Source: Prevotella sp. (GTDB taxonomy: Bacteria; Bacteroidota; Bacteroidia; Bacteroidales; Bacteroidaceae). Taken from it: 62,763 nucleotides of DNA. The notes under the pieces are model-generated. The model saw only the letters and a program-made list of their open reading frames with translations, did no database searches and was not told the DNA's origin. The position numbers were made by a program, and so were the translations under genes. The DNA is taken from contig JAFSRY010000035.1 in assembly GCA_017445845.1 (NCBI GenBank), positions 1 to 62,763 on the forward strand. Direction: 5' to 3'. Below, one piece after another: positions 1-62,763 of the stretch. The stretch's first letter is position 1. Every line of letters begins with the position of its first letter.

Positions 1-3000
1 AAGAGCAGCGACATCGGTTGTCTTCGGCAGGGTGTAGTTGCCTTCCTCAGCCTCGATGACAACGGCAGCACCGGCGGGCACGGCCTTGTCGGCAATCTCA
101 GTCAGCGTGACCCATCCTTCGGCCACATCCGTTACAGCGTATGTCTTCACGGCAGAAGCATCGACATCGCAAGGAGCAACGAAGGTGGCATACTTGGCAT
201 CGGAGACGGCAACCTTGGCACCAGCCTCGGCCTCGAGTGAGAAGTCGCAGTAAGCACCACCGAAGTTCTGCTCAATATAGACAGCAACAACGTTCTTACC
301 AGCCACGAGCAGGGCGGGATCTACATCAATGGCTCTCCAGTCGTTTTCACCACTGGTCCAACCATCTTCCTGAGCTACTTCAGTGCCGTTGACGAATACA
401 CGATAGTCATCATCGTGGACAGCCTTAACGGTCAGTTTGGTGATTTCGGCAGGATTGGCAATCTCGAAGGTACGACGGAACCAGAAGGTGTTGTACTCAG
501 CAATCCAGCGGGTCTTGTAAGGACCGAATGTACCAACAGGCATGAGCAGTTCGTCCCAATCAGAATCGTCGAAGTCGGCGGTGTTCCAGCCAGCTTCAAT
601 CTCGACGGGATTGTCAGAACCTGTCATGTGACGGAACTTGAGGGTGTAAGGAGTCGTAGCACCATTGGCCAGGAGCATGGGTGCAGAAGCCTTCTCACCG
701 CAGACAGAGCATACACCGTTGGCATAGGTGTGGGCAATCATCGGCAGTTCGACTGTCTTCAGGGCGTGGCAGTCTGCGCATTCGGCAACACTTGTGCCGA
801 CCTTTGTGCAGGTAGCAGCCGTCACAACGGGCTCGCCCCATGAGTGTGCCTGCTCGTTGATCCAGAACTCACCGAGCTGGAAGCCACCGTCGAAGTCCCA
901 AGCAGTGAGCTTGAAGAACTTGTAAGCGTCAGTTCCATTGACAGTGAATACGGTTTCTTCCTTATTGGAAGTCTTAGCCTTATAGTTCTGTACGGGAGCA
1001 TCGATTTCAGTCCAGGTCTGGTTGTCGTTAGAGCCTTCGAGCTTCCAGCTGCGCGGTGTGCGACCGGGGTTGCCGTAGGTGTCGGCACCCGTTACGAACG
1101 AGTACTGCTTCACGGCCACGGGTTCGCTGGCAATGATGATGGCCCAGGCGTCGCCGGTGCCGGAGCAACCGAACTTCGTGGTGGCATCATTGTCGATGAG
1201 GGCAGAGAGCGGGGAGTCACCCCAGCCTTCGCCGCCAGTAACGATGGCATAGCCAACGCCGTCGGCGTCGTAGCGCACGTAGTTAGGCTCGGAGACGGTC
1301 AGCTCGTAGGAAGCCGTCCAACCCTGGTCGGCATCGGTGGTAACGGTGATGACCACCTTACCAGCCTTCTTACCCGTCACGGTGCCATCGGCGGCCACCG
1401 TTGCGATGGTCTCGTCGGCAGATGTCCACTCGAAGGTGGCGCCGTCGAGGTTCTGCACGTCGGGCAGGAACTGGGCGGTGGTGCCAACAATGACGATGCG
1501 GGTGTCGGCAGCATAAGTCATGTAAGCCTTGTCGTCGAACTTCTTGAAGCCGTAGCCGTCGAGCGAGCCCTGTGCAGGCAGCACGAAGGTCATCGAGGTC
1601 TTGTCGTAGAAACCGAACTTACCATCGTGACGCATCACAGGCTGGAAGTCGTAGACGGTCTCGCCGCCTTCGCTGATGGTGCAGTAGTAGATACGTCCGC
1701 GCATCGGGTTGTCCCATTCGGGGTTAGCGAAGAGCGACAGGTTGCGCGTGGTGGCGTTGGTCGTTGTGTTGCCGGTCTCGTATGTCTCGCCGTTCAGCAC
1801 CAGCTTGGTCACGTCGGCCGTAATGGTGTAGTCGGTGTCGAAGCTGAAGGGTGCGAAGTTGTCGCCTGCGCCTGCAGTGCCACCGGTGAAGTAGCCGAAG
1901 TGTTGGTTGTCACCATTCTTGTAGAGCGAGATACCCGTACCAGCGTAGGTGTTGCGTCCGCTGAAGATAGCGCACCAGCCGCTCGACGCGGTGGACACGT
2001 TGAACTTCATGTCAATCTGTGTAGCGGTAATCGGGGTGTAGGGCAGTGTGTAGGCATTGGCACGGGCTGCACCAGTGCTCTCGATGTATTCCAAAGCTGT
2101 GTACTTGACGGGGTCAGCCCAGGTAATGGCCTGATAGGCTGCCGGGAATACTTGCTTCTCAACATTGAAGTTGGTGAAGGTGAAAGCAAATGCGGGATCG
2201 TGGGATCCGTCGTCAACGACGCCGAACTGGATGCACAACAGAGCAAAGTCGTGGTTGGCAACGAAGGTTCTTGAGCAAGCCAGGTCGGTTGTTGCCGTGT
2301 TGGGCAGAAGGACGTAGGCAAGGCTGCCATTGGTGTCGGCACTGCTCTTGTTGGGAACACTTTCTGCATCCCAAACCATGAAAGGCAATGTGGTGTAGGA
2401 ACTCCAAGAGTGCCAGTCTGTGCCTGTGTAGCTGAAGGATACGCGATAGGTCTCACCCTTCGTCAGGCCAGAGAGCTTGTACCACAGCGGTTCCCATCCG
2501 TCCTTACCTTCGTAGGGGTTGAGGGTGTTGCTGCCGGTAACCTCGTCATAGACATTCACGCCGAACGTGCTGTCATAGGTGGCATCATGACTCCAATTGG
2601 AGAGGTTCTTATACTCCGTTCCAATCTCAGACACTGCCTGATAGGTCAGCGCACCCATGTCTTCCCATTGCTCGGAAGCAGCCTTCCACTTGTATTCGTG
2701 ATTGTTGGCCGTGTTGACAACGAGCTTGCCGTCATAAACGCTGATACCAGCTGCGGCGGCAATAGCCTGACCGTCGGCACTGAGTTCGAAGGTGCCGTTG
2801 TTGGCAGAGCCGTAGAAGGTGCCGGTGATCTTGTCCTTCAGACCGCCGTTGCCTTCGGCATCGACAGCAGGAACGAGGTCCATCACGAGGTCGTCGCCCT
2901 CATAGAGCTGCAGGCCGTAGAGTTTGGTGAGCATGTTGTAGCAGTCGGTCTGTGTGCCACCGCCGGGGACGTCCTTGTTCTGAGCGAAGACGTAGAGCGG

Positions 3001-3594
3001 GGTCTTGCAGTCGGCGGTCTTCGGCGAGTCGGTGATGGTTCCGATGAGGGTTTCGCCGTCAGCCTCGTAGATGTCCATCTTACCGGCAACGGCATCCAGC
3101 ACGGTCACAATCTTCTCGCCGTAGCGCATGGCCTCACTGTTGCCCGTCTCGCCGCCGAGGTTGATGGTGGCGTTGGTGGTGAAGAAGCAGAAGCGATCCT
3201 TCCAGCCGCCACTGTAATAGCCGCAGCCATAGATGGCCTTCCAGGCAGCACCTGTTTCTGCATCAATGGTGCAGATGGCCTTTGAGTTGGCCTTCGGGAT
3301 GTAGTTGAGATTGATGTAGGCATCGTTTTGAGCCTTGATATACTCAATCTCGGAAACACCGCCACCAGCCACCTTCAGGGTGGTGACTTCCTGATAGACG
3401 CCATACTCCTCATACTGGTTGAGGTTGTTGTAGGCGTAGTACTTTCCTGTTGTCCTGTCATAGACAAAAGGATCAGAGCCTGTGTACGTCGACAGATTGT
3501 CTACCGGCGTAGCTTCGATGGCCTGCGCATTGACGGAAGTGAACAATCCTCCCATCAACACACCCATGAAAAGTAAAAGAAACTTTTTCATCAT
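1..3594 (-). CDS. Large modular secreted protein (LamG-like, Ig-like, discoidin, jelly-roll modules); C-terminus cut off
   Basis: An uninterrupted minus-strand frame of 1198 codons runs from the tandem ATGs at 3594/3591 to the window edge with no stop, so the C-terminus is missing. It opens with a signal peptide (MMKKFLLLFMG..., cleavage near residue 24). Approximate modules: LamG-like with an YGLQLYEGD signature at 60-255; a carbohydrate-binding-like stretch at 300-470; a second LamG-like at 494-690; a Big_2 Ig-like domain at 697-765 (ATVAADGTVTG); an F5/8 type C (discoidin) domain at 770-910; a Cys-rich segment with CxxC pairs at 917-969; and a beta-galactosidase-type jelly roll at 983-1110. 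No catalytic domain is visible in the part present. Probably an exported, glycan-binding surface protein; a catalytic or sorting domain may lie beyond the edge. Domain names are by eye. Confidence 0.85.
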   Translation of the reverse strand, partial: MMKKFLLLFMGVLMGGLFTSVNAQAIEATPVDNLSTYTGSDPFVYDRTTGKYYAYNNLNQYEEYGVYQEVTTLKVAGGGVSEIEYIKAQNDAYINLNYIPKANSKAICTIDAETGAAWKAIYGCGYYSGGWKDRFCFFTTNATINLGGETGNSEAMRYGEKIVTVLDAVAGKMDIYEADGETLIGTITDSPKTADCKTPLYVFAQNKDVPGGGTQTDCYNMLTKLYGLQLYEGDDLVMDLVPAVDAEGNGGLKDKITGTFYGSANNGTFELSADGQAIAAAAGISVYDGKLVVNTANNHEYKWKAASEQWEDMGALTYQAVSEIGTEYKNLSNWSHDATYDSTFGVNVYDEVTGSNTLNPYEGKDGWEPLWYKLSGLTKGETYRVSFSYTGTDWHSWSSYTTLPFMVWDAESVPNKSSADTNGSLAYVLLPNTATTDLACSRTFVANHDFALLCIQFGVVDDGSHDPAFAFTFTNFNVEKQVFPAAYQAITWADPVKYTALEYIESTGAARANAYTLPYTPITATQIDMKFNVSTASSGWCAIFSGRNTYAGTGISLYKNGDNQHFGYFTGGTAGAGDNFAPFSFDTDYTITADVTKLVLNGETYETGNTTTNATTRNLSLFANPEWDNPMRGRIYYCTISEGGETVYDFQPVMRHDGKFGFYDKTSMTFVLPAQGSLDGYGFKKFDDKAYMTYAADTRIVIVGTTAQFLPDVQNLDGATFEWTSADETIATVAADGTVTGKKAGKVVITVTTDADQGWTASYELTVSEPNYVRYDADGVGYAIVTGGEGWGDSPLSALIDNDATTKFGCSGTGDAWAIIIASEPVAVKQYSFVTGADTYGNPGRTPRSWKLEGSNDNQTWTEIDAPVQNYKAKTSNKEETVFTVNGTDAYKFFKLTAWDFDGGFQLGEFWINEQAHSWGEPVVTAATCTKVGTSVAECADCHALKTVELPMIAHTYANGVCSVCGEKASAPMLLANGATTPYTLKFRHMTGSDNPVEIEAGWNTADFDDSDWDELLMPVGTFGPYKTRWIAEYNTFWFRRTFEIANPAEITKLTVKAVHDDDYRVFVNGTEVAQEDGWTSGENDWRAIDVDPALLVAGKNVVAVYIEQNFGGAYCDFSLEAEAGAKVAVSDAKYATFVAPCDVDASAVKTYAVTDVAEGWVTLTEIADKAVPAGAAVVIEAEEGNYTLPKTTDVAAL

Positions 3595-3678
3595 ACTTTG
3601 GGTTTTAGTTAATAAATAAAGTAATAAATAAAGTAAATATTCTTGTGCAAATATATATGTTTCTTTGATGTTAATGTG

Positions 3679-3710
3679 CAAAGATACGATTATTTTTCTT
3701 TTGTTGCAAA
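3679..3710 (-). promoter_or_regulatory. Bacteroidetes-type promoter for the modular secreted protein
   Basis: On the minus strand TTTG (3707-3710) is followed after exactly 20 nt by TATCTTTG (3679-3686), matching the Bacteroidetes -33/-7 consensus. The predicted leader to the ATG at 3594 is about 80 nt and AT-rich. Confidence 0.75.
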
Positions 3711-3790
3711 CTTTTTTGCCGTTTTTTTTGATGTGTCGGTAAAAAAAGATATAATTCTTTGCAAAGGTGTAAAAGGAAAGGAAACAAAAG

Positions 3791-3834
3791 TAAAAAATGC
3801 CCCCGGTTTCTCCATCATTGGAAAGACCGGGGGC
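3791..3834 (-). terminator. Rho-independent terminator of the ileS-to-dipeptidase operon
   Basis: A 9-bp GC-rich stem (GCCCCCGGT 3799-3807 with ACCGGGGGC 3826-3834) is followed on the minus strand by a U-rich tract (3791-3798). It lies just downstream of the dipeptidase stop and upstream of the next minus-strand promoter, so it ends the operon. Confidence 0.8.
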
Positions 3835-3869
3835 TGGACTGCGGGGTGACCTGTATGTCAGTATAGTAC

Positions 3870-5513
3870 TTACGGCTGTGTGTATTTTGCCGGATTATTC
3901 TCAACGACTTTACGGGCAAACTGTTCCGGGAAGCCCGTGCGCTTGACGCGGGCGCCAAGACCAGTGGGTGTGAGCAGGAACTTGCCGTCGGCCTCGGGCT
4001 TCACCGCCATATCGTTATATTTGACAATGAGATAATAGGCGAGTTGCTTCCAACGGTCGAGCATCTCTTGCGCCTTCGCATTGCTATAGTCGTTGAGGTA
4101 TTTACGGCACATCTGTTGGTTGCCGCGATAGATTCCAGTTGCAATTTTCTCAATGTCGGGTTGCAGCTGGAAATAGGATTGTTCGAGAGAGTCGCGAACG
4201 GCTTCGAGCGACGGGAACATTTGTGAATAGCGGGGATAGACCATGTTCGAGACCCAGTTGCAAACCCAATAGGCATTCTTGTCGGAGAAGGTCACGGCGT
4301 CGGCTCCGGGCGTGTTATAGCATTCGGGTTGCACGCTGTTGCAGCAATAGATGGGCGTATAGGCCACCATGTTTCCGTCGTCGTTGCCAAACCATAGTAC
4401 GCCGCCAATCTCACGGGGCAGCCATGACCGCATCTGTGATACATAAGAGAAACCGGTCTGCTGGGTGCTCGTGGGCCGTTCGTTGAAACATTTCTTGCCA
4501 TCCACTTCAAACGACAGTGGGGTAGGGCGATAGGGCATCTGCCAGATGCCACCCCCAATATCGTCCTTTCCGTCGAGGGCCAGCGGCGTGCCTTCGTAGT
4601 GGTCGCGCATACAAGCTTGAATGTCCTGCACGCTGACCTTTCGGTTGGGTTTGATCCACAGGGGCATGTCTTCAGCATTGGGGTCTTCGCCCAGTGCCCA
4701 GGGCAGATAGCGGTCGAAGCCCTCGTCGAAATGGCGGAAGAAACTCCACACACGGGCATCGCAATAGCGACGGCCGCTGAAGTCGGGTGTGGCATAGACC
4801 TGTTTCCACGAGAAGTCTTCATCCTTACCATCGTACCATCCTTGCTTCCGGGCAAAGCTCACGACATCCTTGGCATAGCGGACGTTCTCCTTGTCTTTCA
4901 TGTTGAACTTCCCGATGCGGCTTTGGTTGGCATGACCGCAGATGGCATCGTCGGGAATGCGCATCGCCACCCATACTGTTCCTTTCGAGCCTTTGCCCTT
5001 TCCCATCATCTCCATAATCCATGCTTCCTCAGGGTCGCAGATGGTGAAGGTCTCACCCTCGGAATTATAGCCGTAGGTGTTGGTGAGCGTTGTCATGATG
5101 TCGATGGCCTCGCGTGCCGTCTTGGCCCGTTGAAGGGTGATATAGATGAGTGAGCCATAGTCGATGATACCCGTCTCGTCGACCATCTCCTCACGTCCTC
5201 CGTAGGTGGTCTCACCGATGGTCAGCTGCCACTCGTTGATGTTACCGATGACATTATAGGTTTCTTCGGCCTCGGGGATTTGTCCGTGATAGACTTTCGA
5301 GTCCCAGTCGTAGATGTCACGCATGGTTCCTTTGGGATGCTTGCCGGCGGGATAGTGGCAGAGTCCGATGAACATTCCGTAGTCATCGGCATTATAGGAA
5401 CAGATGACAGAACCGTCGGTGGAGGCTTTCTTGCCGACAATGAAGTTTGTGCAGGCTTTTGATGCCGCCGACGATGCAAGGATTAAGCAAAGGGTAGTGA
5501 GGAATTTTTTCAT
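3870..5513 (-). CDS. C69-family dipeptidase (secreted)
   Basis: A 547-aa protein of the peptidase C69 (dipeptidase A / PepD) family, N-terminal-nucleophile hydrolases that cleave dipeptides. The signal peptide (MKKFLTTLCLILASSAASKA) is followed directly by Cys21 in CTNFIVGKKASTDGS. In this family the Cys exposed by processing is the nucleophile, so activation could coincide with export. The later YNADDYG and EEAWIMEMMG segments fit the family, and full length is typical. It is the last gene of the ileS operon, 12 nt after the DUF4296 gene, with a terminator behind it. Likely periplasmic and used in peptide scavenging; substrate preference cannot be read from sequence. Confidence 0.9.
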   Translation of the reverse strand: MKKFLTTLCLILASSAASKACTNFIVGKKASTDGSVICSYNADDYGMFIGLCHYPAGKHPKGTMRDIYDWDSKVYHGQIPEAEETYNVIGNINEWQLTIGETTYGGREEMVDETGIIDYGSLIYITLQRAKTAREAIDIMTTLTNTYGYNSEGETFTICDPEEAWIMEMMGKGKGSKGTVWVAMRIPDDAICGHANQSRIGKFNMKDKENVRYAKDVVSFARKQGWYDGKDEDFSWKQVYATPDFSGRRYCDARVWSFFRHFDEGFDRYLPWALGEDPNAEDMPLWIKPNRKVSVQDIQACMRDHYEGTPLALDGKDDIGGGIWQMPYRPTPLSFEVDGKKCFNERPTSTQQTGFSYVSQMRSWLPREIGGVLWFGNDDGNMVAYTPIYCCNSVQPECYNTPGADAVTFSDKNAYWVCNWVSNMVYPRYSQMFPSLEAVRDSLEQSYFQLQPDIEKIATGIYRGNQQMCRKYLNDYSNAKAQEMLDRWKQLAYYLIVKYNDMAVKPEADGKFLLTPTGLGARVKRTGFPEQFARKVVENNPAKYTQP

Positions 5514-5525
5514 ATTCTTTTTTTA

Positions 5526-6449
5526 TTATTTTCTTGATAAAGTACCCATCGAGTCTCTCCGTTCCTTTACCAATGGTTTTTCTGCCATTTTATTAGGCAA
5601 AGAGTCGGTAGCGAGGCTGTCGCCGGGCAGTTCTGATGTTGGTTGCTGCTGGGTGTGCATTCTGATGAGTTGAATGTTCTCGGCGATGAGCATGTGTAGT
5701 GTGGTCTTCGACGGCTTGTCGTCAGGTCGTTGGAGGATTTGGAAGAATCCATAGACATCCTTTATGCCGAGGAACTTCGTGTCGGCGAGTTGTATGGAGT
5801 AATGGTTTGAGTTGTTCAGTCTGACCTGTTGCGTTGCCACGCTGTCGTTGTCGAAGCGAAGGGCCATGAGGGCCATGCCGTCGCGCGTTCCGTCCTGACA
5901 ATGGAACTTCGTGTCGAATTCAAGGATGAACCTGTCTCCTGCCCGCAGGGTGGTGTCACTCTTCAGTGAGAATGTCGAGAGGTTGAAGGGTTTGTTGGGA
6001 TTGAGTACCAATGCCTTTGCCCCGTTCCAGATGTTAGCGGTGTCGCCCGATTCGGTGAGTGTTCCATACTTGTTGATTTCACCTACGGAGGCGCCCATTG
6101 CGAGAGCCTCTTTGCTCAGCCTGTCGGCTACTTTCTCATAGACCTCCTTCATTTCATTCGTGTGGCGCAAGTAGTAGACCATCGACGAGTCGAACTCTGC
6201 CTCTGTATAGCCGTGGTTCTTGAGGATAGCCGTCTTGAAGGCCAGCATGTCCGAAGCCCCATAGCCGTTTCCCGGCATCTTATAGAGTGTTTCAGCCATG
6301 TGGTATTCATAGATGATCTGTTCCATCTCATGAGGCTGTATATACTCTTTGGGGATGCCGGGTTTGCAGGCGGTCGTCAGGAAGACAACTGCCATTGCCG
6401 CCATGATGGGGCATATCCTTTGCGGGTGTTGGCTCTTATTCCGTTTCAT
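5526..6449 (-). CDS. DUF4296 lipoprotein
   Basis: A 307-aa protein resembling the DUF4296 family of Bacteroidetes (segment EMEQIIYEYHMAE). A basic N-terminus, hydrophobic stretch and lipobox LTTAC put the lipidated Cys at position 28. The C-terminus is low-complexity and charged. Its start overlaps the end of lspA by 14 nt, implying translational coupling; as a lipoprotein it would be a substrate of the signal peptidase encoded next to it. Function is unknown. Confidence 0.85.
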   Translation of the reverse strand: MKRNKSQHPQRICPIMAAMAVVFLTTACKPGIPKEYIQPHEMEQIIYEYHMAETLYKMPGNGYGASDMLAFKTAILKNHGYTEAEFDSSMVYYLRHTNEMKEVYEKVADRLSKEALAMGASVGEINKYGTLTESGDTANIWNGAKALVLNPNKPFNLSTFSLKSDTTLRAGDRFILEFDTKFHCQDGTRDGMALMALRFDNDSVATQQVRLNNSNHYSIQLADTKFLGIKDVYGFFQILQRPDDKPSKTTLHMLIAENIQLIRMHTQQQPTSELPGDSLATDSLPNKMAEKPLVKERRDSMGTLSRK

Positions 6450-7107
6450 TCGGTTGTATCGGCTTTTCTTTCTTCCATGTGAAGATGTCGTTAATGCTTT
6501 CTAAGTCCTTTCGGAAGAAGAGGATAAGGATAACGACCCCGACACTGATGCACGAGTCGGCAAAGTTGAAGACGGGTGAGAAGAATACGAACTTGTCGCC
6601 GCCTACCCACGGCATCCACTCAGGCCAATTAGTGACGATGAGAGGGAAGTAGAACATGTCGACGACCCTGCCTTGCAGGGCTGGTGCATAGCCCGTCCCG
6701 AAGGGTACCAGTTGCGAGATGTGGTAGGGAGTGGAAGCATCGAAGCAGAGTCCATAGAAGAGTGAGTCGAAGATGTTGCCTGCTGCGCCCGCCATGATCA
6801 TTGCCAGGCAGACGACGTATCCTGTCCGATGTTCTTTCTTGACCAGTTGTGACAGATAGTAGCCGATGGCTGCTACGGCAGCGATGCGGAAGAGGCTCAG
6901 CCCTATTTTCGGAATGAAGGTCATACCGTATGCCATCCCGTTGTTCTCGATGAAATAGATTCTGAACCAGTTGGTGATGATGAAGCTGTCGTAGAGTGCC
7001 ATGTGCGTCTTGACCCATATCTTGATGATTTGGTCGATGACGAGCAGGGCCACGACAATCACGGCGGCCAGTCGACCGTCAGAAAGGAATCTGCTTTGCT
7101 TATTCAT
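6436..7107 (-). CDS. lspA: Lipoprotein signal peptidase (signal peptidase II)
   Basis: A 223-aa, four-helix inner-membrane aspartyl protease that removes signal peptides from prolipoproteins. Family blocks are present: the first helix with DQIIKIW, ENNGMAYGM, and the two catalytic Asp at 150 (GRVVDMF) and 184 (NFADS). It is longer than the E. coli enzyme because of a loop at about 120-145 and another at 160-172, as is common in Bacteroidetes. It lies 6 nt after the DksA-like gene, the usual Bacteroidales order ileS/dksA-like/lspA/DUF4296. Confidence 0.96.
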   Translation of the reverse strand: MNKQSRFLSDGRLAAVIVVALLVIDQIIKIWVKTHMALYDSFIITNWFRIYFIENNGMAYGMTFIPKIGLSLFRIAAVAAIGYYLSQLVKKEHRTGYVVCLAMIMAGAAGNIFDSLFYGLCFDASTPYHISQLVPFGTGYAPALQGRVVDMFYFPLIVTNWPEWMPWVGGDKFVFFSPVFNFADSCISVGVVILILFFRKDLESINDIFTWKKEKPIQPNETE

Positions 7108-7113
7108 TCTTTA

Positions 7114-7656
7114 TTATTTCTTTCGTGCATTTTTAGAGGCCACGCTGAGGGTGGCATGAGGTACGGCGCGTAGTCGTTCCTTCGGGATGAGTTCTCCCGT
7201 CATTCGGTCGATGCCGTAGGTTTTGTTTTCGATGCGCACGAGAGCGGCTTCCAGTCCTTGTATGAACTTCTGCTGGCGATAGGCCATGTTCATCAGTTCC
7301 TCTTTGCTCTGTGAGAGGCTTCCCTCTTCCAGTGCCTTATAGGTTGGCGATGTGTCGTCGACGTCGTTGCCGTCGGCGTTCATGATTTGTTTCATCATGA
7401 CGTCGTAGTCGTGGCGTGCAAGGCTGAGCTTCTCGTGGATGATGGCACGGAACTCTTCCAGTTCGGCATCGGTATAGCGTGTTTTCTTTACTTCTTCTTT
7501 CGCCGGGGTTGCTTTAGCGGTTGCCGCTGTTTTGGCTGTTGTCACTTTTTGGGTTGTAGCCTTCTTTGTTGTCCCCTTTTTGGTTGTAGCTGTCTTTTTG
7601 GCAGCAGGCTTTTTCGCCGTTGTTTCCTTTGTTGTGGTGGTTTTCTTCTCTGCCAT
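7114..7656 (-). CDS. DksA/TraR-like protein without zinc cysteines, with Lys/Ala/Thr-rich N-terminus
   Basis: A 180-aa protein. Residues 1-58 are almost entirely Lys, Ala and Thr, resembling histone H1-type tails. Residues 60-180 match the DksA/TraR family: a coiled coil with acidic tip (DGNDVDD) and a C-terminal block YGIDRMTGELIPKERL. DksA binds the RNA polymerase secondary channel with ppGpp. Here the C4 zinc finger is gone: the protein has no Cys at all, and Asp stands where YGIC would be expected. It lies 11 nt after ileS. It may act as a structural or nucleic-acid-binding variant of DksA; this is inference. Confidence 0.85.
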   Translation of the reverse strand: MAEKKTTTTKETTAKKPAAKKTATTKKGTTKKATTQKVTTAKTAATAKATPAKEEVKKTRYTDAELEEFRAIIHEKLSLARHDYDVMMKQIMNADGNDVDDTSPTYKALEEGSLSQSKEELMNMAYRQQKFIQGLEAALVRIENKTYGIDRMTGELIPKERLRAVPHATLSVASKNARKK

Positions 7657-7667
7657 AGTTTTGTTTT

Positions 7668-10600
7668 TTAGTTTTTATTAATTAATATGTTTAGCTTGAA
7701 GTCATCGAATTCGACCTCTGTGCCGTCGTTGGGAGCCACCTCGATGCTATCAGCCAGCACCTGAGTGCTGATGTATTCTCCATAGGCGTTGATAGCAGCA
7801 TCGGTCTGCTCGTTAGGTGCGACGACGATGCGGATGCGGTCTGTGATTTCGAGTCCGCTGTCCTTGCGGATGTTCTGTATGCGGTTGATGAGTTCTCTTG
7901 CCATGCCTTCCTGTCGCAGTTCGTCGGTGAGCTGAACCTCCAGTGCCACGGTGAGGTTTCCTTCGTTGGCCACGAGCCATCCGGGAATGTCCTCGCTGAT
8001 GATTTCCACGTCTTCGGCTTCTACTGTCAGTGCCTGTCCTTCGACAGTCAGTGCGATTTGTCCTGCCTTTTCGAGTTCTGCGATTTGTTCCTGGGAGAGT
8101 TCAGCCATGAGTGCGGCGACGCCTTTCATGAGTTTTCCGAACTTCTTTCCCATCGTGCGGAAGTTGCACTTCACCTTCTTGACAAGTATGCCTGAGCCTT
8201 CGACAAATTCGAGTTGCTTGACGTTGACTTCGTGCATGATGAGGTCTTTGACGGCTTCGATATGCCGGCGCTGTTCGTCACTGGTTGCGGGTATCATGAT
8301 CTGCTGCAGTGGCTGGCGCACCTTGATGTTCACCTTCCGACGCAGGGCGAGCACCATCGAGGTAATCTTCTGTGCCATTTCCATGCGTGCCTCCAGTTCG
8401 GTGTCGATGAGGCTTTCGTCGGCCACGGGGAAGCGGTCGAGGTGAACGCTGTCCTTTTGTCCTCCGAGGTCTTTGTAGAGTTGGTCGGCATAGAAGGGCG
8501 CGAAGGGTGCGAGGAGCTTGCTGACCGTGAGCAGGCAGGTGTAGAGGGTGTCGTAGGCGGAACGCTTGTCAGCCGACATCTCCTTACCCCAGAAGCGTTT
8601 GCGGTTCAGTCTAACGTACCAGTTAGAGAGGTCGTCGTTGACGAAGGCATCGATGAGTCGTCCGGCGCGTGTCGGGTCGTAGCTGTCCATTTCGGCCTGC
8701 ACTTTCTTGATGAGGGTGTTGAGGCTGGAGAGGATCCATCGGTCGATTTCCGGGCGGTCGGGGTTGGTTTTCGACGGTGTTGCAGCCGACGGTGAAGCTG
8801 AGGGTTCGTAGCCGTCGACATTGGCGTAGAGGGCGAAGAAGGAGTAGGTGTTGTAGAGGGTTCCGAAGAGTTTGCGGCGCACCTCGTCGACGCCCATCGG
8901 GTCGAACTTCAGGTTGTCCCAAGGTTCGCTGTTCGTCATCATATAGAAGCGGACGGCATCGCTACCGTACTTTTCAATCATCTCGAACGGATTGACGACG
9001 TTGCCTACATGCTTCGACATCTTGTTGCCCTTGGAGTCGAGGACGAGTCCGGTCGAGATGACATTCTTAAAGGCTACTGAGTCGAAGACCATCGTGGCGA
9101 TGGCGTGCAGTGTGAAGAACCATCCGCGTGTCTGGTCGACACCTTCGTTGATGAAGTCGGCAGGGAAGGCGAGTCCCTTGTCAATTTTCTCACGGTTCTC
9201 GAAGGGATAGTGAATCTGTGCGTACGGCATCGAACCGGAGTCGAACCATACGTCGATGAGGTCTGACTCGCGGTGCATGGGCTTTCCTGAATCCGAGACG
9301 AGCACGATGTAGTCGACATAGGGTCGGTGTAGGTCGATGCGGTCGTAGTTCTCCTGCGACATGTCACCGGGTATGAAGCCTTTGTCTTTCAGGGGGTTGG
9401 ACTTCATGACTCCAGCCTCGACGGCTTTTTCGATTTCGTTGTATAGTTCTTCGACGGAACCGATGCACTTCTCTTCGCGTGTCTCGCGGTTGCGCCAGAT
9501 GGGCAGGGGTGTTCCCCAGAAGCGCGACCGCGACAGGTTCCAGTCGTTGAGGTTCTCCAGCCAGTTGCCGAAGCGTCCTGTTCCTGTCGACTCCGGCTGC
9601 CAGTTGATGGTCTTGTTGAGTTCCGACATGCGTTCTTTCTTGGCTGTCGAGCGGATGAACCACGAGTCGAGAGGATAGTAGAGCACAGGTTTGTCGGTGC
9701 GCCAGCAGTGTGGATAGTTGTGTATGTGTTTCTCTATCTTCCATGCGGTGCCTTCCTGCTTCATCTCGAGGGCGATGACCACGTTGAGGTCTTCCTTCGG
9801 TTGCCAGTCGGCATTGTCCTTGTTCTTTTCCTTTTCGAAGAACTCTTCGTAGCCGGGCTTCACATAGTCGCCGGCATGGTGGTTGTATTTCTCGACATCC
9901 ATGCAGCGTTCCACGAAGGCTTCGTCAGCCTCGTCGACGGTGTAGTACTTACCTTGCAAGTCGACCATTGGGCGCGTCTCGCCAGCCTTGTTGATGATGA
10001 AGAGCGCGGGGACGCCGGCATCGCGAGCCACCTTGGCGTCGTCGGCACCGAAGGTAGGAGCGATGTGTACGATACCCGTACCGTCGTCGGTGGTGACATA
10101 GTCGCCAGGGATGACGCGGAAGGCTTCGTCGGCCATTTCCACGAACTTCTCAACGCCCACGGTGAAGGTCTTCCCGGGATGGGCCTGGGCATAGGCTTTC
10201 ACATAGTCAGCCGAGGTGTCGTCGACCTTTTCGGTGGGCTTCACCCAGGGCATGAGCTGCTCATAGCGCAATCCGACGAGGTCGGTGCCCATACATTCAC
10301 CTATGATGTGCCAAGGCACGAGTTTGTCGCCCTGTTTGTATTCGTCAAGCGGCAGGTCCTTGCCTTCGGGCTTCAGATAGGCGTTGATACGGCTTTCCGC
10401 CATGATGACGGTGATGGGTTCGCCGTTGTAGGGGTTGAATGTCTCTACGGCAACGTACTTGATTTTCGGTCCTACGCACAGGGCGGTGTTCGAGGGAAGC
10501 GTCCAAGGGGTTGTCGTCCATGCGGCCAGACAGAGGGTGCCGTGGTTGGAAACGAAGCGTCCGGATTGTCCGGGGAGTACTTTGAAGAGTGCTGTCGCCG

Positions 10601-11240
10601 TAGTGTCCTTCACGTCACGATAGCATCCGGGCTGGTTCAGTTCGTGTGACGACAGGCCGGTTCCGGCTGCCGGGCTGTAAGGCTGAATGGTATAGCCTTT
10701 ATAGAGCAGTCCCTTGTCGTAGAGCTGACGGAGCAGCCACCAAAGGGTCTCAATGTATTTGTTGTCGTAGGTGATATAGGGGTGGTCGAGGTCGACGAAG
10801 TACCCCATCTTCTCCGTCAGCTCACGCCATTCCGCCGTGAACTTCATGACGTTCTCGCGGCAACGGCGGTTGTAGTCCTCTGTCGAGATATAGCGTGGCG
10901 AGGCTTGGTTGTCGATGTCGGCTTTGGTGATGCCGAGTTCTTTCTCCACACCCAGCTCCACGGGCAGCCCGTGGGTGTCCCAGCCGGCTTTGCGATGCAC
11001 CTGGAAGCCCTGCATGGTCTTGTAGCGATTGAAGGTGTCTTTGATGCTTCGGGCCAGCACATGGTGGATGCCCGGATGGCCGTTGGCCGAGGGCGGTCCT
11101 TCGAAGAAGATGAATTGTGGACATCCCTCGCGCTCTTCGATACTACGCCTGAAGATGTTATCCTGCTGCCATTTGGCCAGCACGTCGTTGTTCACTTGGG
11201 TCAGGTTGAGCCCGTTGTGTTCTGCGAATTTCTTTGCCAT
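7668..11240 (-). CDS. ileS: Isoleucyl-tRNA synthetase
   Basis: A 1190-aa class I aminoacyl-tRNA synthetase charging tRNA-Ile. The HIGH-type signature is GHPGIHH (about residues 54-60) and the KMSKH motif is near residues 738-742, separated by a large editing (CP1) insertion containing GTGIVHIAPTFG. The length and the C-terminal region without obvious zinc cysteines fit the longer, eukaryote-like IleS type found in many Bacteroidetes. It is the first gene of a five-gene operon, with an exact promoter about 40 nt upstream. Confidence 0.98.
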   Translation of the reverse strand: MAKKFAEHNGLNLTQVNNDVLAKWQQDNIFRRSIEEREGCPQFIFFEGPPSANGHPGIHHVLARSIKDTFNRYKTMQGFQVHRKAGWDTHGLPVELGVEKELGITKADIDNQASPRYISTEDYNRRCRENVMKFTAEWRELTEKMGYFVDLDHPYITYDNKYIETLWWLLRQLYDKGLLYKGYTIQPYSPAAGTGLSSHELNQPGCYRDVKDTTATALFKVLPGQSGRFVSNHGTLCLAAWTTTPWTLPSNTALCVGPKIKYVAVETFNPYNGEPITVIMAESRINAYLKPEGKDLPLDEYKQGDKLVPWHIIGECMGTDLVGLRYEQLMPWVKPTEKVDDTSADYVKAYAQAHPGKTFTVGVEKFVEMADEAFRVIPGDYVTTDDGTGIVHIAPTFGADDAKVARDAGVPALFIINKAGETRPMVDLQGKYYTVDEADEAFVERCMDVEKYNHHAGDYVKPGYEEFFEKEKNKDNADWQPKEDLNVVIALEMKQEGTAWKIEKHIHNYPHCWRTDKPVLYYPLDSWFIRSTAKKERMSELNKTINWQPESTGTGRFGNWLENLNDWNLSRSRFWGTPLPIWRNRETREEKCIGSVEELYNEIEKAVEAGVMKSNPLKDKGFIPGDMSQENYDRIDLHRPYVDYIVLVSDSGKPMHRESDLIDVWFDSGSMPYAQIHYPFENREKIDKGLAFPADFINEGVDQTRGWFFTLHAIATMVFDSVAFKNVISTGLVLDSKGNKMSKHVGNVVNPFEMIEKYGSDAVRFYMMTNSEPWDNLKFDPMGVDEVRRKLFGTLYNTYSFFALYANVDGYEPSASPSAATPSKTNPDRPEIDRWILSSLNTLIKKVQAEMDSYDPTRAGRLIDAFVNDDLSNWYVRLNRKRFWGKEMSADKRSAYDTLYTCLLTVSKLLAPFAPFYADQLYKDLGGQKDSVHLDRFPVADESLIDTELEARMEMAQKITSMVLALRRKVNIKVRQPLQQIMIPATSDEQRRHIEAVKDLIMHEVNVKQLEFVEGSGILVKKVKCNFRTMGKKFGKLMKGVAALMAELSQEQIAELEKAGQIALTVEGQALTVEAEDVEIISEDIPGWLVANEGNLTVALEVQLTDELRQEGMARELINRIQNIRKDSGLEITDRIRIVVAPNEQTDAAINAYGEYISTQVLADSIEVAPNDGTEVEFDDFKLNILINKN

Positions 11241-11281
11241 ATAATTGCTACCTTTTCTTATTCTTACTTAATTTTAGGGCG

Positions 11282-11313
11282 CAAAGGTAACAATAAAAAT
11301 CCACATCACCAAA
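11282..11313 (-). promoter_or_regulatory. Promoter of the ileS operon
   Basis: TTTG (11310-11313) and TACCTTTG (11282-11289) lie on the minus strand with a 20-nt spacer, an exact Bacteroidetes -33/-7 match, about 40 nt before the ileS ATG. Confidence 0.8.
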
Positions 11314-11578
11314 CTTTTCATTAAAAATGTAGCTGAGACCTCGTTCGACAGAAAAAGAGATGTCAATCAGCGAAATATGAATGTCTATGGAATGATGCAT
11401 ATGTAATTTTCTTGACAAATGGGGGTGTGATTCCTCGTCATGGCTGGCTCATTCTGAAAAAGTTTTCCGTCGGTCGGAAAAATCGCAAAAATGAGCCGTT
11501 TCGTTAAGGTCTTGAGCATCAGGCGGTTGGTGATTTTGGGTAGTGCGGTCGAGTGGTCCGATGGTCGTATCACAAAGA
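11314..11578. other. Intergenic region, no gene recognised
   Basis: This stretch between the divergent ileS and TonB-receptor genes holds no convincing gene. A 62-codon minus-strand frame (11385-11573) has no recognisable features and is probably chance. One small hairpin is visible (TTTTCCG 11463-11469 with CGGAAAA 11475-11481). The last 20-40 nt may be a decayed extension of the 22-bp array that begins at 11579. Confidence 0.5.
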
Positions 11579-11754
11579 TGTAATGCTGTTATCAGTGGCA
11601 GGTAATAGGCTTATCTCATAGACGTAAGGGTGCCGATACAGCCTTTCGTGACCGCCGAAACGTTGTTTTGTCAGTCCCGACGCTATGCATCGGCATTGTC
11701 GATGCTATGTTTCGGCATTGTCGAAGCAGCCTTTCGGCCGCGAAGAGGGTGGGC
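11579..11754. repeat. 22-bp phased dyad-repeat array (array A, 8 units)
   Basis: Eight consecutive 22-nt units in one register. Each can be read as a 15-nt segment, often with dyad symmetry, plus a 7-nt spacer. The early units are AT-type (GTAATGCTGTTATC, then GGTAATAGGCTTATC with spacer tcataga). The later ones are GC-type with perfect 4-bp arms in three: TTCG/CGAA (11645), ATCG/CGAT (11689) and TTCG/CGAA (11711). The same family occurs at 30040, 38245 and 52036. It lies upstream of both ileS and the TonB receptor, outside their reading frames. Confidence 0.7.
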
Positions 11755-11787
11755 GGCGACGCTGGAAGGCATGTTTTTCATGACGGA

Positions 11788-11819
11788 TTTTCTTGGTGAT
11801 TTATCTTTACATTTCTACC
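11788..11819 (+). promoter_or_regulatory. Possible promoter of the TonB-dependent receptor
   Basis: TTTT (11788-11791), 20 nt, then TATCTTTA (11812-11819) resembles the Bacteroidetes consensus with one mismatch in each box. It would give a leader of about 100 nt before the ATG at 11928. Confidence 0.35.
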
Positions 11820-11927
11820 TTTTCGCAAAAACTCTCCATTCGTACGATGTGCCCGTGAAAGGAGTTTTTTCGCGTCACTTGCCCTTGCCCACACAATAAA
11901 TCGGCGGAAATTGCGTTTTTTATTCTG

Positions 11928-14345
11928 ATGAACATGAATAAGAGACTATTCACACTATATGCCCTGTTGGTGTGGGTGCTCGCGCTGAGCGCCCAGTCCT
12001 TCACGCTCACCGGCCGTGTCACCGATGACCAGAACAACCCCATCGAGATGGCATCCGTGCAGGTTCCCGCGCAACTCAGGGCCACCATCACCTCGCTGAA
12101 GGGTGAATTTACGATGACGTTGCAGTCGGCAGACTCCGTCGTCGTGAAGATTTCCATGCTCGGCTACCAGACGAAGACGCGTGTCCTGAGGAAGCCTCGC
12201 GGCAAGCAGACGCTCATGGTCACCTTGCAACCCGTGGCCACCGACATTGCCGAAGTGAACATCGTCGGCACGAAGATACAAACCACCCAGACGCAAGAGC
12301 TGAAGGTGGAGGACGTCAAGCGTGCCCCTTCCGCCACCGGCAATGCCGTTGAAGAACTCATCCAAAGCCAGGCCGGTGTGTCGACCCACAGCGAACTGTC
12401 GTCGCAATACAATGTCCGCGGCGGTGCCTTTGATGAAAACAGTGTGTATATCAACAACATAGAAGTCTACCGACCTTTCCTCGTCCGCTCGGGACAGCAG
12501 GAGGGCCTTTCGGTCATCAACCCCGATATGGTCGAGCGCATCGGCTTCTCCACCGGCGGCTTTGAGGCGAAATACGGCGATAAGATGTCGTCGGCTCTCG
12601 ACATCACCTATAAGACACTGAAGCCCGAAGGCCGCAACCATACCAAGACGGAAGGCACGCTTTCTGCCAGCTTGCTCGGTGCCGGTGCCTATGTGGGCTA
12701 TGCCAACCGGCAGCTGTCGTGGCTTAACAGTTTGCGATACAAGACCAACCGCTATATGCTCGGTTCGTTGGAAACCAACGGTGAGTATGATCCGACGTTC
12801 CTCGACTACCAGACCTACCTCTCCTACAAGCCCAACCAGCGGTGGCAGCTCGACTTCATCGGAAACATCTCCGACAACCACTATAACTTCAAGCCTACCG
12901 ACCGCGAGACCTCTTTCGGAACCATGGAAGATGTAAAAAGTTTTCGCGTATATTTCGACGGTGAGGAACGCGACCTCTTCCGCACTTATTTCGGTACGCT
13001 GAGCCTGACTCGAAACATCACGCAAAACACTTCGCTCGCCCTCCTTGCATCAGCATTCCATACTCAGGAAAAAGAGGCTTATGACCTGCAGGGACAATAC
13101 TGGCTGACACAAACCGAGACCTCCGAAAACCTCGGCGTCGGCACTTTCTTCCAACATGCGCGAAACTATCTGAAGGCCGACGTGCAGAGTGTGAAACTGC
13201 TGTTTAAACATAAAGTCGGCGCTCATCAGGTGGAGGCTGCCACGACCGTCAAACGCGAACGAGTCCGTGAGAACTCCGTTGAATACGAAATGCGCGACTC
13301 CTCCGGTTTCAGCATTCCTCACACTGGTCATGACCTTCAGATGGTCTATACGATGCGAGCCCGTAACACGTTGAACGCCAGCCGTGTGGAGGCTTACGTT
13401 CAAGATGTTTATCGCTTCACGACGGGCGGTTCAGAGAATGCCGACGGAACCCTTTGGACCCTCAACTACGGTGTGCGCCTGAGCCATTGGAACTTCAATC
13501 GCGAGACCATCCTTTCGCCCCGAATGTCCTTAGGCATCATTCCGGCCGGACACGACGATACCACTATCCGCTTCGCCACAGGACTCTACTATCAGGCACC
13601 CTTCTATAAGGAGTTGCGCGATACGACCACCGTCAACGGCATCACTTATGCACAGCTTAACCAGAAGGCACGCAGTCAGCGGTCGATACACTTCATTGCC
13701 GCCTACGAACGACGTTTCAAATTGTCCGGACGCCCCTTCCGTTTTTCGGCTGAAGCCTACTATAAGTCGCTTGCCAACCTTGTTCCGTATAGCGTGAATA
13801 ATGTAAAAGTTGTTTACTATGGTGACAATATGGCTGACGGACATGCAGCGGGTCTCGACCTGAAGATATACGGTGAGTTTGTTCCCGGCACCGACTCATG
13901 GCTCTCCCTGTCGCTGATGAATACCAAGATGAACCTCAACGGCAAGGCCATACCTCTGCCCACTGACCAGGGGTTTGGTGTCAACCTGTTCTTCACCGAT
14001 TATTTCCCCAACACCGACCGTTGGAAAATGTCATTAAAGCTGGCCTATGCCGACGGACTTCCTTTCTCAGCCCCTCACCGCGAACTGGAGACCAACACCT
14101 TCCGCGCGCCAGCCTATAAGCGTGCCGATATTGGCATGAGCTACCGTCTGCTGGACAACGAAAAGCGGCAACGTAAGAACAATATATTTCGCAACATCTG
14201 GCTCGGGCTCGACTGTCTGAACCTCTTCGGCATCAACAATGTCAACTCTTACTATTGGATTACTGATGTCACTAACCAGCAGTATGCCGTCCCCAACTAC
14301 CTGACCGGCCGTCAAGTCAATGCCCGCCTGCTGTTTGAATTCTGA
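11928..14345 (+). CDS. TonB-dependent outer-membrane receptor
   Basis: An 805-aa outer-membrane beta-barrel importer. Signal peptide at 1-22 (MNMNKRLFTLYALL...), carboxypeptidase-regulatory-like domain at about 25-110 (LTGRVTDDQNNPIEMASV), plug domain at about 125-235 (YNVRGGAFDENSVYINNIEVY), then a barrel ending in ARLLFEF with the terminal aromatic typical of outer-membrane proteins. No SusD-like partner lies next to it, so it is probably not a SusC of a glycan locus; ligand unknown. The ATG at 11928 was chosen, but the in-frame ATG at 11934 is equally possible. It is transcribed alone. Confidence 0.92.
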   Translation: MNMNKRLFTLYALLVWVLALSAQSFTLTGRVTDDQNNPIEMASVQVPAQLRATITSLKGEFTMTLQSADSVVVKISMLGYQTKTRVLRKPRGKQTLMVTLQPVATDIAEVNIVGTKIQTTQTQELKVEDVKRAPSATGNAVEELIQSQAGVSTHSELSSQYNVRGGAFDENSVYINNIEVYRPFLVRSGQQEGLSVINPDMVERIGFSTGGFEAKYGDKMSSALDITYKTLKPEGRNHTKTEGTLSASLLGAGAYVGYANRQLSWLNSLRYKTNRYMLGSLETNGEYDPTFLDYQTYLSYKPNQRWQLDFIGNISDNHYNFKPTDRETSFGTMEDVKSFRVYFDGEERDLFRTYFGTLSLTRNITQNTSLALLASAFHTQEKEAYDLQGQYWLTQTETSENLGVGTFFQHARNYLKADVQSVKLLFKHKVGAHQVEAATTVKRERVRENSVEYEMRDSSGFSIPHTGHDLQMVYTMRARNTLNASRVEAYVQDVYRFTTGGSENADGTLWTLNYGVRLSHWNFNRETILSPRMSLGIIPAGHDDTTIRFATGLYYQAPFYKELRDTTTVNGITYAQLNQKARSQRSIHFIAAYERRFKLSGRPFRFSAEAYYKSLANLVPYSVNNVKVVYYGDNMADGHAAGLDLKIYGEFVPGTDSWLSLSLMNTKMNLNGKAIPLPTDQGFGVNLFFTDYFPNTDRWKMSLKLAYADGLPFSAPHRELETNTFRAPAYKRADIGMSYRLLDNEKRQRKNNIFRNIWLGLDCLNLFGINNVNSYYWITDVTNQQYAVPNYLTGRQVNARLLFEF

Positions 14346-14419
14346 CGAATCAGCTTCCTATTCGTTCCCTTACCAGTATATTGGCCTTTCAGACTGTCCC
14401 CCCGGAAAGTAATGACAAA

Positions 14420-14448
14420 GAAAAAGGCAGCCTCTCGCGAGAACTGCC
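14420..14448 (-). terminator. Terminator of tRNA-Phe
   Basis: On the minus strand a GGCAG/CTGCC stem with an inner self-complementary TCTCGCGAGA (14426-14448) is followed by a U-rich run (14420-14425), about 20 nt past the tRNA 3' end. Confidence 0.75.
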
Positions 14449-14469
14449 AAACAAATGAAAGGAGGAGAG

Positions 14470-14542
14470 TGGTACCTCCAGGAATCGAACCGGGGACACA
14501 CGGATTTTCAGTCCGATGCTCTACCAACTGAGCTAAGGCACC
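14470..14542 (-). tRNA. tRNA-Phe (anticodon GAA)
   Basis: A 73-nt cloverleaf on the minus strand. Acceptor stem GGTGCCT/AGGTACC with one G-U pair, D arm GCTCAGTTGGTAGAGC, anticodon loop CTGAAAA giving GAA, T arm with GGTTCGATTCC, discriminator A. CCA is not encoded, as usual in Bacteroidetes. Pair 27-43 of the anticodon stem is a U-U mismatch. A -7 box TACCTTTG lies upstream at 14561-14568 and a terminator follows. Confidence 0.96.
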
Positions 14543-14560
14543 ATGTTTCGTTTGCGGATG

Positions 14561-14568
14561 CAAAGGTA
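14561..14568 (-). promoter_or_regulatory. -7 box for tRNA-Phe
   Basis: TACCTTTG on the minus strand, 18 nt upstream of the tRNA 5' end; no clear -33 TTTG at the usual distance. Confidence 0.5.
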
Positions 14569-14661
14569 CGACAAAATAATGAGAAATGAGTAATGAGATT
14601 AGAGAAATTCAACTTCGCTAACGTTTTTTAACTAAATAAGCGCTACAGTCCTCTTTGGTTT

Positions 14662-14750
14662 CGCCGACCTTCGGTTCCTCATTTCTCATTCCTCATTGGC
14701 TTTCCTGTCGGCCGCCGACCTAAGGTTCCTCATTTCTCATTCCTCAATGG
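14662..14750. repeat. 38-nt direct repeat, second copy forming the end of thiL
   Basis: Two 38-nt copies (14662-14699 and 14713-14750), differing at only a few positions, share the core TTCCTCATTTCTCATTCCTC. The right copy contains the thiL stop codon (14730-14732) and encodes the last residues LRNEK. Similar AATGAG-rich sequence recurs at about 14576-14600. Confidence 0.8.
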
Positions 14751-15818
14751 ATTCCATCCCTGAGCTTTTATCTCGAACTCCTGGTTGTCGCGGGTAATGA
14801 GATAGGCTCCTAACTCGGGGCGGGTGATGTGTCCGATGATGCGGACTCCTTCCATGCCGTCGACCTTTTCGTAGTCGCCGATGGGCACGGTGAAGAGCAA
14901 CTCGTAGTCTTCGCCGCCGTTCATGGCGCAGGTGGTGACATTCATGTTCAGTTCTTCTGCCATCACTGCCGTCTGGTAGTCGATGGGGATGTTCTTCTCG
15001 TAGAGGCGACAGCCGCAGTTCGACTGTTTGCATATATGGAGGATTTCGGACGAAAGCCCATCGGAGATGTCCATCATCGCCGTCGGCTGGATGCCCACGT
15101 CGTGCAACTGCCGGAGGATGTCGCCGCGAGCCTCTGGCTGAAGTTGCCGTTGCAGGAGATACTCTTTACCAGCAAAGTCGGGTGTAAACTCCAGTTCCTC
15201 ACTGCCTTCGGCAAGCACCTTGGCACCCGACTGCCTTTGCTTTCTGGCTTCGGCCAGCTGCTGATAGTAGACAGCCTTTTCGCGCTCCAGCAGTTGCAGG
15301 CCCATATAGGCGGCACCGAGGTCACCGCTGACGCAGATGAGATCGGTGTCTTTTGCACCGTTGCGATAGACGATGTCAGTCTCTCTGGCCTCGCCGATGC
15401 AGGTGATACTGATGGCCAGTCCGGTGAGCGATGAGGTGGTGTCGCCACCAACGATGTCAACATTCCATTTCTCACACGCCATCCGCAGCCCTTCATAGAA
15501 GGCTTCTACGTCTTCAACGGTGAACCGCTTGCTCAGTGCCAGGCTGACGACCAGCTGGCGCGGTGTTCCGTTCATGGCGAAAATGTCACTGAGATTGACC
15601 ATTGCCGACTTGTAGCCCAGATGCTGCATGTCCATATAAGTCAGGTCAAAGTGGACACCCTCCATGAGCATGTCCGTCGTGATGAGCACACGGCTGTCAG
15701 GATAGGAAAGTACGGCGCAGTCATCGCCTACGCCGTACTTAGTGGACTCATTCTGTTGTTTGAGGTCTTTGGTGAGCCGGTCGATAAGGCCGAACTCGCC
15801 GAGTTTAGCTATTTCCAT
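14730..15818 (-). CDS. thiL: Thiamine-monophosphate kinase
   Basis: A 362-aa kinase that phosphorylates thiamine monophosphate to the coenzyme thiamine diphosphate. Family signatures: GVGDDCAVL near the N-terminus (Mg-ATP Asp), TTDMLMEGVHFDL, GGDTTSSLTGLAI, MDISDGLSSEILH and NGGEDYELLFTVP. The last five residues (LRNEK) come from a repeated sequence whose twin lies just downstream, so the native C-terminus may have been altered. It starts 6 nt after the punA stop, as last gene of the sppA-lpxK-punA-thiL operon. Confidence 0.95.
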   Translation of the reverse strand: MEIAKLGEFGLIDRLTKDLKQQNESTKYGVGDDCAVLSYPDSRVLITTDMLMEGVHFDLTYMDMQHLGYKSAMVNLSDIFAMNGTPRQLVVSLALSKRFTVEDVEAFYEGLRMACEKWNVDIVGGDTTSSLTGLAISITCIGEARETDIVYRNGAKDTDLICVSGDLGAAYMGLQLLEREKAVYYQQLAEARKQRQSGAKVLAEGSEELEFTPDFAGKEYLLQRQLQPEARGDILRQLHDVGIQPTAMMDISDGLSSEILHICKQSNCGCRLYEKNIPIDYQTAVMAEELNMNVTTCAMNGGEDYELLFTVPIGDYEKVDGMEGVRIIGHITRPELGAYLITRDNQEFEIKAQGWNPLRNEK

Positions 15819-15824
15819 GTATGA

Positions 15825-16637
15825 TTATTCTGTACGTTTGATCATCTCGCGCATGAGTTCCGTCATGATGGGCTGGGCCTTGTCGGCAGCTTCCTGCACC
15901 TCCTCGTGGCTTACTTCAACGGGAATGTCGAAGCCGCCAAGGTCGGTGACGACGCTGATGCCGAAGGTACGGATGCCGCAATGGTGGGCAACGATGACTT
16001 CGGGAACGGTAGACATGCCCACGGTGTCACCACCCATGGCGCGATACATTCTGTATTCTGCCGGTGTCTCGAAGGTAGGCCCTTGCACACCCATGTAGAC
16101 ACCATAGACCAGACGGATTTTCTTCTCGCGGGCAATCTGCGTGGCAAGATTGATCAGCTCGTGGTCGTAGGTTTCGTGCATGTCGGGGAAGCGGGGACCC
16201 GTCGGGAAGTTCTTTCCGCGCAACGGATGCTCGGGGAAGAAGTTGATATGGTCGGTGATGACCATGATGTCGCCAATCTTGAAGGCAGGGTTCATGCCGC
16301 CGGCAGCATTCGACACGAAGAGCGTCTTAATGCCCAGTTCGTACATGACGCGAACAGGGAAGGTGACTTCCTTCATCGTCCAGCCTTCGTAATAATGGAA
16401 ACGGCCCTGCATGGCCATGATATCCTTGCCGCCGAGCTTGCCGAAGATGAGCTTGCCGGAGTGTCCTTCAACGGTAGATACCGGGAAATTGGGTATCTCA
16501 GCGTATTTGAATTCGTAGGAATCAGTTATCTCTGAAGCTAATTGTCCGAGGCCCGTTCCCAAGATGATTGCGGTTTTCGGACTTGTTGTCATCCTTTGCC
16601 TTAACCAGGATGCTGTTTCTTGAATTTTTGAGTACAT
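15825..16637 (-). CDS. punA: Purine-nucleoside phosphorylase
   Basis: A 270-aa trimeric-type purine-nucleoside phosphorylase releasing purine bases and ribose-1-phosphate for salvage. Motifs: GTGLGQLA (phosphate loop), EGHSGK, QGRFHYYEG, NAAGGMNPAF, GDTVGMSTVPE. The start at 16637 (MYSKIQETASW) is chosen because the family begins there; an in-frame ATG at 16715 would add 26 residues without family resemblance and lies deeper inside lpxK. Even so, the first 116 nt overlap the 3' end of lpxK in another frame. Confidence 0.94.
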   Translation of the reverse strand: MYSKIQETASWLRQRMTTSPKTAIILGTGLGQLASEITDSYEFKYAEIPNFPVSTVEGHSGKLIFGKLGGKDIMAMQGRFHYYEGWTMKEVTFPVRVMYELGIKTLFVSNAAGGMNPAFKIGDIMVITDHINFFPEHPLRGKNFPTGPRFPDMHETYDHELINLATQIAREKKIRLVYGVYMGVQGPTFETPAEYRMYRAMGGDTVGMSTVPEVIVAHHCGIRTFGISVVTDLGGFDIPVEVSHEEVQEAADKAQPIMTELMREMIKRTE

Positions 16638-17700
16638 AGCTTGATATTTTATGATTAAAGGTTTCTTCTCTGTTGAGCATGAAGTGGATGTTGACGGGTA
16701 GGACGTAGATGGCATTTTTCACATCCTCGCTCAGGCCTTCGGCTTCACGCAGTCGAGTGGCATCTTTCTCTGTAGTAATAATGATTTTCTTGCCTTCAAT
16801 GGCTCCGAAAGTTTCATTGATGCGGCGGATGTCCTTCGGCCTGAAATAATGATGGTCGGCAAACGTCAACGACTCCATGTGCTTGACATAGGGCTGCAGG
16901 TCGTTCTCTATCTGCTGGGGAGAGGCTATGCCAGTGAGCAGAAGGGCATGAGTGTCCGGGCCGATTTGGTCGAGAGGCAGTTCGTTGCCTCCGAATACCT
17001 GCTGCAAGTGGCCGTAGGTAAGGTTGGTGAAGTAAAGGTCTTGATAGGGATAGAGTTCCAGCTGTTTCGTGAGCACACGGAATTCCATGGGGTTCAGGTC
17101 ATGCGGACACTTGGTGACGATGACGATGTCGGCACGGCGTTTGCCGCGTTTCGGCTCGCGAAGTCGGCCTGCCGGCAACAGTGAGTCGTGGATGATGAGC
17201 CGATGGTAGTCGATGAGAAGAATATTGATGCCTGGCCTTACATAACGGTGCTGGTAGGCATCGTCGAGCAAGATGACATCAACATCTTTGGTGGCTTCAT
17301 CGGCCGTCAGGCGGTCGATACCTTCACAACGGTCTTTGTCGACGGCAACGTAGATGTCTGGATATTTTTGTTTAATCTGCAGGGGCTCGTCGCCGATGTC
17401 GCGAATGGTGCTATCGGCGGTTGCCAGTTGGTAGCCGCGGCTCTTGCGCTTATAGCCGCGACTGAGCACGGCCACCTTCTTTTCCTTGTGCAGCAGTTCG
17501 ACCAGGTATTCGACATGGGGTGTCTTTCCGGTGCCGCCCACAGTGATATTTCCGACGGAGATGATGGGAATGGAAAAGGCACGACTACGCAGAATGCCAA
17601 GTTCGAAGAGCTGGTTGCGAAGGTTAACGCCTAACCCATAGAACCAGCTCAACGGACGGAGCCATTTGTTGATTTTTATGTAGTCGCCTTCAAATCTCAT
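16522..17700 (-). CDS. lpxK: Tetraacyldisaccharide 4'-kinase (lipid A synthesis)
   Basis: A 392-aa kinase adding the 4'-phosphate to the lipid A disaccharide. P-loop GGTGKT at 55-60, GDEPLQIKQKYP and DDAYQHRYV are diagnostic. The N-terminus is hydrophobic and membrane-associating. The final ~38 residues (after YVLKNSRNSIL) are encoded by DNA that also encodes the start of punA in another frame; they are basic and unlike the family core, so probably a C-terminal extension produced by the overlap. Second gene of the sppA operon, 44 nt after sppA. Confidence 0.94.
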   Translation of the reverse strand: MRFEGDYIKINKWLRPLSWFYGLGVNLRNQLFELGILRSRAFSIPIISVGNITVGGTGKTPHVEYLVELLHKEKKVAVLSRGYKRKSRGYQLATADSTIRDIGDEPLQIKQKYPDIYVAVDKDRCEGIDRLTADEATKDVDVILLDDAYQHRYVRPGINILLIDYHRLIIHDSLLPAGRLREPKRGKRRADIVIVTKCPHDLNPMEFRVLTKQLELYPYQDLYFTNLTYGHLQQVFGGNELPLDQIGPDTHALLLTGIASPQQIENDLQPYVKHMESLTFADHHYFRPKDIRRINETFGAIEGKKIIITTEKDATRLREAEGLSEDVKNAIYVLPVNIHFMLNREETFNHKISSYVLKNSRNSILVKAKDDNKSENRNHLGNGPRTISFRDN

Positions 17701-17744
17701 GTCTTACTTTTTGACGGAACTGTTATTCGACAATCGACTGATGA

Positions 17745-19520
17745 TCAGTTGACCATGATGCTCAGGGGCATACGGGCCTGCAGGGGGTTCTGCTTGCCAA
17801 GCTCCTTCATAATCATGACGGGCTCATAGATGGTGCCCAAGGTCTGACGCATCTGCTCGTCAAGATAGTTGCCGCGCTGAGAGGCTGACATCAGTTGGTC
17901 GAAGAAGTCGGGAGCAGCAGGATATTCCGTGGTGTGGAACTCTTTGAGGTCAGCCAGCTCGGCAGCCTTGGCGATGGCGACATCAATGCCGCCCAGTTCG
18001 TCGACGAGCTTGATGCCAAGGGCATCCTGACCTAACCATACACGACCCTGAGCGATGACTTCAATGCTGTCGACGGGTTGGTTGCGACCGTCGGCCACGC
18101 GCTGGCGGAACAGGTGGTAGCCGCGGGTGACGTGGGCTTGCAGCATGTTGAGTTCTTCGGTATTCAGCGGACGGGCCATCGTATTGCCGAAGGTTGTGTT
18201 CTTGTTGGTCTTCACCTCATCGAAGTGCACGCCAAGTTTCTTCGTGACGAGCTCGCTGGCTTCCTGAATGACACCGAAGATGCCGATGCTGCCCGTGAGC
18301 GTTGTGGGCTGTGCGACAATCCAGTCGGCGGCGCAGCTGATGTAGTAGCCACCCGAGGCTGCATAGTCACCCATGGAAACGACGACGGGCTTCTTATCCT
18401 TAATGGCCATGACAGAATGCCATATCTGCTCGGAGGCATAGGCACTGCCGCCTGGAGAGTTAACACGGAGGACAACGGCTTTCACATTTTCGTCGTCGGC
18501 CAGTTTCTTCAGGTCGGCGCTGACATCGGTGCCGACTATCTGATGGCTCTGAGACATGAAACTCGAACCGGCTGCTTCGTCGACAATGTCGCCATAAGCA
18601 TAGTAGACGGCAATCTCATCACCCTTCTTCTTCTTTCCCTTTACATTGACCATATCGCTGACACTCAGCTGATTAATGGATTTCTCTTCGTCAATTTCCA
18701 GGAGCTTCTTGACTTCTGCCTTTACGTCCAAAGCGTAGATGAGGCTGTCCACCATGCCGGTTGTGACGAAGTTCGTGGGATCTTCAGTCTCGATGAGTCG
18801 GTCGGCATAGGCATTGAGTGAGTCGACGGAGATGTTACGGCTTTCTGAAATAGCATTGCAGACATTCTCCCAGAGACCGTTCAGATAGGCCATCGTCTGC
18901 TGACGGTTGGCATCGCTCATCTTGGTTTCTGAGAACATCTCGGTGGCACTCTTGAAGGTTCCGACTTTCACAATCTGGAAATGAATACCGAACTTGTCGG
19001 CAGCATCCTTGATGTAGAACGGCATACTGCCCACACCGTGCCAGCTGACGGCACCCTGAGGATTCATGTAGATCTTGTCAGCCAATGAAGCCAAATAGTA
19101 GTCTCCCTGGGTATAACTGTCACCGTAGGCTACAATCCACTTGCCACTCTCTTTGAAGCTGACAAGGGCATTGCGGATTTCCTGTAATGTGGCAAAACTC
19201 GTAGCCGGTCCGCCGGCTTCAATATAGATACCCTTGATACGGTCGTTATCCTTTGCCTTCTCAATGGCAGAAAGTATATCGTTGAGACCTAACGAAACAT
19301 CCTGTTGGCCGGTGAGGCTGCCGAGGAAATTGTCCTGAGCCTGCTCGTCGATGATGGCATTGAGGTTCAGAACAAGTACGGAATTCTTACTGACATTTTG
19401 GGTTGCTTCGCCAGAGGCTACCATTCCCACCACACTCATCATACCGATGATGGCCATGATGATGCCGAACACAATAAGTCCGACAACAGTGGCAAACACA
19501 TACTTAAAGAAATCTTTCAT
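17745..19520 (-). CDS. sppA: Signal peptide peptidase SppA, 67K type
   Basis: A 591-aa membrane-anchored serine protease that degrades cleaved signal peptides. One N-terminal membrane segment (about 8-35) and the tandem S49 domains of the long form. The catalytic dyad is visible: Lys190 in GTFKSATEMF and Ser389 in GDYAASGGYYIS. The preceding VNSPGGSA motif is also standard. First gene of the operon with lpxK, punA and thiL; exact promoter upstream. Confidence 0.95.
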   Translation of the reverse strand: MKDFFKYVFATVVGLIVFGIIMAIIGMMSVVGMVASGEATQNVSKNSVLVLNLNAIIDEQAQDNFLGSLTGQQDVSLGLNDILSAIEKAKDNDRIKGIYIEAGGPATSFATLQEIRNALVSFKESGKWIVAYGDSYTQGDYYLASLADKIYMNPQGAVSWHGVGSMPFYIKDAADKFGIHFQIVKVGTFKSATEMFSETKMSDANRQQTMAYLNGLWENVCNAISESRNISVDSLNAYADRLIETEDPTNFVTTGMVDSLIYALDVKAEVKKLLEIDEEKSINQLSVSDMVNVKGKKKKGDEIAVYYAYGDIVDEAAGSSFMSQSHQIVGTDVSADLKKLADDENVKAVVLRVNSPGGSAYASEQIWHSVMAIKDKKPVVVSMGDYAASGGYYISCAADWIVAQPTTLTGSIGIFGVIQEASELVTKKLGVHFDEVKTNKNTTFGNTMARPLNTEELNMLQAHVTRGYHLFRQRVADGRNQPVDSIEVIAQGRVWLGQDALGIKLVDELGGIDVAIAKAAELADLKEFHTTEYPAAPDFFDQLMSASQRGNYLDEQMRQTLGTIYEPVMIMKELGKQNPLQARMPLSIMVN

Positions 19521-19608
19521 AACTAACTATTTTTTTGTTTCTATTCTTCCTTTGAACAAATATTCGTTACCATCAGTGCCTTATAGGACAATTTAATGTA
19601 AACTTCTG

Positions 19609-19640
19609 CAAAGTTACAATAAAATATGTGCACCAACAAA
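19609..19640 (-). promoter_or_regulatory. Promoter of sppA-lpxK-punA-thiL
   Basis: TTTG (19637-19640) and TAACTTTG (19609-19616) on the minus strand, 20-nt spacer; leader of roughly 85 nt before the sppA ATG at 19520. Confidence 0.78.
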
Positions 19641-19660
19641 AATTTCGAAAGGAAAAGTGA

Positions 19661-19701
19661 CAAATAAAACAAAAAACATTCAGAATTACTCTTTTTCTGA
19701 A
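19661..19701 (-). terminator. Probable terminator after the EamA gene
   Basis: A 7-bp stem TTCAGAA (19679-19685) / TTCTGAA (19695-19701) is followed on the minus strand by a long U-rich run (19661-19678). The stem is AT-rich, so strength is uncertain. Confidence 0.5.
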
Positions 19702-19717
19702 GGTTTCTGTTTGATGC

Positions 19718-20599
19718 TCAATGGCTGCCGAGCCAAAGGAAGATCATGCTGAGAAGAATCAGGAACAGGTCGAAAGCCTTGGCGCGAAGGTTCTTTTCGC
19801 GGAAAACCATTGCTCCGACGAAGAATGAAATGAGAACGCTTCCTCGACGAACCATCGAGACAATGGAAATCATGGCTCCCTGAAGGCTGAGCGAATAAAG
19901 GTAGCAGGCATCGGCAGCTGCCAGAAAAATACTGATGAGGGGAATGGACCACGACCAATGGAAGGGCGTGGACTTCTTGCGGACGGGCCACCAAAGCCAA
20001 CACATTATGATTCCCATCATAATACACTGATAGAAGTTGAACCAACTCTGAACGTCGAGTGGGGAGAGGCCGATGCCGCCTTCGCTGTCTGATGCCATCA
20101 AGAACTTGTCGTAAAGACCACTGACGGCTCCGAGAATGGCGGCTAAGATTATACAATAAATCCATCGGTCATGGCGGAAGTCGATGCCTTCTTTCTTTCC
20201 GCTGACGCTGAGAAGGAAGAAGGAAACAATGGCCAGAAGAACACCTATCCATTGGTATACGTTCAGTTGTTCGCCGAAGATGAGCATGGCACCGACGAGA
20301 ACCATTACAGGACGTGTCGCATTGATGGGACCGACGATGGTGATGGGCAGATGTTTCATTGCGAAGTATCCGAAAATCCACGAAGAGAGGACAATGCAAC
20401 TCTTCAGTATGATGAACTTATGGACTTCCCATGTGACGGGTATCTCTGAGGAGAGAATATAGGGTGCAAAAATGAATGTCGAGAAGAGTGTGTTGAGAAA
20501 TAGGACGGGTATGACAGCATTGCCCTTCAATGCCGTCTTCTTGCAGACGTCATAGAAGCCTAAAAGAAAGGCAGAGAGAAATGCAAAGGCCAGCCACAT
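19718..20599 (-). CDS. EamA/DMT-family transporter
   Basis: A 293-aa integral membrane protein with about ten hydrophobic helices in two EamA repeats (first ending near ...GVLLAIVSFFLLSVSG, second starting WIYCIILAAILGAVSG), as in drug/metabolite exporters. The motif GPINATRPVMVLVGAMLIFGE resembles the conserved end of the first repeat. Substrate is not predictable. It lies 65 nt after truA and is probably last in the operon starting at 24.75 kb. Confidence 0.88.
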   Translation of the reverse strand: MWLAFAFLSAFLLGFYDVCKKTALKGNAVIPVLFLNTLFSTFIFAPYILSSEIPVTWEVHKFIILKSCIVLSSWIFGYFAMKHLPITIVGPINATRPVMVLVGAMLIFGEQLNVYQWIGVLLAIVSFFLLSVSGKKEGIDFRHDRWIYCIILAAILGAVSGLYDKFLMASDSEGGIGLSPLDVQSWFNFYQCIMMGIIMCWLWWPVRKKSTPFHWSWSIPLISIFLAAADACYLYSLSLQGAMISIVSMVRRGSVLISFFVGAMVFREKNLRAKAFDLFLILLSMIFLWLGSH

Positions 20600-20664
20600 G
20601 ATGATAGGTGAAAAGGTGAGATAATGAAATGGTGAACGACTAAAAAGGTGGAAGGGTAGTGGCG

Positions 20665-21414
20665 TTAATACTCCACTCGTTCCAAAAACAGGGCTTTGGC
20701 AGGCATAGACTCGCCCGCCTCTGTTCGTCTTTTCCCTTCTACGATGCGGTCGAAGTCCTCGAGTGTGATTCGATGGCGTCCTACGTCAATCAGTGTGCCG
20801 ACGACCGCACGAACCATGTTCCGAAGAAAACGGTTGGCGGTGATGCGGAAGTGGTATTCCGTGGGAGAGTCCTTTAGCCATTGGGCTTCTGTCACCTGGC
20901 AGAGGGTTGTCTTGACATCTGTGTGGGTCTTGCAGAACGCTGCGAAGTCATCAACTCTTAACAAATGGGATGCAGCTTCGTTCATCAGGGTGAAGTCAAG
21001 GTCATAGTGCATTTCACAAGAGTAATCTCTGCGGAAAGGATTCTTTTCTGTGTGTATATAATAATGATATGTACGCGCGAGAGCCGAGAAACGGGCGTGC
21101 ATATCATTGCTGACCGGCTCTATCTTGTAGACAGAGATGTCGCGAGGCAACATCCTGTTGAGTTTGTAAGCAAGATCGCCCGATTGGTCTGCCGTTAAGG
21201 TTTCGAAGTCATCGGTCATGTCGAAATGGGCTACCATGTGACGGGCATGAACACCCGTATCAGTCCGTCCTGCTCCTACTATTTCGAGTGGAGTTCGCAG
21301 AATGGTAGAGAGTGCATGTTGTAACTCTTGCTGAACGGTATTAGCCGAAGGTTGTATTTGCCACCCATGGTAACGAGTCCCATCGTAGCAAAAATGAATG
21401 AAATAGCGTTGCAT
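20665..21414 (-). CDS. truA: tRNA pseudouridine(38-40) synthase
   Basis: A 249-aa enzyme isomerising uridines 38-40 in the anticodon arm. The catalytic Asp is D52 in GAGRTDTGVHA; FCYDGTRYHGWQIQ at the N-terminus and RFLRNMVRAVVGTL near the C-terminus are the other family blocks. Its ATG overlaps the TAA of the upstream gene (TAATG), implying translational coupling. A housekeeping gene placed inside an envelope-type operon. Confidence 0.96.
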   Translation of the reverse strand: MQRYFIHFCYDGTRYHGWQIQPSANTVQQELQHALSTILRTPLEIVGAGRTDTGVHARHMVAHFDMTDDFETLTADQSGDLAYKLNRMLPRDISVYKIEPVSNDMHARFSALARTYHYYIHTEKNPFRRDYSCEMHYDLDFTLMNEAASHLLRVDDFAAFCKTHTDVKTTLCQVTEAQWLKDSPTEYHFRITANRFLRNMVRAVVGTLIDVGRHRITLEDFDRIVEGKRRTEAGESMPAKALFLERVEY

Positions 21415-21863
21415 TATCTCCTTTCCTGATGATGGTCGGCCATGCGCTTCATGGTTTGACGATGGAACTTGTCTTCGGCACGGATGACCCGCAGAACTTT
21501 TGTCGCGGGTAATACTTCGAGGAACTTCTCATGATAAACTTTCTGCAGTTCCTTCATCCGGATGTCATTCTGGTCGTGTCTGCGAATAGCTTCTTCACAT
21601 GTCTTTTCGTCGTTCCAATCCATTTTCCTTGCCCGCTTTTCCCGGTCGAAGTTCTCCATCATCTTTTTACGCATTTCCCGGTAGAGCGGGAAGAATTTGG
21701 TGCTTTCCTGCTGGGTGAGCCCGGCATTGGTCGTGATGAACTGTTCCATCTCGGCCTCGAATTTTACGGGGTCGAATGTTTTGTGGCGTCTTTGTCCGTC
21801 GTTTTGTGCCTGTGCGGAAAAAGCCACAAGCGTCAGCAAGAATATATACAGGTATTTCTTCAT
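21414..21863 (-). CDS. Spy/LTXXQ-like small periplasmic protein
   Basis: A 149-aa exported protein: signal peptide MKKYLYIFLLTLVAFSAQAQ, then an all-helical, highly charged domain (FITTNAGLTQQESTKFFPLYREMR) resembling the Spy/CpxP family by its LTxxQ-type motif and helix pattern. Spy is an ATP-independent periplasmic chaperone; CpxP senses envelope stress. Third gene after the ECF sigma factor, a common Bacteroidetes arrangement. Family assignment is by pattern only. Confidence 0.7.
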   Translation of the reverse strand: MKKYLYIFLLTLVAFSAQAQNDGQRRHKTFDPVKFEAEMEQFITTNAGLTQQESTKFFPLYREMRKKMMENFDREKRARKMDWNDEKTCEEAIRRHDQNDIRMKELQKVYHEKFLEVLPATKVLRVIRAEDKFHRQTMKRMADHHQERR

Positions 21864-21895
21864 TTTCAGTCGTTATTCTGTTAATAGCACATCAA

Positions 21896-22246
21896 TTAAT
21901 TTGTCAGCATTGCATAGATGTCATCGTTGTCGAGCATCATATAGTCGGCAGCTTCGTCTAAGTCATAATAGTATTGTCCGTCGGTTTGTACCATGAGTTG
22001 GGCTTTTGTCTCTTGGGTGGTGGCATGACGATAGATGCCAACAGAGAGAAGAACACCGGCAGCACAAGCTGCTGCCATCATGGCGGGCCGCAGACGCTTC
22101 CATGCACTCAGGGACACGACATGGGCTTCCCGTTCGGGCAGTTGTTCCATCAGCCGTGCATTGAACTGTTCGAAGTAACCGTCGGGTACGGTGAAATGGT
22201 TTTCGTTACCGAAACGGTTCTTCAGGATTTGTTCTTCTTTATTCAT
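21896..22246 (-). CDS. Single-pass membrane protein, possible anti-sigma partner
   Basis: A 116-aa protein with a cytoplasmic-looking N-terminus containing the VPDGYFEQFNARLMEQLP motif often seen next to Bacteroidetes ECF sigma factors, one membrane helix at about 53-70 (MMAAACAAGVLLSVGI), and a short acidic C-terminal tail (YYYDLDEAADYMMLDNDD). It lacks the HxxxCxxC zinc motif of ZAS anti-sigma factors. Position 49 nt after the sigma gene suggests it regulates it; this is inference. Confidence 0.65.
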   Translation of the reverse strand: MNKEEQILKNRFGNENHFTVPDGYFEQFNARLMEQLPEREAHVVSLSAWKRLRPAMMAAACAAGVLLSVGIYRHATTQETKAQLMVQTDGQYYYDLDEAADYMMLDNDDIYAMLTN

Positions 22247-22295
22247 TGTCTCTATAACTCCTTTTGTCTTTATGACGTTTAAGAAACTTAAAGGT

Positions 22296-22844
22296 TTAAT
22301 CGCGTTGACGAAAATATTCCGTAATCTTTTTTACTGCCAGATGATAGCTGGCCTTCAGTGCCCCTTCGGAGGTTCCGAGGTGCCGGCTAATCTCCGAGTA
22401 CTTCATTTCGTCGAAATAACGTAGCGTGAAGACTGTCCGCTGAACGTCGGGCAGTTGGGCGATGGCTTCTTGCAGCAGGGCTTGGGCTTCGTCGCCGTCG
22501 AAGTAGTTGTCTGCAAGAAGACGGTTGGCCAGTGAGAGGTCTTCGTCGGCACTCAGTGCGTTCTGTGTCTTCTGCTTGCGTAGGAAGTCGAGCGACTCGT
22601 TGATGGCGATGCGATACAGCCATGTGGAAAGTTTCGCTTTCCCTTGAAAGTCTTCGAGGTTCATCCAAGCCTTGATGAATACGTTCTGCAAGACATCGTT
22701 GGCGTCTTCGTGGTTGATGACGATGTGACGAATTTTCCAGTATAGCTGCTCACTATACTGCTGGACTACTTTTGCGAAAGCGGCTCGCTGACCAATGGGG
22801 TCGGACAGTTCTTTCAGGATTGTCTTTTCGTCGTAGTTCATCAT
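22296..22844 (-). CDS. ECF-family RNA polymerase sigma factor
   Basis: A 182-aa sigma-70 group 4 protein. Region 2 contains DANDVLQNVFIKAW and FQGKAKLSTWLYRIAIN; region 4 contains LPDVQRTVFTLRYFDEMKYSEISRHLGTSEG-type helix-turn-helix residues. A 30-residue linker joins them. Its ATG overlaps the stop of the L,D-transpeptidase gene by 4 nt (ATGA), so both are coupled. Target promoters are unknown; operon partners suggest an envelope function. Confidence 0.93.
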   Translation of the reverse strand: MMNYDEKTILKELSDPIGQRAAFAKVVQQYSEQLYWKIRHIVINHEDANDVLQNVFIKAWMNLEDFQGKAKLSTWLYRIAINESLDFLRKQKTQNALSADEDLSLANRLLADNYFDGDEAQALLQEAIAQLPDVQRTVFTLRYFDEMKYSEISRHLGTSEGALKASYHLAVKKITEYFRQRD

Positions 22845-24367
22845 TCGTAGTTCGTAAGATAGCGGCTGATGACGCTGTCGTAGCCGTAGATGTCGGGATA
22901 GGTTTGCAGTGAACTGTTTTCATCGGGGAACAAGGTGTAGTAAGTGATGAAGACGGGCACACTTGGACTGAGGGGGAGCGAAGAGAGCATTTTACTTTTG
23001 TCGATGCGTTCTTTGTCCTTCAGGTTTACATGAGTCGAATAATAAATCTTCTCTATGGTCTTTGGATTTTTTTCGTTCAGAAGGAACTCTGCCATGTCGA
23101 GAGGACGTTCCAACCGTACGCATCCATGAGACACGGCGCGGTTGTCCCGGCGGAAAACTCCGGGCGAATTTGTGTCATGAAGGTAGACGGCAAAAGCATT
23201 GTCGAATCGGAAGATAATACGTCCGAGTGAGTTGCCGGCTCCCCGTTCCTGTGCAATCATGTAATTGGGATTCATGAGGATAGACCTTGTGAGTTCCTGT
23301 GGGGGGATTGTATCGCCGGTTTGTTTGTTCCGAATGAAGTAGTGGTTGCGAGCGAAGTAGGCACTGTCGTCGACATGGGCTATGACTTCCTTTTCTATGA
23401 TGCTTCTCGGTATAATCCACAGGGGATTCATTTCCATGCGGTTGATTTTGCTGGTAAGCAGAGGAGTCTTGGTCCTTTTAGCCCCGCAGGCGATTTTCAT
23501 TGAGAAGGCCGTGTCGCGGTCGAAAGCCCAGACTCTGAAGGCCGGAATGTTGACGACGACACGTTTCTCGTGGTTTTCGGGCTGGTCGAGCAATCGCCAT
23601 CTGCAACGTTCCATGTTGGCCATCAGTCGTGAACGTGATGCCTTGTCGTTGGTGGAGTCGAGTCTTGCCGTAAGTGCTTTCAATAGGTCAGACTTCGGCC
23701 GACATTCTTCGACGAAGGACAGCGTTTCGTCGGTTCCTGTCAGATTGAAAGCTTTTTCAAAGAAGGCACTGTCGGGGTGCTCGACGGGAATGTCGAAGAC
23801 TCGTCGGAAGACAACTTTGTTCGGATACTTATCATCGCGGTCGAGACGGTTGAAGATATATTCCGGATTCATGTATCCAAAGCGTTCGCCCGTGATAAAC
23901 CTCAGGAAACCTTTTGTCAGGTTGTATTCCAGTCTTGCCAGTACTTTGTCGAGTTGGTAGTCCTTGTCGTCAAATTGCAGTGAGTCGAGGTGTGCAAGGT
24001 CGTTGCGGACCCTGTCAGTCATAAATCTCTGTGGGGCAAAACCATACTGTCTCACTCCTTCAAGAATAGTGAGCAAGGTGTCGGTGAGTTGCGGATAGAT
24101 GTCGGTGCGTGAAATCCAGATAAATGGTTTTCGTGCTTTGTAGTAGTTTCGTGTTCTGTAGTCTGGAAGAGTGGTGTCGTTATCGGCCCTTATAAGTGAG
24201 TCGATGTTCATGCGTATGATAGAGTCGTTAGCGACAAGTCCTGTTTGATGTTGGGAAGCCCAATTAGCCATCGTCACCTCTTGACGAAAGTAATTCCTCT
24301 CTCCTTGGCAGGCACAAAGCCAACAAAGTAAAAGAAGAATCCACGGGGTGGGGTGGGACCGATTCAA
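22841..24367 (-). CDS. L,D-transpeptidase (YkuD domain) lipoprotein
   Basis: A 508-aa peptidoglycan-modifying enzyme of the long (YcbB-like) type. A lipoprotein signal (LLCWLCAC, Cys20) is followed by a helical scaffold domain (about 60-260) and a YkuD domain with SHGCVRLE; catalytic Cys416 and His414 are present. Such enzymes make 3-3 cross-links or attach proteins to the wall. It starts 9 nt after the upstream miniprotein gene and overlaps the sigma factor gene by 4 nt, placing it firmly in the operon. Confidence 0.9.
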   Translation of the reverse strand: MNRSHPTPWILLLLCWLCACQGERNYFRQEVTMANWASQHQTGLVANDSIIRMNIDSLIRADNDTTLPDYRTRNYYKARKPFIWISRTDIYPQLTDTLLTILEGVRQYGFAPQRFMTDRVRNDLAHLDSLQFDDKDYQLDKVLARLEYNLTKGFLRFITGERFGYMNPEYIFNRLDRDDKYPNKVVFRRVFDIPVEHPDSAFFEKAFNLTGTDETLSFVEECRPKSDLLKALTARLDSTNDKASRSRLMANMERCRWRLLDQPENHEKRVVVNIPAFRVWAFDRDTAFSMKIACGAKRTKTPLLTSKINRMEMNPLWIIPRSIIEKEVIAHVDDSAYFARNHYFIRNKQTGDTIPPQELTRSILMNPNYMIAQERGAGNSLGRIIFRFDNAFAVYLHDTNSPGVFRRDNRAVSHGCVRLERPLDMAEFLLNEKNPKTIEKIYYSTHVNLKDKERIDKSKMLSSLPLSPSVPVFITYYTLFPDENSSLQTYPDIYGYDSVISRYLTNYE

Positions 24368-24376
24368 GACAATGCT

Positions 24377-24691
24377 TTATTTGATAGAGATTTTGCGGAC
24401 GGTTTTTCCGACTTTGACGATGTAACATCCTTTCGACAAGTCGAGGGTGACGTGTTTGTCGGGGCTGTCGACTTTAATGGTCTGGACGCAGACACCTGCT
24501 ACATTGTAGATTTGAATAGTTTCTCCTTGAGCATTTGCCACATGCAAATCATTTCCATTGACGATAATCGTGATGTCCTGGAAGTCATTCTCGATGATTT
24601 CAATGGCACTGCCTGCATGTGCTGTGACGGGAACTCCCACCATCAGCAAGGCTGAGAAGGCTATAGTGAGTAACTTTTTTGTCATACGCAT
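24377..24691 (-). CDS. Secreted miniprotein made of a sorting-domain-like beta module
   Basis: A 104-aa protein: signal peptide (MRMTKKLLTIAFSALLMVGVPVTAHA), a short linker, then about 70 residues with the signature of a type IX secretion C-terminal (type A) domain: VANAQGETIQIYNVAGVCVQ, ...VTLDLSKGCYIVKVGKTVRKISIK. Normally this module is a tail on a large secreted protein; here nothing precedes it. First gene of the operon with the L,D-transpeptidase and ECF sigma factor. Role unknown. Confidence 0.7.
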   Translation of the reverse strand: MRMTKKLLTIAFSALLMVGVPVTAHAGSAIEIIENDFQDITIIVNGNDLHVANAQGETIQIYNVAGVCVQTIKVDSPDKHVTLDLSKGCYIVKVGKTVRKISIK

Positions 24692-24720
24692 AAGTTGTTA
24701 TCAGTTCATGAATGATACCG

Positions 24721-24752
24721 CAAAGTTAGTGTTTTTCGGCCATATTCCCAAA
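24721..24752 (-). promoter_or_regulatory. Promoter of the miniprotein / L,D-transpeptidase / ECF sigma operon
   Basis: TTTG (24749-24752) and TAACTTTG (24721-24728) on the minus strand with a 20-nt spacer, 29 nt before the ATG at 24691. Confidence 0.78.
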
Positions 24753-24784
24753 TGGCAAGCATGTAAAAGTCCTGTATATTAGGA

Positions 24785-25702
24785 TTATTTAACATCAAAC
24801 ACCACCTGTTCGTCAGTGAGGTCGGTTTTTTCAAACACTTCGCGTGCTTGGTTGAGCAGCACCGACTCGTCTTCATAGCGTGCGCTGTAGTGTCCGATAA
24901 TCAGGTGTCCGGCGTTGGCATCCCGTGCCACTTGTGCTGCTTGTCGGGCTGTACTGTGGAAATAGACACCGGCTTTGTCGGTTCTGTCATCACCGTATGT
25001 GGCTTCGTGATAGAGCAGGTCGACGCCTTTTACTATTTCGTGGAGGTGGGGCAAATACCTGGTGTCACTGCAATAGGCGTAAGACCTTGGAGGTTCAGCG
25101 GGTCGAGTCAGGCGTTCGTTGGGCACAAGTTCGCCTTCCTCTGTTGTCCATGATGCTCCGTTCTTGATGTTGTTGATTTGCGAAACAGGAATCCGGTAAA
25201 AGTCAATCATCTCGCGGCGGATGTGTGGCAAAGTGGGTTTCTCTCTGAACAGGAAGCCGCAGCAGGCCACACGATGGTCCAAAGGAATTGTTTCCACGGT
25301 GAGACTTTTGTCTTCATAAATTATCTTTTGGTGGGCTGGGTCAATGGGATGCAATTCCACTTCGTACTCCAGGTTGGGACAGAACATTTCCATTTGTTTT
25401 TCGAACAGCGGTGTCAGGTTGGGATGAGCATAGACATGAAGCTTCTGGGTTCGTCCCAGCAGTCCGAAGGTAGATATCATACCGATGAGACCCAGACAGT
25501 GGTCGCCATGCAGATGAGAGATGAACACTGCCTGCAGGTTGGCAAAGCTGATGCGCGAGCGTCTCATGGCAATTTGTGTCCCTTCTCCACAGTCAATCAT
25601 GAAGAGCTTTCCACGCAGTTCCACGACCTGCGACGAAGCATTGTGTCTTGTCGTAGGCAGTGCGCTTCCACAGCCCAAAATGTGTACTTTGAATGGTTCC
25701 AT
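24785..25702 (-). CDS. rnz: Ribonuclease Z
   Basis: A 305-aa metallo-beta-lactamase-fold endonuclease that trims tRNA 3' ends. The zinc motif HLHGDH lies at residues 63-68, with later ligand motifs SDTRYLP, HEATYGDD, HSTARQAA and GHYSARY. Because tRNA-Phe here lacks encoded CCA, an RNase Z maturation route makes sense. Its start lies 2 nt after the lipoprotein stop, in the mazG operon. Confidence 0.95.
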   Translation of the reverse strand: MEPFKVHILGCGSALPTTRHNASSQVVELRGKLFMIDCGEGTQIAMRRSRISFANLQAVFISHLHGDHCLGLIGMISTFGLLGRTQKLHVYAHPNLTPLFEKQMEMFCPNLEYEVELHPIDPAHQKIIYEDKSLTVETIPLDHRVACCGFLFREKPTLPHIRREMIDFYRIPVSQINNIKNGASWTTEEGELVPNERLTRPAEPPRSYAYCSDTRYLPHLHEIVKGVDLLYHEATYGDDRTDKAGVYFHSTARQAAQVARDANAGHLIIGHYSARYEDESVLLNQAREVFEKTDLTDEQVVFDVK

Positions 25703-25704
25703 TC

Positions 25705-26265
25705 TTATTCTTGTTGTCTTTTGTAGACGTAGATGCCGTAGTTGTTCTCGAGATAGAGGGAGTCTGCTCCAAGCTCAACAATGTCGAAGGTGTCTCGGTC
25801 GAAGAGCAGCTGACCGTTGAGAACCTTCCACGACGACCATGGGTTGGTTTCTGCCTGCACATGTGAACTGATGGTTCCTCCTTCCAGCACCTCGAAGTTC
25901 TTGTCTATGCTTTGCCATCGTCCCAACAGCGAGGTGAGGTTGATGATGAGTGATGCCCTTTGTTCTCCGTATTCGTCGGTGTCGGCAATGACGGCAATGC
26001 GGTCGCCGACCATCAGCCCTCCTCTGACCACCTGTTCTTCCTCGGTGTTGTAGTTATAGACCAATGTATCGCCGTCGTTAGTGATGAGTTCGAGCGAATG
26101 CATGGAGGTGCCTTCACCACAGACACCATAGCGTGTGGAGTCGATGGTTTCCTGTTGCTCTTCGTCGCCGATAGTTTCGGCTGGTTGGTGGCGCGGTGAT
26201 GGTTGGCAGGCGATGACCAGTCCTAAGGCTGCCATACCCCATAATGAATGAAATGATTTTTTCAT
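25705..26265 (-). CDS. Lipocalin-like lipoprotein of unknown function
   Basis: A 186-aa protein (from the ATG at 26265, MKKSFHSLWG) with a lipobox ending in VIAC. The mature part is beta-rich: a segment with GDTLVYNYN and VGDRIAVIAD, and a C-terminal lipocalin-like part (LLGRWQSI ... DSLYLENNYGIYVYK). The upstream ATG at 26295 adds ten residues overlapping mazG and spoils the signal peptide, so it was not used. Sits between mazG and rnz with 2-nt spacings on each side. Confidence 0.7.
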   Translation of the reverse strand: MKKSFHSLWGMAALGLVIACQPSPRHQPAETIGDEEQQETIDSTRYGVCGEGTSMHSLELITNDGDTLVYNYNTEEEQVVRGGLMVGDRIAVIADTDEYGEQRASLIINLTSLLGRWQSIDKNFEVLEGGTISSHVQAETNPWSSWKVLNGQLLFDRDTFDIVELGADSLYLENNYGIYVYKRQQE

Positions 26266-26267
26266 AT

Positions 26268-27119
26268 TTATTCTTTTGCTTTGGCTTCTTCCCAAAGTGC
26301 ATCCATCTCCGCCAAAGTCATTTCTGTCAACGGCTTTCCGATGCGGATAGAATGTTCTTCGACGTAGTTGAACCTTCTGATGAACTTCTGATTGGTCATC
26401 TCCAGGGCGTTATCAGGATTGAGTTTGTAGAGGCGTGCGGCATTAATGACCGAGAAAAGGAAGTCGCCCAGTTCCTGCGTCGATTTCTCTTTGTCTTCGC
26501 GGTTGAGTTCGGCTTCCAGCTCAGCCAATTCCTCGTGCACCTTGGCCCATACGTCCTGCTTGTCTTCCCAGTCGAATCCTACGTTGCGGGCTTTGTCCTG
26601 AATGCGGTAGGCTTTGATGAGGCTGGGTAACGCATTGGGTACGCCCGAAAGTACGCGTTTGTTGCCGTCCTTTTCCTTCAGCTTTATCTGTTCCCAGTTC
26701 TGTAGGACTTGCGTTACGGTGATGTCTTTCTGTTGGTCCTGATTAGCCGACTCATCCGGTTGATAGGGCAGAGGCTTGGGGTCTTTGGCTCCTACCTGTG
26801 AGGGGTGGTAGACATGTGGATGTCGGAAGATGAGCTTGTCAGCCGATCGGTTGCATACGTCGGCAATGTCGAATTCTTCTTGTTCCTCGCCGATTTTGGC
26901 GTAGAAACAAATGTGTAGCAGTACGTCGCCCAGCTCTTTGCAAATTTCGTTTTTATCGTCCTTCATCAGCGCATCGGCCAACTCGAAAGTTTCTTCAATG
27001 GTGTTCGGACGGAGGCTCTCGTTGGTTTGTTTGCGGTCCCACGGGCATTTCTCTCTGAGGGCGTCGAGCACGTCCAGATAACGGCCGAAGGCGGCCATCT
27101 TTTCTTCTCTTGTATGCAT
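26268..27119 (-). CDS. mazG: Nucleoside triphosphate pyrophosphohydrolase
   Basis: A 283-aa MazG protein with two alpha-NTP pyrophosphohydrolase halves. The N-terminal one has CPWDRKQTNESLRPNTIEETFE and KELGDVLLHICFYA (EExxE...ExxD metal sites), the second has EELAELEAELNREDKEKSTQELGD. The enzyme hydrolyses NTPs to NMPs and cleans the pool. First gene of the mazG-lipoprotein-rnz operon; a -7 box TACTTTTG lies at 27139-27146 on the minus strand. Confidence 0.95.
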   Translation of the reverse strand: MHTREEKMAAFGRYLDVLDALREKCPWDRKQTNESLRPNTIEETFELADALMKDDKNEICKELGDVLLHICFYAKIGEEQEEFDIADVCNRSADKLIFRHPHVYHPSQVGAKDPKPLPYQPDESANQDQQKDITVTQVLQNWEQIKLKEKDGNKRVLSGVPNALPSLIKAYRIQDKARNVGFDWEDKQDVWAKVHEELAELEAELNREDKEKSTQELGDFLFSVINAARLYKLNPDNALEMTNQKFIRRFNYVEEHSIRIGKPLTEMTLAEMDALWEEAKAKE

Positions 27120-27138
27120 ATTTCTTTAAATTATGTTG

Positions 27139-27146
27139 CAAAAGTA
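27139..27146 (-). promoter_or_regulatory. -7 box for mazG
   Basis: TACTTTTG on the minus strand 19 nt upstream of the mazG ATG; no good -33 TTTG at 20 nt. Confidence 0.4.
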
Positions 27147-27168
27147 CTAATTTTTAATGGAAAATGAG

Positions 27169-27176
27169 TAACTTTG
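27169..27176 (+). promoter_or_regulatory. -7 box for valS
   Basis: TAACTTTG followed by GC, 45 nt before the valS ATG. The -33 position shows no TTTG, so only the -7 half is well matched. It is divergent from the mazG box. Confidence 0.5.
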
Positions 27177-27221
27177 CACCGTTTTTTACACGCGTACTCA
27201 ATATAAAATTAAAAATACATC

Positions 27222-29930
27222 ATGGAATTAGCAAGCAAATACGACCCGAAAGAGGTTGAAGGAAAATGGTATCAGTATTGGTTGGACCACAAATTATTTT
27301 CGAGTAAGCCCGACGGACGCGAGCCCTACACAATCGTGATTCCTCCGCCCAATGTGACCGGTGTGCTCCATATGGGTCACATGCTCAACAACACCATTCA
27401 GGATATCTTGGTTCGCCGCGCCCGTATGGAAGGCAAGAACGCTTGTTGGGTTCCGGGCACCGACCATGCTTCTATTGCAACAGAGGCTAAGGTGGTAAAG
27501 AAACTTGCCGAACAGGGTATCAAGAAGCACGACCTGACCCGCGAGCAGTTCCTCGAACATGCCTGGGACTGGACGCACGAACATGGCGGCATCATCCTGA
27601 AGCAGTTGCGTCGTCTCGGTGCCAGCTGCGACTGGGACCGTACGGCCTTCACGATGGACGAGAAGCGTTCGGAGAGTGTCATCAAGGTCTTTGTCGACCT
27701 CTACAATAAAGGTCTCATCTATCGTGGACTGCGCATGGTCAACTGGGACCCGAAGGCTCTCACCGCCCTTTCAACTGAGGAGGTCATCTATAAAGAAGAG
27801 CAGAGCCATCTGTTCCACCTTAAATATTATGTTGACGGATTAGACCATCTGGACAATCAGGAAGAGTTGAAGAATGAAGGCAACATCATTCATAAGGATG
27901 CGAAAGGCTATTATGCCGTTGTCGCTACAACACGTCCGGAGACCATCATGGGTGATACCGCCATGTGTATTAATCCGAAAGACCCCAAGAACCAGTGGTT
28001 GAAGGGACGGAGAGTCATCGTACCCCTTGTGGGCCGCGTCATCCCTGTCATCGAAGACCGGTATGTCGACATCGAGTTCGGTACGGGTTGCTTGAAGGTG
28101 ACCCCTGCTCATGACACCAACGACTATATGCTTGGCAAGACCCACAATCTGGAAACCATCGACATCTTTAATCCCGACGGCACCATCTCCGAGCAGAGTC
28201 CTCTCTACGTCGGCATGGACCGTATGGACTGCCGCAAGCAGATTGCAAAGGACCTTCAGGAAGCCTGTCTGATGGAGAAGATCGAGGACTATACCAATAA
28301 AGTGGGCTATTCAGAACGCAACCCCGATACCGCCATTGAGCCCCGCCTCTCGATGCAGTGGTTCCTTTCGATGAAGCACTTTGCCGACATCGCACTGCCC
28401 CCCGTGATGAACGACGAACTGAAGTTCTATCCTGCCAAATACAAGAACACTTATAAGAATTGGCTGGAGAACATCCAAGACTGGTGTATCTCGCGCCAGC
28501 TTTGGTGGGGCCATCGCATTCCTGCCTATTATTACAATGAGGCAGGCGACTTCGTCGTTGCCGAGACCCGCGAGAAGGCACTCTTGCTGGCTCAGGAGAA
28601 AGACCCGACGGTGACCGATGCCGATTTGCGTCAGGATGAAGACGCCCTCGATACATGGTTTTCTTCCTGGCTATGGCCCATCTCCCTCTTCGACGGCATC
28701 AACAACCCCGGCAACGAAGAGATTAAATACTACTATCCCACTGCCGACCTCGTGACCGGTCCCGACATCATCTTCTTCTGGGTTGCCCGTATGATTATGG
28801 CTGGCTATGAGTATATTGGCGATATGCCTTTCAAGCATGTCTATTTCACGGGTATCGTTCGTGATAAACTCGGACGTAAGATGTCGAAGTCGCTGGGCAA
28901 CTCGCCCGATCCTATCGAACTCATCGAGAAGTTCGGTGCCGATGGTGTGCGCATGGGCATGATGCTCTCGGCTCCTGCCGGCAATGACATCCTTTTCGAC
29001 GAATCGCTCTGCGAACAGGGTCGCAACTTCAATAATAAGATATGGAACGCCTTCCGTCTCGTCAAGGGCTGGCAGGTAAGCGATGACATCGAACAGACTG
29101 GGGCAGAGCAACTTGCTGTAAAGTGGTTTGAAGCCAAGTTGAAGGAAGTGGCAACCGAACTCGACGACTTGTTCTCCAAATACCGCATCTCTGAGGCACT
29201 CATGGCGGTCTATAAACTGTTCTGGGACGAGTTTTCCGGTTGGTATCTCGAGATGGTGAAGCCCGCCTATATCGACGGAAAGCAGCAGCCCATCAACACC
29301 AAGACCTACGAAGCCACACTCGATTTCTTCGACAAGCTGCTTAAGATGCTCCATCCCTTCATGCCGTTTATCACCGAAGAGCTCTGGCAGGCACTCTGCG
29401 AGCGCAAGGATGGCGAAAGCATCATGCGTCAGGAACTGAAGCTCAGTGCTCCGACAGAAGACGAGAAACTCCTGCTCGATAACGTGGAAACTATCAAGCA
29501 AGTGGTCAGTGGTGTGCGCACAGTCCGTGCCCAAAAGAACATCGCCAACAAGGAAAAGCTGACACTACAAGTGGTCAACTCACAACTGCTGGGACAGTAT
29601 GACGATGCCGTCGTGAAAATGGCAAACCTTGAAACTATTGTCTCAGTCAGTGAGAAAGACAGCACTGCCAGCACCTTTATGGTGGGCATGACGGAATATG
29701 CCATTCCGCTTGGTTCGCTGATTGACGTAGAGGCTGAAATCGAAAAGGCTGAAACGCAGCTGAAACATCTTGAGGGTTTCCTGCAGGGTGTGAAGAAAAA
29801 ACTCTCCAATGAGCGTTTCGTGCAGAATGCCCCAGAGGCCGTCGTTGCCCTCGAACGCAAAAAGCAGAGCGACGCAGAGGAAAAGATAGCTTCGCTCCGC
29901 GCCCTCCTCGACGAACTCAAGAAACAATAA
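27222..29930 (+). CDS. valS: Valyl-tRNA synthetase
   Basis: A 902-aa class I synthetase charging tRNA-Val. HIGH motif HMGH at 50-53 ([16 protein letters not shown]), KMSKS at 553-557, editing domain with [13 protein letters not shown], and a C-terminal coiled coil ([19 protein letters not shown]...) used for tRNA contact. Length is typical. Monocistronic: its own -7 box lies upstream and a hairpin terminator follows. Confidence 0.98.
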
Positions 29931-29993
29931 TTATTTCGGACAGCCTTATGGGCAGCAGCCCTGTTAAGGCATCTCCACAGGCGAGTCTAAAGT

Positions 29994-30036
29994 GCAGTCA
30001 CAGAGCCGGTTATGTGCCTTGTGACTGCCCTTTCTG
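29994..30036 (+). terminator. Terminator after valS
   Basis: A 9-bp stem GCAGTCACA (29994-30002) / TGTGACTGC (30020-30028) is followed by CCCTTTCTGTTTT. It ends just before repeat array B. Confidence 0.7.
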
Positions 30037-30039
30037 TTT

Positions 30040-30193
30040 TCTGAAATTTGTATCTCATAGAGGTATGCCTATTGCATGTTTGTGAGTATCGTGTTACTTA
30101 TATGAGGTAATCGTATTACTTGCAACAAGTACAAATCAGAGGTTTTGCTACCGACAATAAGAAAGCCTCGCAATACCACCGCCGAAACGAAGA
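30040..30193. repeat. 22-bp phased repeat array (array B, 7 units)
   Basis: Seven 22-nt units in one register between valS and recJ. Two have clear dyads: AGTATCGTGTTACT (30084 unit) and GTAATCGTATTAC (30106 unit). The first unit ends in TATC-tcataga exactly as the unit at 11601 in array A, and the last unit carries ACCGCCGAAACG at positions 7-18, the same positions as in the 11645 unit of array A. The fifth and sixth units are degenerate. Confidence 0.6.
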
Positions 30194-30247
30194 TTTGTGA
30201 TTTCTATTTGTCAACATATTAATTTTTCGTAAAAAGAAAAGGCAACT

Positions 30248-30279
30248 ATTGGGTGTTCGGATTATTTTCAGTAACTTTA
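30248..30279 (+). promoter_or_regulatory. Possible promoter of recJ-recQ
   Basis: ATTG (30248-30251), 20 nt, TAACTTTA (30272-30279): one mismatch per box. Leader of about 60 nt. Confidence 0.45.
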
Positions 30280-30346
30280 CACGCTAATTTGGGGAAATGT
30301 ACCCATATGGCGCCTGAAGACGAAAATAAAAAAAGAAAATATATAC

Positions 30347-32071
30347 ATGCAATTCAAATGGATTTACAAACCACTTACGCCCGAGGAGACGCTGACGGCG
30401 CAGGAGCTTGGTGAGAAACTGACCATCAGTCCCATTCTCGCCCAACTCCTGTTGCAACGGGGAATAAATACCGAGTCGGCAGCAAAGCGGTTCTTCCGGC
30501 CCCAGCTGGCTGACCTCATCAATCCGTTCCTAATGAAGGACATGGATTTGGCTGTAGACCGTCTGAACGATGCGATGGGGAGGAAGGAGCGCATCCTGGT
30601 CTATGGTGATTACGATGTGGACGGATGTACCGCCGTGGCGTTGGTCTACAAATTCCTGCAGCAGTTCTATTCAAACATCGACTATTACATTCCCGATCGC
30701 TACGACGAAGGCTACGGTATCAGCAAAAAGGGCCTGCAATATGCGCAGGAAACTGGTGTCAAACTCATCATTATCCTTGACTGTGGCATTAAGGCCGTCG
30801 ACGAGATAGCCTATGCCAAGTCGCTCGGCATCGACTTCATCATCTGCGACCATCATGTGCCCGACGAGGTGATGCCGCCTGCCGTCGCCATCCTCAACCC
30901 AAAGCGTGAGGATGACAGCTATCCTTTCAAGAACCTCTGTGGCTGTGGAGTCGGGTTTAAGTTGATGCAGGCCTTTGCCAAGAACAACGGCATCCCCTTC
31001 TCGCGGCTCATCCCACTGCTTGACTTCTGTGCCGTGAGTATTGCCGCCGACCTTGTGCCCGTTGTCGATGAAAACCGTATCCTGGCCTTCCACGGACTGA
31101 AACAGCTCAACCAGAACCCGAGCATCGGACTGAAGGCCATCATCGACATCTGCGGTCTGCAGGGAAGGGAACTGTCGATGTCTGACATCGTCTTCAAGAT
31201 CGGACCTCGCATTAATGCTTCGGGAAGAATGGAAAGCGGTAAGGAGAGTGTAGACCTCCTTGTAGAGCGAGACTTCTCTGTGGCCCTTAAACAGGCGGAG
31301 CACATTGATGAGTACAACGAACAGCGAAAGGATGTTGACCGGCAAGTGTCAGAAGAAGCCAACCAGATTGTCGAACGTATTGAGAGTCAGCGCCATCAGT
31401 CGTCCATCGTCCTCTACGATGAAGGTTGGAAGAAGGGCGTCATCGGCATTGTCGCATCGCGAATGACAGAAATATATTTCCGTCCGACTGTCGTGCTGAC
31501 CCGCGACGGCGATTATGCCACGGGGTCAGCCCGATCCATCGCAGGTTTCGACATCTATTCAGCCATTAAGAGCTGTCGCGACCTGCTGGTCAATTTCGGC
31601 GGTCATACCTATGCCTGTGGACTGACCCTGCGCTGGGATGACATCCCGGAGTTCCGCCGCCGTTTCCAGAAATATGTCGATGACCATATTCAGCCTGAAC
31701 AGACCGAGGCGAATCTCAGCATTGATGCCGTCGTCGACTTCAAAGACATCACTAAACGACTCTATGCCGACTTGAAGCGTTTTGCTCCTTTTGGGCCGGA
31801 CAACCCCAAACCAATGTTTGCGACGCTGAACGTCTATGACTACGGAACCTCGAAAGTCGTTGGCCGCGACCAAGAGCATATCAAACTTGAACTGGTCGAC
31901 TCGAAGTCGAGCAACGTCCTTAGCGGCATCGCTTTCGGACAAAGCCAATCGGCACGGTATATCAAGTCGAAGCGGGCCTTCGACATTGCCTACACGCTTG
32001 AGGAGAATGTCTTCAAACGAGGTATGGTGCAGCTGCAGATTGAGGACATCAGACCCTCTGAGAGTGAGTGA
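30347..32071 (+). CDS. recJ: Single-stranded-DNA-specific exonuclease RecJ
   Basis: A 574-aa 5'-3' exonuclease of the DHH family used in RecF-pathway recombination and mismatch repair. Metal motifs: DYDVDG at 88-93, DCGIKAVDEI and DHH at 167-169, and the DHHA1 segment RSIAGFDIYSAIKSC...GGHTYACGLTL. Its stop overlaps the recQ start (TGATG), which couples the exonuclease to the helicase it functionally partners. Confidence 0.97.
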   Translation: MQFKWIYKPLTPEETLTAQELGEKLTISPILAQLLLQRGINTESAAKRFFRPQLADLINPFLMKDMDLAVDRLNDAMGRKERILVYGDYDVDGCTAVALVYKFLQQFYSNIDYYIPDRYDEGYGISKKGLQYAQETGVKLIIILDCGIKAVDEIAYAKSLGIDFIICDHHVPDEVMPPAVAILNPKREDDSYPFKNLCGCGVGFKLMQAFAKNNGIPFSRLIPLLDFCAVSIAADLVPVVDENRILAFHGLKQLNQNPSIGLKAIIDICGLQGRELSMSDIVFKIGPRINASGRMESGKESVDLLVERDFSVALKQAEHIDEYNEQRKDVDRQVSEEANQIVERIESQRHQSSIVLYDEGWKKGVIGIVASRMTEIYFRPTVVLTRDGDYATGSARSIAGFDIYSAIKSCRDLLVNFGGHTYACGLTLRWDDIPEFRRRFQKYVDDHIQPEQTEANLSIDAVVDFKDITKRLYADLKRFAPFGPDNPKPMFATLNVYDYGTSKVVGRDQEHIKLELVDSKSSNVLSGIAFGQSQSARYIKSKRAFDIAYTLEENVFKRGMVQLQIEDIRPSESE

Positions 32072-34032
32072 TGGAAAAACAGAATGAGTATTTGCTGAAG
32101 AAGTACTTCGGTTACGACTCTTTCCGAGGCATTCAGCGTGACATCATCGAAAGTATCTGTTCCCGTCGCGACACGGTGGGTCTGATGCCGACGGGCGGAG
32201 GAAAAAGTATCTGCTTTCAGATACCCGCCTTGTCAATGGAGGGTGTGTGCATCGTCATTACCCCACTCATCGCCTTGATGAAAGATCAGGTGATGCACTT
32301 GCGTCGACGTGGCATTCAAGCCACTGCCATCTACTCGGGAATGACCCGGACGGAGACCATCACTGCTCTTGAGAATGCCATCTTCGGTGGAGTGAAGATT
32401 CTTTATATCTCGCCAGAGCGCATTGGTTCGGAACTCTTTCAAAACAAGCTGAGACGCATCAAGGTGAGCTTCATCACCGTTGACGAAGCTCACTGTATCT
32501 CACAGTGGGGCTATGACTTCCGACCGTCATATCTTCACATCGTCGACATCCGGAAGATGAAGCCCGACGCCCCGGTGCTGGCGCTGACAGCAACAGCCAC
32601 ACTGGATGTCCTTGATGACATCATCGATAAGTTACAGCGACCCTCAGACAATTCTTCGGAGGGAATGGTGGCTGAGGACTTCCCTGACAGAGGCTTCCGC
32701 GTCTTCCGAATGAGTTTTGAGCGTAAAAACCTTTCCTATGTAGTCCGAACAGCCTCCGACAAATATTCGGAGTTGACAAAAATACTATCTGCCGTGCCTG
32801 GCACATCCATCGTCTACGTCCGTTCACGAGAGAAGACGAAGGAAGTGGCTCAGTTGCTGACGAAGGATGGCATCAGTGCCACATACTATCATGCAGGCCT
32901 GAACCATGAGCTCAGAGATGCACGACAGAAAGAATGGCAAGACAGCAAGGTGCGCGTCATAGTCGCCACCAATGCTTTCGGTATGGGCATCGACAAACCC
33001 GATGTTCGCACGGTCATCCACTTGGATTGTCCCGACTCACCCGAAGCCTATTTCCAAGAAGCAGGACGTGCCGGCCGTGACGGAAAGAAAGCCTATGCCG
33101 TCTTGCTTTATGACACCAGTGACGGCAATAAACTCCATCGTCGTATCGCCGAGAATTATCCCGAGCGCGAGTATATCAAGAAGGTTTATGACAACCTTGG
33201 CTCTTACTATCAGATTGGTGTCGGAAGCGGTTACGGACATGTCTTTGCCTTCAACATCATGGAGTTCTGCCATTGTTTTCATCATAATACCATTCTTCTG
33301 GAGTCAGCACTGAAGCTGTTGCAGCAGGCTGGTTACATCGAATATAATCCTGACCCGGACAATGCAGCGAGGCTCAAGTTCATCCTCGAACGCGACGAAT
33401 TATACCGGCTCAACAGCCTTACGCCCGAGGAAGATAAAGTCGTCACGGCACTGTTGCGCAACTATGGAGGGCTCTTTGTCGATTTCGTCTATATCAATGA
33501 GGCCTTAATCTGTAAGGAAACGGGACTCAGTCCTGTCGGTCTCTATCAGCTGCTCAAAGGACTCGGTCAACGACGCATCCTTACCTATATCCCTCAGCGT
33601 AAGACACCCTATATTACCTATCTGCAAAACAGGGAAGATGGTGAACGCGTCGTCATTCCTGCCTCCATCTACGAAGACCGACGACAACAATATGTCAGGC
33701 GTATAGAGGCGATGATGACGTATGCTACAGCCAAAAACATCTGCAGGAGTTCCTTCTTTTTGAACTACTTCGGCGAAAAGCTGCCCAATGACTATCATTG
33801 TGGGCAGTGCGACGTATGTATTGAGCAAAAGAAGACAGAGACAGAAAGACTGAAGGAGACGGCAGCGGTCGAAGAACAGATTCTTGCTGCCCTTGCCGAT
33901 GGGAAAGAGCATTCCCTTGAGGAATTCAACAGACTCCCGATACCTTCTCCATTGCTTTACGAAGCCCTTCATGCCTTGCAGCTTGAAGAGAAGATAGGAG
34001 TTGACGCCCTGAAGGTAAAGATTGTCGTTTAG
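32071..34032 (+). CDS. recQ: ATP-dependent DNA helicase RecQ
   Basis: A 653-aa superfamily 2 3'-5' helicase. Walker A TGGGKS at 41-46, DEAH at 138-141 (VDEAHCISQWGYDFR), motif VI QEAGRAGRDG, and the zinc-binding RQC segment with a Cys cluster ending CGQCDVC near residue 590. The start ATG at 32071 overlaps the recJ TGA; an in-frame GTG at 32068 is less likely. The C-terminus is short, apparently without an HRDC domain. Confidence 0.96.
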   Translation: MEKQNEYLLKKYFGYDSFRGIQRDIIESICSRRDTVGLMPTGGGKSICFQIPALSMEGVCIVITPLIALMKDQVMHLRRRGIQATAIYSGMTRTETITALENAIFGGVKILYISPERIGSELFQNKLRRIKVSFITVDEAHCISQWGYDFRPSYLHIVDIRKMKPDAPVLALTATATLDVLDDIIDKLQRPSDNSSEGMVAEDFPDRGFRVFRMSFERKNLSYVVRTASDKYSELTKILSAVPGTSIVYVRSREKTKEVAQLLTKDGISATYYHAGLNHELRDARQKEWQDSKVRVIVATNAFGMGIDKPDVRTVIHLDCPDSPEAYFQEAGRAGRDGKKAYAVLLYDTSDGNKLHRRIAENYPEREYIKKVYDNLGSYYQIGVGSGYGHVFAFNIMEFCHCFHHNTILLESALKLLQQAGYIEYNPDPDNAARLKFILERDELYRLNSLTPEEDKVVTALLRNYGGLFVDFVYINEALICKETGLSPVGLYQLLKGLGQRRILTYIPQRKTPYITYLQNREDGERVVIPASIYEDRRQQYVRRIEAMMTYATAKNICRSSFFLNYFGEKLPNDYHCGQCDVCIEQKKTETERLKETAAVEEQILAALADGKEHSLEEFNRLPIPSPLLYEALHALQLEEKIGVDALKVKIVV

Positions 34033-34121
34033 GTAATGAGTCGTTTTGTCGTTTAGGGAAGTTACCCAAATCTTTCTGAATCACAAAACCATCAAACGAC
34101 CCAAAAAACTTGAGGTTTCCT

Positions 34122-34152
34122 TTTGCCGTTTGCTCACTTATTCGTAACTTTG
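34122..34152 (+). promoter_or_regulatory. Promoter of pgi
   Basis: TTTG (34122-34125), 19 nt, TAACTTTG (34145-34152), about 50 nt before the pgi ATG. Confidence 0.75.
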
Positions 34153-34203
34153 CAGCAAAGAAAAAATATATAAATAATAGAATATCATAATTATAATAAG
34201 AAA

Positions 34204-35550
34204 ATGAAGAAGATTACACTTGACATTACAAAGGCCGCATGTTTCCTCGGCGAAGGAGCAGTGAAGGCTTATGAACCCAAAGTGAAAGAGGCACAGCAGG
34301 CTCTCGAGGCCGGCACATGTCCCGGTAACGATTTCCTTGGCTGGCTCCATCTGCCCAGCAGCATAACCCCTGCTTTCCTCGACGAAGTGCAGGCTGTTGC
34401 CGACACCCTCCGCGCTAAGTGCGAGGTGGTCGTCGTCGCCGGTATCGGTGGAAGCTATCTCGGTGCCCGTGCCGTCATCGAAGCCCTTGGCAAGTCTTTC
34501 GGAGCAGAAAAGACCCCCGAAGTTCTCTTTGCCGGCAACAACATCGGAGAGGACTATCTGTTTGAACTCACGGAGTATCTGAAGACGAAGAAGTTTGGCG
34601 TCATCAACATCTCAAAGTCGGGAACGACCACCGAGACCGCCCTTACCTTCCGTCTTTTGAAGAAGCAGTGTGAGGCTCAGCGCGGTAAGGCCGAGGCTAA
34701 GGAAGTAATCGTTGCCGTCACCGATGCCGTGAAGGGTGCTGCCCGTTCGTGTGCTACGAAGGAAGGCTATAAGACCTTTGTCATTCCCGACAATGTGGGT
34801 GGCCGTTTCTCAGTGCTCACTCCCGTAGGTTTGCTGCCCATTGCCATTGCCGGTTTCGACATCAAAGCCCTTGTTCTGGGTGCTCAGGACATGGAAAAGG
34901 CTACGGCTCCCAGCGTTCCCTTCGAGGAAAACATAGCCGCACAGTATGCAGCCGTCCGTAATGCCCTCTACAATGAAGGTGGGAAGAAGATTGAAATCAT
35001 GGTGAACTATCAACCCAAGCTGCATTTCATTGCTGAATGGTGGAAGCAACTCTACGGTGAGTCGGAAGGTAAGGAGAACAAGGGTATCTTCCCGGCATCG
35101 TGCGACTTTACCACTGACCTTCACTCCATGGGGCAATGGATACAGGAAGGCGAGCGTTCCATCTTCGAGACCGTCATCAGCATTGAACAGCCGAACCATC
35201 GCGTCGACTTCCCCTTCGATGAAGAGAATCTTGACGGACTGAACTTCCTTGCCGGCAAACGTGTGGACGAAGTGAACAAGATGGCGGAATTGGGAACCCG
35301 TCTGGCCCATGTCGACGGTGGCGTGCCCAACATTCTTCTTTCTGTTCCCGTGCTCGATGAATATTACATCGGCCAGTTGCTTTACTTCTTCGAAATCGGT
35401 TGCGGCATCAGCGGAAACATTCTGGGTGTGAACCCCTTCAACCAACCTGGTGTTGAGGCCTATAAGAAGAATATGTTCGCTTTGCTCAACAAGCCTGGCT
35501 ACGAGGTCGAGAGCAAGGCCATACAGGAAAGATTGAAAAGCGAAAAGTGA
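34204..35550 (+). CDS. pgi: Glucose-6-phosphate isomerase
   Basis: A 448-aa enzyme interconverting glucose-6-phosphate and fructose-6-phosphate. Sugar-phosphate-binding motifs [16 protein letters not shown] and [16 protein letters not shown], and the family signature [19 protein letters not shown] are present. The short form (about 450 aa) is the usual bacterial Bacillus-like type. Own promoter; its stop overlaps the GTG start of the following HAD gene. Confidence 0.97.
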
Positions 35551-36317
35551 AGATTGAAGAGAAAGCCCCATCCCGACACTCCTCAAAAGAGGAGGGAGTT
35601 CCATTTGATTTCAAACATCATGATAGTCTCCCTCCTCCCTTAGGGACGGGATGGGCTTGTGCCCTTTTCGACATGGATGGTGTGCTGTATGACAGTATGC
35701 CCCTTCATACCGTAGCATGGATAGAGGCCATGTCGAAATTCGGCATCCGCATGACCGCCCACGACTCATATATGACAGAGGGGCAGCGTGGTGTCGACAC
35801 CATTCGGCAGATGGTGTGCCAGCAGCAGGGTAGGGACATCACCGAACAGGAGGCGCAGGCCATGTACGATGAAAAAGCCAGACTGTTCCATCTGATGCCC
35901 GAGGCTCCCATCATCGACGGTGTCATTGACTTGATGCAGATGCTCAAGTCCGACGGTCTGCAGATATGCATCGTCACCGGAAGTGCCCAGCGGCCCCTCA
36001 TCAGTAGGTTGACACGCGACTTCGGAGCCTTTGTCGACGAAGAGCATATCGTGACAGCCTATGATGTCGCTCATGGGAAACCTGCACCAGAGCCTTATCT
36101 GAAAGGACTCCAGAAGGCTGGTTGCGCCCATCCCGAGCAAGGCATCGTTATAGAGAATGCCCCAATGGGCATCCGTGCAGGTGTTGCCGCAGGCTGTTTC
36201 ACCATTGCCGTCAACAGCGGTCCGTTACCCGATGAAGTCCTGCTCGCCGAAAAGCCCAATCTACTTTTCCATAGCATTCGTGAACTCTGCGATAAGTTGA
36301 AAACTTATAACTCCTGA
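35547..36317 (+). CDS. HAD-superfamily phosphatase (beta-phosphoglucomutase-like) with repeat-derived N-terminus
   Basis: A 256-aa HAD subfamily IA protein: nucleophile motif [10 protein letters not shown] (Asp42, Asp44), VTGS for motif [11 protein letters not shown] for motif III and [13 protein letters not shown] for motif IV, as in beta-phosphoglucomutase and sugar phosphatases. The only start consistent with the frame is GTG at 35547, overlapping the pgi stop (GTGA). Residues about 5-37 are encoded by a GC-rich inverted-repeat element and do not look like HAD sequence; the family normally starts just before ALFDMDG. Context with pgi suggests a hexose-phosphate role, but substrate is unknown. 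Confidence 0.85.
35566..35655. repeat. Inverted-repeat element inside the 5' end of the HAD gene
   Basis: Outer arms CCCATCCCG / CGGGATGGG (35567-35575 and 35647-35655) and inner arms GAGGAGGGAG (35589-35598) / CTCCCTCCTC (35628-35637) flank an AT-richer loop. The element keeps the reading frame open and supplies the odd N-terminus of the HAD protein. Confidence 0.75.
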
Positions 36318-36325
36318 CTCCTCCT

Positions 36326-36637
36326 ATGTCACAAGACGAAATCTGGATGCAACATTATAACGAGTATGTCTCGTTTTTGAAGACGAATAAGAAACGTCCG
36401 TCAAAGCATCATAAAGAAGACTTTCAGCTCTTCAACTGGTTTAAACATCATAAGAAAGTATATCTTTCAGGGCGGATGCCATTTGACCGGATGATTATCT
36501 TCCGTCACCTGCTTGAGTTAGCCGAAGACTATCGGAAGATCAACCAACATGCCTATGTCCACGATGAGAAACAAAAAGAAAACACCCCGGCACAGCGCCT
36601 TAAGGTCGCTGACAACCCCAAAGATCTGTTCGAATAA
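36326..36637 (+). CDS. Small protein, helicase-associated (HA)-domain-like
   Basis: A 103-aa basic helical protein. The pattern WMQHYNEYVSFLKTNKKRPSKH...LFNWFKHHKK resembles a single helicase-associated (HA) domain, a putative nucleic-acid-binding module (W-x3-Y-x2-L followed by W-x-K). No signal peptide. It starts 8 nt after the HAD gene, so it is in the pgi operon. Its last 89 nt overlap the long frame of the sialidase. Function unknown. Confidence 0.7.
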   Translation: MSQDEIWMQHYNEYVSFLKTNKKRPSKHHKEDFQLFNWFKHHKKVYLSGRMPFDRMIIFRHLLELAEDYRKINQHAYVHDEKQKENTPAQRLKVADNPKDLFE

Positions 36638-38183
36638 CGGAGGCATCTGTTTCTTCCGGTTAGTAATCGCATTGCTTTCAGTCCTTCTTACTCAGCCCGC
36701 CCTGTCACAGATAACAGTCACCCAAGGCTATCATACAACGGGGCGGGGCAACCCTCGCTGTGTACTGCTTCACATCTACCTTCCAGACAGCCTGAAACAG
36801 ACATTCCCCCGGGAGTTGCGAGTCGTTTTGAAAGGCGACACCCGTAAGAGCATCAGCAACGTCGAGCTCTATCAGAGTCAAGGCGATGAGTTCTATGCCG
36901 AATCGTCGCCGCAGCGGTTGGCGTCAGTCCTTCCGAAAGAGGATTCGTTAGAACTCCTGCTATCCCCCTCGACGCAGTTTCAGTCCCATCTCTGGCTCAC
37001 TGCCGACATTCGTAAGAATGCACGACCCGGAGCCGTGGTCGATGCCCTGCTTGAAGGCCTTGGCGACCCTGATGGTGAGGCCTGCATCTATGAGCTGCAG
37101 CGTCTGGTATGCATTCCTACCACCGATAATTGCCGTTTCTATCGCATCCCGGCGATGACCCTCGACCGCAAGGGAAATGTCGTTGTTGCCTATGATCGTC
37201 GTTATGACTCCAACCTTGATCTTGGCAACCATCGCATCGATGTCGCCGTCCGTCGCAGCTTTGACGGCGGTCGCACATGGTCACCCCAAGTCATCGTTGC
37301 AAAGGGCGACGCCGCTTCCGACGGCCAGTATGGCTTTGGCGACCCTGCCCTCGTCCGTACTGCCGGCGGCCGACTGATCTGTCTGATGGCAGCTGGAAAG
37401 AACGGATACTTCCAGTCGATGCGCCACATCGGCATCACAGTCAGCGATGACGACGGGCAGACCTGGTCGTCACCTCGCGAGCTTACGGCACAAGGCTTCA
37501 CCGATGCCGTCCACGGCACAACAGACTCCCTGGGGTTCTGGAGCATTTTCGCTACCTCCGGCAAAGGACTCCTCACCCGCGACGGAACGGTGATGTTCGC
37601 CACCAACACCCTCATGGGACTCCCAACCGGTACTTGGGAGGGCAGTAGCGGATGTTACATCCTTTCGTCTGCCGATGAAGGAAACCACTGGACCTTAGGG
37701 CCGACGCTGGCCTACGACCACTGCGATGAGTCGAAAATGGTCCAGCTCGACAACGACAGCATTCTCCTTTCCGTGCGACAGCGAGGGGCACGAGGCTTCA
37801 ATCGTGCCGATGCCTCAGCCGTCAACTGGGAGCAGCAGTGGCGTAACGACGGCATATACAACGGCAACCCCTGCAATGCCGACATCATCAAAGTGCCTTT
37901 TATGAAGCACACTTATCTGCACACTTACCTCAAGCACCCGAAAGATCGCCGCCAACTCCAGCTGGCTGTGAGCACTGACGACTGCAGGACATGGCATGAC
38001 ATCCTGACCATCCAAGACGGCGGTGCAGCCTATTCTACCATGGAATTTCTCAGCAACAACCACCTTGCCGTGTTCTTCGAAGACGGCTCCGCAGGTGAGC
38101 ACAACGGCTATGCACTCACCTTTGTTACGCTGACACCCCGACAACTCAAGGCACTTATCCGTAAAACTGAAAAGGAGAATTAG
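36549..38183 (+). CDS. Exo-alpha-sialidase (neuraminidase, BNR repeats)
   Basis: Up to 544 aa. After a secretion signal (RLVIALLSVLLTQPALSQ, about 37-54) comes an N-terminal sialidase-type beta domain (about 55-180) and a six-bladed propeller with the RIP motif (YRIPAMT, 199-201) and four Asp boxes: SFDGGRTW (237), SDDDGQTW (299), SADEGNHW and STDDCRTW. Such GH33 enzymes release terminal sialic acids from host mucin glycans. The ATG at 36549 gives a 33-residue basic extension overlapping the upstream gene; ATG 36555 or 36564, or a non-ATG start after the upstream stop, are alternatives. No sialic-acid catabolism genes are adjacent. Confidence 0.9.
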   Translation: MPMSTMRNKKKTPRHSALRSLTTPKICSNNGGICFFRLVIALLSVLLTQPALSQITVTQGYHTTGRGNPRCVLLHIYLPDSLKQTFPRELRVVLKGDTRKSISNVELYQSQGDEFYAESSPQRLASVLPKEDSLELLLSPSTQFQSHLWLTADIRKNARPGAVVDALLEGLGDPDGEACIYELQRLVCIPTTDNCRFYRIPAMTLDRKGNVVVAYDRRYDSNLDLGNHRIDVAVRRSFDGGRTWSPQVIVAKGDAASDGQYGFGDPALVRTAGGRLICLMAAGKNGYFQSMRHIGITVSDDDGQTWSSPRELTAQGFTDAVHGTTDSLGFWSIFATSGKGLLTRDGTVMFATNTLMGLPTGTWEGSSGCYILSSADEGNHWTLGPTLAYDHCDESKMVQLDNDSILLSVRQRGARGFNRADASAVNWEQQWRNDGIYNGNPCNADIIKVPFMKHTYLHTYLKHPKDRRQLQLAVSTDDCRTWHDILTIQDGGAAYSTMEFLSNNHLAVFFEDGSAGEHNGYALTFVTLTPRQLKALIRKTEKEN

Positions 38184-38244
38184 TTTTTTAGGTGTTGAAC
38201 AGCGAGATTATGATGACTTCCTTTCGGTTTTGGCAACTCTTAGT

Positions 38245-38574
38245 TTCGGGAGTGTCGATAGGCTGCTTCGGGAGTGTCGATAGGCCGCTTCGGGAGTGTC
38301 GATAGGCCGCTTCGGGAGTGTCGATAGGCCGCTTCGGGAGTGTCGATAGGCTGCTTCGGGAGTGTCGATAGATAGCTTCGTGGGTGGCGATAGATAGGAC
38401 CGGAATTATTATCTCACACAGGTAATCGTGTTAACAAGCACAGATAATCCGATTATCAGTGCTTGTTAACACCATTATCAGTGCTTGTTAACACCATTAT
38501 CAGTGCTTGTTAACACCATTATCAGTGCTTGTTAACACTATTACCTGTGCTTGTTAACACTATTACCTGTGCCT
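38245..38574. repeat. 22-bp phased repeat array (array C, 15 units in two classes)
   Basis: Exactly 330 nt = 15 x 22. Units 1-7 (38245-38398) are GC-type, starting TTCGGGAGTGTCGATAGG; unit 8 (38399-38420) is transitional, ending TATC-tcacaca; units 9-15 (38421-38574) are AT-type, such as GATAATCCGATTATC plus agtgctt and GTTAACACCATTATC plus agtgctt (three identical copies). The class switch keeps the 22-nt register. The 9th-11th units form a larger palindrome: GTTAACAAGCAC and GTGCTTGTTAAC around GATAATCCGATTATC. Together with the hairpin at 38641 it fills the 514-nt gap between the convergent sialidase and EF-G2 genes; no gene is seen there. Confidence 0.9.
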
Positions 38575-38640
38575 GATAATGATCAGGGGGCTAAGACATC
38601 GCCGAGGCAGTCCTGAACTATCGCAGGTCGGAAAACGTAC

Positions 38641-38672
38641 AACCCCCTTGAGACATTGGCCTCAAGGGGGTT
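38641..38672. terminator. GC-rich hairpin between convergent genes
   Basis: A 12-bp stem AACCCCCTTGAG / CTCAAGGGGGTT with an 8-nt loop, 25 nt past the EF-G2 stop. Strong as a hairpin, but U-tracts are poor on both strands, so the terminator role is tentative. Confidence 0.5.
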
Positions 38673-38697
38673 ATGTATAGGCGGGAAGGGAAGATTA

Positions 38698-40857
38698 TTA
38701 GTCTTCGTCCTTTGCTTCAGCTTCGTGGGCTGCGATGAGTGCCTGCTGGACATCGTTCGGCACGAGTTCGTAGCTTGAGAAGGTGGTTGTGAACGAGGCA
38801 CGTCCGCCGGTGATGGAGCTGAGGGAGATGGAGTAGTTGGAGAGCTCCTTCAGAGGCACCTTGGCAGAGAGTTTCTGGTAGCCGCCCTCACTGTCCATAC
38901 CCATGATGATGGCGCGGCGGCCCTGCAGGTCGCTCATGACATCGCCCATGTAGTCGGCGGGAACGAGTACTTCAAGGTCGTAGATAGGCTCGAGGATCTT
39001 CGGGCCGGCCTCTTTGAAGGCTGCGGAGAAGGCCTGTCGGGCAGCGAGCATGAAGGACAGTTCGTTGGAGTCGACGGGGTGCATCTTACCGTCATATACG
39101 ATGACGCGTACGTCGCGGGCATAGGAGCCGGTGAGCGGTCCTTGCTCCATACGCTCCATGACACCCTTGAGAATGGCGGGCATGAAGCGGGCGTCGATGG
39201 CGCCGCCGACGACAGAGTTAATGAATACGAGCTTGCCGCCCCATTCGAGGTTGATTTCTTCCTGTCCCTTGACGTTCATGCGGTACTCCTGTCCACCGAA
39301 CTTGAAGACGGTGGGCAGTTCCATACCTTCAGTGTAGGGCTCGACAATGAGGTGTACCTCACCGAACTGTCCGGCACCACCTGACTGCTTCTTGTGGCGA
39401 TAGTCGGCGCGGGCTGCCTTGGTGATGGTTTCGCGATAAGGAATCTTCGGCTCGTCGTAGACCACGGGTATCTTCTCGTTGTTCTCCATGCGCCATTTCA
39501 AAGTGCGGAGGTGGAATTCGCCCTGTCCGTGGACGATGGTCTGTTTGAGTTCTTTCGACATCTCGACAACCCATGTGGGGTCTTCCTGGCGCATCTTCTG
39601 CAGGGCTGCCATCATCTTTTCCATGTCGCTGGCATTGACAGAGCGGATGGCACGAGAGTACTTGGAGTTGGGGTATTTGATGAAGTCGAACTGCATCTCA
39701 CCTTCCTTGGCGCAGAGGGTGTTGCCTGTCTTGACATCCTTCAGTTTGACGGTGCAACCGATGTCGCCGGCTTTCAACTCGTCGACGGGAATACGGTTGG
39801 CTCCGGCACAGGCGAAAATCTGTCCGATACGCTCCTTGGAGCCACGGTCGGCGTTGTTGAGGTCGTCGCCGGGCTTTACGGTTCCGCTCATCACCTTGAA
39901 GTAGGTGACTTCACCGATATGGGGTTCCAGACCAGTCTTAAAGAAGTAGAGGGCTGTGGGGGCATTGCTGTCGGGAGCGACTTCCTGTCCGCGTGTGTTC
40001 TTGACGCTGGGCATGTCGGTGACGAAGGGCACGACGTTGCCGAGGAATTCCATCAGGCGGCGGACACCCATGTCCTTGCCGGCGCAGACACAGAAGATGG
40101 GGAACATGCCTCGGCTGGCGAGACCCTTGCGGATGCCTGTGCGCATTTCGTCTTCGCTGAGGTTCTCGTCTTCAAAGAACTTCTCCATCAGGGCTTCATC
40201 GTTCTCGGCGGCAGCCTCTACGAGGGTGGCGCGCATTTCCTGAGCCTTGTCGAGCAGGTCGGCGGGGATGTCTTCAACGATGGGCATACCGCCCTCGGGC
40301 TTCCATGAATACTTCTTCATGGTGAGCACGTCGATGATGGCATTGAAGTTGGGCCCTGTGGCTACGGGGAACTGCACGGGAACGCACTTCTGTCCGTAGG
40401 TCTCCTTAAGGTTGTTGACGATGATGTCGAAGTCGCAGTTTTCCTTGTCAAGCTGATTGACGAGGAAGATGACGGGCTTATGAAGCTTTTCGGTGTTGCG
40501 GAAGGAGTTCATCGTTCCTACCTCGGGACCATAGGTTCCGTTAACGAGAAGCACGGCCTGGTCGCAGACGTTCAACGCAGTGATGGCACCGCCCACGAAG
40601 TCGTCGGAGCCTGGGCAGTCGATGAAGTTGAGCTTCTTTCCATTCCATTCAACATGGAAGACTGTCGGGAAGACGGAGTAGCCGTATTCCTGTTCCACGG
40701 GGAAGTAGTCGCTGACCGTGTTCTTCTGTTCTACAGTACCACGGCGCTTGATGATTCCACTACCAAAAAGCATGGCTTCGGCAAGAGTGGTCTTGCCGCT
40801 ACCCGCACTGCCAATGAGGGCAATGTTCTTGATTTCGTTTGTCTGATATACTTTCAT
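38698..40857 (-). CDS. Elongation factor G paralogue EF-G2 with altered GTPase motifs
   Basis: A 719-aa translation-factor GTPase with full EF-G domain order (G, II, III, IV, V). P-loop GSAGSGKT at 16-23 is intact, but switch II reads DCPGSDDF (80-86), so the catalytic His of the canonical DTPGHVDF is Ser84. The guanine motif is NQLD (134-137) instead of NKxD, and the switch I RGITI block is not recognisable. This pattern matches the Bacteroides EF-G2 paralogue reported to lack GTPase activity and to matter during gut colonisation. Not the main FusA. Divergent from hemW with its own promoter. Confidence 0.92.
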   Translation of the reverse strand: MKVYQTNEIKNIALIGSAGSGKTTLAEAMLFGSGIIKRRGTVEQKNTVSDYFPVEQEYGYSVFPTVFHVEWNGKKLNFIDCPGSDDFVGGAITALNVCDQAVLLVNGTYGPEVGTMNSFRNTEKLHKPVIFLVNQLDKENCDFDIIVNNLKETYGQKCVPVQFPVATGPNFNAIIDVLTMKKYSWKPEGGMPIVEDIPADLLDKAQEMRATLVEAAAENDEALMEKFFEDENLSEDEMRTGIRKGLASRGMFPIFCVCAGKDMGVRRLMEFLGNVVPFVTDMPSVKNTRGQEVAPDSNAPTALYFFKTGLEPHIGEVTYFKVMSGTVKPGDDLNNADRGSKERIGQIFACAGANRIPVDELKAGDIGCTVKLKDVKTGNTLCAKEGEMQFDFIKYPNSKYSRAIRSVNASDMEKMMAALQKMRQEDPTWVVEMSKELKQTIVHGQGEFHLRTLKWRMENNEKIPVVYDEPKIPYRETITKAARADYRHKKQSGGAGQFGEVHLIVEPYTEGMELPTVFKFGGQEYRMNVKGQEEINLEWGGKLVFINSVVGGAIDARFMPAILKGVMERMEQGPLTGSYARDVRVIVYDGKMHPVDSNELSFMLAARQAFSAAFKEAGPKILEPIYDLEVLVPADYMGDVMSDLQGRRAIIMGMDSEGGYQKLSAKVPLKELSNYSISLSSITGGRASFTTTFSSYELVPNDVQQALIAAHEAEAKDED

Positions 40858-40907
40858 ATCGCGTTATAGATTTAAGTGATTTAGGTGTCATTTTTGCTAA
40901 ACGGCCA

Positions 40908-40939
40908 TAAAATTAGACATTTTTCGCCAAAAAACCAAA
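40908..40939 (-). promoter_or_regulatory. Probable promoter of EF-G2
   Basis: TTTG (40936-40939), 20 nt, TAATTTTA (40908-40915) on the minus strand; the last -7 base deviates. Leader about 45 nt. Confidence 0.5.
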
Positions 40940-40978
40940 ACAATTTCGGGAAAAGTGCAAAAGATTTAAAACTTTTAG

Positions 40979-40986
40979 TATTTTTG
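40979..40986 (+). promoter_or_regulatory. -7 box for hemW
   Basis: TATTTTTG followed by C on the plus strand, 45 nt before the chosen hemW ATG; no clear -33 box. Confidence 0.4.
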
Positions 40987-41031
40987 CAGAAAAATTCGGG
41001 TTTTGCGTGCCCCTTTTATCTGTTTAGTGAG

Positions 41032-42159
41032 ATGTATCCTATTGGTCTTTACATACATATACCGTTTTGTAAGAGCCGCTGTTTGTACTGTGACTTTTAC
41101 TCTACGGTGGGTTCCGGCCTGCAGGCTCGATATGTTGATGCTCTTGTCAGGGAACTCATGATGAGGAAGCCTGATATGGAGGGGCATCGGCTGAAGACCA
41201 TATATCTTGGCGGCGGGACTCCCTCGTTGTTGTCGATGGAGTTGCTGGGAAAGCTCTTCTATAATATATATAATGTGTACGGCGCTTACCTCGACGACGA
41301 CATGGAGGTCACTATCGAATGCAATCCTGACGATGTGACGGAAACCTATGCCGAAGGCCTCCGCCGCTTGCCCGTCAACCGTGTCAGTATGGGAGCCCAG
41401 ACGTTTGACGACGCTCGGCTGCGATTTGTCCGGCGGCGCCACAAAAGTACGGATGTAGCCCGTGCCGTCCGTCGGTTGCGACAAGCCGGCATCGGCAATA
41501 TCTCGCTGGACCTGATGTTTGGATTTCCCGACGAAACACTTGCCGACGTGCGGTCTGATATCGATGCCCTGTTGTCTTTGGACGTAGAGCATGTCTCTGC
41601 CTATAGTCTGATGTATGAAGAAGGCACGCCTTTGACCAGAATGATGGAAAGGGGAGAAGTGTCGCCCATCGATGACGAACTCTCCCGACAGATGTATGCC
41701 CTTCTCTCGGAGAGTCTTGCCGCGGCAGGCTATGAGCATTATGAAATCAGCAACTGGGCCCGACCAGGCTTCCATTCGCGCCATAACAGCAGCTACTGGC
41801 ATGACGTTCCATACATCGGTATCGGGGCAGCGGCTCATTCCTATGACCAGGCCACGCGTTCATGGAATGAGGCTGACCTGTCGGGCTATATCGATGCCAT
41901 CGAGGCTGGTCGTAGACCCTTTGGGCAAGAAGCCATTGACGGGAAGACCCGATATAATGACCTCATTACGACAGCCCTCCGGACAAAAGACGGTATAGAG
42001 GTTGACAGCCTGCAAGAACCTTTCCGTAGCTTCTTGGTACGGTCGGCAGCACCTGCTATCAGCCGGAAACTGCTGGCTTTGGATGGTGGACGACTCCATC
42101 TGACACGAGAAGGTATCTTTGTCAGCGACAGTGTCTTTGCCGATTTAATTTACCTTTAA
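41032..42159 (+). CDS. hemW: HemW-type radical SAM protein (coproporphyrinogen III oxidase-like)
   Basis: A 375-aa radical SAM enzyme. The 4Fe-4S motif CKSRCLYC (Cys13, 17, 20) follows GLYIHIPF directly, then YLGGGTPS, ECNPDD and SMGAQTFDD. HemW proteins are heme chaperones, often misannotated as HemN; the fourth Cys typical of HemN (CxxxCxxCxC) is absent here (CDFY), supporting HemW. The ATG at 41032 was chosen because the frame upstream (to 40885) is promoter sequence without family resemblance. Confidence 0.93.
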   Translation: MYPIGLYIHIPFCKSRCLYCDFYSTVGSGLQARYVDALVRELMMRKPDMEGHRLKTIYLGGGTPSLLSMELLGKLFYNIYNVYGAYLDDDMEVTIECNPDDVTETYAEGLRRLPVNRVSMGAQTFDDARLRFVRRRHKSTDVARAVRRLRQAGIGNISLDLMFGFPDETLADVRSDIDALLSLDVEHVSAYSLMYEEGTPLTRMMERGEVSPIDDELSRQMYALLSESLAAAGYEHYEISNWARPGFHSRHNSSYWHDVPYIGIGAAAHSYDQATRSWNEADLSGYIDAIEAGRRPFGQEAIDGKTRYNDLITTALRTKDGIEVDSLQEPFRSFLVRSAAPAISRKLLALDGGRLHLTREGIFVSDSVFADLIYL

Positions 42160-42163
42160 ATAG

Positions 42164-42514
42164 ATGAAAAGAACAGTTGGGATGAACAACGAATTTGAAA
42201 AATACTGGATGGCACATCGAAAACAACTGCTAAGTGCCAATGATGAGTATCGGCGTGTTGAAGATAGCTATAAAATCAAGTCGGGTGCCGACTTGCTGCT
42301 TTTTGGAATTCCTGCCGTTGTCGGCATCACCTTCCTGAGTGTGTGTCCCATAGCAAGTGAACTGTTGAAGTGGCTTTTAAGTGCCGTTGTGACGGTGGTA
42401 TGTTTTGTCGTTTGTGTATGGGTGAAAAGTGTCTTGTCGGGTGAACGGTCGCTTGAAGAGATAGAGCGCGAAATTAAAGATGAGGAACTAAAGAAATGGA
42501 ACTCAAGACAATAG
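42164..42514 (+). CDS. Small membrane protein of unknown function
   Basis: A 116-aa protein with a charged N-terminus, two hydrophobic helices (about 45-62 LLLFGIPAVVGITFLSV and 70-88 LLSAVVTVVCFVVCVWV), and an acidic/basic coiled C-terminus (SLEEIEREIKDEELKKW). No family recognised. It starts 4 nt after hemW and overlaps trmO by 19 nt, so it is cotranscribed with both. ATG 42182 (MNNEFEKYW) is an alternative start. Confidence 0.7.
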   Translation: MKRTVGMNNEFEKYWMAHRKQLLSANDEYRRVEDSYKIKSGADLLLFGIPAVVGITFLSVCPIASELLKWLLSAVVTVVCFVVCVWVKSVLSGERSLEEIEREIKDEELKKWNSRQ

Positions 42515-43167
42515 CCCACTTCCACTCTCCCTTCTCTTCCAAGTTCGGTATTCCCAAGCAGAGTGGACTCGTCGAGGAACTGCGCGGTGAAATCATCTTC
42601 GAAACAGCATTCCGCAATGCTGATGCGCTGAGGGGAATTGAAAACTTCGATTATCTTTGGCTGATATGGGCTTTTTCTGCCAACAGACATGATGCCAACT
42701 CGCTGACAGTGCGGCCACCCCTGTTGGGCGGCAATACCCGAATGGGAGTCTTTGCCACTCGCTCACCCTTTCGGCCGAACCCTATCGGGTTGTCTTCGGT
42801 GAAACTCATTGAGGTGGAGTGGGAGAGTGTCAGAGGTCCGGTACTTCATGTGGCTGGAGCAGACTTGATGGATGGAACCCCAATTTTCGACATCAAACCT
42901 TATGTGGCTTATGCCGACTGTCATGAAGGTGTGCGGAGCGGTTTTGTTGATGCTAATCCCATCCGACGGCTTGACGTTGTCATACCTGACGAAGTGGCCG
43001 CACTCTTATCAGAAGAAGAAACCGTGACTCTCCGCAAAGTGCTTGAACTAGACCCCAGGCCCCATTATCACAACGACCCGCAAAAGGTCTATGGTATGCC
43101 TTTTGCGGGTCGCGATGTGAAGTTCTGTGTCATTGATGGTCTGTGCAAGGTGCTGTCAGCCCGATAG
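42496..43167 (+). CDS. trmO: tRNA (N6-threonylcarbamoyladenosine37-N6)-methyltransferase TrmO
   Basis: A 223-aa TsaA/YaeB-family enzyme that methylates t6A37 in certain tRNAs. Diagnostic stretch GVFATRSPFRPNPIGLSSVKL, with DLMDGTPIFDIKPYVAYAD and a C-terminal RDVKFCVID. Beta-barrel SAM-dependent methyltransferase fold. Its 3' end overlaps by 38 nt the 3' end of the convergent small Cys-rich peptide gene. Confidence 0.94.
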   Translation: MELKTIAHFHSPFSSKFGIPKQSGLVEELRGEIIFETAFRNADALRGIENFDYLWLIWAFSANRHDANSLTVRPPLLGGNTRMGVFATRSPFRPNPIGLSSVKLIEVEWESVRGPVLHVAGADLMDGTPIFDIKPYVAYADCHEGVRSGFVDANPIRRLDVVIPDEVAALLSEEETVTLRKVLELDPRPHYHNDPQKVYGMPFAGRDVKFCVIDGLCKVLSAR

Positions 43168-43330
43168 TGTTCTTTTTCTCGTTTTTCCTTTGGCATTGTT
43201 TTTTCAGAGTACAACCGGCACAAAGCGGGTCTTCCGTTTCTTTATGGCGGAAGATGTTGATTGTTTTCTGAATAGCATAGCCAACGGCAACAGTCACAAC
43301 GATGCTGATAATGATATACTGAACAGTCAA
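43130..43330 (-). CDS. Small Cys-rich membrane peptide (FeoB-associated type)
   Basis: A 66-aa protein: one N-terminal membrane helix (QYIIISIVVTVAVGYAIQ), then a short tail with CAGCTLKKQC, the pattern of FeoB-associated Cys-rich membrane proteins. Those usually follow feoAB; no iron-transport gene lies nearby, so the name reflects pattern only. It starts 20 nt after the stop of the large minus-strand protein and may be cotranscribed with it. Confidence 0.7.
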   Translation of the reverse strand: MTVQYIIISIVVTVAVGYAIQKTINIFRHKETEDPLCAGCTLKKQCQRKNEKKNTIGLTAPCTDHQ

Positions 43331-43350
43331 TTTGTTAATTTCTTATAAGG

Positions 43351-45351
43351 TCATTCTGTTTCATACCGTATTTTATAACCCTTGCCGTCGCAGATGAAGC
43401 ATTGGCCTGAGCCGCTGCAGGCATCACACTGCTTGTGTTCACCGTTGCTGTAGGTAGCTTTGCTCTTGCCGCTTCCCTTGCATATCGTGCACTTCTTGTT
43501 CCCATGACAGGTGTCGCAGGTCACTTGTTTCTTTACGGTATGCTTGGTGGGGGAGAAACTGTCGCTGCTACTGCTGGCAGAGGTCGTGGTTGTACTCCCG
43601 GCATAGGGGTTGGCATTGACGCGTGAACGGTTCGTCGTGGCATTGCTGTTCATGCCAGCCTGCAGGTTCTGATTGAATAGGTCGAGGATCATTAGTCCAA
43701 GGTTGGCATTTGCGTTCTGCTGTTGTTGCTGCTGTTGCAACCGCCTTTCTGCCTCCTCTTGTTCCTGGCGGGCCTGCTCGGCCGCAAGTTCACGCTGTTG
43801 CTGTTCGTAGAGTTCCTGAGCAGCGGCAGCAATCTCTGCTTTTTCGGCTTCGTATTTGGTGACACGGTCGTAGAAGGTCTCCAAGGCTGTGTTCATCCGC
43901 TCCTGATAGGACTGCGATGACTTGACTCTTTGAGTGAGTTTGTTGCGCAAGGTTGTCTCTTTCTCTGAGAACATGTGGCTATTGTCGATTTTGTCGTAGG
44001 CGTCGAGCAGCGTGACGAGCTGTGGAAAAGTCTGTGAACAGGCTTCAAGCGATGACAAGGTTTCCTGCAGATGTTTCATCTCATAGTTATACATATCCTT
44101 GCTGAGGTCTTCGAGATACTCCACGGCGTTTTCGTTTGAGATCATTTCCGCTCCCAGCTTCTCGTTCAAGGCCTCGACAAAGTAATAGAGTGCCCACGGC
44201 TTTGTCACGATGTCGTTCTGTGTGACTATTTGTGAGTAGAAGTTGATGGCATCGTCATAAAACCATTCGTCCTTCAAGCCTTTATGATCCTTAGGTTTCT
44301 TTCCTCCGACGTAGAACATGCGCTCACCTTCGTCAAAGTAATGGATGCCGGTGTGTTTGTCGGCATCGTATGGAACGGCATCCCGTAGCTTCTGCTCTTT
44401 CACCATCCATCGGCCGTTTTCATCATCGTAGTCTAACGATGTGAAATAGGAAGGAATGTTGCCTTTCTGTTCGCCCCACATGGCAGCGCCTGTCCGAAGG
44501 ATTCCATCGTCATCTCTCACATAGTATTGGAATGCATTTGTCCCTTGTATGTTGTTGTAGATGTATAGGCTCTGCTCTCCCCTTGCGACAGGTTTACCGT
44601 CGGAGGTTGTGACTTGATAGGGTCTGTATTTCTGTCCTTCAGGCAGCCCGCTTTTGTATTGTTCACCTCCTTGAGCTCTGATTGCCAACGTCTGCTCAAA
44701 TTGTTGAGAGGCGATGTCGTTGTCAGAAACGCCAAAAAGGAAATAGCCATGAAAGTAGGTCATTGACCAGAAATCGGGGATTTCGGCCAACTTGGTTCCT
44801 TCCATGCTGAAAATGATGAACTTTTCGCCGTCGCTGGCGAGGATGGAGGCAGGCGTCTCGTCGTGCCACAGGCTGAAGGTCTTGTCGGCAAAGTGGCTGT
44901 CGGTCTGTCCTTTTTCCCTCCACAAGGGTTTTGTCGGGATTTCTTCCATTCCCTTGCTGATGGAAGGGCAATAGTAGCAACAGGCATAGTTGGGTTCAAG
45001 AATGACTTGTCCCTGATCATTGGCGATGCCGAACTTATAGTTGTCGCTGCCTATTGGGACCCTGATGACAAGTATGACGCGATGGTCTGAAGTCTCTTGA
45101 GCCCATATATCGGCTTTCTTGTAGATTTTCTCAACTTTCTTAATCGCCTCTTTATTGTTTTTCTGTCGGGTTTTGTAATCATCAGGTTGTTGATAATAGG
45201 TAATCTCTCCATGTGAACTATAGTTCCCCTTGAAATCAGCACGAAAGTGGAAGGAACTGCGTTGCACTCCGTTCTTCTCATCGGCCCGAAGGTCGGAAGG
45301 TAGGCAGAGTAGCAACAAAAGGGCTACCACGATTTTTTGTATAGTTTTCAT
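43351..45351 (-). CDS. Secreted coiled-coil protein with C-terminal DnaJ-like CxxC motifs
   Basis: A 666-aa protein of unrecognised family. Signal peptide (MKTIQKIVVALLLLLCLPSDLRA), a beta-rich region to about 330 (FGIANDQGQVILEPNYA resembles WG-type repeats), a helical region at 350-480, a long charged coiled coil at about 490-560 ending in a polyglutamine run, an Asn/Ser/Thr-rich linker, and a Cys-rich tail. The tail has four CxxC pairs (612/615, 621/624, 642/645, 651/654) with CxxCxGxG-type spacing like the DnaJ zinc domain. That combination on an exported protein is unusual. Function unknown. Confidence 0.85.
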   Translation of the reverse strand: MKTIQKIVVALLLLLCLPSDLRADEKNGVQRSSFHFRADFKGNYSSHGEITYYQQPDDYKTRQKNNKEAIKKVEKIYKKADIWAQETSDHRVILVIRVPIGSDNYKFGIANDQGQVILEPNYACCYYCPSISKGMEEIPTKPLWREKGQTDSHFADKTFSLWHDETPASILASDGEKFIIFSMEGTKLAEIPDFWSMTYFHGYFLFGVSDNDIASQQFEQTLAIRAQGGEQYKSGLPEGQKYRPYQVTTSDGKPVARGEQSLYIYNNIQGTNAFQYYVRDDDGILRTGAAMWGEQKGNIPSYFTSLDYDDENGRWMVKEQKLRDAVPYDADKHTGIHYFDEGERMFYVGGKKPKDHKGLKDEWFYDDAINFYSQIVTQNDIVTKPWALYYFVEALNEKLGAEMISNENAVEYLEDLSKDMYNYEMKHLQETLSSLEACSQTFPQLVTLLDAYDKIDNSHMFSEKETTLRNKLTQRVKSSQSYQERMNTALETFYDRVTKYEAEKAEIAAAAQELYEQQQRELAAEQARQEQEEAERRLQQQQQQQNANANLGLMILDLFNQNLQAGMNSNATTNRSRVNANPYAGSTTTTSASSSSDSFSPTKHTVKKQVTCDTCHGNKKCTICKGSGKSKATYSNGEHKQCDACSGSGQCFICDGKGYKIRYETE

Positions 45352-45420
45352 GTGTTGTTATACTTTTCTTATTTATATCTTTTAGCTGGCGAATTTAGTT
45401 ATCTGTCGATAGTTAGGAAA

Positions 45421-45491
45421 TGTCTGAAAGTCCAAAACGCTTAAGGTGAGCGGGGGATGCCATAGATGAGCGTATGTAGGACTTTCAGACA
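45421..45491. repeat. 71-nt inverted repeat between glyA and the CxxC protein
   Basis: Perfect 13-bp arms TGTCTGAAAGTCC (45421-45433) and GGACTTTCAGACA (45479-45491) enclose a 45-nt GC-richer loop. It lies 20 nt past the glyA stop, so it may serve as a transcription stop, but no strong U-tract follows; it could also be a remnant of a small mobile element. Confidence 0.65.
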
Positions 45492-45510
45492 GGTCCTGTT
45501 TTTGGGGCTA

Positions 45511-46791
45511 TTAATAGGCAAACAGCGGATAATCCTTCATCGTCAGGTTCACCTTTTCTCGGACACGAGCAATGACGGCTTGGTCTTCTGGAGCATTGAG
45601 CACCTCCTCGATGAGTTCGGCAATAAGAACCATCATGTCTTCCTTGGCACCACGGGTAGTCATAGCGGCCGTACCAAGGCGGATGCCTGAGGTTTGGAAA
45701 GCCGATCGGGTGTCGAAAGGCACCATGTTCTTGTTCACGGTGATGTCGGCTGCCACGAGTGCGTTCTCAGCCACTTTACCGGTCAGCTCAGGATACTTCG
45801 ATCGAAGGTCGACAAGCATCGAGTGGTTGTCGGTGCCGCCACTGACAATGGTGAAACCGCGCCCCATCAGCTCTTCGGCCAGTCGGGCGGCATTCTTCTT
45901 CACTTGTAGGGCATAGTCCTTCCATTCGGGCTGCAGGTTCTCACCGAAACCGACGGCCTTGGCAGCGATGACATGTTCCAAGGGACCACCTTGTTGTCCG
46001 GGGAACACCGCTGAGTTGAGCAACATGCTCATGGGCTTCAACTCGCCCTTCTTTGTGGTCAGTCCCCATGGGTTTTCAAAGTCTTTGCCAAGGAGGATGA
46101 TGCCACCCCGGGGACCACGCAGGGTCTTGTGGGTTGTCGATGTGACGATGTGGGCATACTTAACCGGATTGTCTAACAGTCCTGCGGCGATTAGTCCAGC
46201 GGGGTGCGCCATGTCAATCATCAGCAGGGCTCCGACGGAGTCGGCTATCTCGCGCATCCGTTTATAGTCCCATTCGCGGCTATATGCCGAGCCGCCGCCG
46301 ATGATGAGCTTCGGTTGGTGCTCGTGAGCCAGGCGTTCCATCTCATCGTAGTCTACACGCCCTGTTTCTTTATTCAGATTATAGCCTACCGGATGGTAGA
46401 GCATACCGCTGGAGTTGACGGGTGAGCCGTGGGAGAGGTGGCCGCCGTGATCAAGGTTCATGCCCATAAAGACATCGCCGGGCTTTAATACAGCCGACAA
46501 GACTGCAGCATTAGCCTGAGCCCCCGAGTGAGGCTGTACGTTGGCATATTCAGCACCGAAGAGTTGGCAGACGCGCTCAATGGCCAGTGTTTCAACTTCG
46601 TCAACAACTTGGCAGCCGCCATAGTAGCGTTTGCCAGGATAGCCTTCGGCATACTTGTTCGTCAGATAAGAGCCCATGGCCTGCATGACCTCGTCGCTTA
46701 CGAAGTTTTCACTGGCGATGAGTTCCATGCCTTTCAGCTGGCGTTGGTGCTCACGCTCGATAAGTTCGAAAATCTGATTGTCTCTTTTCAT
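45511..46791 (-). CDS. glyA: Serine hydroxymethyltransferase
   Basis: A 426-aa PLP enzyme converting serine and tetrahydrofolate to glycine and 5,10-methylene-THF. Lys222 in [14 protein letters not shown] is the PLP lysine; [16 protein letters not shown] and [14 protein letters not shown] are family blocks. It supplies one-carbon units for purine and thymidylate synthesis. It starts 31 nt after the CobW gene with no promoter visible between, so likely cotranscribed. Confidence 0.97.
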
Positions 46792-46822
46792 GTCATTATC
46801 TCTTTTTATTCTTTCTTTCCTT

Positions 46823-48064
46823 TTATGCCAGACACTTGTCGAGTTCGGCGGCTATGGCTTCTTTATCGAGGTGTTGGCCTATGAAGACGAGTTTCTGCAT
46901 ACGGTCGCCGTATTCTTCGTCCCAGTCGCGCTGCAGGTCTGGGTTCTGCGCGATAAACTGCTCCAACTGCCCTTTGGGCATCGTTGCATACCATTGGCCG
47001 GCGTTTCGGATGCTGACCTGTCGGCCTGCCTGTTCAAAGACGTAGCAGGTTTCACGTTCGTCATCGAAGTAGCAGATGCCTTTGGCTCTGATGACGCTCT
47101 TTGGAAACTTGCGTGCAACAAACTCATCGAACAGCCCGAGGTCGAACGGGCGACGGCGGTAATAGACATACGTTCCGATGCCATATTCTTCAGCTTCGCC
47201 TTCATCATGGTGGTGATGGTGGTGTTCATGCTCATGTTCGTGCTCATGTTCGTGTTCATGCTCATGTTCATGCTCATGTTCGTGTTCATGCTCATGTTCA
47301 TCGTCATCATCATCGTCATCATGGTCTTCGTGATGGCCTTCAATCTCCTGTATCCATGCCGCCGAGGTTGCAACATGGTCAAAGTCGAAGAGGTTGGTAT
47401 TGATGATTTTGTCGAGGTCAACGTCACCGTAGTCACAGTTGATGATTTCTGCCTTTGGCTGTATGGTTCGGATAATCTCGCGGATGCGTCCGAGTTCATC
47501 GGGTTTCACCTCGCTGGCTTTGTTGAGAAGGATGATGTTGCAGAACTCAATCTGTTGTATGACGAGGTTTTCAATATCGTCTTCTTCGATATTCTGTCGG
47601 GTGAGTTGGAGTCCTCCTTCGAATTCGTCTTTCATGCGGAGGGCATCGACGACGGTGACGATGCAGTCGAGGCGGGGTATGCCGACGTTGGTCACCTCGG
47701 GTGCCATTGAGGGTATGGAGCAGATGGTTTGTGCGATAGGTGCCGGTTCACAGATGCCGCTGGCTTCAATGACGATGTAGTCGAAGCGGTTCATGGCGAT
47801 GATGTCTCGCAGCTGTTCGACAAGGTCCATCTTCAGTGTGCAGCAGATGCAGCCGTTCTGAAGGGCAACGAGGCTTTCGTCCTTTTTTCCGACGATGCCT
47901 CCCTGCTGGATGAGGTCGGCATCAATATTCACTTCGCCGATGTCGTTGACGATGACGGCAAACTTAATGCCTTGTTTGTTGGTGAGAATTCTATTTAATA
48001 ATGTAGTCTTTCCGCTGCCGAGATAGCCTGTCAGCAGGAGCACAGGTGTTTCTTTCTTGTTCAT
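46823..48064 (-). CDS. CobW/G3E-family GTPase metallochaperone with poly-(Glu-His) tract
   Basis: A 413-aa G3E GTPase. P-loop GYLGSGKT at 13-20, the metal-binding CxCC motif at 72-75 (GCICC), NKAS-type guanine motif (LLNKASEV) and the C-terminal CobW_C domain ([13 protein letters not shown]). Between them lies a striking tract (about 245-290) of Asp, then about 14 Glu-His pairs, then six His, which should bind several Zn or Ni ions. Members with CxCC are mostly zinc or nickel chaperones. It lies between pyrI, a zinc-site protein, and glyA; a zinc-supply role is inference. Confidence 0.9.
47205..47330. repeat. Low-complexity repeat encoding (Glu-His)n
   Basis: A run of near-identical hexamers (TTCATG, CTCATG, TTCGTG, GTCATC) inside the CobW gene encodes alternating Glu and His, flanked by His and Asp runs. 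The repeat is prone to length change by slippage in multiples of 3 or 6 nt. Confidence 0.85.
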
Positions 48065-48088
48065 TTGTTTTCTTTATTCTCTTTTTTT

Positions 48089-48109
48089 GTCGGCAGAAGA
48101 ACTGCCGAC
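48089..48109. other. Hairpin between pyrI and the CobW gene
   Basis: An 8-bp perfect stem GTCGGCAG / CTGCCGAC with a 5-nt loop lies in the 100-nt spacer. On the minus strand it is followed by an A-tract, not a U-tract, so it is not a standard terminator for pyrBI; it could act in mRNA processing or stability. Confidence 0.55.
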
Positions 48110-48164
48110 CACACTTAATGGTTGTTCTTTCTTTGTGGGGATATTAATTGCCTATGGTTTTGCT

Positions 48165-48620
48165 TTATACTAGTTCGACGCGGCTGATGTCCTGTTCTTT
48201 GTCGCAATAGTGGCATTTGCAAATGCCGCGTTCCTTGTCGATGACGTGGAAGACGGTGGGTACCGGTTCGTTGTTGGTGACGCAGACGGGATTGTTGCAG
48301 CGTACGATGCCTCTCAGCTCGTCGGGTGTTTCGACGGTTTTCTTTTCTACTACTTCGTAGTCGCGTATGATGTTGAGGATGACCTTTGGAGCAACGACCG
48401 ACAGTCGTGATATTTCGTCATCGGTAAAGAACTTGTCGGAGACCTTGATGATGCCTTTGTTTCCTACCTTTTGGGAAGGATAGTTGATACCGAGGGTGAC
48501 GGGTGTATGAAGGTCGAAGAGACCGAGCAGATTAGCTACATGATAAGTCTTGTCTGCGGGTATATGGTCGATGACGGTGCCGTTTTCGATGGCAGCGACG
48601 AGACGTTCTTTCTTGTTCAT
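48165..48620 (-). CDS. pyrI: Aspartate carbamoyltransferase regulatory chain
   Basis: A 151-aa regulatory subunit that binds CTP/ATP and tethers catalytic trimers. The zinc site is intact: Cys108, Cys113, Cys136 and Cys139 (CNNPVC ... CHYC). N-terminal allosteric domain with [12 protein letters not shown]. It starts 6 nt after pyrB, the standard pyrBI order. Confidence 0.97.
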
Positions 48621-48626
48621 AGTCGT

Positions 48627-49580
48627 TTACTTAATGATTGTTTTGTCATTCTTGATGTCTTCGAGGCTGATGCCGAGACAATAGCAGAAGATGGCTTCTC
48701 GTGCATAGAGTCCGTTCTGCGCCTGTTGGATATAGTAGGCGTGGGGGTCGTCGTCGACGTCATAGGCAATTTCGTTGACACGGGGTAGGGGATGGAGGAT
48801 TTTCATGTTGTCCTTGACTCCTCGCAGCATATCGCGTCGCAGGATATATACGTTTTTCACCCGTTCGTATTCCATGAGGTCGGAGAAGCGCTCTTTCTGC
48901 ACACGGGTCATATAGATGATGTCGGCATCTTGGATGACTTTTTCGTTGAAAGCCGTATGCTCCTGATAGCGGATGGCGTGCTCGTCGCAATAGAGTTTAT
49001 ATTCCTTTGGCATGGCTAATTCTTTCGGAGCTATGAAGTGGAAGGTCGGGTTGAAGTGTCGCATGGCCATGATGAGCGAGTGGACGGTGCGTCCGTATTT
49101 CAGGTCGCCCACGAGGTAGATGTTGAGGTTGTTGAGCGTTCCTTGAGTTTTGTAGATGGAATAAAGGTCGAGCAGACACTGCGAGGGATGCATGTGAGCC
49201 CCGTCGCCAGCATTGATGATGGGCACAGGTGCAACCTCCGACGCATACTGAGCGGCACCCTCTATATAGTGGCGCATGGCGATGACATCGGCGTAGTTTG
49301 ATACCATGAGAATGGTGTCTTTCAGTGTTTCCCCCTTCGACACGCTGGAAGCCTTTGCGTCGGAGAAGCCGATGACGCGTGCGCCGAGTCGGTTGGCAGC
49401 TGTTTCAAAACTAAGTCGTGTGCGGGTTGACGGTTCGTAGAACAAAGTGGCTACGACGCGTCCCTTTAGCAGTTCGCGGTTGGGATGTTTTTCAAACTCC
49501 TGCGCCATCTCGATGAGGTACATGATACGTTCTTTCGAGAGGTCGGCAATCGTAACAAAATTATGTTTTTCCATTGACAT
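48627..49580 (-). CDS. pyrB: Aspartate carbamoyltransferase catalytic chain
   Basis: A 317-aa enzyme for the committed step of pyrimidine synthesis. The carbamoyl-phosphate loop STRTRLSFE starts at Ser51, and HPLPRVNEI and [17 protein letters not shown] are diagnostic. In-frame ATGs at 49580 and 49574 are both usable. No leader peptide or UMP attenuator was seen; it is divergent from PBP1A. Confidence 0.97.
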
Positions 49581-49659
49581 TTTTGTTGATTGTTCTGAAT
49601 TCGACTGCTAAGTTAGTGAATATTTTTGAAAAGAGAGCAGTTAATTCAAAAGTATTTTG

Positions 49660-49667
49660 TATTTTTG
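49660..49667 (+). promoter_or_regulatory. -7 box for the PBP1A gene
   Basis: TATTTTTG followed by C, 25 nt before the chosen ATG at 49693; the -33 box is not well matched. Confidence 0.4.
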
Positions 49668-49692
49668 CATCAAATTTTTTAAAATTGACCTT

Positions 49693-52005
49693 ATGAGGAA
49701 GTTTTTTATACGTTTGTTGTGGAGTTTGCTGTTGCTCGTTGTTCTCTGCTCTGCCGGAGCCTTTTGGGCAATATGGAACGGATGGGTCGGCTATATGCCC
49801 GATATTGAGGACCTGCAAAATCCCATCAACCGTTATGCTACACAGATATTTTCTGCCGATGGTAAAGTGCTCGGCACATGGAACATGAACAAGGAAAACC
49901 GTGTCAACGTGAATTATGAAGACCTGGCACCCCATCTTGTCCAGGCCCTCGTCGACACCGAAGACAAACGTTTCTATGAGCATTCAGGAATAGATTTCTA
50001 TTCACTGATGCGTGCCATTGTCAAGCGAGGCATCTTCCAGCAGACGTCTGCCGGCGGCGGTTCCACCATTACTCAGCAGCTGGCCAAGCAGCTCTACTCG
50101 GAGGCAGCCCACAGCAAGACCGAACGAATGCTGCAGAAGCCCATCGAGTGGGTCATCGCCGTGAAACTCGAACGTAACTATACAAAGGAGGAAATCATCG
50201 CTCTCTACTTGAATTACTTCGACTTCCTCCACAATGCCGTGGGCATCAAGACTGCTTCGAAAACCTACTTCAACAAGGAACCGCGCGACCTGACCGTCAA
50301 CGAGGCCGCTACTCTTGTAGGCCTCTGCAAGAACCCTTCCTATTTCAATCCCGTTCGCTACAACGAGCGTAGTCGGGGGCGTCGTAACGTCGTCCTGCAG
50401 CAAATGTATAAGGAAGGCCACCTTACCGCCGAGGAATTGGGCCGCTATAGTGCCGAACCCCTTGTGCTCGACTTCCACCGAACCGACCACAAAGAGGGTC
50501 TTGCCACTTATTTCCGTGAGTTCCTCCGTCAGTATATGACAGCCCAGAAGCCTTCCCGAGGCGACTATCCTTCGTGGAACCAGAACCAATTCTTCTTCGA
50601 CTCCCTCTGCTGGGTAAGCGATCCGCTCTATGGTTGGTGTAACAAGAACCACAAAAAGGGTCGTCCGTACAACATCTATACCGACGGACTCAAGGTCTTC
50701 ACAACGCTTGACTCCCGTATGCAACAATATGCCGAGGAGGCCGTCTATAACCATGTTGCCAAATACCTGCAGCCCCTTTTCGACAAGGAGAACCGAGGCA
50801 AATCGAATGCTCCTTTCACCAACGACCTCACCGCCAAGCAGGTGGAGGCCATCCTCAACCGTTCCATCCGTCAGAGCGAGCGCTATCGGGCGATGAAGGC
50901 TGACGGCGCGACCGATGAAGAGATACAGCAATCCTTCCGCACAAAGACCGACATGACGGTCTTCACCTATCATGGCGAACGTGACACGACGATGACGCCG
51001 CTCGACTCCATCCGCTACTATAAGTCGTTCCTGCGTTCGGGCTTCGTCAGCATGGAGCCGCAGAGCGGAGCCGTCAGAGCCTATGTGGGAGGACTGAACT
51101 ATAGGCACTTCATGTATGACATGGCTACCAGCGGACGTCGTCAGGTTGGCTCAACCATCAAGCCCTTCCTCTATTCACTGGCAATGGAGAACGGCTTCAC
51201 GCCCTGCGACCTTGCGCCTAATGAGGAACGAACCTATATGGTTGCCGGAAAACCGTGGACGCCGCGCAACTCCGGTCGTGCACGCTATGGCGAGATGGTG
51301 ACCCTCGCATGGGGACTGGCACAGTCGAACAATTGGATATCGGCCTACATCATGAGTCAGCTTTCGCCACAGCAGTTCGTCAGTCTGTTGCACGACTATG
51401 GTATCCGTAATCCTGACATTCACCCCTCCATGTCACTCTGTCTCGGGCCTTGTGATATTTCTGTCAGCGAGATGGTGAGCGCATATACTACCTTCGTCAA
51501 CGGCGGCATCCGCACGTCACCACTCTACGTCAGCCGAATTGAAGACAGTGAGGGCAACCTGTTGGCTGAGTTCCAACCCCGCATGAACGAAGTCATCAGT
51601 GCAGAGAGTTCCTACAAGATGATTGGTCTGTTGCGCGGTGTCATCGATGGTGGAACAGGCTCGCGCGTGCGTTTTAAATATAATGTACCCGGAGAGATTG
51701 GCGGCAAGACCGGAACCACCAACCGCAACAGCGATGCCTGGTTCATGGGCTTCACACCGCAACTCGTCAGCGGATGCTGGGTGGGAGGCGAAGACCGCGA
51801 CATCCACTTCGGCTCGATGGCCATCGGACAAGGAGCCTCAGCTGCGCTGCCTATTTGGGCAACCTACATGAACCGTGTCTTCGCCGACAAGGCACTGGGC
51901 TATTCTGCTGAAGCCCACTTCAAGCTGCCCGAGGGCTTCCAACCCTGTGACGGCGACTCCATAGATGCCGTTTCTGCCTATGGTATCGATGAAGTCTTTG
52001 AGTAA
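49693..52005 (+). CDS. Penicillin-binding protein 1A (bifunctional transglycosylase/transpeptidase)
   Basis: A 770-aa class A PBP polymerising and cross-linking peptidoglycan. N-terminal membrane anchor (RLLWSLLLLVVLCSAGAFW), GT51 domain with EDKRFYEHSGID and GGSTITQQLAKQLYSE, and transpeptidase domain with SxxK at Ser487 (STIKP), SNN, and KTGTTNRN. The ATG at 49693 is chosen; an upstream in-frame TTG would place the start in the promoter. A 167-nt inverted repeat begins at the last base of its stop codon. Confidence 0.95.
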   Translation: MRKFFIRLLWSLLLLVVLCSAGAFWAIWNGWVGYMPDIEDLQNPINRYATQIFSADGKVLGTWNMNKENRVNVNYEDLAPHLVQALVDTEDKRFYEHSGIDFYSLMRAIVKRGIFQQTSAGGGSTITQQLAKQLYSEAAHSKTERMLQKPIEWVIAVKLERNYTKEEIIALYLNYFDFLHNAVGIKTASKTYFNKEPRDLTVNEAATLVGLCKNPSYFNPVRYNERSRGRRNVVLQQMYKEGHLTAEELGRYSAEPLVLDFHRTDHKEGLATYFREFLRQYMTAQKPSRGDYPSWNQNQFFFDSLCWVSDPLYGWCNKNHKKGRPYNIYTDGLKVFTTLDSRMQQYAEEAVYNHVAKYLQPLFDKENRGKSNAPFTNDLTAKQVEAILNRSIRQSERYRAMKADGATDEEIQQSFRTKTDMTVFTYHGERDTTMTPLDSIRYYKSFLRSGFVSMEPQSGAVRAYVGGLNYRHFMYDMATSGRRQVGSTIKPFLYSLAMENGFTPCDLAPNEERTYMVAGKPWTPRNSGRARYGEMVTLAWGLAQSNNWISAYIMSQLSPQQFVSLLHDYGIRNPDIHPSMSLCLGPCDISVSEMVSAYTTFVNGGIRTSPLYVSRIEDSEGNLLAEFQPRMNEVISAESSYKMIGLLRGVIDGGTGSRVRFKYNVPGEIGGKTGTTNRNSDAWFMGFTPQLVSGCWVGGEDRDIHFGSMAIGQGASAALPIWATYMNRVFADKALGYSAEAHFKLPEGFQPCDGDSIDAVSAYGIDEVFE

Positions 52006-52171
52006 TCTCTTTGTATCGTCTTATGGTTCAAAAATTGGAACGGCTACTTCCACACACTGATAAGCCTGTTATCAGTGTGAGATAATACAGTTATCAATGT
52101 GTGATAATCCTATTATCTGTGTGTGGAAGTAGCCGTTCCAATTTTTGAGCCATAAGACGATACAAAGAGAT
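52005..52171. repeat. 167-nt near-perfect inverted repeat downstream of PBP1A
   Basis: Left arm 52005-52063 pairs with right arm 52113-52171: 57 of 59 positions are Watson-Crick complementary, with one G-T pair (52027/52149) and one mismatch (52058/52118). The 49-nt loop (52064-52112) holds the middle of a 22-bp dyad array. The left arm begins at the final base of the PBP1A stop codon. As RNA it would form a very long hairpin. Confidence 0.92.
52036..52145. repeat. 22-bp phased dyad-repeat array (array D, 5 units)
   Basis: Five 22-nt units, each 1 nt + 15-nt dyad + spacer: GGAACGGCTACTTCC, GATAAGCCTGTTATC, GATAATACAGTTATC, GATAATCCTATTATC, GGAAGTAGCCGTTCC. All five dyads are perfect in the four or five outer pairs although the arm sequence changes between GGAA/TTCC and GATAA/TTATC. 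Same 22-nt period and layout as arrays A-C. Confidence 0.85.
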
Positions 52172-52195
52172 GAGACTGGGAAAAGTAAGATATTG

Positions 52196-52227
52196 TTTGG
52201 TCATTCCATAGCTTTTCCGTACCTTTG
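52196..52227 (+). promoter_or_regulatory. Promoter giving a near-leaderless transcript of the HAD-IIB gene
   Basis: TTTG (52196-52199), 20 nt, TACCTTTG (52220-52227): an exact consensus. The ATG follows only 8 nt after the -7 box, so transcription would start at or within a few bases of the start codon. Confidence 0.75.
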
Positions 52228-52235
52228 CAGCATAA

Positions 52236-53021
52236 ATGGATAAGTACGCATTATTTTTCGACATCGACGGAACACTGGTCAGTTTCCGTACACATCGCAT
52301 CCCTGACTCTGCCGTTGGTGCACTTGAGCAGGCCAAGGCGCGAGGTCACCGCATCTATATTGCCACAGGCCGTCCGATGGCCATCGTCAACAATCTTGGT
52401 CAGATAGAGCATCTCATTGACGGATATATCACCACGAACGGAGCCTATAGCTTCGTCGGCGATGAAACAGTGAACATCAATCCTATCAAGCAGGCTGATG
52501 CCGAACGGCTGCTTGACGATGCCCTTCGGAACGACTATGCCGTGGTGGTGTCGGGACTGAAGACGTTCGGCGTCTGGAATCCAAAGGATATCGTCCGAAG
52601 ACTTTTCGTCGACGAGTTGGCCGTGGATGCCGCAACGATGAGTCGCCGTCCCGACATGGAGATAGAAGAGAATGTGTTGGAATTGACTCCCTTCATCAAT
52701 GCTCAGGACGAGGCGCGCCTCATGAACGAACTGCCGAATTGTCAGTCGGCCCGATGGCATCCCGCCTTCTGCGACATCACCTCGCGGCAGGCAGACAAGG
52801 GAAAGGCCCTTCCCGTCATGGCTGTGCATGAAGGGTTCGACTTAAGACACACAATGGCGTTCGGCGACGGTGGCAACGACATCTCCATCATTCGCAATGC
52901 CGGCATCGGAGTGGCGATGGGCAATGGCCTTGACACTCTCAAAGAGGTTGCCGACTTTGTAACAACCTCTGTCGACGACGATGGCATCAGAAATGCACTG
53001 GAGCATTATCGGCTGATATAG
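52236..53021 (+). CDS. Cof-type HAD-IIB phosphatase
   Basis: A 261-aa HAD-superfamily IIB hydrolase: FFDIDGTLVSF (Asp9, Asp11 nucleophile pair), IATGRP for motif II, DKGKALPVM with the motif III Lys and FGDGGNDISII for motif IV, with a C2 cap domain between. Such proteins dephosphorylate sugar phosphates or flavin nucleotides; substrate not predictable. The start at 52236 is fixed by the promoter immediately upstream. Confidence 0.92.
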   Translation: MDKYALFFDIDGTLVSFRTHRIPDSAVGALEQAKARGHRIYIATGRPMAIVNNLGQIEHLIDGYITTNGAYSFVGDETVNINPIKQADAERLLDDALRNDYAVVVSGLKTFGVWNPKDIVRRLFVDELAVDAATMSRRPDMEIEENVLELTPFINAQDEARLMNELPNCQSARWHPAFCDITSRQADKGKALPVMAVHEGFDLRHTMAFGDGGNDISIIRNAGIGVAMGNGLDTLKEVADFVTTSVDDDGIRNALEHYRLI

Positions 53022-53095
53022 GCTGTAAAGGGCGTTGTCCCGTTATTTTTTAACGATTACTTAGCTATATCGCTTTTTTGGAAAAACAGTTTTAT

Positions 53096-53851
53096 ATGAA
53101 AAAAGTCATCATCATGGGTGCCTCCTCCGGTATGGGTCGCGAGGTGGCACTGCGGTTTCTCAGCGAAGGCTGTCGCGTGGGTGTGGCAGCGAGAAGAATA
53201 GAAGCACTGGAAACACTCCGGCAGGAGTTTCCAGAACAAGTGGTAACGGCACAGATAGACGTGACAGCAGACGCTGCTGCCGACCAGCTCTTGCAGTTGG
53301 TGGAAAGGGTAGGAGGGGTAGACCTCTATTTCCACGCTGCCGGTGTGGGCTGGCAGAATGCCAGTCTCGACAAAGAAGTGGAACTGCGCACGGTGAACAC
53401 CAACGGCATGGGTTTCACACGGATGATTGACACCATATTTAATTATATGCGCGCGCGAGGCGGAGGGCACATTGCTGTCATCTCTTCCATAGCTGGCACG
53501 AAAGGCTTAGGGCCGGCTCCGTCGTATAGTGCCACAAAGGCATTCCAAAACACTTACATTCAGGCCCTCGAACAGTTGGCGAACAGCCAACGGCTGAACA
53601 TCCGGTTCACTGACATTCGCCCGGGTTTTGTCGATACGCCTCTGTTGAATGGAACGGCATTCCCCATGCTGATGAAGGCCGATAAGGTTGCTGACGAGAT
53701 AGTGTGGGCTATTAAACACAAGAAACACGTCCGTGTCATCGACGGACGCTATCGCATCCTCACTGCATGTTGGAGAAGAATACCCCGTTGGATTTGGCGC
53801 CATATTAATCTTAGCCGCAATGACATGATGTCTAATTCGTCTAAAAACTGA
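53096..53851 (+). CDS. Short-chain dehydrogenase/reductase
   Basis: A 251-aa classical SDR. Rossmann motif GASSGMG at 8-14, NAG-equivalent HAAGVG, catalytic Ser131 region (VISSIAG), Tyr144 and Lys148 (SYSATKAF). The basic, aromatic C-terminus (RRIPRWIWRHINLSRN) may bind membranes. The ATG at 53096 was chosen over an upstream TTG. Substrate unknown; transcribed after the HAD-IIB gene across a 74-nt gap. Confidence 0.9.
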   Translation: MKKVIIMGASSGMGREVALRFLSEGCRVGVAARRIEALETLRQEFPEQVVTAQIDVTADAAADQLLQLVERVGGVDLYFHAAGVGWQNASLDKEVELRTVNTNGMGFTRMIDTIFNYMRARGGGHIAVISSIAGTKGLGPAPSYSATKAFQNTYIQALEQLANSQRLNIRFTDIRPGFVDTPLLNGTAFPMLMKADKVADEIVWAIKHKKHVRVIDGRYRILTACWRRIPRWIWRHINLSRNDMMSNSSKN

Positions 53852-53872
53852 CAAATTGTCATTTTGCTGACT

Positions 53873-53889
53873 TTGGCACATTTTTCGCA
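53873..53889 (+). promoter_or_regulatory. Candidate sigma-54 promoter of groESL
   Basis: TTGGCAC, 5 nt, TCGCA: the GG and GC are 10 nt apart as in -24/-12 sigma-54 promoters (consensus TGGCAC-N5-TTGCA, one mismatch). No convincing TTTG/TAnnTTTG pair is visible in the same interval. Leader to groES would be about 43 nt. Confidence 0.45.
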
Positions 53890-53943
53890 ACATGAAGTGT
53901 AGATAATGAATTTTAAAGTTAAAACTTAAATAACAACAGAACT

Positions 53944-54213
53944 ATGAACATCAAACCATTAGCAGACCGCGTGCTGGTAGTGCCGGCAGCAGCCGAAGAG
54001 AAAATCGGTGGTATCATCATTCCTGACACAGCAAAGGAAAAACCGCTCCACGGAAAAGTAGTGGCAGTGGGTAACGGAACCAAAGATGAGCAGATGGTGC
54101 TCAAAGAGGGTGACGAAGTGCTCTATGGAAAATATAGCGGAACGGAACTCGAGTATCAAGGTGAAAAATATCTCATCATGCGGCAGAGTGACGTTTTGGC
54201 AGTACTCGGATAA
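53944..54213 (+). CDS. groES: Co-chaperonin GroES
   Basis: An 89-aa GroES cap protein of the chaperonin system: [19 protein letters not shown], mobile-loop region with [13 protein letters not shown], and [20 protein letters not shown]. It forms the heptameric lid on GroEL. groEL follows after 61 nt. No CIRCE operator is visible upstream. Confidence 0.98.
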
Positions 54214-54262
54214 TCCGACAGACCGTTTTCAATAATAATAACAGTTAAATAGAATAATATAG

Positions 54263-55903
<1,641 letters not shown>

Positions 55904-55936
55904 ACGCTTAACAGTAAGAAATAAGTATAAAGCGTC

Positions 55937-55992
55937 AAAAAGAATGACTGTGCACTGTGATTTGCGCGGTCATTCTTTTTCTTTTGACCTTT
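55937..55992 (+). terminator. Terminator of groESL
   Basis: A 12-bp stem AAAAAGAATGAC (55937-55948) / GTCATTCTTTTT (55969-55980) runs into a U-rich tail. Confidence 0.8.
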
Positions 55993-56023
55993 TTACTTTT
56001 CTTCGATATTTTCAAGAAAAAAA

Positions 56024-56055
56024 CTTGGTTATATGGTTTTATTTTTGTAATTTTG
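56024..56055 (+). promoter_or_regulatory. Promoter of ilvE
   Basis: CTTG (56024-56027), 20 nt, TAATTTTG (56048-56055), 27 nt before the ATG. Confidence 0.6.
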
Positions 56056-56082
56056 CGCTCAGTAATAATTAAATAACAGACT

Positions 56083-57099
56083 ATGAGAAATATTGACTGG
56101 ACGAATCTTCCTTTTGGTTACTATCCAACTGACTACAATGTTAGATGTGAATTTCATGATGGCAAATGGGGCGAGATTGAAGTTCATACCGACACAACCA
56201 TACCACTTCATATGGCAGCCACATGTCTGCACTATGGTCAGGAAGGTTTCGAAGGCATGAAAGCCTATCGCTGTCCCGACGGAAAGGTGCGTGTTTTCCG
56301 TATTGATGAAAATGCCGCCCGCCTGCAGTCGACGGCCCGGGGGCTGGTCATGGCCGAGGTTCCGACCGAACTGTTCATTAACATGGTCGAGAAAGTTGTG
56401 CGTCTCAATGAAGAGTATATTCCGCCCTATGAGACCGGTGCAACACTCTACATCCGTCCGTTGCTGATCGGTACGAGTGCTCAGGTGGGAGTACGTCCGT
56501 CAAAAGATTTTCTTTTTGTCATTTTCGTAACGCCGGTAGGTCCATACTTCAAGGGCGGTTTCAAGGCGAACCCTTATGTCATCGTCCGCGACTTCGACCG
56601 CTCTGCGCCCCTCGGTACCGGTTGCTATAAGGTAGGAGGTAACTACGCTGCCTCGCTCTATGCCAATACGATGGCACGCGAAAAAGGGTATGCCTGCGAG
56701 TTCTACCTCGATGCAAAGGAAAAGAAATATATCGATGAATGTGGTGCGGCCAACTTCTTCGGTATCAAGGGAAACTCCTATATTACGCCTAAGTCGACTT
56801 CCATACTGCCAAGTGTCACCAACAAGAGCCTGATGCAGTTGGCCAAGGATTTAGGAATGACGATTGAGTGCCGTCCGATTCCCGAAGAAGAGTTGGAAAC
56901 CTTCGAAGAAGCCGGTGCCTGCGGAACGGCCGCTGTCATCAGTCCGATTTCATATATCGACGACCTTGAGACAGGTAAGCGTTATTCCTTCGGAGAAGAA
57001 GCTGGTCCTAAGTCAAAACGACTCTTTGATAAACTCCGCAATATACAATATGGCATAGAACCCGATGTTCATGGTTGGACAAGGGTGGTTATAGAATAA
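56083..57099 (+). CDS. ilvE: Branched-chain amino acid aminotransferase
   Basis: A 338-aa class IV PLP transaminase catalysing the last step of Leu, Ile and Val synthesis. The PLP lysine is Lys183 (GTGCYKVGGNYAAS); LHYGQEGFEGMKAYR and IDECGAANFFGIKG are family blocks of the long (BCAT type II) form. Its 3' end overlaps the convergent HAD gene by 11 nt. Confidence 0.96.
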   Translation: MRNIDWTNLPFGYYPTDYNVRCEFHDGKWGEIEVHTDTTIPLHMAATCLHYGQEGFEGMKAYRCPDGKVRVFRIDENAARLQSTARGLVMAEVPTELFINMVEKVVRLNEEYIPPYETGATLYIRPLLIGTSAQVGVRPSKDFLFVIFVTPVGPYFKGGFKANPYVIVRDFDRSAPLGTGCYKVGGNYAASLYANTMAREKGYACEFYLDAKEKKYIDECGAANFFGIKGNSYITPKSTSILPSVTNKSLMQLAKDLGMTIECRPIPEEELETFEEAGACGTAAVISPISYIDDLETGKRYSFGEEAGPKSKRLFDKLRNIQYGIEPDVHGWTRVVIE

Positions 57100-57775
57100 T
57101 ACTCATCAGTTCGCTGAACTCAGTGAGTTTGATGAGGTCCTCATGGTGATACTCTTCTGCGTGTTCCAATTGCCAGGCCACGTGGAAGGGTATATATATT
57201 GCTTTCATGCCAATGGCGAGTGCCGGTGCAATGTCGCTTTTAAATGAATTGCCGACCATGACGGCTTCTTGGGGAAGTATGTTCAGTTTCTGGCAGAGCC
57301 GGCGATAGTCCTCTTCGCTCTTGTCTGCCGTTATCTCCACATGACTGAAGAAGTGGCGAAGCCCCGAGCGTTCAAGCTTCCGGGCTTGGTCTTGGATGTC
57401 GCCCTTTGTAAAGACAACCAACTGAAAGATTGAAAGATTTTCCAACGTTTCGCGGACACCAGGTAGAGGCGTTGCCGGCATGTGCAACAGACTGTAGCCA
57501 TGTCGGATGAGCTCTTCGATGTCGTTGGCTGCAATCTCTCCATTACTGCAGCTGATGGCTGTTTCGAGGAGTGACAAAGTAAAAGCCTTACACCCGAAGC
57601 CAGTCAGGGCAATGTTGCGGGTCTCGGTTGCGATGAGAGCTTTATGGGCTTCTTCCGGCGAACACCACCGGCTGACTTTCTGATGCATGATTTTTTCGAC
57701 GGCATCGAAGTGTGACTGGCAATCCCAAAGGGTGTCATCGGCATCGAAGATGAGTGTCTTTATGTTTCTGTTCAT
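57089..57775 (-). CDS. HAD-superfamily hydrolase (subfamily IA)
   Basis: A 228-aa HAD phosphatase similar to YjjG/PGP types: FDADDTLWD (Asp11, Asp13), VFTKGD for motif II, a Lys in the motif III region (ITADKSEEDYR) and MVGNSFKSDIAPAL for motif IV. The Asp-Asp-Thr form of motif I is common in nucleotidases. Its leader contains an intrinsic terminator structure. Confidence 0.9.
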   Translation of the reverse strand: MNRNIKTLIFDADDTLWDCQSHFDAVEKIMHQKVSRWCSPEEAHKALIATETRNIALTGFGCKAFTLSLLETAISCSNGEIAANDIEELIRHGYSLLHMPATPLPGVRETLENLSIFQLVVFTKGDIQDQARKLERSGLRHFFSHVEITADKSEEDYRRLCQKLNILPQEAVMVGNSFKSDIAPALAIGMKAIYIPFHVAWQLEHAEEYHHEDLIKLTEFSELMSIIL

Positions 57776-57801
57776 TTCTTTTATGATGGTGTCAGGGGGT
57801 T

Positions 57802-57836
57802 AAAAAAAAGCGGCAAGTCATCACGACGGGCCGCTT
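57802..57836 (-). terminator. Intrinsic terminator in the leader of the HAD gene
   Basis: On the minus strand a 7-bp stem AAGCGGC (57830-57836) / GCCGCTT (57808-57814) runs into a run of eight or more U residues (57802-57809). It lies between the promoter at 57901-57932 and the HAD ATG at 57775, so it either attenuates that gene or ends a small RNA. Confidence 0.75.
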
Positions 57837-57894
57837 CCATGAAAAAAACAATTACCTCTTTCTCTTGAATAAATCAAATCAACATATAATTTTC
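57802..57894 (-). ncRNA. Candidate ~93-nt small RNA or attenuated leader
   Basis: An exact promoter (57901-57932), an AT-rich ~60-nt segment with no ORF, and an intrinsic terminator define a free-standing transcript of about 90-95 nt upstream of the HAD gene. No known RNA family is recognised. Confidence 0.45.
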
Positions 57895-57900
57895 TGAGTG

Positions 57901-57932
57901 CAAAATTACTACAAATTCTTTATAACAACAAA
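57901..57932 (-). promoter_or_regulatory. Promoter upstream of the leader terminator / HAD gene
   Basis: TTTG (57929-57932), 20 nt, TAATTTTG (57901-57908) on the minus strand. Confidence 0.7.
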
Positions 57933-58027
57933 CAATGCTGCCAAAATACTTAAGTTTATAAAATTCTTTAACATTTATGTTATGTTTGTTAACACAATAG
58001 CTACGCTTTTTGAACCGAGGCAACAAT

Positions 58028-58924
58028 TCAACTCTCAACATTCAACATTCTATTTGCGTTGTTGCGATAGTCGCTGGGGGTCACTCCTGTCTTCTTTTTG
58101 AACTTTGTAGAAAAGTAATCAGGCGACTCGAAATGCAGTCGATAGGCAATCTCCTTGATGGAAAGGTCGCTATAGGCTATCAGTTCACATGCCAACTGCA
58201 GGCGCAGTTCCTGCTGATACTGAATGGGTGAGATGCCCATGTGCTCGCGGAAAAGGCGTCGGAAGTTGCTGTAGCTGGTGCCCACTTGTCGGGCAACCTC
58301 TTGCATCGTCATGCCGGTCTCCAGATTTTGCCGGATAATAAGGCGTGCTTTGTTGACAAGCACGGTTTCTGTTCCTCGCTTTTCCAACACGAGATTGCGT
58401 TCCAACGAGTAGATGAGCCCCAAGAGGTGGTTCACGATGCCTGCCAGCATCTGTTGTGTATAGGCTTGTTCTTCATCTGCCACGCGCATGGCCGTTTCGT
58501 AAAGGTAGGTGATTTCTACCGACTGTCCGACGTGATAGACAGGCTTTTCAAGTGACAGAAATCCAGCCTTTACGCGGGCATCCATATTGAACCCTTTGAA
58601 ACCTATCCAGTATGTTTTCCACCCAATCTCGGGGATAGGCTTGTAGGTGTGCCATTCGCCGGGAAAGAGAATGAAGACGTCGCCTTCTTTCAGTTGGGCG
58701 TTTTTGATATGGGCGGAAGAGAAGGAGCCTTTACCCTTGGCAATGTATATGAGTTGGTATTCTTGCAGAATGCGCCCTTTTGTCGTGTTGAAGTAGTAGC
58801 CGTCTGCATGTCCTCTCGTCGGATAGGGGTCAAAGGGTTGCAGTTCGTCATAGCCCACAGTACTGACGGTGAGTCCCCAATCCATGTCGCGTTCGCTGGC
58901 TACAAGGTATTTGCTTTTTTGCAT
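58028..58924 (-). CDS. AraC-family transcriptional regulator
   Basis: A 298-aa regulator. N-terminal cupin-type sensing domain (KEGDVFILFPGEWHTYKP, sugar-binding type) and a C-terminal double helix-turn-helix (MTMQEVARQVGTSYSNFRRLFREHMGIS... and LSIKEIAYRLHFESPDYFSTKFKKKTG). The ATG at 58924 (MQKSKYLVASERD) is chosen; an upstream ATG at 59020 would start before the -7 box. Divergent from the GH78 rhamnosidase, so it probably regulates it, with the sugar released as a plausible signal; this is inference. Confidence 0.92.
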   Translation of the reverse strand: MQKSKYLVASERDMDWGLTVSTVGYDELQPFDPYPTRGHADGYYFNTTKGRILQEYQLIYIAKGKGSFSSAHIKNAQLKEGDVFILFPGEWHTYKPIPEIGWKTYWIGFKGFNMDARVKAGFLSLEKPVYHVGQSVEITYLYETAMRVADEEQAYTQQMLAGIVNHLLGLIYSLERNLVLEKRGTETVLVNKARLIIRQNLETGMTMQEVARQVGTSYSNFRRLFREHMGISPIQYQQELRLQLACELIAYSDLSIKEIAYRLHFESPDYFSTKFKKKTGVTPSDYRNNANRMLNVES

Positions 58925-58947
58925 ATGGCATATTCTTTTAAATGATG

Positions 58948-58955
58948 CAAAGATA
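58948..58955 (-). promoter_or_regulatory. -7 box of the AraC-type regulator
   Basis: TATCTTTG on the minus strand, 23 nt before the ATG at 58924. The -33 position reads TTTT. Confidence 0.5.
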
Positions 58956-59043
58956 ATTATAATAAGTGAAAATAAAAAATGTTTTTTGTCAAAAATTAAA
59001 GTTAAAAAGTCAAATTTCAAAGGTATGGTATCTGTGAAAGTAT

Positions 59044-59051
59044 TAATTTTG
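59044..59051 (+). promoter_or_regulatory. -7 box of the GH78 gene
   Basis: TAATTTTG followed by C on the plus strand, 41 nt before the ATG at 59093; no good -33 box, consistent with activator dependence on the neighbouring AraC protein. Confidence 0.4.
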
Positions 59052-59092
59052 CAAAAAATTACACTTCCTTGAGAAATATCAAAAGCAAGAAT

Positions 59093-62000
59093 ATGAAAAA
59101 GAGAATTCTAATGAGTGTGTTTTGTGCTATTGTATGTAGCATTTCTGCTTGGGCATTGTCAGTAGACAACCTGCGTGTCCAGTCGTTACACAATCCTTCA
59201 TGCATCGATCTTCAGGAGCCACAGTTCACCTGGCAGCTTCAGTCTGCCGACCGTGGCGTGCTGCAGACGGCCTATCAGTTGGTCATTACCAGCGACCCCG
59301 ATGGTTCCGATATCGTTTTCGACTCGGGAATTGTTGAAAGCAATCAGTCCGTAGGAGTCGTCGCAAAGGGTGCTTCACTGGAACCCGCCACCCGTTACTA
59401 CTGGCATGTCACGGTGAAGGACAATAAAGGCAATGAGGCTACGTCCTCCGAAACGGCCTTCTTCGAGACGGGGCTGATGCAGCTCGGATGGAGCGATGCC
59501 AAGTGGATAAAGGCCAGCAATGTGATGCCAGGACAGGAAACCGAAGAAATTACCGACTACACCGTCGAAGGCAAAGTGCAGATAGAACGCACTGCTGCCG
59601 GACTTTGCTTTGCCATGCAGGATGCCAGCAACTTCTACTTCTGGCAGCTCAACACCGAGGGGGACTACCCTCGTCTGCGCCCGCATGTATGGAACAACGG
59701 CAATCCCGCTTGTCTTGACAATGTCAACCTGAAGGGAAAGGTGGAACTGAACAATACTGATGAGTTCACCCTTCGTATCGAAGTGACGGGAGCATCGCGC
59801 GCACGTACATATATTAATAATGTGTTAGTCGACGAACGGACCGGCAATTTCAAGTTCGGACGTGTCGGTATGCGTGAAGACCACGGTGAGCGTGACTCGC
59901 GTGAGGAGATTGGTGTCTACGACGACATCAAGGTCACCAAGGGCGATGGAACGGAACTCTTCTCCGAAGACTTCTCCACGGGTAACAGCTTTACAGGCGG
60001 CAATGTCACCAATGGTCGTCTGCGCATCGTAGGCTCTACCAACGGTCATGTGCTCGTTTGGCAGAAGCAAAGCGAAGATAGTCATGTCCACTACACCGTC
60101 GACTACGACATGTATCTCGTCAAGTCGGCGGCTGCCATTATCTTTGCCGGCACCAGTTCGAACACCTATCATATGTGGCAGATCAATGTCAACGACAATG
60201 CCAATCCGTCCGTACGCCATCACACCTATATCAATGGTACCCTGACGTGGAACGATGCCCAGTTCACACAGTTCAAGAAGGCCGACCTCTTAGGCCACAA
60301 ACATCACTATCAGGTGGAAGTGGAGAATGGCGTCATCCGCACCTATATCGATGACATCCTTGTCGACACCTTTAACGATAACTCCGGAACCGCCGTCAAG
60401 GGCGACATCGGAATGCGCGTCGACAATAACACGGGCGAAGAAGGCTACTTCGACAATATCGTCGTCACCGAATACGACGAGCAGGATCATGCAACCGTCA
60501 CGCTCAAAGAAGACTTCGAAGCACTCTCCTCTGATGTCTTCTTCGACGCCGTCATCGAGGACTTCGACGGCAGCCGCATGTGTCATGTGAAGTCCAATTC
60601 GGGCGAAAAGAAAATCATGCAGACCAACACCAATGGTATGCCAAGGTTCCGCAAGACATTCAATGTCGAGAAAAAAGTGTCATCAGCCATGCTCTTCACC
60701 AGTGCTCTTGGCGTTTACGATGTCTTCGTCAACGGTCAGCGTGTCGGTCATGTGCAGCCCGACGGCACAACGCTCTATGAAGAACTAAAGCCCGGTTGGA
60801 CCGACTATCGCAAGCGCGTGTTCTATTCCACTCACGATGTTACCTCTCTGATGGCTGAAGGCAGCAACGCCCTCTCTGCCCTGGTGACGACCGGATGGTG
60901 GGCAGGAGCTGTCATGCACGGTGCCTATGGAAGTCCTACCTTGGGATTCCTTGCCAAACTGCTTATCACCTATGAAGATGGTACACAGGACATCATCGTT
61001 ACCGACAACACATGGCGTTCGTCTGTGAAAGGGGCCATGAAGAGTGGTGACATCTATGATGGTGAAATCTATGATGCCCGACTCGAAGAGCCGTGGACTG
61101 CTTCCGACTACGACGACAGCCAGTGGAATGGTGTCGCTGAGAACATTGAGTTCAAGGGAGTCATCAACGCCTTCACCGGCGGTTACGTCATGACCCTTCC
61201 TCATCTCTTCCAGCAACCCAAGACAGCCAATATCTATGAAGGCAACCGCGCCACCGGCACAGACTATGGCATGGCCAATGTCGTTTCCACACAGGAAGGC
61301 AATGGCCCCATCAGCTTGAAGAAAGGCCAGGCCGTCGTCATCGACTTCGGACAAAATGTCGTGGGATGGGTTAACTTCAAGGTGAAAGGTCAGGCAGGCA
61401 ACCGACTGAAGATGCGCTTCGTTGAGATGCTTAACGACAACGGCTCGAGAAGCCGCGGCAACGACGGTCCTGGCGGCACGCCTTATCTTGCCAACTTACG
61501 CTCCGCCAAAGCCTCCCTCTACTACACCCTTCGTGGCGATGCCGACGGAGAGAGCTACCATCCCTCAATGACCTTCTTCGGTTTCCGCTATTGCGAGATT
61601 ACACCCTCTGACGATGTCGAAATCCTTACCATCGAGGCACAGCCCATCAGCTCATCTACTGAAGACCGCGGTGCCGTCGAGACCAGCAACGACCTTGTCA
61701 ACCAACTCTTCTCCAACATCCAGTGGGGACAGCGTGGTAACCTGCTCAGCGTGCCCACCGACTGTCCGCAGCGCGACGAGCGACTCGGATGGGCTGCCGA
61801 CACACAGGTGTTCTCCACCACAGGCCTCTACAATGCATATATGGAGTCGTTCTATCGCAAGTGGATGCAGGACATGCGCGACGGGCAGAACAGCCAGGGT
61901 GGCTACCCGGGCATAGCACCCGAATGCTGGGGACAGCCCTTCGGGCAGACGGTATGGGCTGATGCCGGTATACTCGTGCCCTATAACCTCTATGTCATGA

Positions 62001-62763
62001 CTGGCAATAAGGATATCCTCCGTGAGAATTACGCATCGATGGAACGCTACATGAATTTCCTCTCCACCCAGCAATTCGACGGCTATAAATACAATGGCGG
62101 CGGACTCACTTGGGGCGACTGGCTCTCGTTTGTCTCCACCGATACACGCTATATCGCCGTAGCCTATTATGCCTATGTGGCGCAACTCATGGCAACCATG
62201 TCGCATGCCCTCAGTGAGAACGACAACGATGCCTATGCCCGCAAGGCCACACAGTATGAGACCCTTTTCAATAATATTAAGGAAGAATTCCGCGGCCGCT
62301 ATATCACGCCCTCAGTAAAGCAGACCACCCAGACTGCCTACCTCATGGCCCTCGACTTCAACCTGCTCAGTGGCGACGATGAGATAGAGAACTTCAAGAC
62401 CCGACTGACTCGCAACATCAAGAACAACGGTTACAAGCTCAATACCGGTTTTGCCGGCACTGCCATTCTCAATACCACGCTCTCTCGTTTCGGACTCAGT
62501 GACTATGCCTACGACCTGCTATTGCAGCGCAACTGTCCGTCGTGGCTTTACAGCGTCGACCAGGGAGCCACCACTATCTGGGAGCGTTGGAATTCGTACA
62601 CCAAGGAGAGCGGTTTCGGCGATCCCGGCATGAACTCCTTCAACCACTATGCCTATGGTGCCGTAGGTGAATGGATGTACCGTTATATGCTCGGTATCCA
62701 GTATGATGTCGAACAGCCTGGCTTTGCCCATATCATCCTGCAGCCGCAGCCCGACCGCCGCGA
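59093..62763 (+). CDS. Alpha-L-rhamnosidase (GH78) with N-terminal laminin-G/ConA-like insert; C-terminus cut off
   Basis: An open frame of 1223 codons from ATG 59093 to the window edge. Signal peptide (MKKRILMSVFCAIVCSISAWA), an Fn3/Ig-like N-domain (about 25-125, YYWHVTVKDNKGNEA), then two tandem concanavalin-like modules at about 140-470 (RARTYINNVLVDE, VIRTYIDDILVDT), a rhamnosidase N-domain at about 515-680 (SALGVYDVFVNGQRVG), a beta-domain, and the (alpha/alpha)6 catalytic domain. GH78 catalytic blocks are present: DCPQRDERLGWAAD (Asp890, Asp895, Glu896) and TTIWERW (Glu1164). It would release alpha-L-rhamnose from plant pectin (RG-I/RG-II) or glycosides. Only the last beta-domain is missing. 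Confidence 0.93.
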   Translation, partial: MKKRILMSVFCAIVCSISAWALSVDNLRVQSLHNPSCIDLQEPQFTWQLQSADRGVLQTAYQLVITSDPDGSDIVFDSGIVESNQSVGVVAKGASLEPATRYYWHVTVKDNKGNEATSSETAFFETGLMQLGWSDAKWIKASNVMPGQETEEITDYTVEGKVQIERTAAGLCFAMQDASNFYFWQLNTEGDYPRLRPHVWNNGNPACLDNVNLKGKVELNNTDEFTLRIEVTGASRARTYINNVLVDERTGNFKFGRVGMREDHGERDSREEIGVYDDIKVTKGDGTELFSEDFSTGNSFTGGNVTNGRLRIVGSTNGHVLVWQKQSEDSHVHYTVDYDMYLVKSAAAIIFAGTSSNTYHMWQINVNDNANPSVRHHTYINGTLTWNDAQFTQFKKADLLGHKHHYQVEVENGVIRTYIDDILVDTFNDNSGTAVKGDIGMRVDNNTGEEGYFDNIVVTEYDEQDHATVTLKEDFEALSSDVFFDAVIEDFDGSRMCHVKSNSGEKKIMQTNTNGMPRFRKTFNVEKKVSSAMLFTSALGVYDVFVNGQRVGHVQPDGTTLYEELKPGWTDYRKRVFYSTHDVTSLMAEGSNALSALVTTGWWAGAVMHGAYGSPTLGFLAKLLITYEDGTQDIIVTDNTWRSSVKGAMKSGDIYDGEIYDARLEEPWTASDYDDSQWNGVAENIEFKGVINAFTGGYVMTLPHLFQQPKTANIYEGNRATGTDYGMANVVSTQEGNGPISLKKGQAVVIDFGQNVVGWVNFKVKGQAGNRLKMRFVEMLNDNGSRSRGNDGPGGTPYLANLRSAKASLYYTLRGDADGESYHPSMTFFGFRYCEITPSDDVEILTIEAQPISSSTEDRGAVETSNDLVNQLFSNIQWGQRGNLLSVPTDCPQRDERLGWAADTQVFSTTGLYNAYMESFYRKWMQDMRDGQNSQGGYPGIAPECWGQPFGQTVWADAGILVPYNLYVMTGNKDILRENYASMERYMNFLSTQQFDGYKYNGGGLTWGDWLSFVSTDTRYIAVAYYAYVAQLMATMSHALSENDNDAYARKATQYETLFNNIKEEFRGRYITPSVKQTTQTAYLMALDFNLLSGDDEIENFKTRLTRNIKNNGYKLNTGFAGTAILNTTLSRFGLSDYAYDLLLQRNCPSWLYSVDQGATTIWERWNSYTKESGFGDPGMNSFNHYAYGAVGEWMYRYMLGIQYDVEQPGFAHIILQPQPDRR

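What the first reader, a model, noticed from the sequence alone, without database searches (positions are those of the whole stretch)
11579..11754. The 22-bp element is a family at four loci, with arms that change together to keep symmetry
Arrays at 11579, 30040, 38245 and 52036 all have a 22-nt period and a 15+7 layout. Arms differ, yet in many units both arms differ together: TTCG/CGAA, ATCG/CGAT, GATAA/TTATC, GGAA/TTCC. Paired change is the mark of selection on base pairing or on binding by a dimeric protein, rather than on sequence. Other units, mainly in B and in the GC class of C, are imperfect. All arrays avoid coding DNA and three directly follow the 3' end of a plus-strand gene (valS, sialidase, PBP1A).
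Basis: partly seen in the sequence, partly recalled or inferred. Interest (0 to 1): 0.88.

Follow-up and report, generated by a model that had tools for sequence, protein, structure and literature searches.

The report
Regularly spaced 22-bp half-site arrays, Prevotellaceae
Gut and oral Prevotella-type bacteria carry, mostly between their genes and in at least one species at strikingly even intervals, small arrays built on one fixed 22-bp mirror-image ruler whose spelling differs from species to species, most simply read as landing platforms for an unidentified DNA-binding protein that may help organise the chromosome.

Summary
Arrays A, C and D are real; B is weak. They share one 22-bp lattice: alternately oriented 5-bp half-sites with gaps of 5 and 7 bp, so a dyad every 11 bp. 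GC-type and AT-type units of A and of C lie in one register. The genome (a Prevotellaceae MAG) has about one array per 24 kb. A letter-free geometry scan finds the lattice, with other half-sites, in 16 of 80 named Prevotellaceae loci and in none of 0.395 Mb of other Bacteroidales. Half-sites vary singly, alike in both orientations: half-site reading by a symmetric protein, not base pairing. New: in H. loescheii, arrays of about four units sit every ~15 kb, far more evenly than chance on two contigs; the window's genome lacks close neighbours. Arrays favour convergent genes. No RAYT-type transposase was found in either genome. Best reading: platforms for an unidentified dimeric DNA-binding protein, probably for chromosome organisation. 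Main rival: a MITE-borne selfish minisatellite spaced by target immunity. The protein was not identified.

The parts
11579..11743 (.). Array A: composite AT-type then GC-type half-sites in one 22-bp register, between divergent tRNA-synthetase and TonB-receptor-like genes
   Evidence: lattice score 79.8 against Markov maxima 1.7-11.2
30050..30120 (.). Array B: degenerate run of seven lattice positions after valS; weak
   Evidence: by eye; score 5.7; best remaining spot in the window, not above all controls
38245..38393 (.). Array C, GC-type part (TTCGG-N5-TCGAT-N7 units), after a BNR/sialidase-like gene
38399..38583 (.). Array C, AT-type part (G[ATG]TAA-N5-TTA[TAC]C-N7), in register with the GC part (176 = 8 x 22 bp)
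   Evidence: lattice score 99.1
52037..52146 (.). Array D: three perfect GATAA-N5-TTATC units with in-register GGAA/TTCC-type half-sites on both sides, after the PBP1A gene
   Evidence: lattice score 67.9
52005..52063 (+). left arm of the long inverted repeat around D
   Evidence: 97% to 52113-52171 minus; outer part not found elsewhere in the genome, inner part recurs at three other contigs with E below 0.01
52113..52171 (-). right arm of the long inverted repeat around D

Best explanation
Each array is a double-stranded DNA platform for a symmetric DNA-binding protein. The protein's monomer reads a site of about 11 bp (core 5 bp), and monomer sites alternate in orientation so that a dyad falls every 11 bp and all subunits lie on one face of the helix, about eight monomers per array in H. 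loescheii. Shown here: the geometry, half-site independence, the differing half-sites of different species, intergenic and convergent-gene bias, near-constant array length and even spacing in H. loescheii. Inferred: that a protein binds, that it is a dimer or cooperative oligomer, and that platforms every ~15-25 kb bridge or mark the chromosome (architecture, segregation or division control) rather than regulate the neighbouring genes.
For: No compensatory excess; single half-site changes with similar spectra in both orientations (GATAA/GTTAA/GGTAA/GATCA against TTATC/TTAAC/TTACC/TGATC; TGGAA/TGGAC/TGTAA/CGGAA against TTCCA/GTCCA/TTACA/TTCCG). Geometry scan of 1.96 Mb of Prevotellaceae: 36 clusters at period 22 against 2-11 at 18-21 and 23-29. 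Tandem repeats found by identity alone: 23 at period 22, 0-5 at every other period from 15 to 33; 21 of the 23 lie outside ORFs >=100 aa. H. loescheii: 572 two-unit matches in the genome, 0 in five others; clusters at period 22: 33 and 30 on two contigs, 0-3 at other periods; 25 and 26 arrays on 400 and 376.7 kb, spacing CV 0.41 (a 363-bp pair merged; 0.47 unmerged, P 0-0.0002) and 0.38 against null means 0.78-0.95; 0 of 5000 draws as even, for four null models on the first contig and three on the second. Exclusion holds for bare arrays alone (n 26, minimum 10.6 kb, P 5e-5) and for MITE-flanked ones (n 24 after merging, minimum 9.2 kb, P 4e-4). Window's genome: 34 arrays in 811,881 bp, minimum spacing 5.2 kb, P 0.0008 uniform, 0.0024-0.0027 gap nulls. 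Convergent sites: own 14 of 34 against 44 of 223 gaps >=100 bp (P 0.008; 0.015 against gaps >=180 bp); H. loescheii 25 of 50 against 63 of 310 (P 2.5e-5; 1.6e-4 against long gaps). Two half-site classes in register in one array.
Against: No protein identified. Evenness of spacing in the window's own genome is marginal by CV (0.66 against 0.87, P 0.04-0.05), and even spacing was tested in two genomes only. Within the bare and MITE-flanked subsets the CV alone is not significant (P 0.08 and 0.05). Density varies greatly: two single-contig same-genus genomes (G016, G024) showed one scan hit each in 200 kb, and the G016 one looks like chance; 64 of 80 named loci showed none. 16 of the 23 identity-found period-22 repeats are not significantly palindromic as consensus (P >0.05). 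25 of 51 H. loescheii arrays have MITE-like flanks, so spread by transposition is at least part of the story. Several half-site classes in one array need either several proteins or a tolerant one. Own-genome arrays vary in length (3 to more than 10 units), unlike H. loescheii.
Confidence: 0.42

Rival explanations
1. Selfish minisatellite carried by miniature transposons (BrickBuilt-like). The lattice is a transposase or host-factor binding array, and the minimum spacing is target immunity or purging of close copies by recombination.
For: In H. loescheii 25 of 51 arrays have MITE-like flanks, 20 on both sides; a ~584-bp element with terminal repeat CGCGAGTTCGGGATAA, and flanks that I read by eye, without a control, as short duplications in 4 of the 9 pairs of 583-586 bp. 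Transposons with target immunity exist (recalled). BrickBuilt is a MITE-borne 23-nt minisatellite (PMC4596501).
Against: 26 of 51 arrays show no MITE flank, yet bare arrays alone keep a 10.6-kb minimum distance. In the window's genome no shared element ends were found: of 42 arrays tested only D and L019 have long flanking inverted repeats, and D's is mostly local. Geometry is kept with different half-sites across species.
Confidence: 0.3
2. Neutral slippage product: short palindromes amplified in tandem, with symmetry restored by template switching.
For: Tandem copies are near-identical within some arrays, e.g. C; D and L019 are near-perfect large palindromes.
Against: Slippage does not predict one period, one gap pattern, even spacing or near-constant array length; no compensatory excess.
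Confidence: 0.1
3. DNA-uptake signal with species dialects (comparison recalled, not tested).
For: Intergenic, inverted pairs, species-specific, spread over the genome.
Against: Long cooperative-looking lattice, few copies (about 100 extrapolated in the window's genome), no competence evidence examined.
Confidence: 0.06
4. RNA element: terminator or 3'-end hairpins.
For: Bias to gene ends; H. loescheii 15-mers can fold (median -2.8 kcal/mol); in the own genome only 3 of 44 gene ends facing an array have a terminator-like site in between (crude scan without a control).
Against: No covariation, no wobble excess, own 15-mers do not fold; tandem and divergent sites are common; no Rfam match in the window but a tRNA.
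Confidence: 0.06
5. REP/BIME family moved by a RAYT (Y1) transposase.
For: High-copy, intergenic, palindromic, alternating units, species-specific. Y1_Tnp proteins are common in relatives: 39 of 60 genomes, among them G028, which has arrays; the nearest named relative G060 has one.
Against: No Y1_Tnp match in the window's genome (75.5% complete) or in seven of eight other genomes searched, including H. loescheii with its 572 matches.
Confidence: 0.04

Closest known systems
REP / BIME (PMC2817692; abstract and outline seen)
   Same: intergenic, palindromic, alternating orientation, high copy, species-specific, suggested role in chromosome organisation
   Different: unit is an 11-bp half-site lattice of period 22; no Y1/RAYT match in the two array-rich genomes studied; near-even chromosomal spacing in H. 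loescheii
BrickBuilt, Porphyromonas gingivalis (PMC4596501; abstract, sections 5 and 8, first part of section 7 read)
   Same: MITE-borne intergenic minisatellite in a Bacteroidales; its Table 1 lists neighbours such as leuS and argS; the paper also mentions 22-nt tandem repeats reported earlier in strain W83
   Different: 23-nt direct repeat found only in P. gingivalis and P. gulae, IS5-like ends GAGACCTT...; no dyad lattice or even spacing described in the parts read
PINSR, Prevotella intermedia 188-bp repeat (PMC4755523; abstract and found passages read)
   Same: intergenic, 177 and 184 copies in two strains, i.e. one per about 17.8 and 14.7 kb by my division of the reported sizes; no CDS; genus Prevotella
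   Different: sequence is in a figure not held, so whether it contains a 22-bp lattice could not be tested; reported as specific to one group of species and without terminal inverted repeats
Noc and SlmA binding sites (recalled)
   Same: palindromic sites spread over the chromosome and bound by a dimer
   Different: those are single sites as recalled; no clear ParB paralogue was found

Membership tests
REP/BIME with RAYT | high-copy extragenic palindromes in alternating orientation | tested here: met
   34 arrays in 812 kb, 51 arrays in 777 kb of H. loescheii; 0 of 34 inside ORFs, 1 of 51
REP/BIME with RAYT | Y1/RAYT transposase in the genome | tested here: not met
   no match in own genome (75.5% complete) nor in H. 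loescheii and six others; present in 1 of 8 and in 39 of 60 relatives
REP/BIME with RAYT | GTAG or CGTC tag at one end of the palindrome | not tested
   feature from a search listing (PMC3733652)
BrickBuilt MITE | 23-nt repeat unit | tested here: not met
   period 22 in own genome, H. loescheii and other Prevotellaceae
BrickBuilt MITE | terminal repeats of the GAGACCTTYGCA type | tested here: not met
   H. loescheii element ends CGCGAGTTCGGGATAA; flanks of own arrays share no long terminal repeat
PINSR | the 188-bp consensus | not testable with these tools
   consensus only in a figure
MITE | terminal inverted repeats plus target duplication | tested here: inconclusive
   seen in part of the H. 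loescheii arrays; not seen as a shared feature in own genome
Structured RNA | compensatory base-pair change | tested here: not met
   Rfam
Noc-type nucleoid occlusion sites | a ParB paralogue | tested here: not met
   one HTH_ParB match in six of seven genomes; the seventh has a second, weak partial match

The most novel reading that the evidence does not exclude
Prevotellaceae have a chromosome-organising system in which platforms of about eight 11-bp half-sites, spaced about 15 kb apart, are bound by a fast-evolving DNA-binding protein, so that each species has its own dialect on one fixed 22-bp ruler; PINSR of P. intermedia would be one dialect.
Probability: 0.28. Interest if true: 0.9.

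Novelty: new variant of a known kind. Interest (0 to 1): 0.72.

Why it matters
A fixed geometry with freely changing letters and even spacing along the chromosome is unusual among bacterial repeats. If the arrays are protein platforms they offer a direct handle on how these chromosomes are organised, and the different dialects would let the specificity of the protein be read from genomes alone. It may also explain a repeat family (PINSR) described in 2015 whose function is open in the passages I read.

Tried and rejected
Covariation as evidence for pairing: tested in two genomes, rejected. Gapless multiple alignment of arrays of different species for a covariance model: MAFFT shifted the register, so no RNA model was built; the geometry was tested by scripts instead. 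RAYT: no match in own genome and H. loescheii. Noc-like ParB paralogue: none clear; TetR_N proteins number 0-5 per genome and do not discriminate. Plasmids: no match for two queries. Viral contigs: 0 and 1 match for two patterns; the one locus (L275) was not read. Literature: ten searches gave BrickBuilt and PINSR as the nearest; my statement that no description of the lattice and its spacing was found rests on those only. PMC5217627 was checked by term search only: Prevotella and '22 bp' do not occur.

Limits: arrays of other species were picked by pairing, so their symmetry cannot be used as evidence; the independent evidence is the period control, which used identity only. In one search, 7 of the 23 period-22 arrays have a palindrome P below 0.05 (the script counted 4 below 0.01) and 16 do not; L051 was left out and the own genome and the H. 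loescheii stretches were not in it. One search also shows period 33 enriched (20), which follows from dyads every 11 bp. The other-family sample wrongly held L118 (same genus); one search shows that the one period-22 cluster counted there lies in L118, so the other families have 0 in 395,387 bases. One search counted only units with each arm within one change of the AT consensus, within two; changes from one class to another are outside those counts. Some clusters look like chance (e.g. L049, L182, L196, L199). Gene calls are a longest-ORF heuristic; background gaps include the gaps that hold arrays, and the 25 of 50 counts a 363-bp pair in one gap twice. In one search peaks within 600 bp count as one array, and the weight matrix was made from own-genome arrays. 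B did not pass the scans.

Full report
WHAT IS THERE. The window is contig 93 of a 2.46-Mb, 103-contig MAG, 75.5% complete. Of the 80 records kept for its PBP1A (best 86% identity), 79 bear titles of Prevotella, Prevotellaceae or genera such as Hoylesella, Hallella, Leyella, Segatella and Marseilla, and one only 'bacterium UBA3734' (Hoylesella and Marseilla looked up as Prevotellaceae). Arrays A, C and D are confirmed and B is weak. The repeating unit is best described as two alternately oriented 5-bp half-sites separated by 5 and 7 bp, so that a dyad falls on a base every 11 bp. In A, and across the two halves of C, units of quite different sequence (GATAA/TTATC type and TTCGG/CCGAA type) keep one register; in C the distance is exactly 8 x 22 bp. 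In several of the other arrays of this genome the AT units are bordered in register by GC-type half-sites (ATCGG-AAGTA-TTATC...) or by GGAAC-GGCTA-TTATC and the like, and L123 holds three classes of arm (CGGAA, CGATA and AAAAT types) in one register.

HOW COMMON IN THIS GENOME. A two-unit AT pattern gives 57 matches in the genome, and 0 for the same pattern read backwards. A half-site PWM lattice score over nine contigs (811,881 bp, the window included) finds 34 arrays above 14 bits, while the Markov controls (one per contig) reach at most 11.2: one per 23.9 kb, about 100 in the genome by extrapolation.

THE SAME RULER IN OTHER SPECIES. A scan that uses only complementarity and period, no letters, over 80 named loci (1.18 Mb) gives 20 clusters at period 22 and gap 5, against 0 to 8 for the same gap at all other periods from 14 to 32; period 33 gives 20, as expected from dyads every 11 bp. 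The 20 lie in 16 of the 80 loci. Over 1.96 Mb there are 36 clusters at 22 against 2 to 11 at the other periods from 18 to 29; other Bacteroidales families give 0 in 395,387 bases, against 0 to 4 at other periods (which corrects for one misplaced locus). Arms differ between species: AAAAC/GTTTT, TGTAA/TTACA, TGGAA/TTCCA, TGCAC/GTGCA, TACAA/TTGTA and others. Because that scan selects for symmetry, the check that counts is the one by identity alone: tandem repeats of period 22 number 23, every other period from 15 to 33 gives 0 to 5, and 21 of the 23 lie outside ORFs of 100 aa or more; only 7 of the 23 are palindromic at P below 0.05 as a consensus. The strict two-unit AT pattern is present in 5 of 60 genomes searched, the own genome among them, and a slightly wider one in one copy in the nearest named relative (G060). 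That relative also has, after its PBP1A gene, three or four in-register half-sites that I read by eye as a remnant of D.

BASE PAIRING OR HALF-SITES. If pairing were under selection, complementary double changes should exceed independence. They do not, in either genome, for either gap. Instead each half-site varies on its own, with similar variants in both orientations; in H. loescheii the linker holds a T at its third base in 219 of 240 and an A at its fifth in 214 of 240, and the loop edges are mostly Y and R. Mismatched pairs show no G.T preference over A.C (18 against 22 and 17 against 20 in the own genome; 10 against 9 and 11 against 10 in H. loescheii), and own-genome 15-mers do not form RNA hairpins, while those of H. 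loescheii could (median -2.8 kcal/mol). This is the pattern of a protein reading half-sites.

SPACING. In H. loescheii DSM 19665 the TGGAA class has 572 two-unit matches with up to two mismatches in the genome and none in five others. On contig C1 (first 400 kb) there are 25 arrays (24 after merging a 363-bp pair), mean spacing 16.4 kb, CV 0.41, minimum 4.6 kb; on C2 (376.7 kb) 26 arrays, mean 14.4 kb, CV 0.38, minimum 9.2 kb. None of 5000 random draws was as even, whether positions were drawn from all bases, from all intergenic gaps or from long gaps (both contigs), or from convergent gaps (C1 only, C2 having too few); without merging the C1 value is 0.47, P 0 to 0.0002. Most arrays have seven to nine half-sites: 21 of 25 and 25 of 26. 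About half of the arrays (25 of 51) have flanks of a ~584-bp MITE-like element, but bare arrays alone keep a minimum of 10.6 kb (P 5e-5) and MITE-flanked ones 9.2 kb (P 4e-4); within each subset the CV alone is only marginal (P 0.08 and 0.05). In the window's genome the shortest of 25 intervals is 5.2 kb (P 0.0008 uniform; 0.0024 and 0.0027 with gap nulls); its CV is marginally low (P 0.045, 0.054, 0.038).

CONTEXT. Convergent gene pairs are favoured: 14 of 34 in the own contigs against 44 of 223 gaps (P 0.008), 25 of 50 in H. loescheii against 63 of 310 (P 2.5e-5; one of its 51 arrays lies inside a predicted ORF and was left out). An earlier set of own arrays gave 17 convergent, 16 tandem and 6 divergent of 39 classifiable out of 43. 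A crude terminator scan found a terminator-like site between gene end and array at only 3 of 44 gene ends, so the arrays may be transcribed; this neither helps nor excludes the protein reading.

MECHANISM. The simplest account is a symmetric DNA-binding protein whose monomers occupy successive 11-bp turns, about eight per array, giving a cooperative platform. Even spacing, convergent location and differing half-sites suggest a role for the chromosome as a whole rather than for single genes. The protein is unknown. A Y1/RAYT transposase was not found in H. loescheii or in the window's genome, though 39 of 60 relatives have such proteins; a Noc-like ParB paralogue was not found. The strongest rival is a MITE-borne selfish minisatellite with target immunity; it explains part of the H. 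loescheii data but not bare arrays, nor the same geometry with other letters elsewhere.

KNOWN RELATIVES. REP/BIME are the nearest in function as proposed, BrickBuilt the nearest in build, PINSR the nearest in taxonomy and in density (177 copies in 3.15 Mb, 184 in 2.70 Mb; PMC4755523, passages). Whether PINSR carries the lattice could not be tested. Ten literature searches found no description of the lattice or of its spacing; the BrickBuilt paper mentions 22-nt tandem repeats in P. gingivalis W83 without further detail.

Noticed in passing
window 34103-34166: A leader/promoter-like stretch ending in TAACTTTGCA recurs elsewhere in the own genome and in the nearest relative; looks like a Bacteroidota promoter family (recalled).
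   Followed up: partly
window 47222-47301: A near-perfect 30-bp tandem repeat (98% matches) that overlaps a minus-strand ORF of 413 aa; perhaps a His/Glu-rich protein stretch, not translated here.
   Followed up: no
L217-L236 and L256-L274 (H. loescheii): A second lattice class, TGTAG/CTACA (= TACAA/TTGTA), about 11 arrays in 777 kb, between the TGGAA arrays.
   Followed up: partly
L218 17978-18561 (C1:37978-38561) and similar: 584-bp MITE-like element with TIR CGCGAGTTCGGGATAA that carries a four-unit array near its middle.
   Followed up: partly
L019 1464-1636: An array enclosed by an 18-bp perfect inverted repeat, the whole forming one large palindrome like D.
   Followed up: partly
L123 1456-1741: One array in which three different arm classes follow each other in a single 22-bp register.
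   Followed up: no
L275 1111-1147: The only viral contig (IMG/VR) with a two-unit GATAA lattice match; may be host flank.
   Followed up: no
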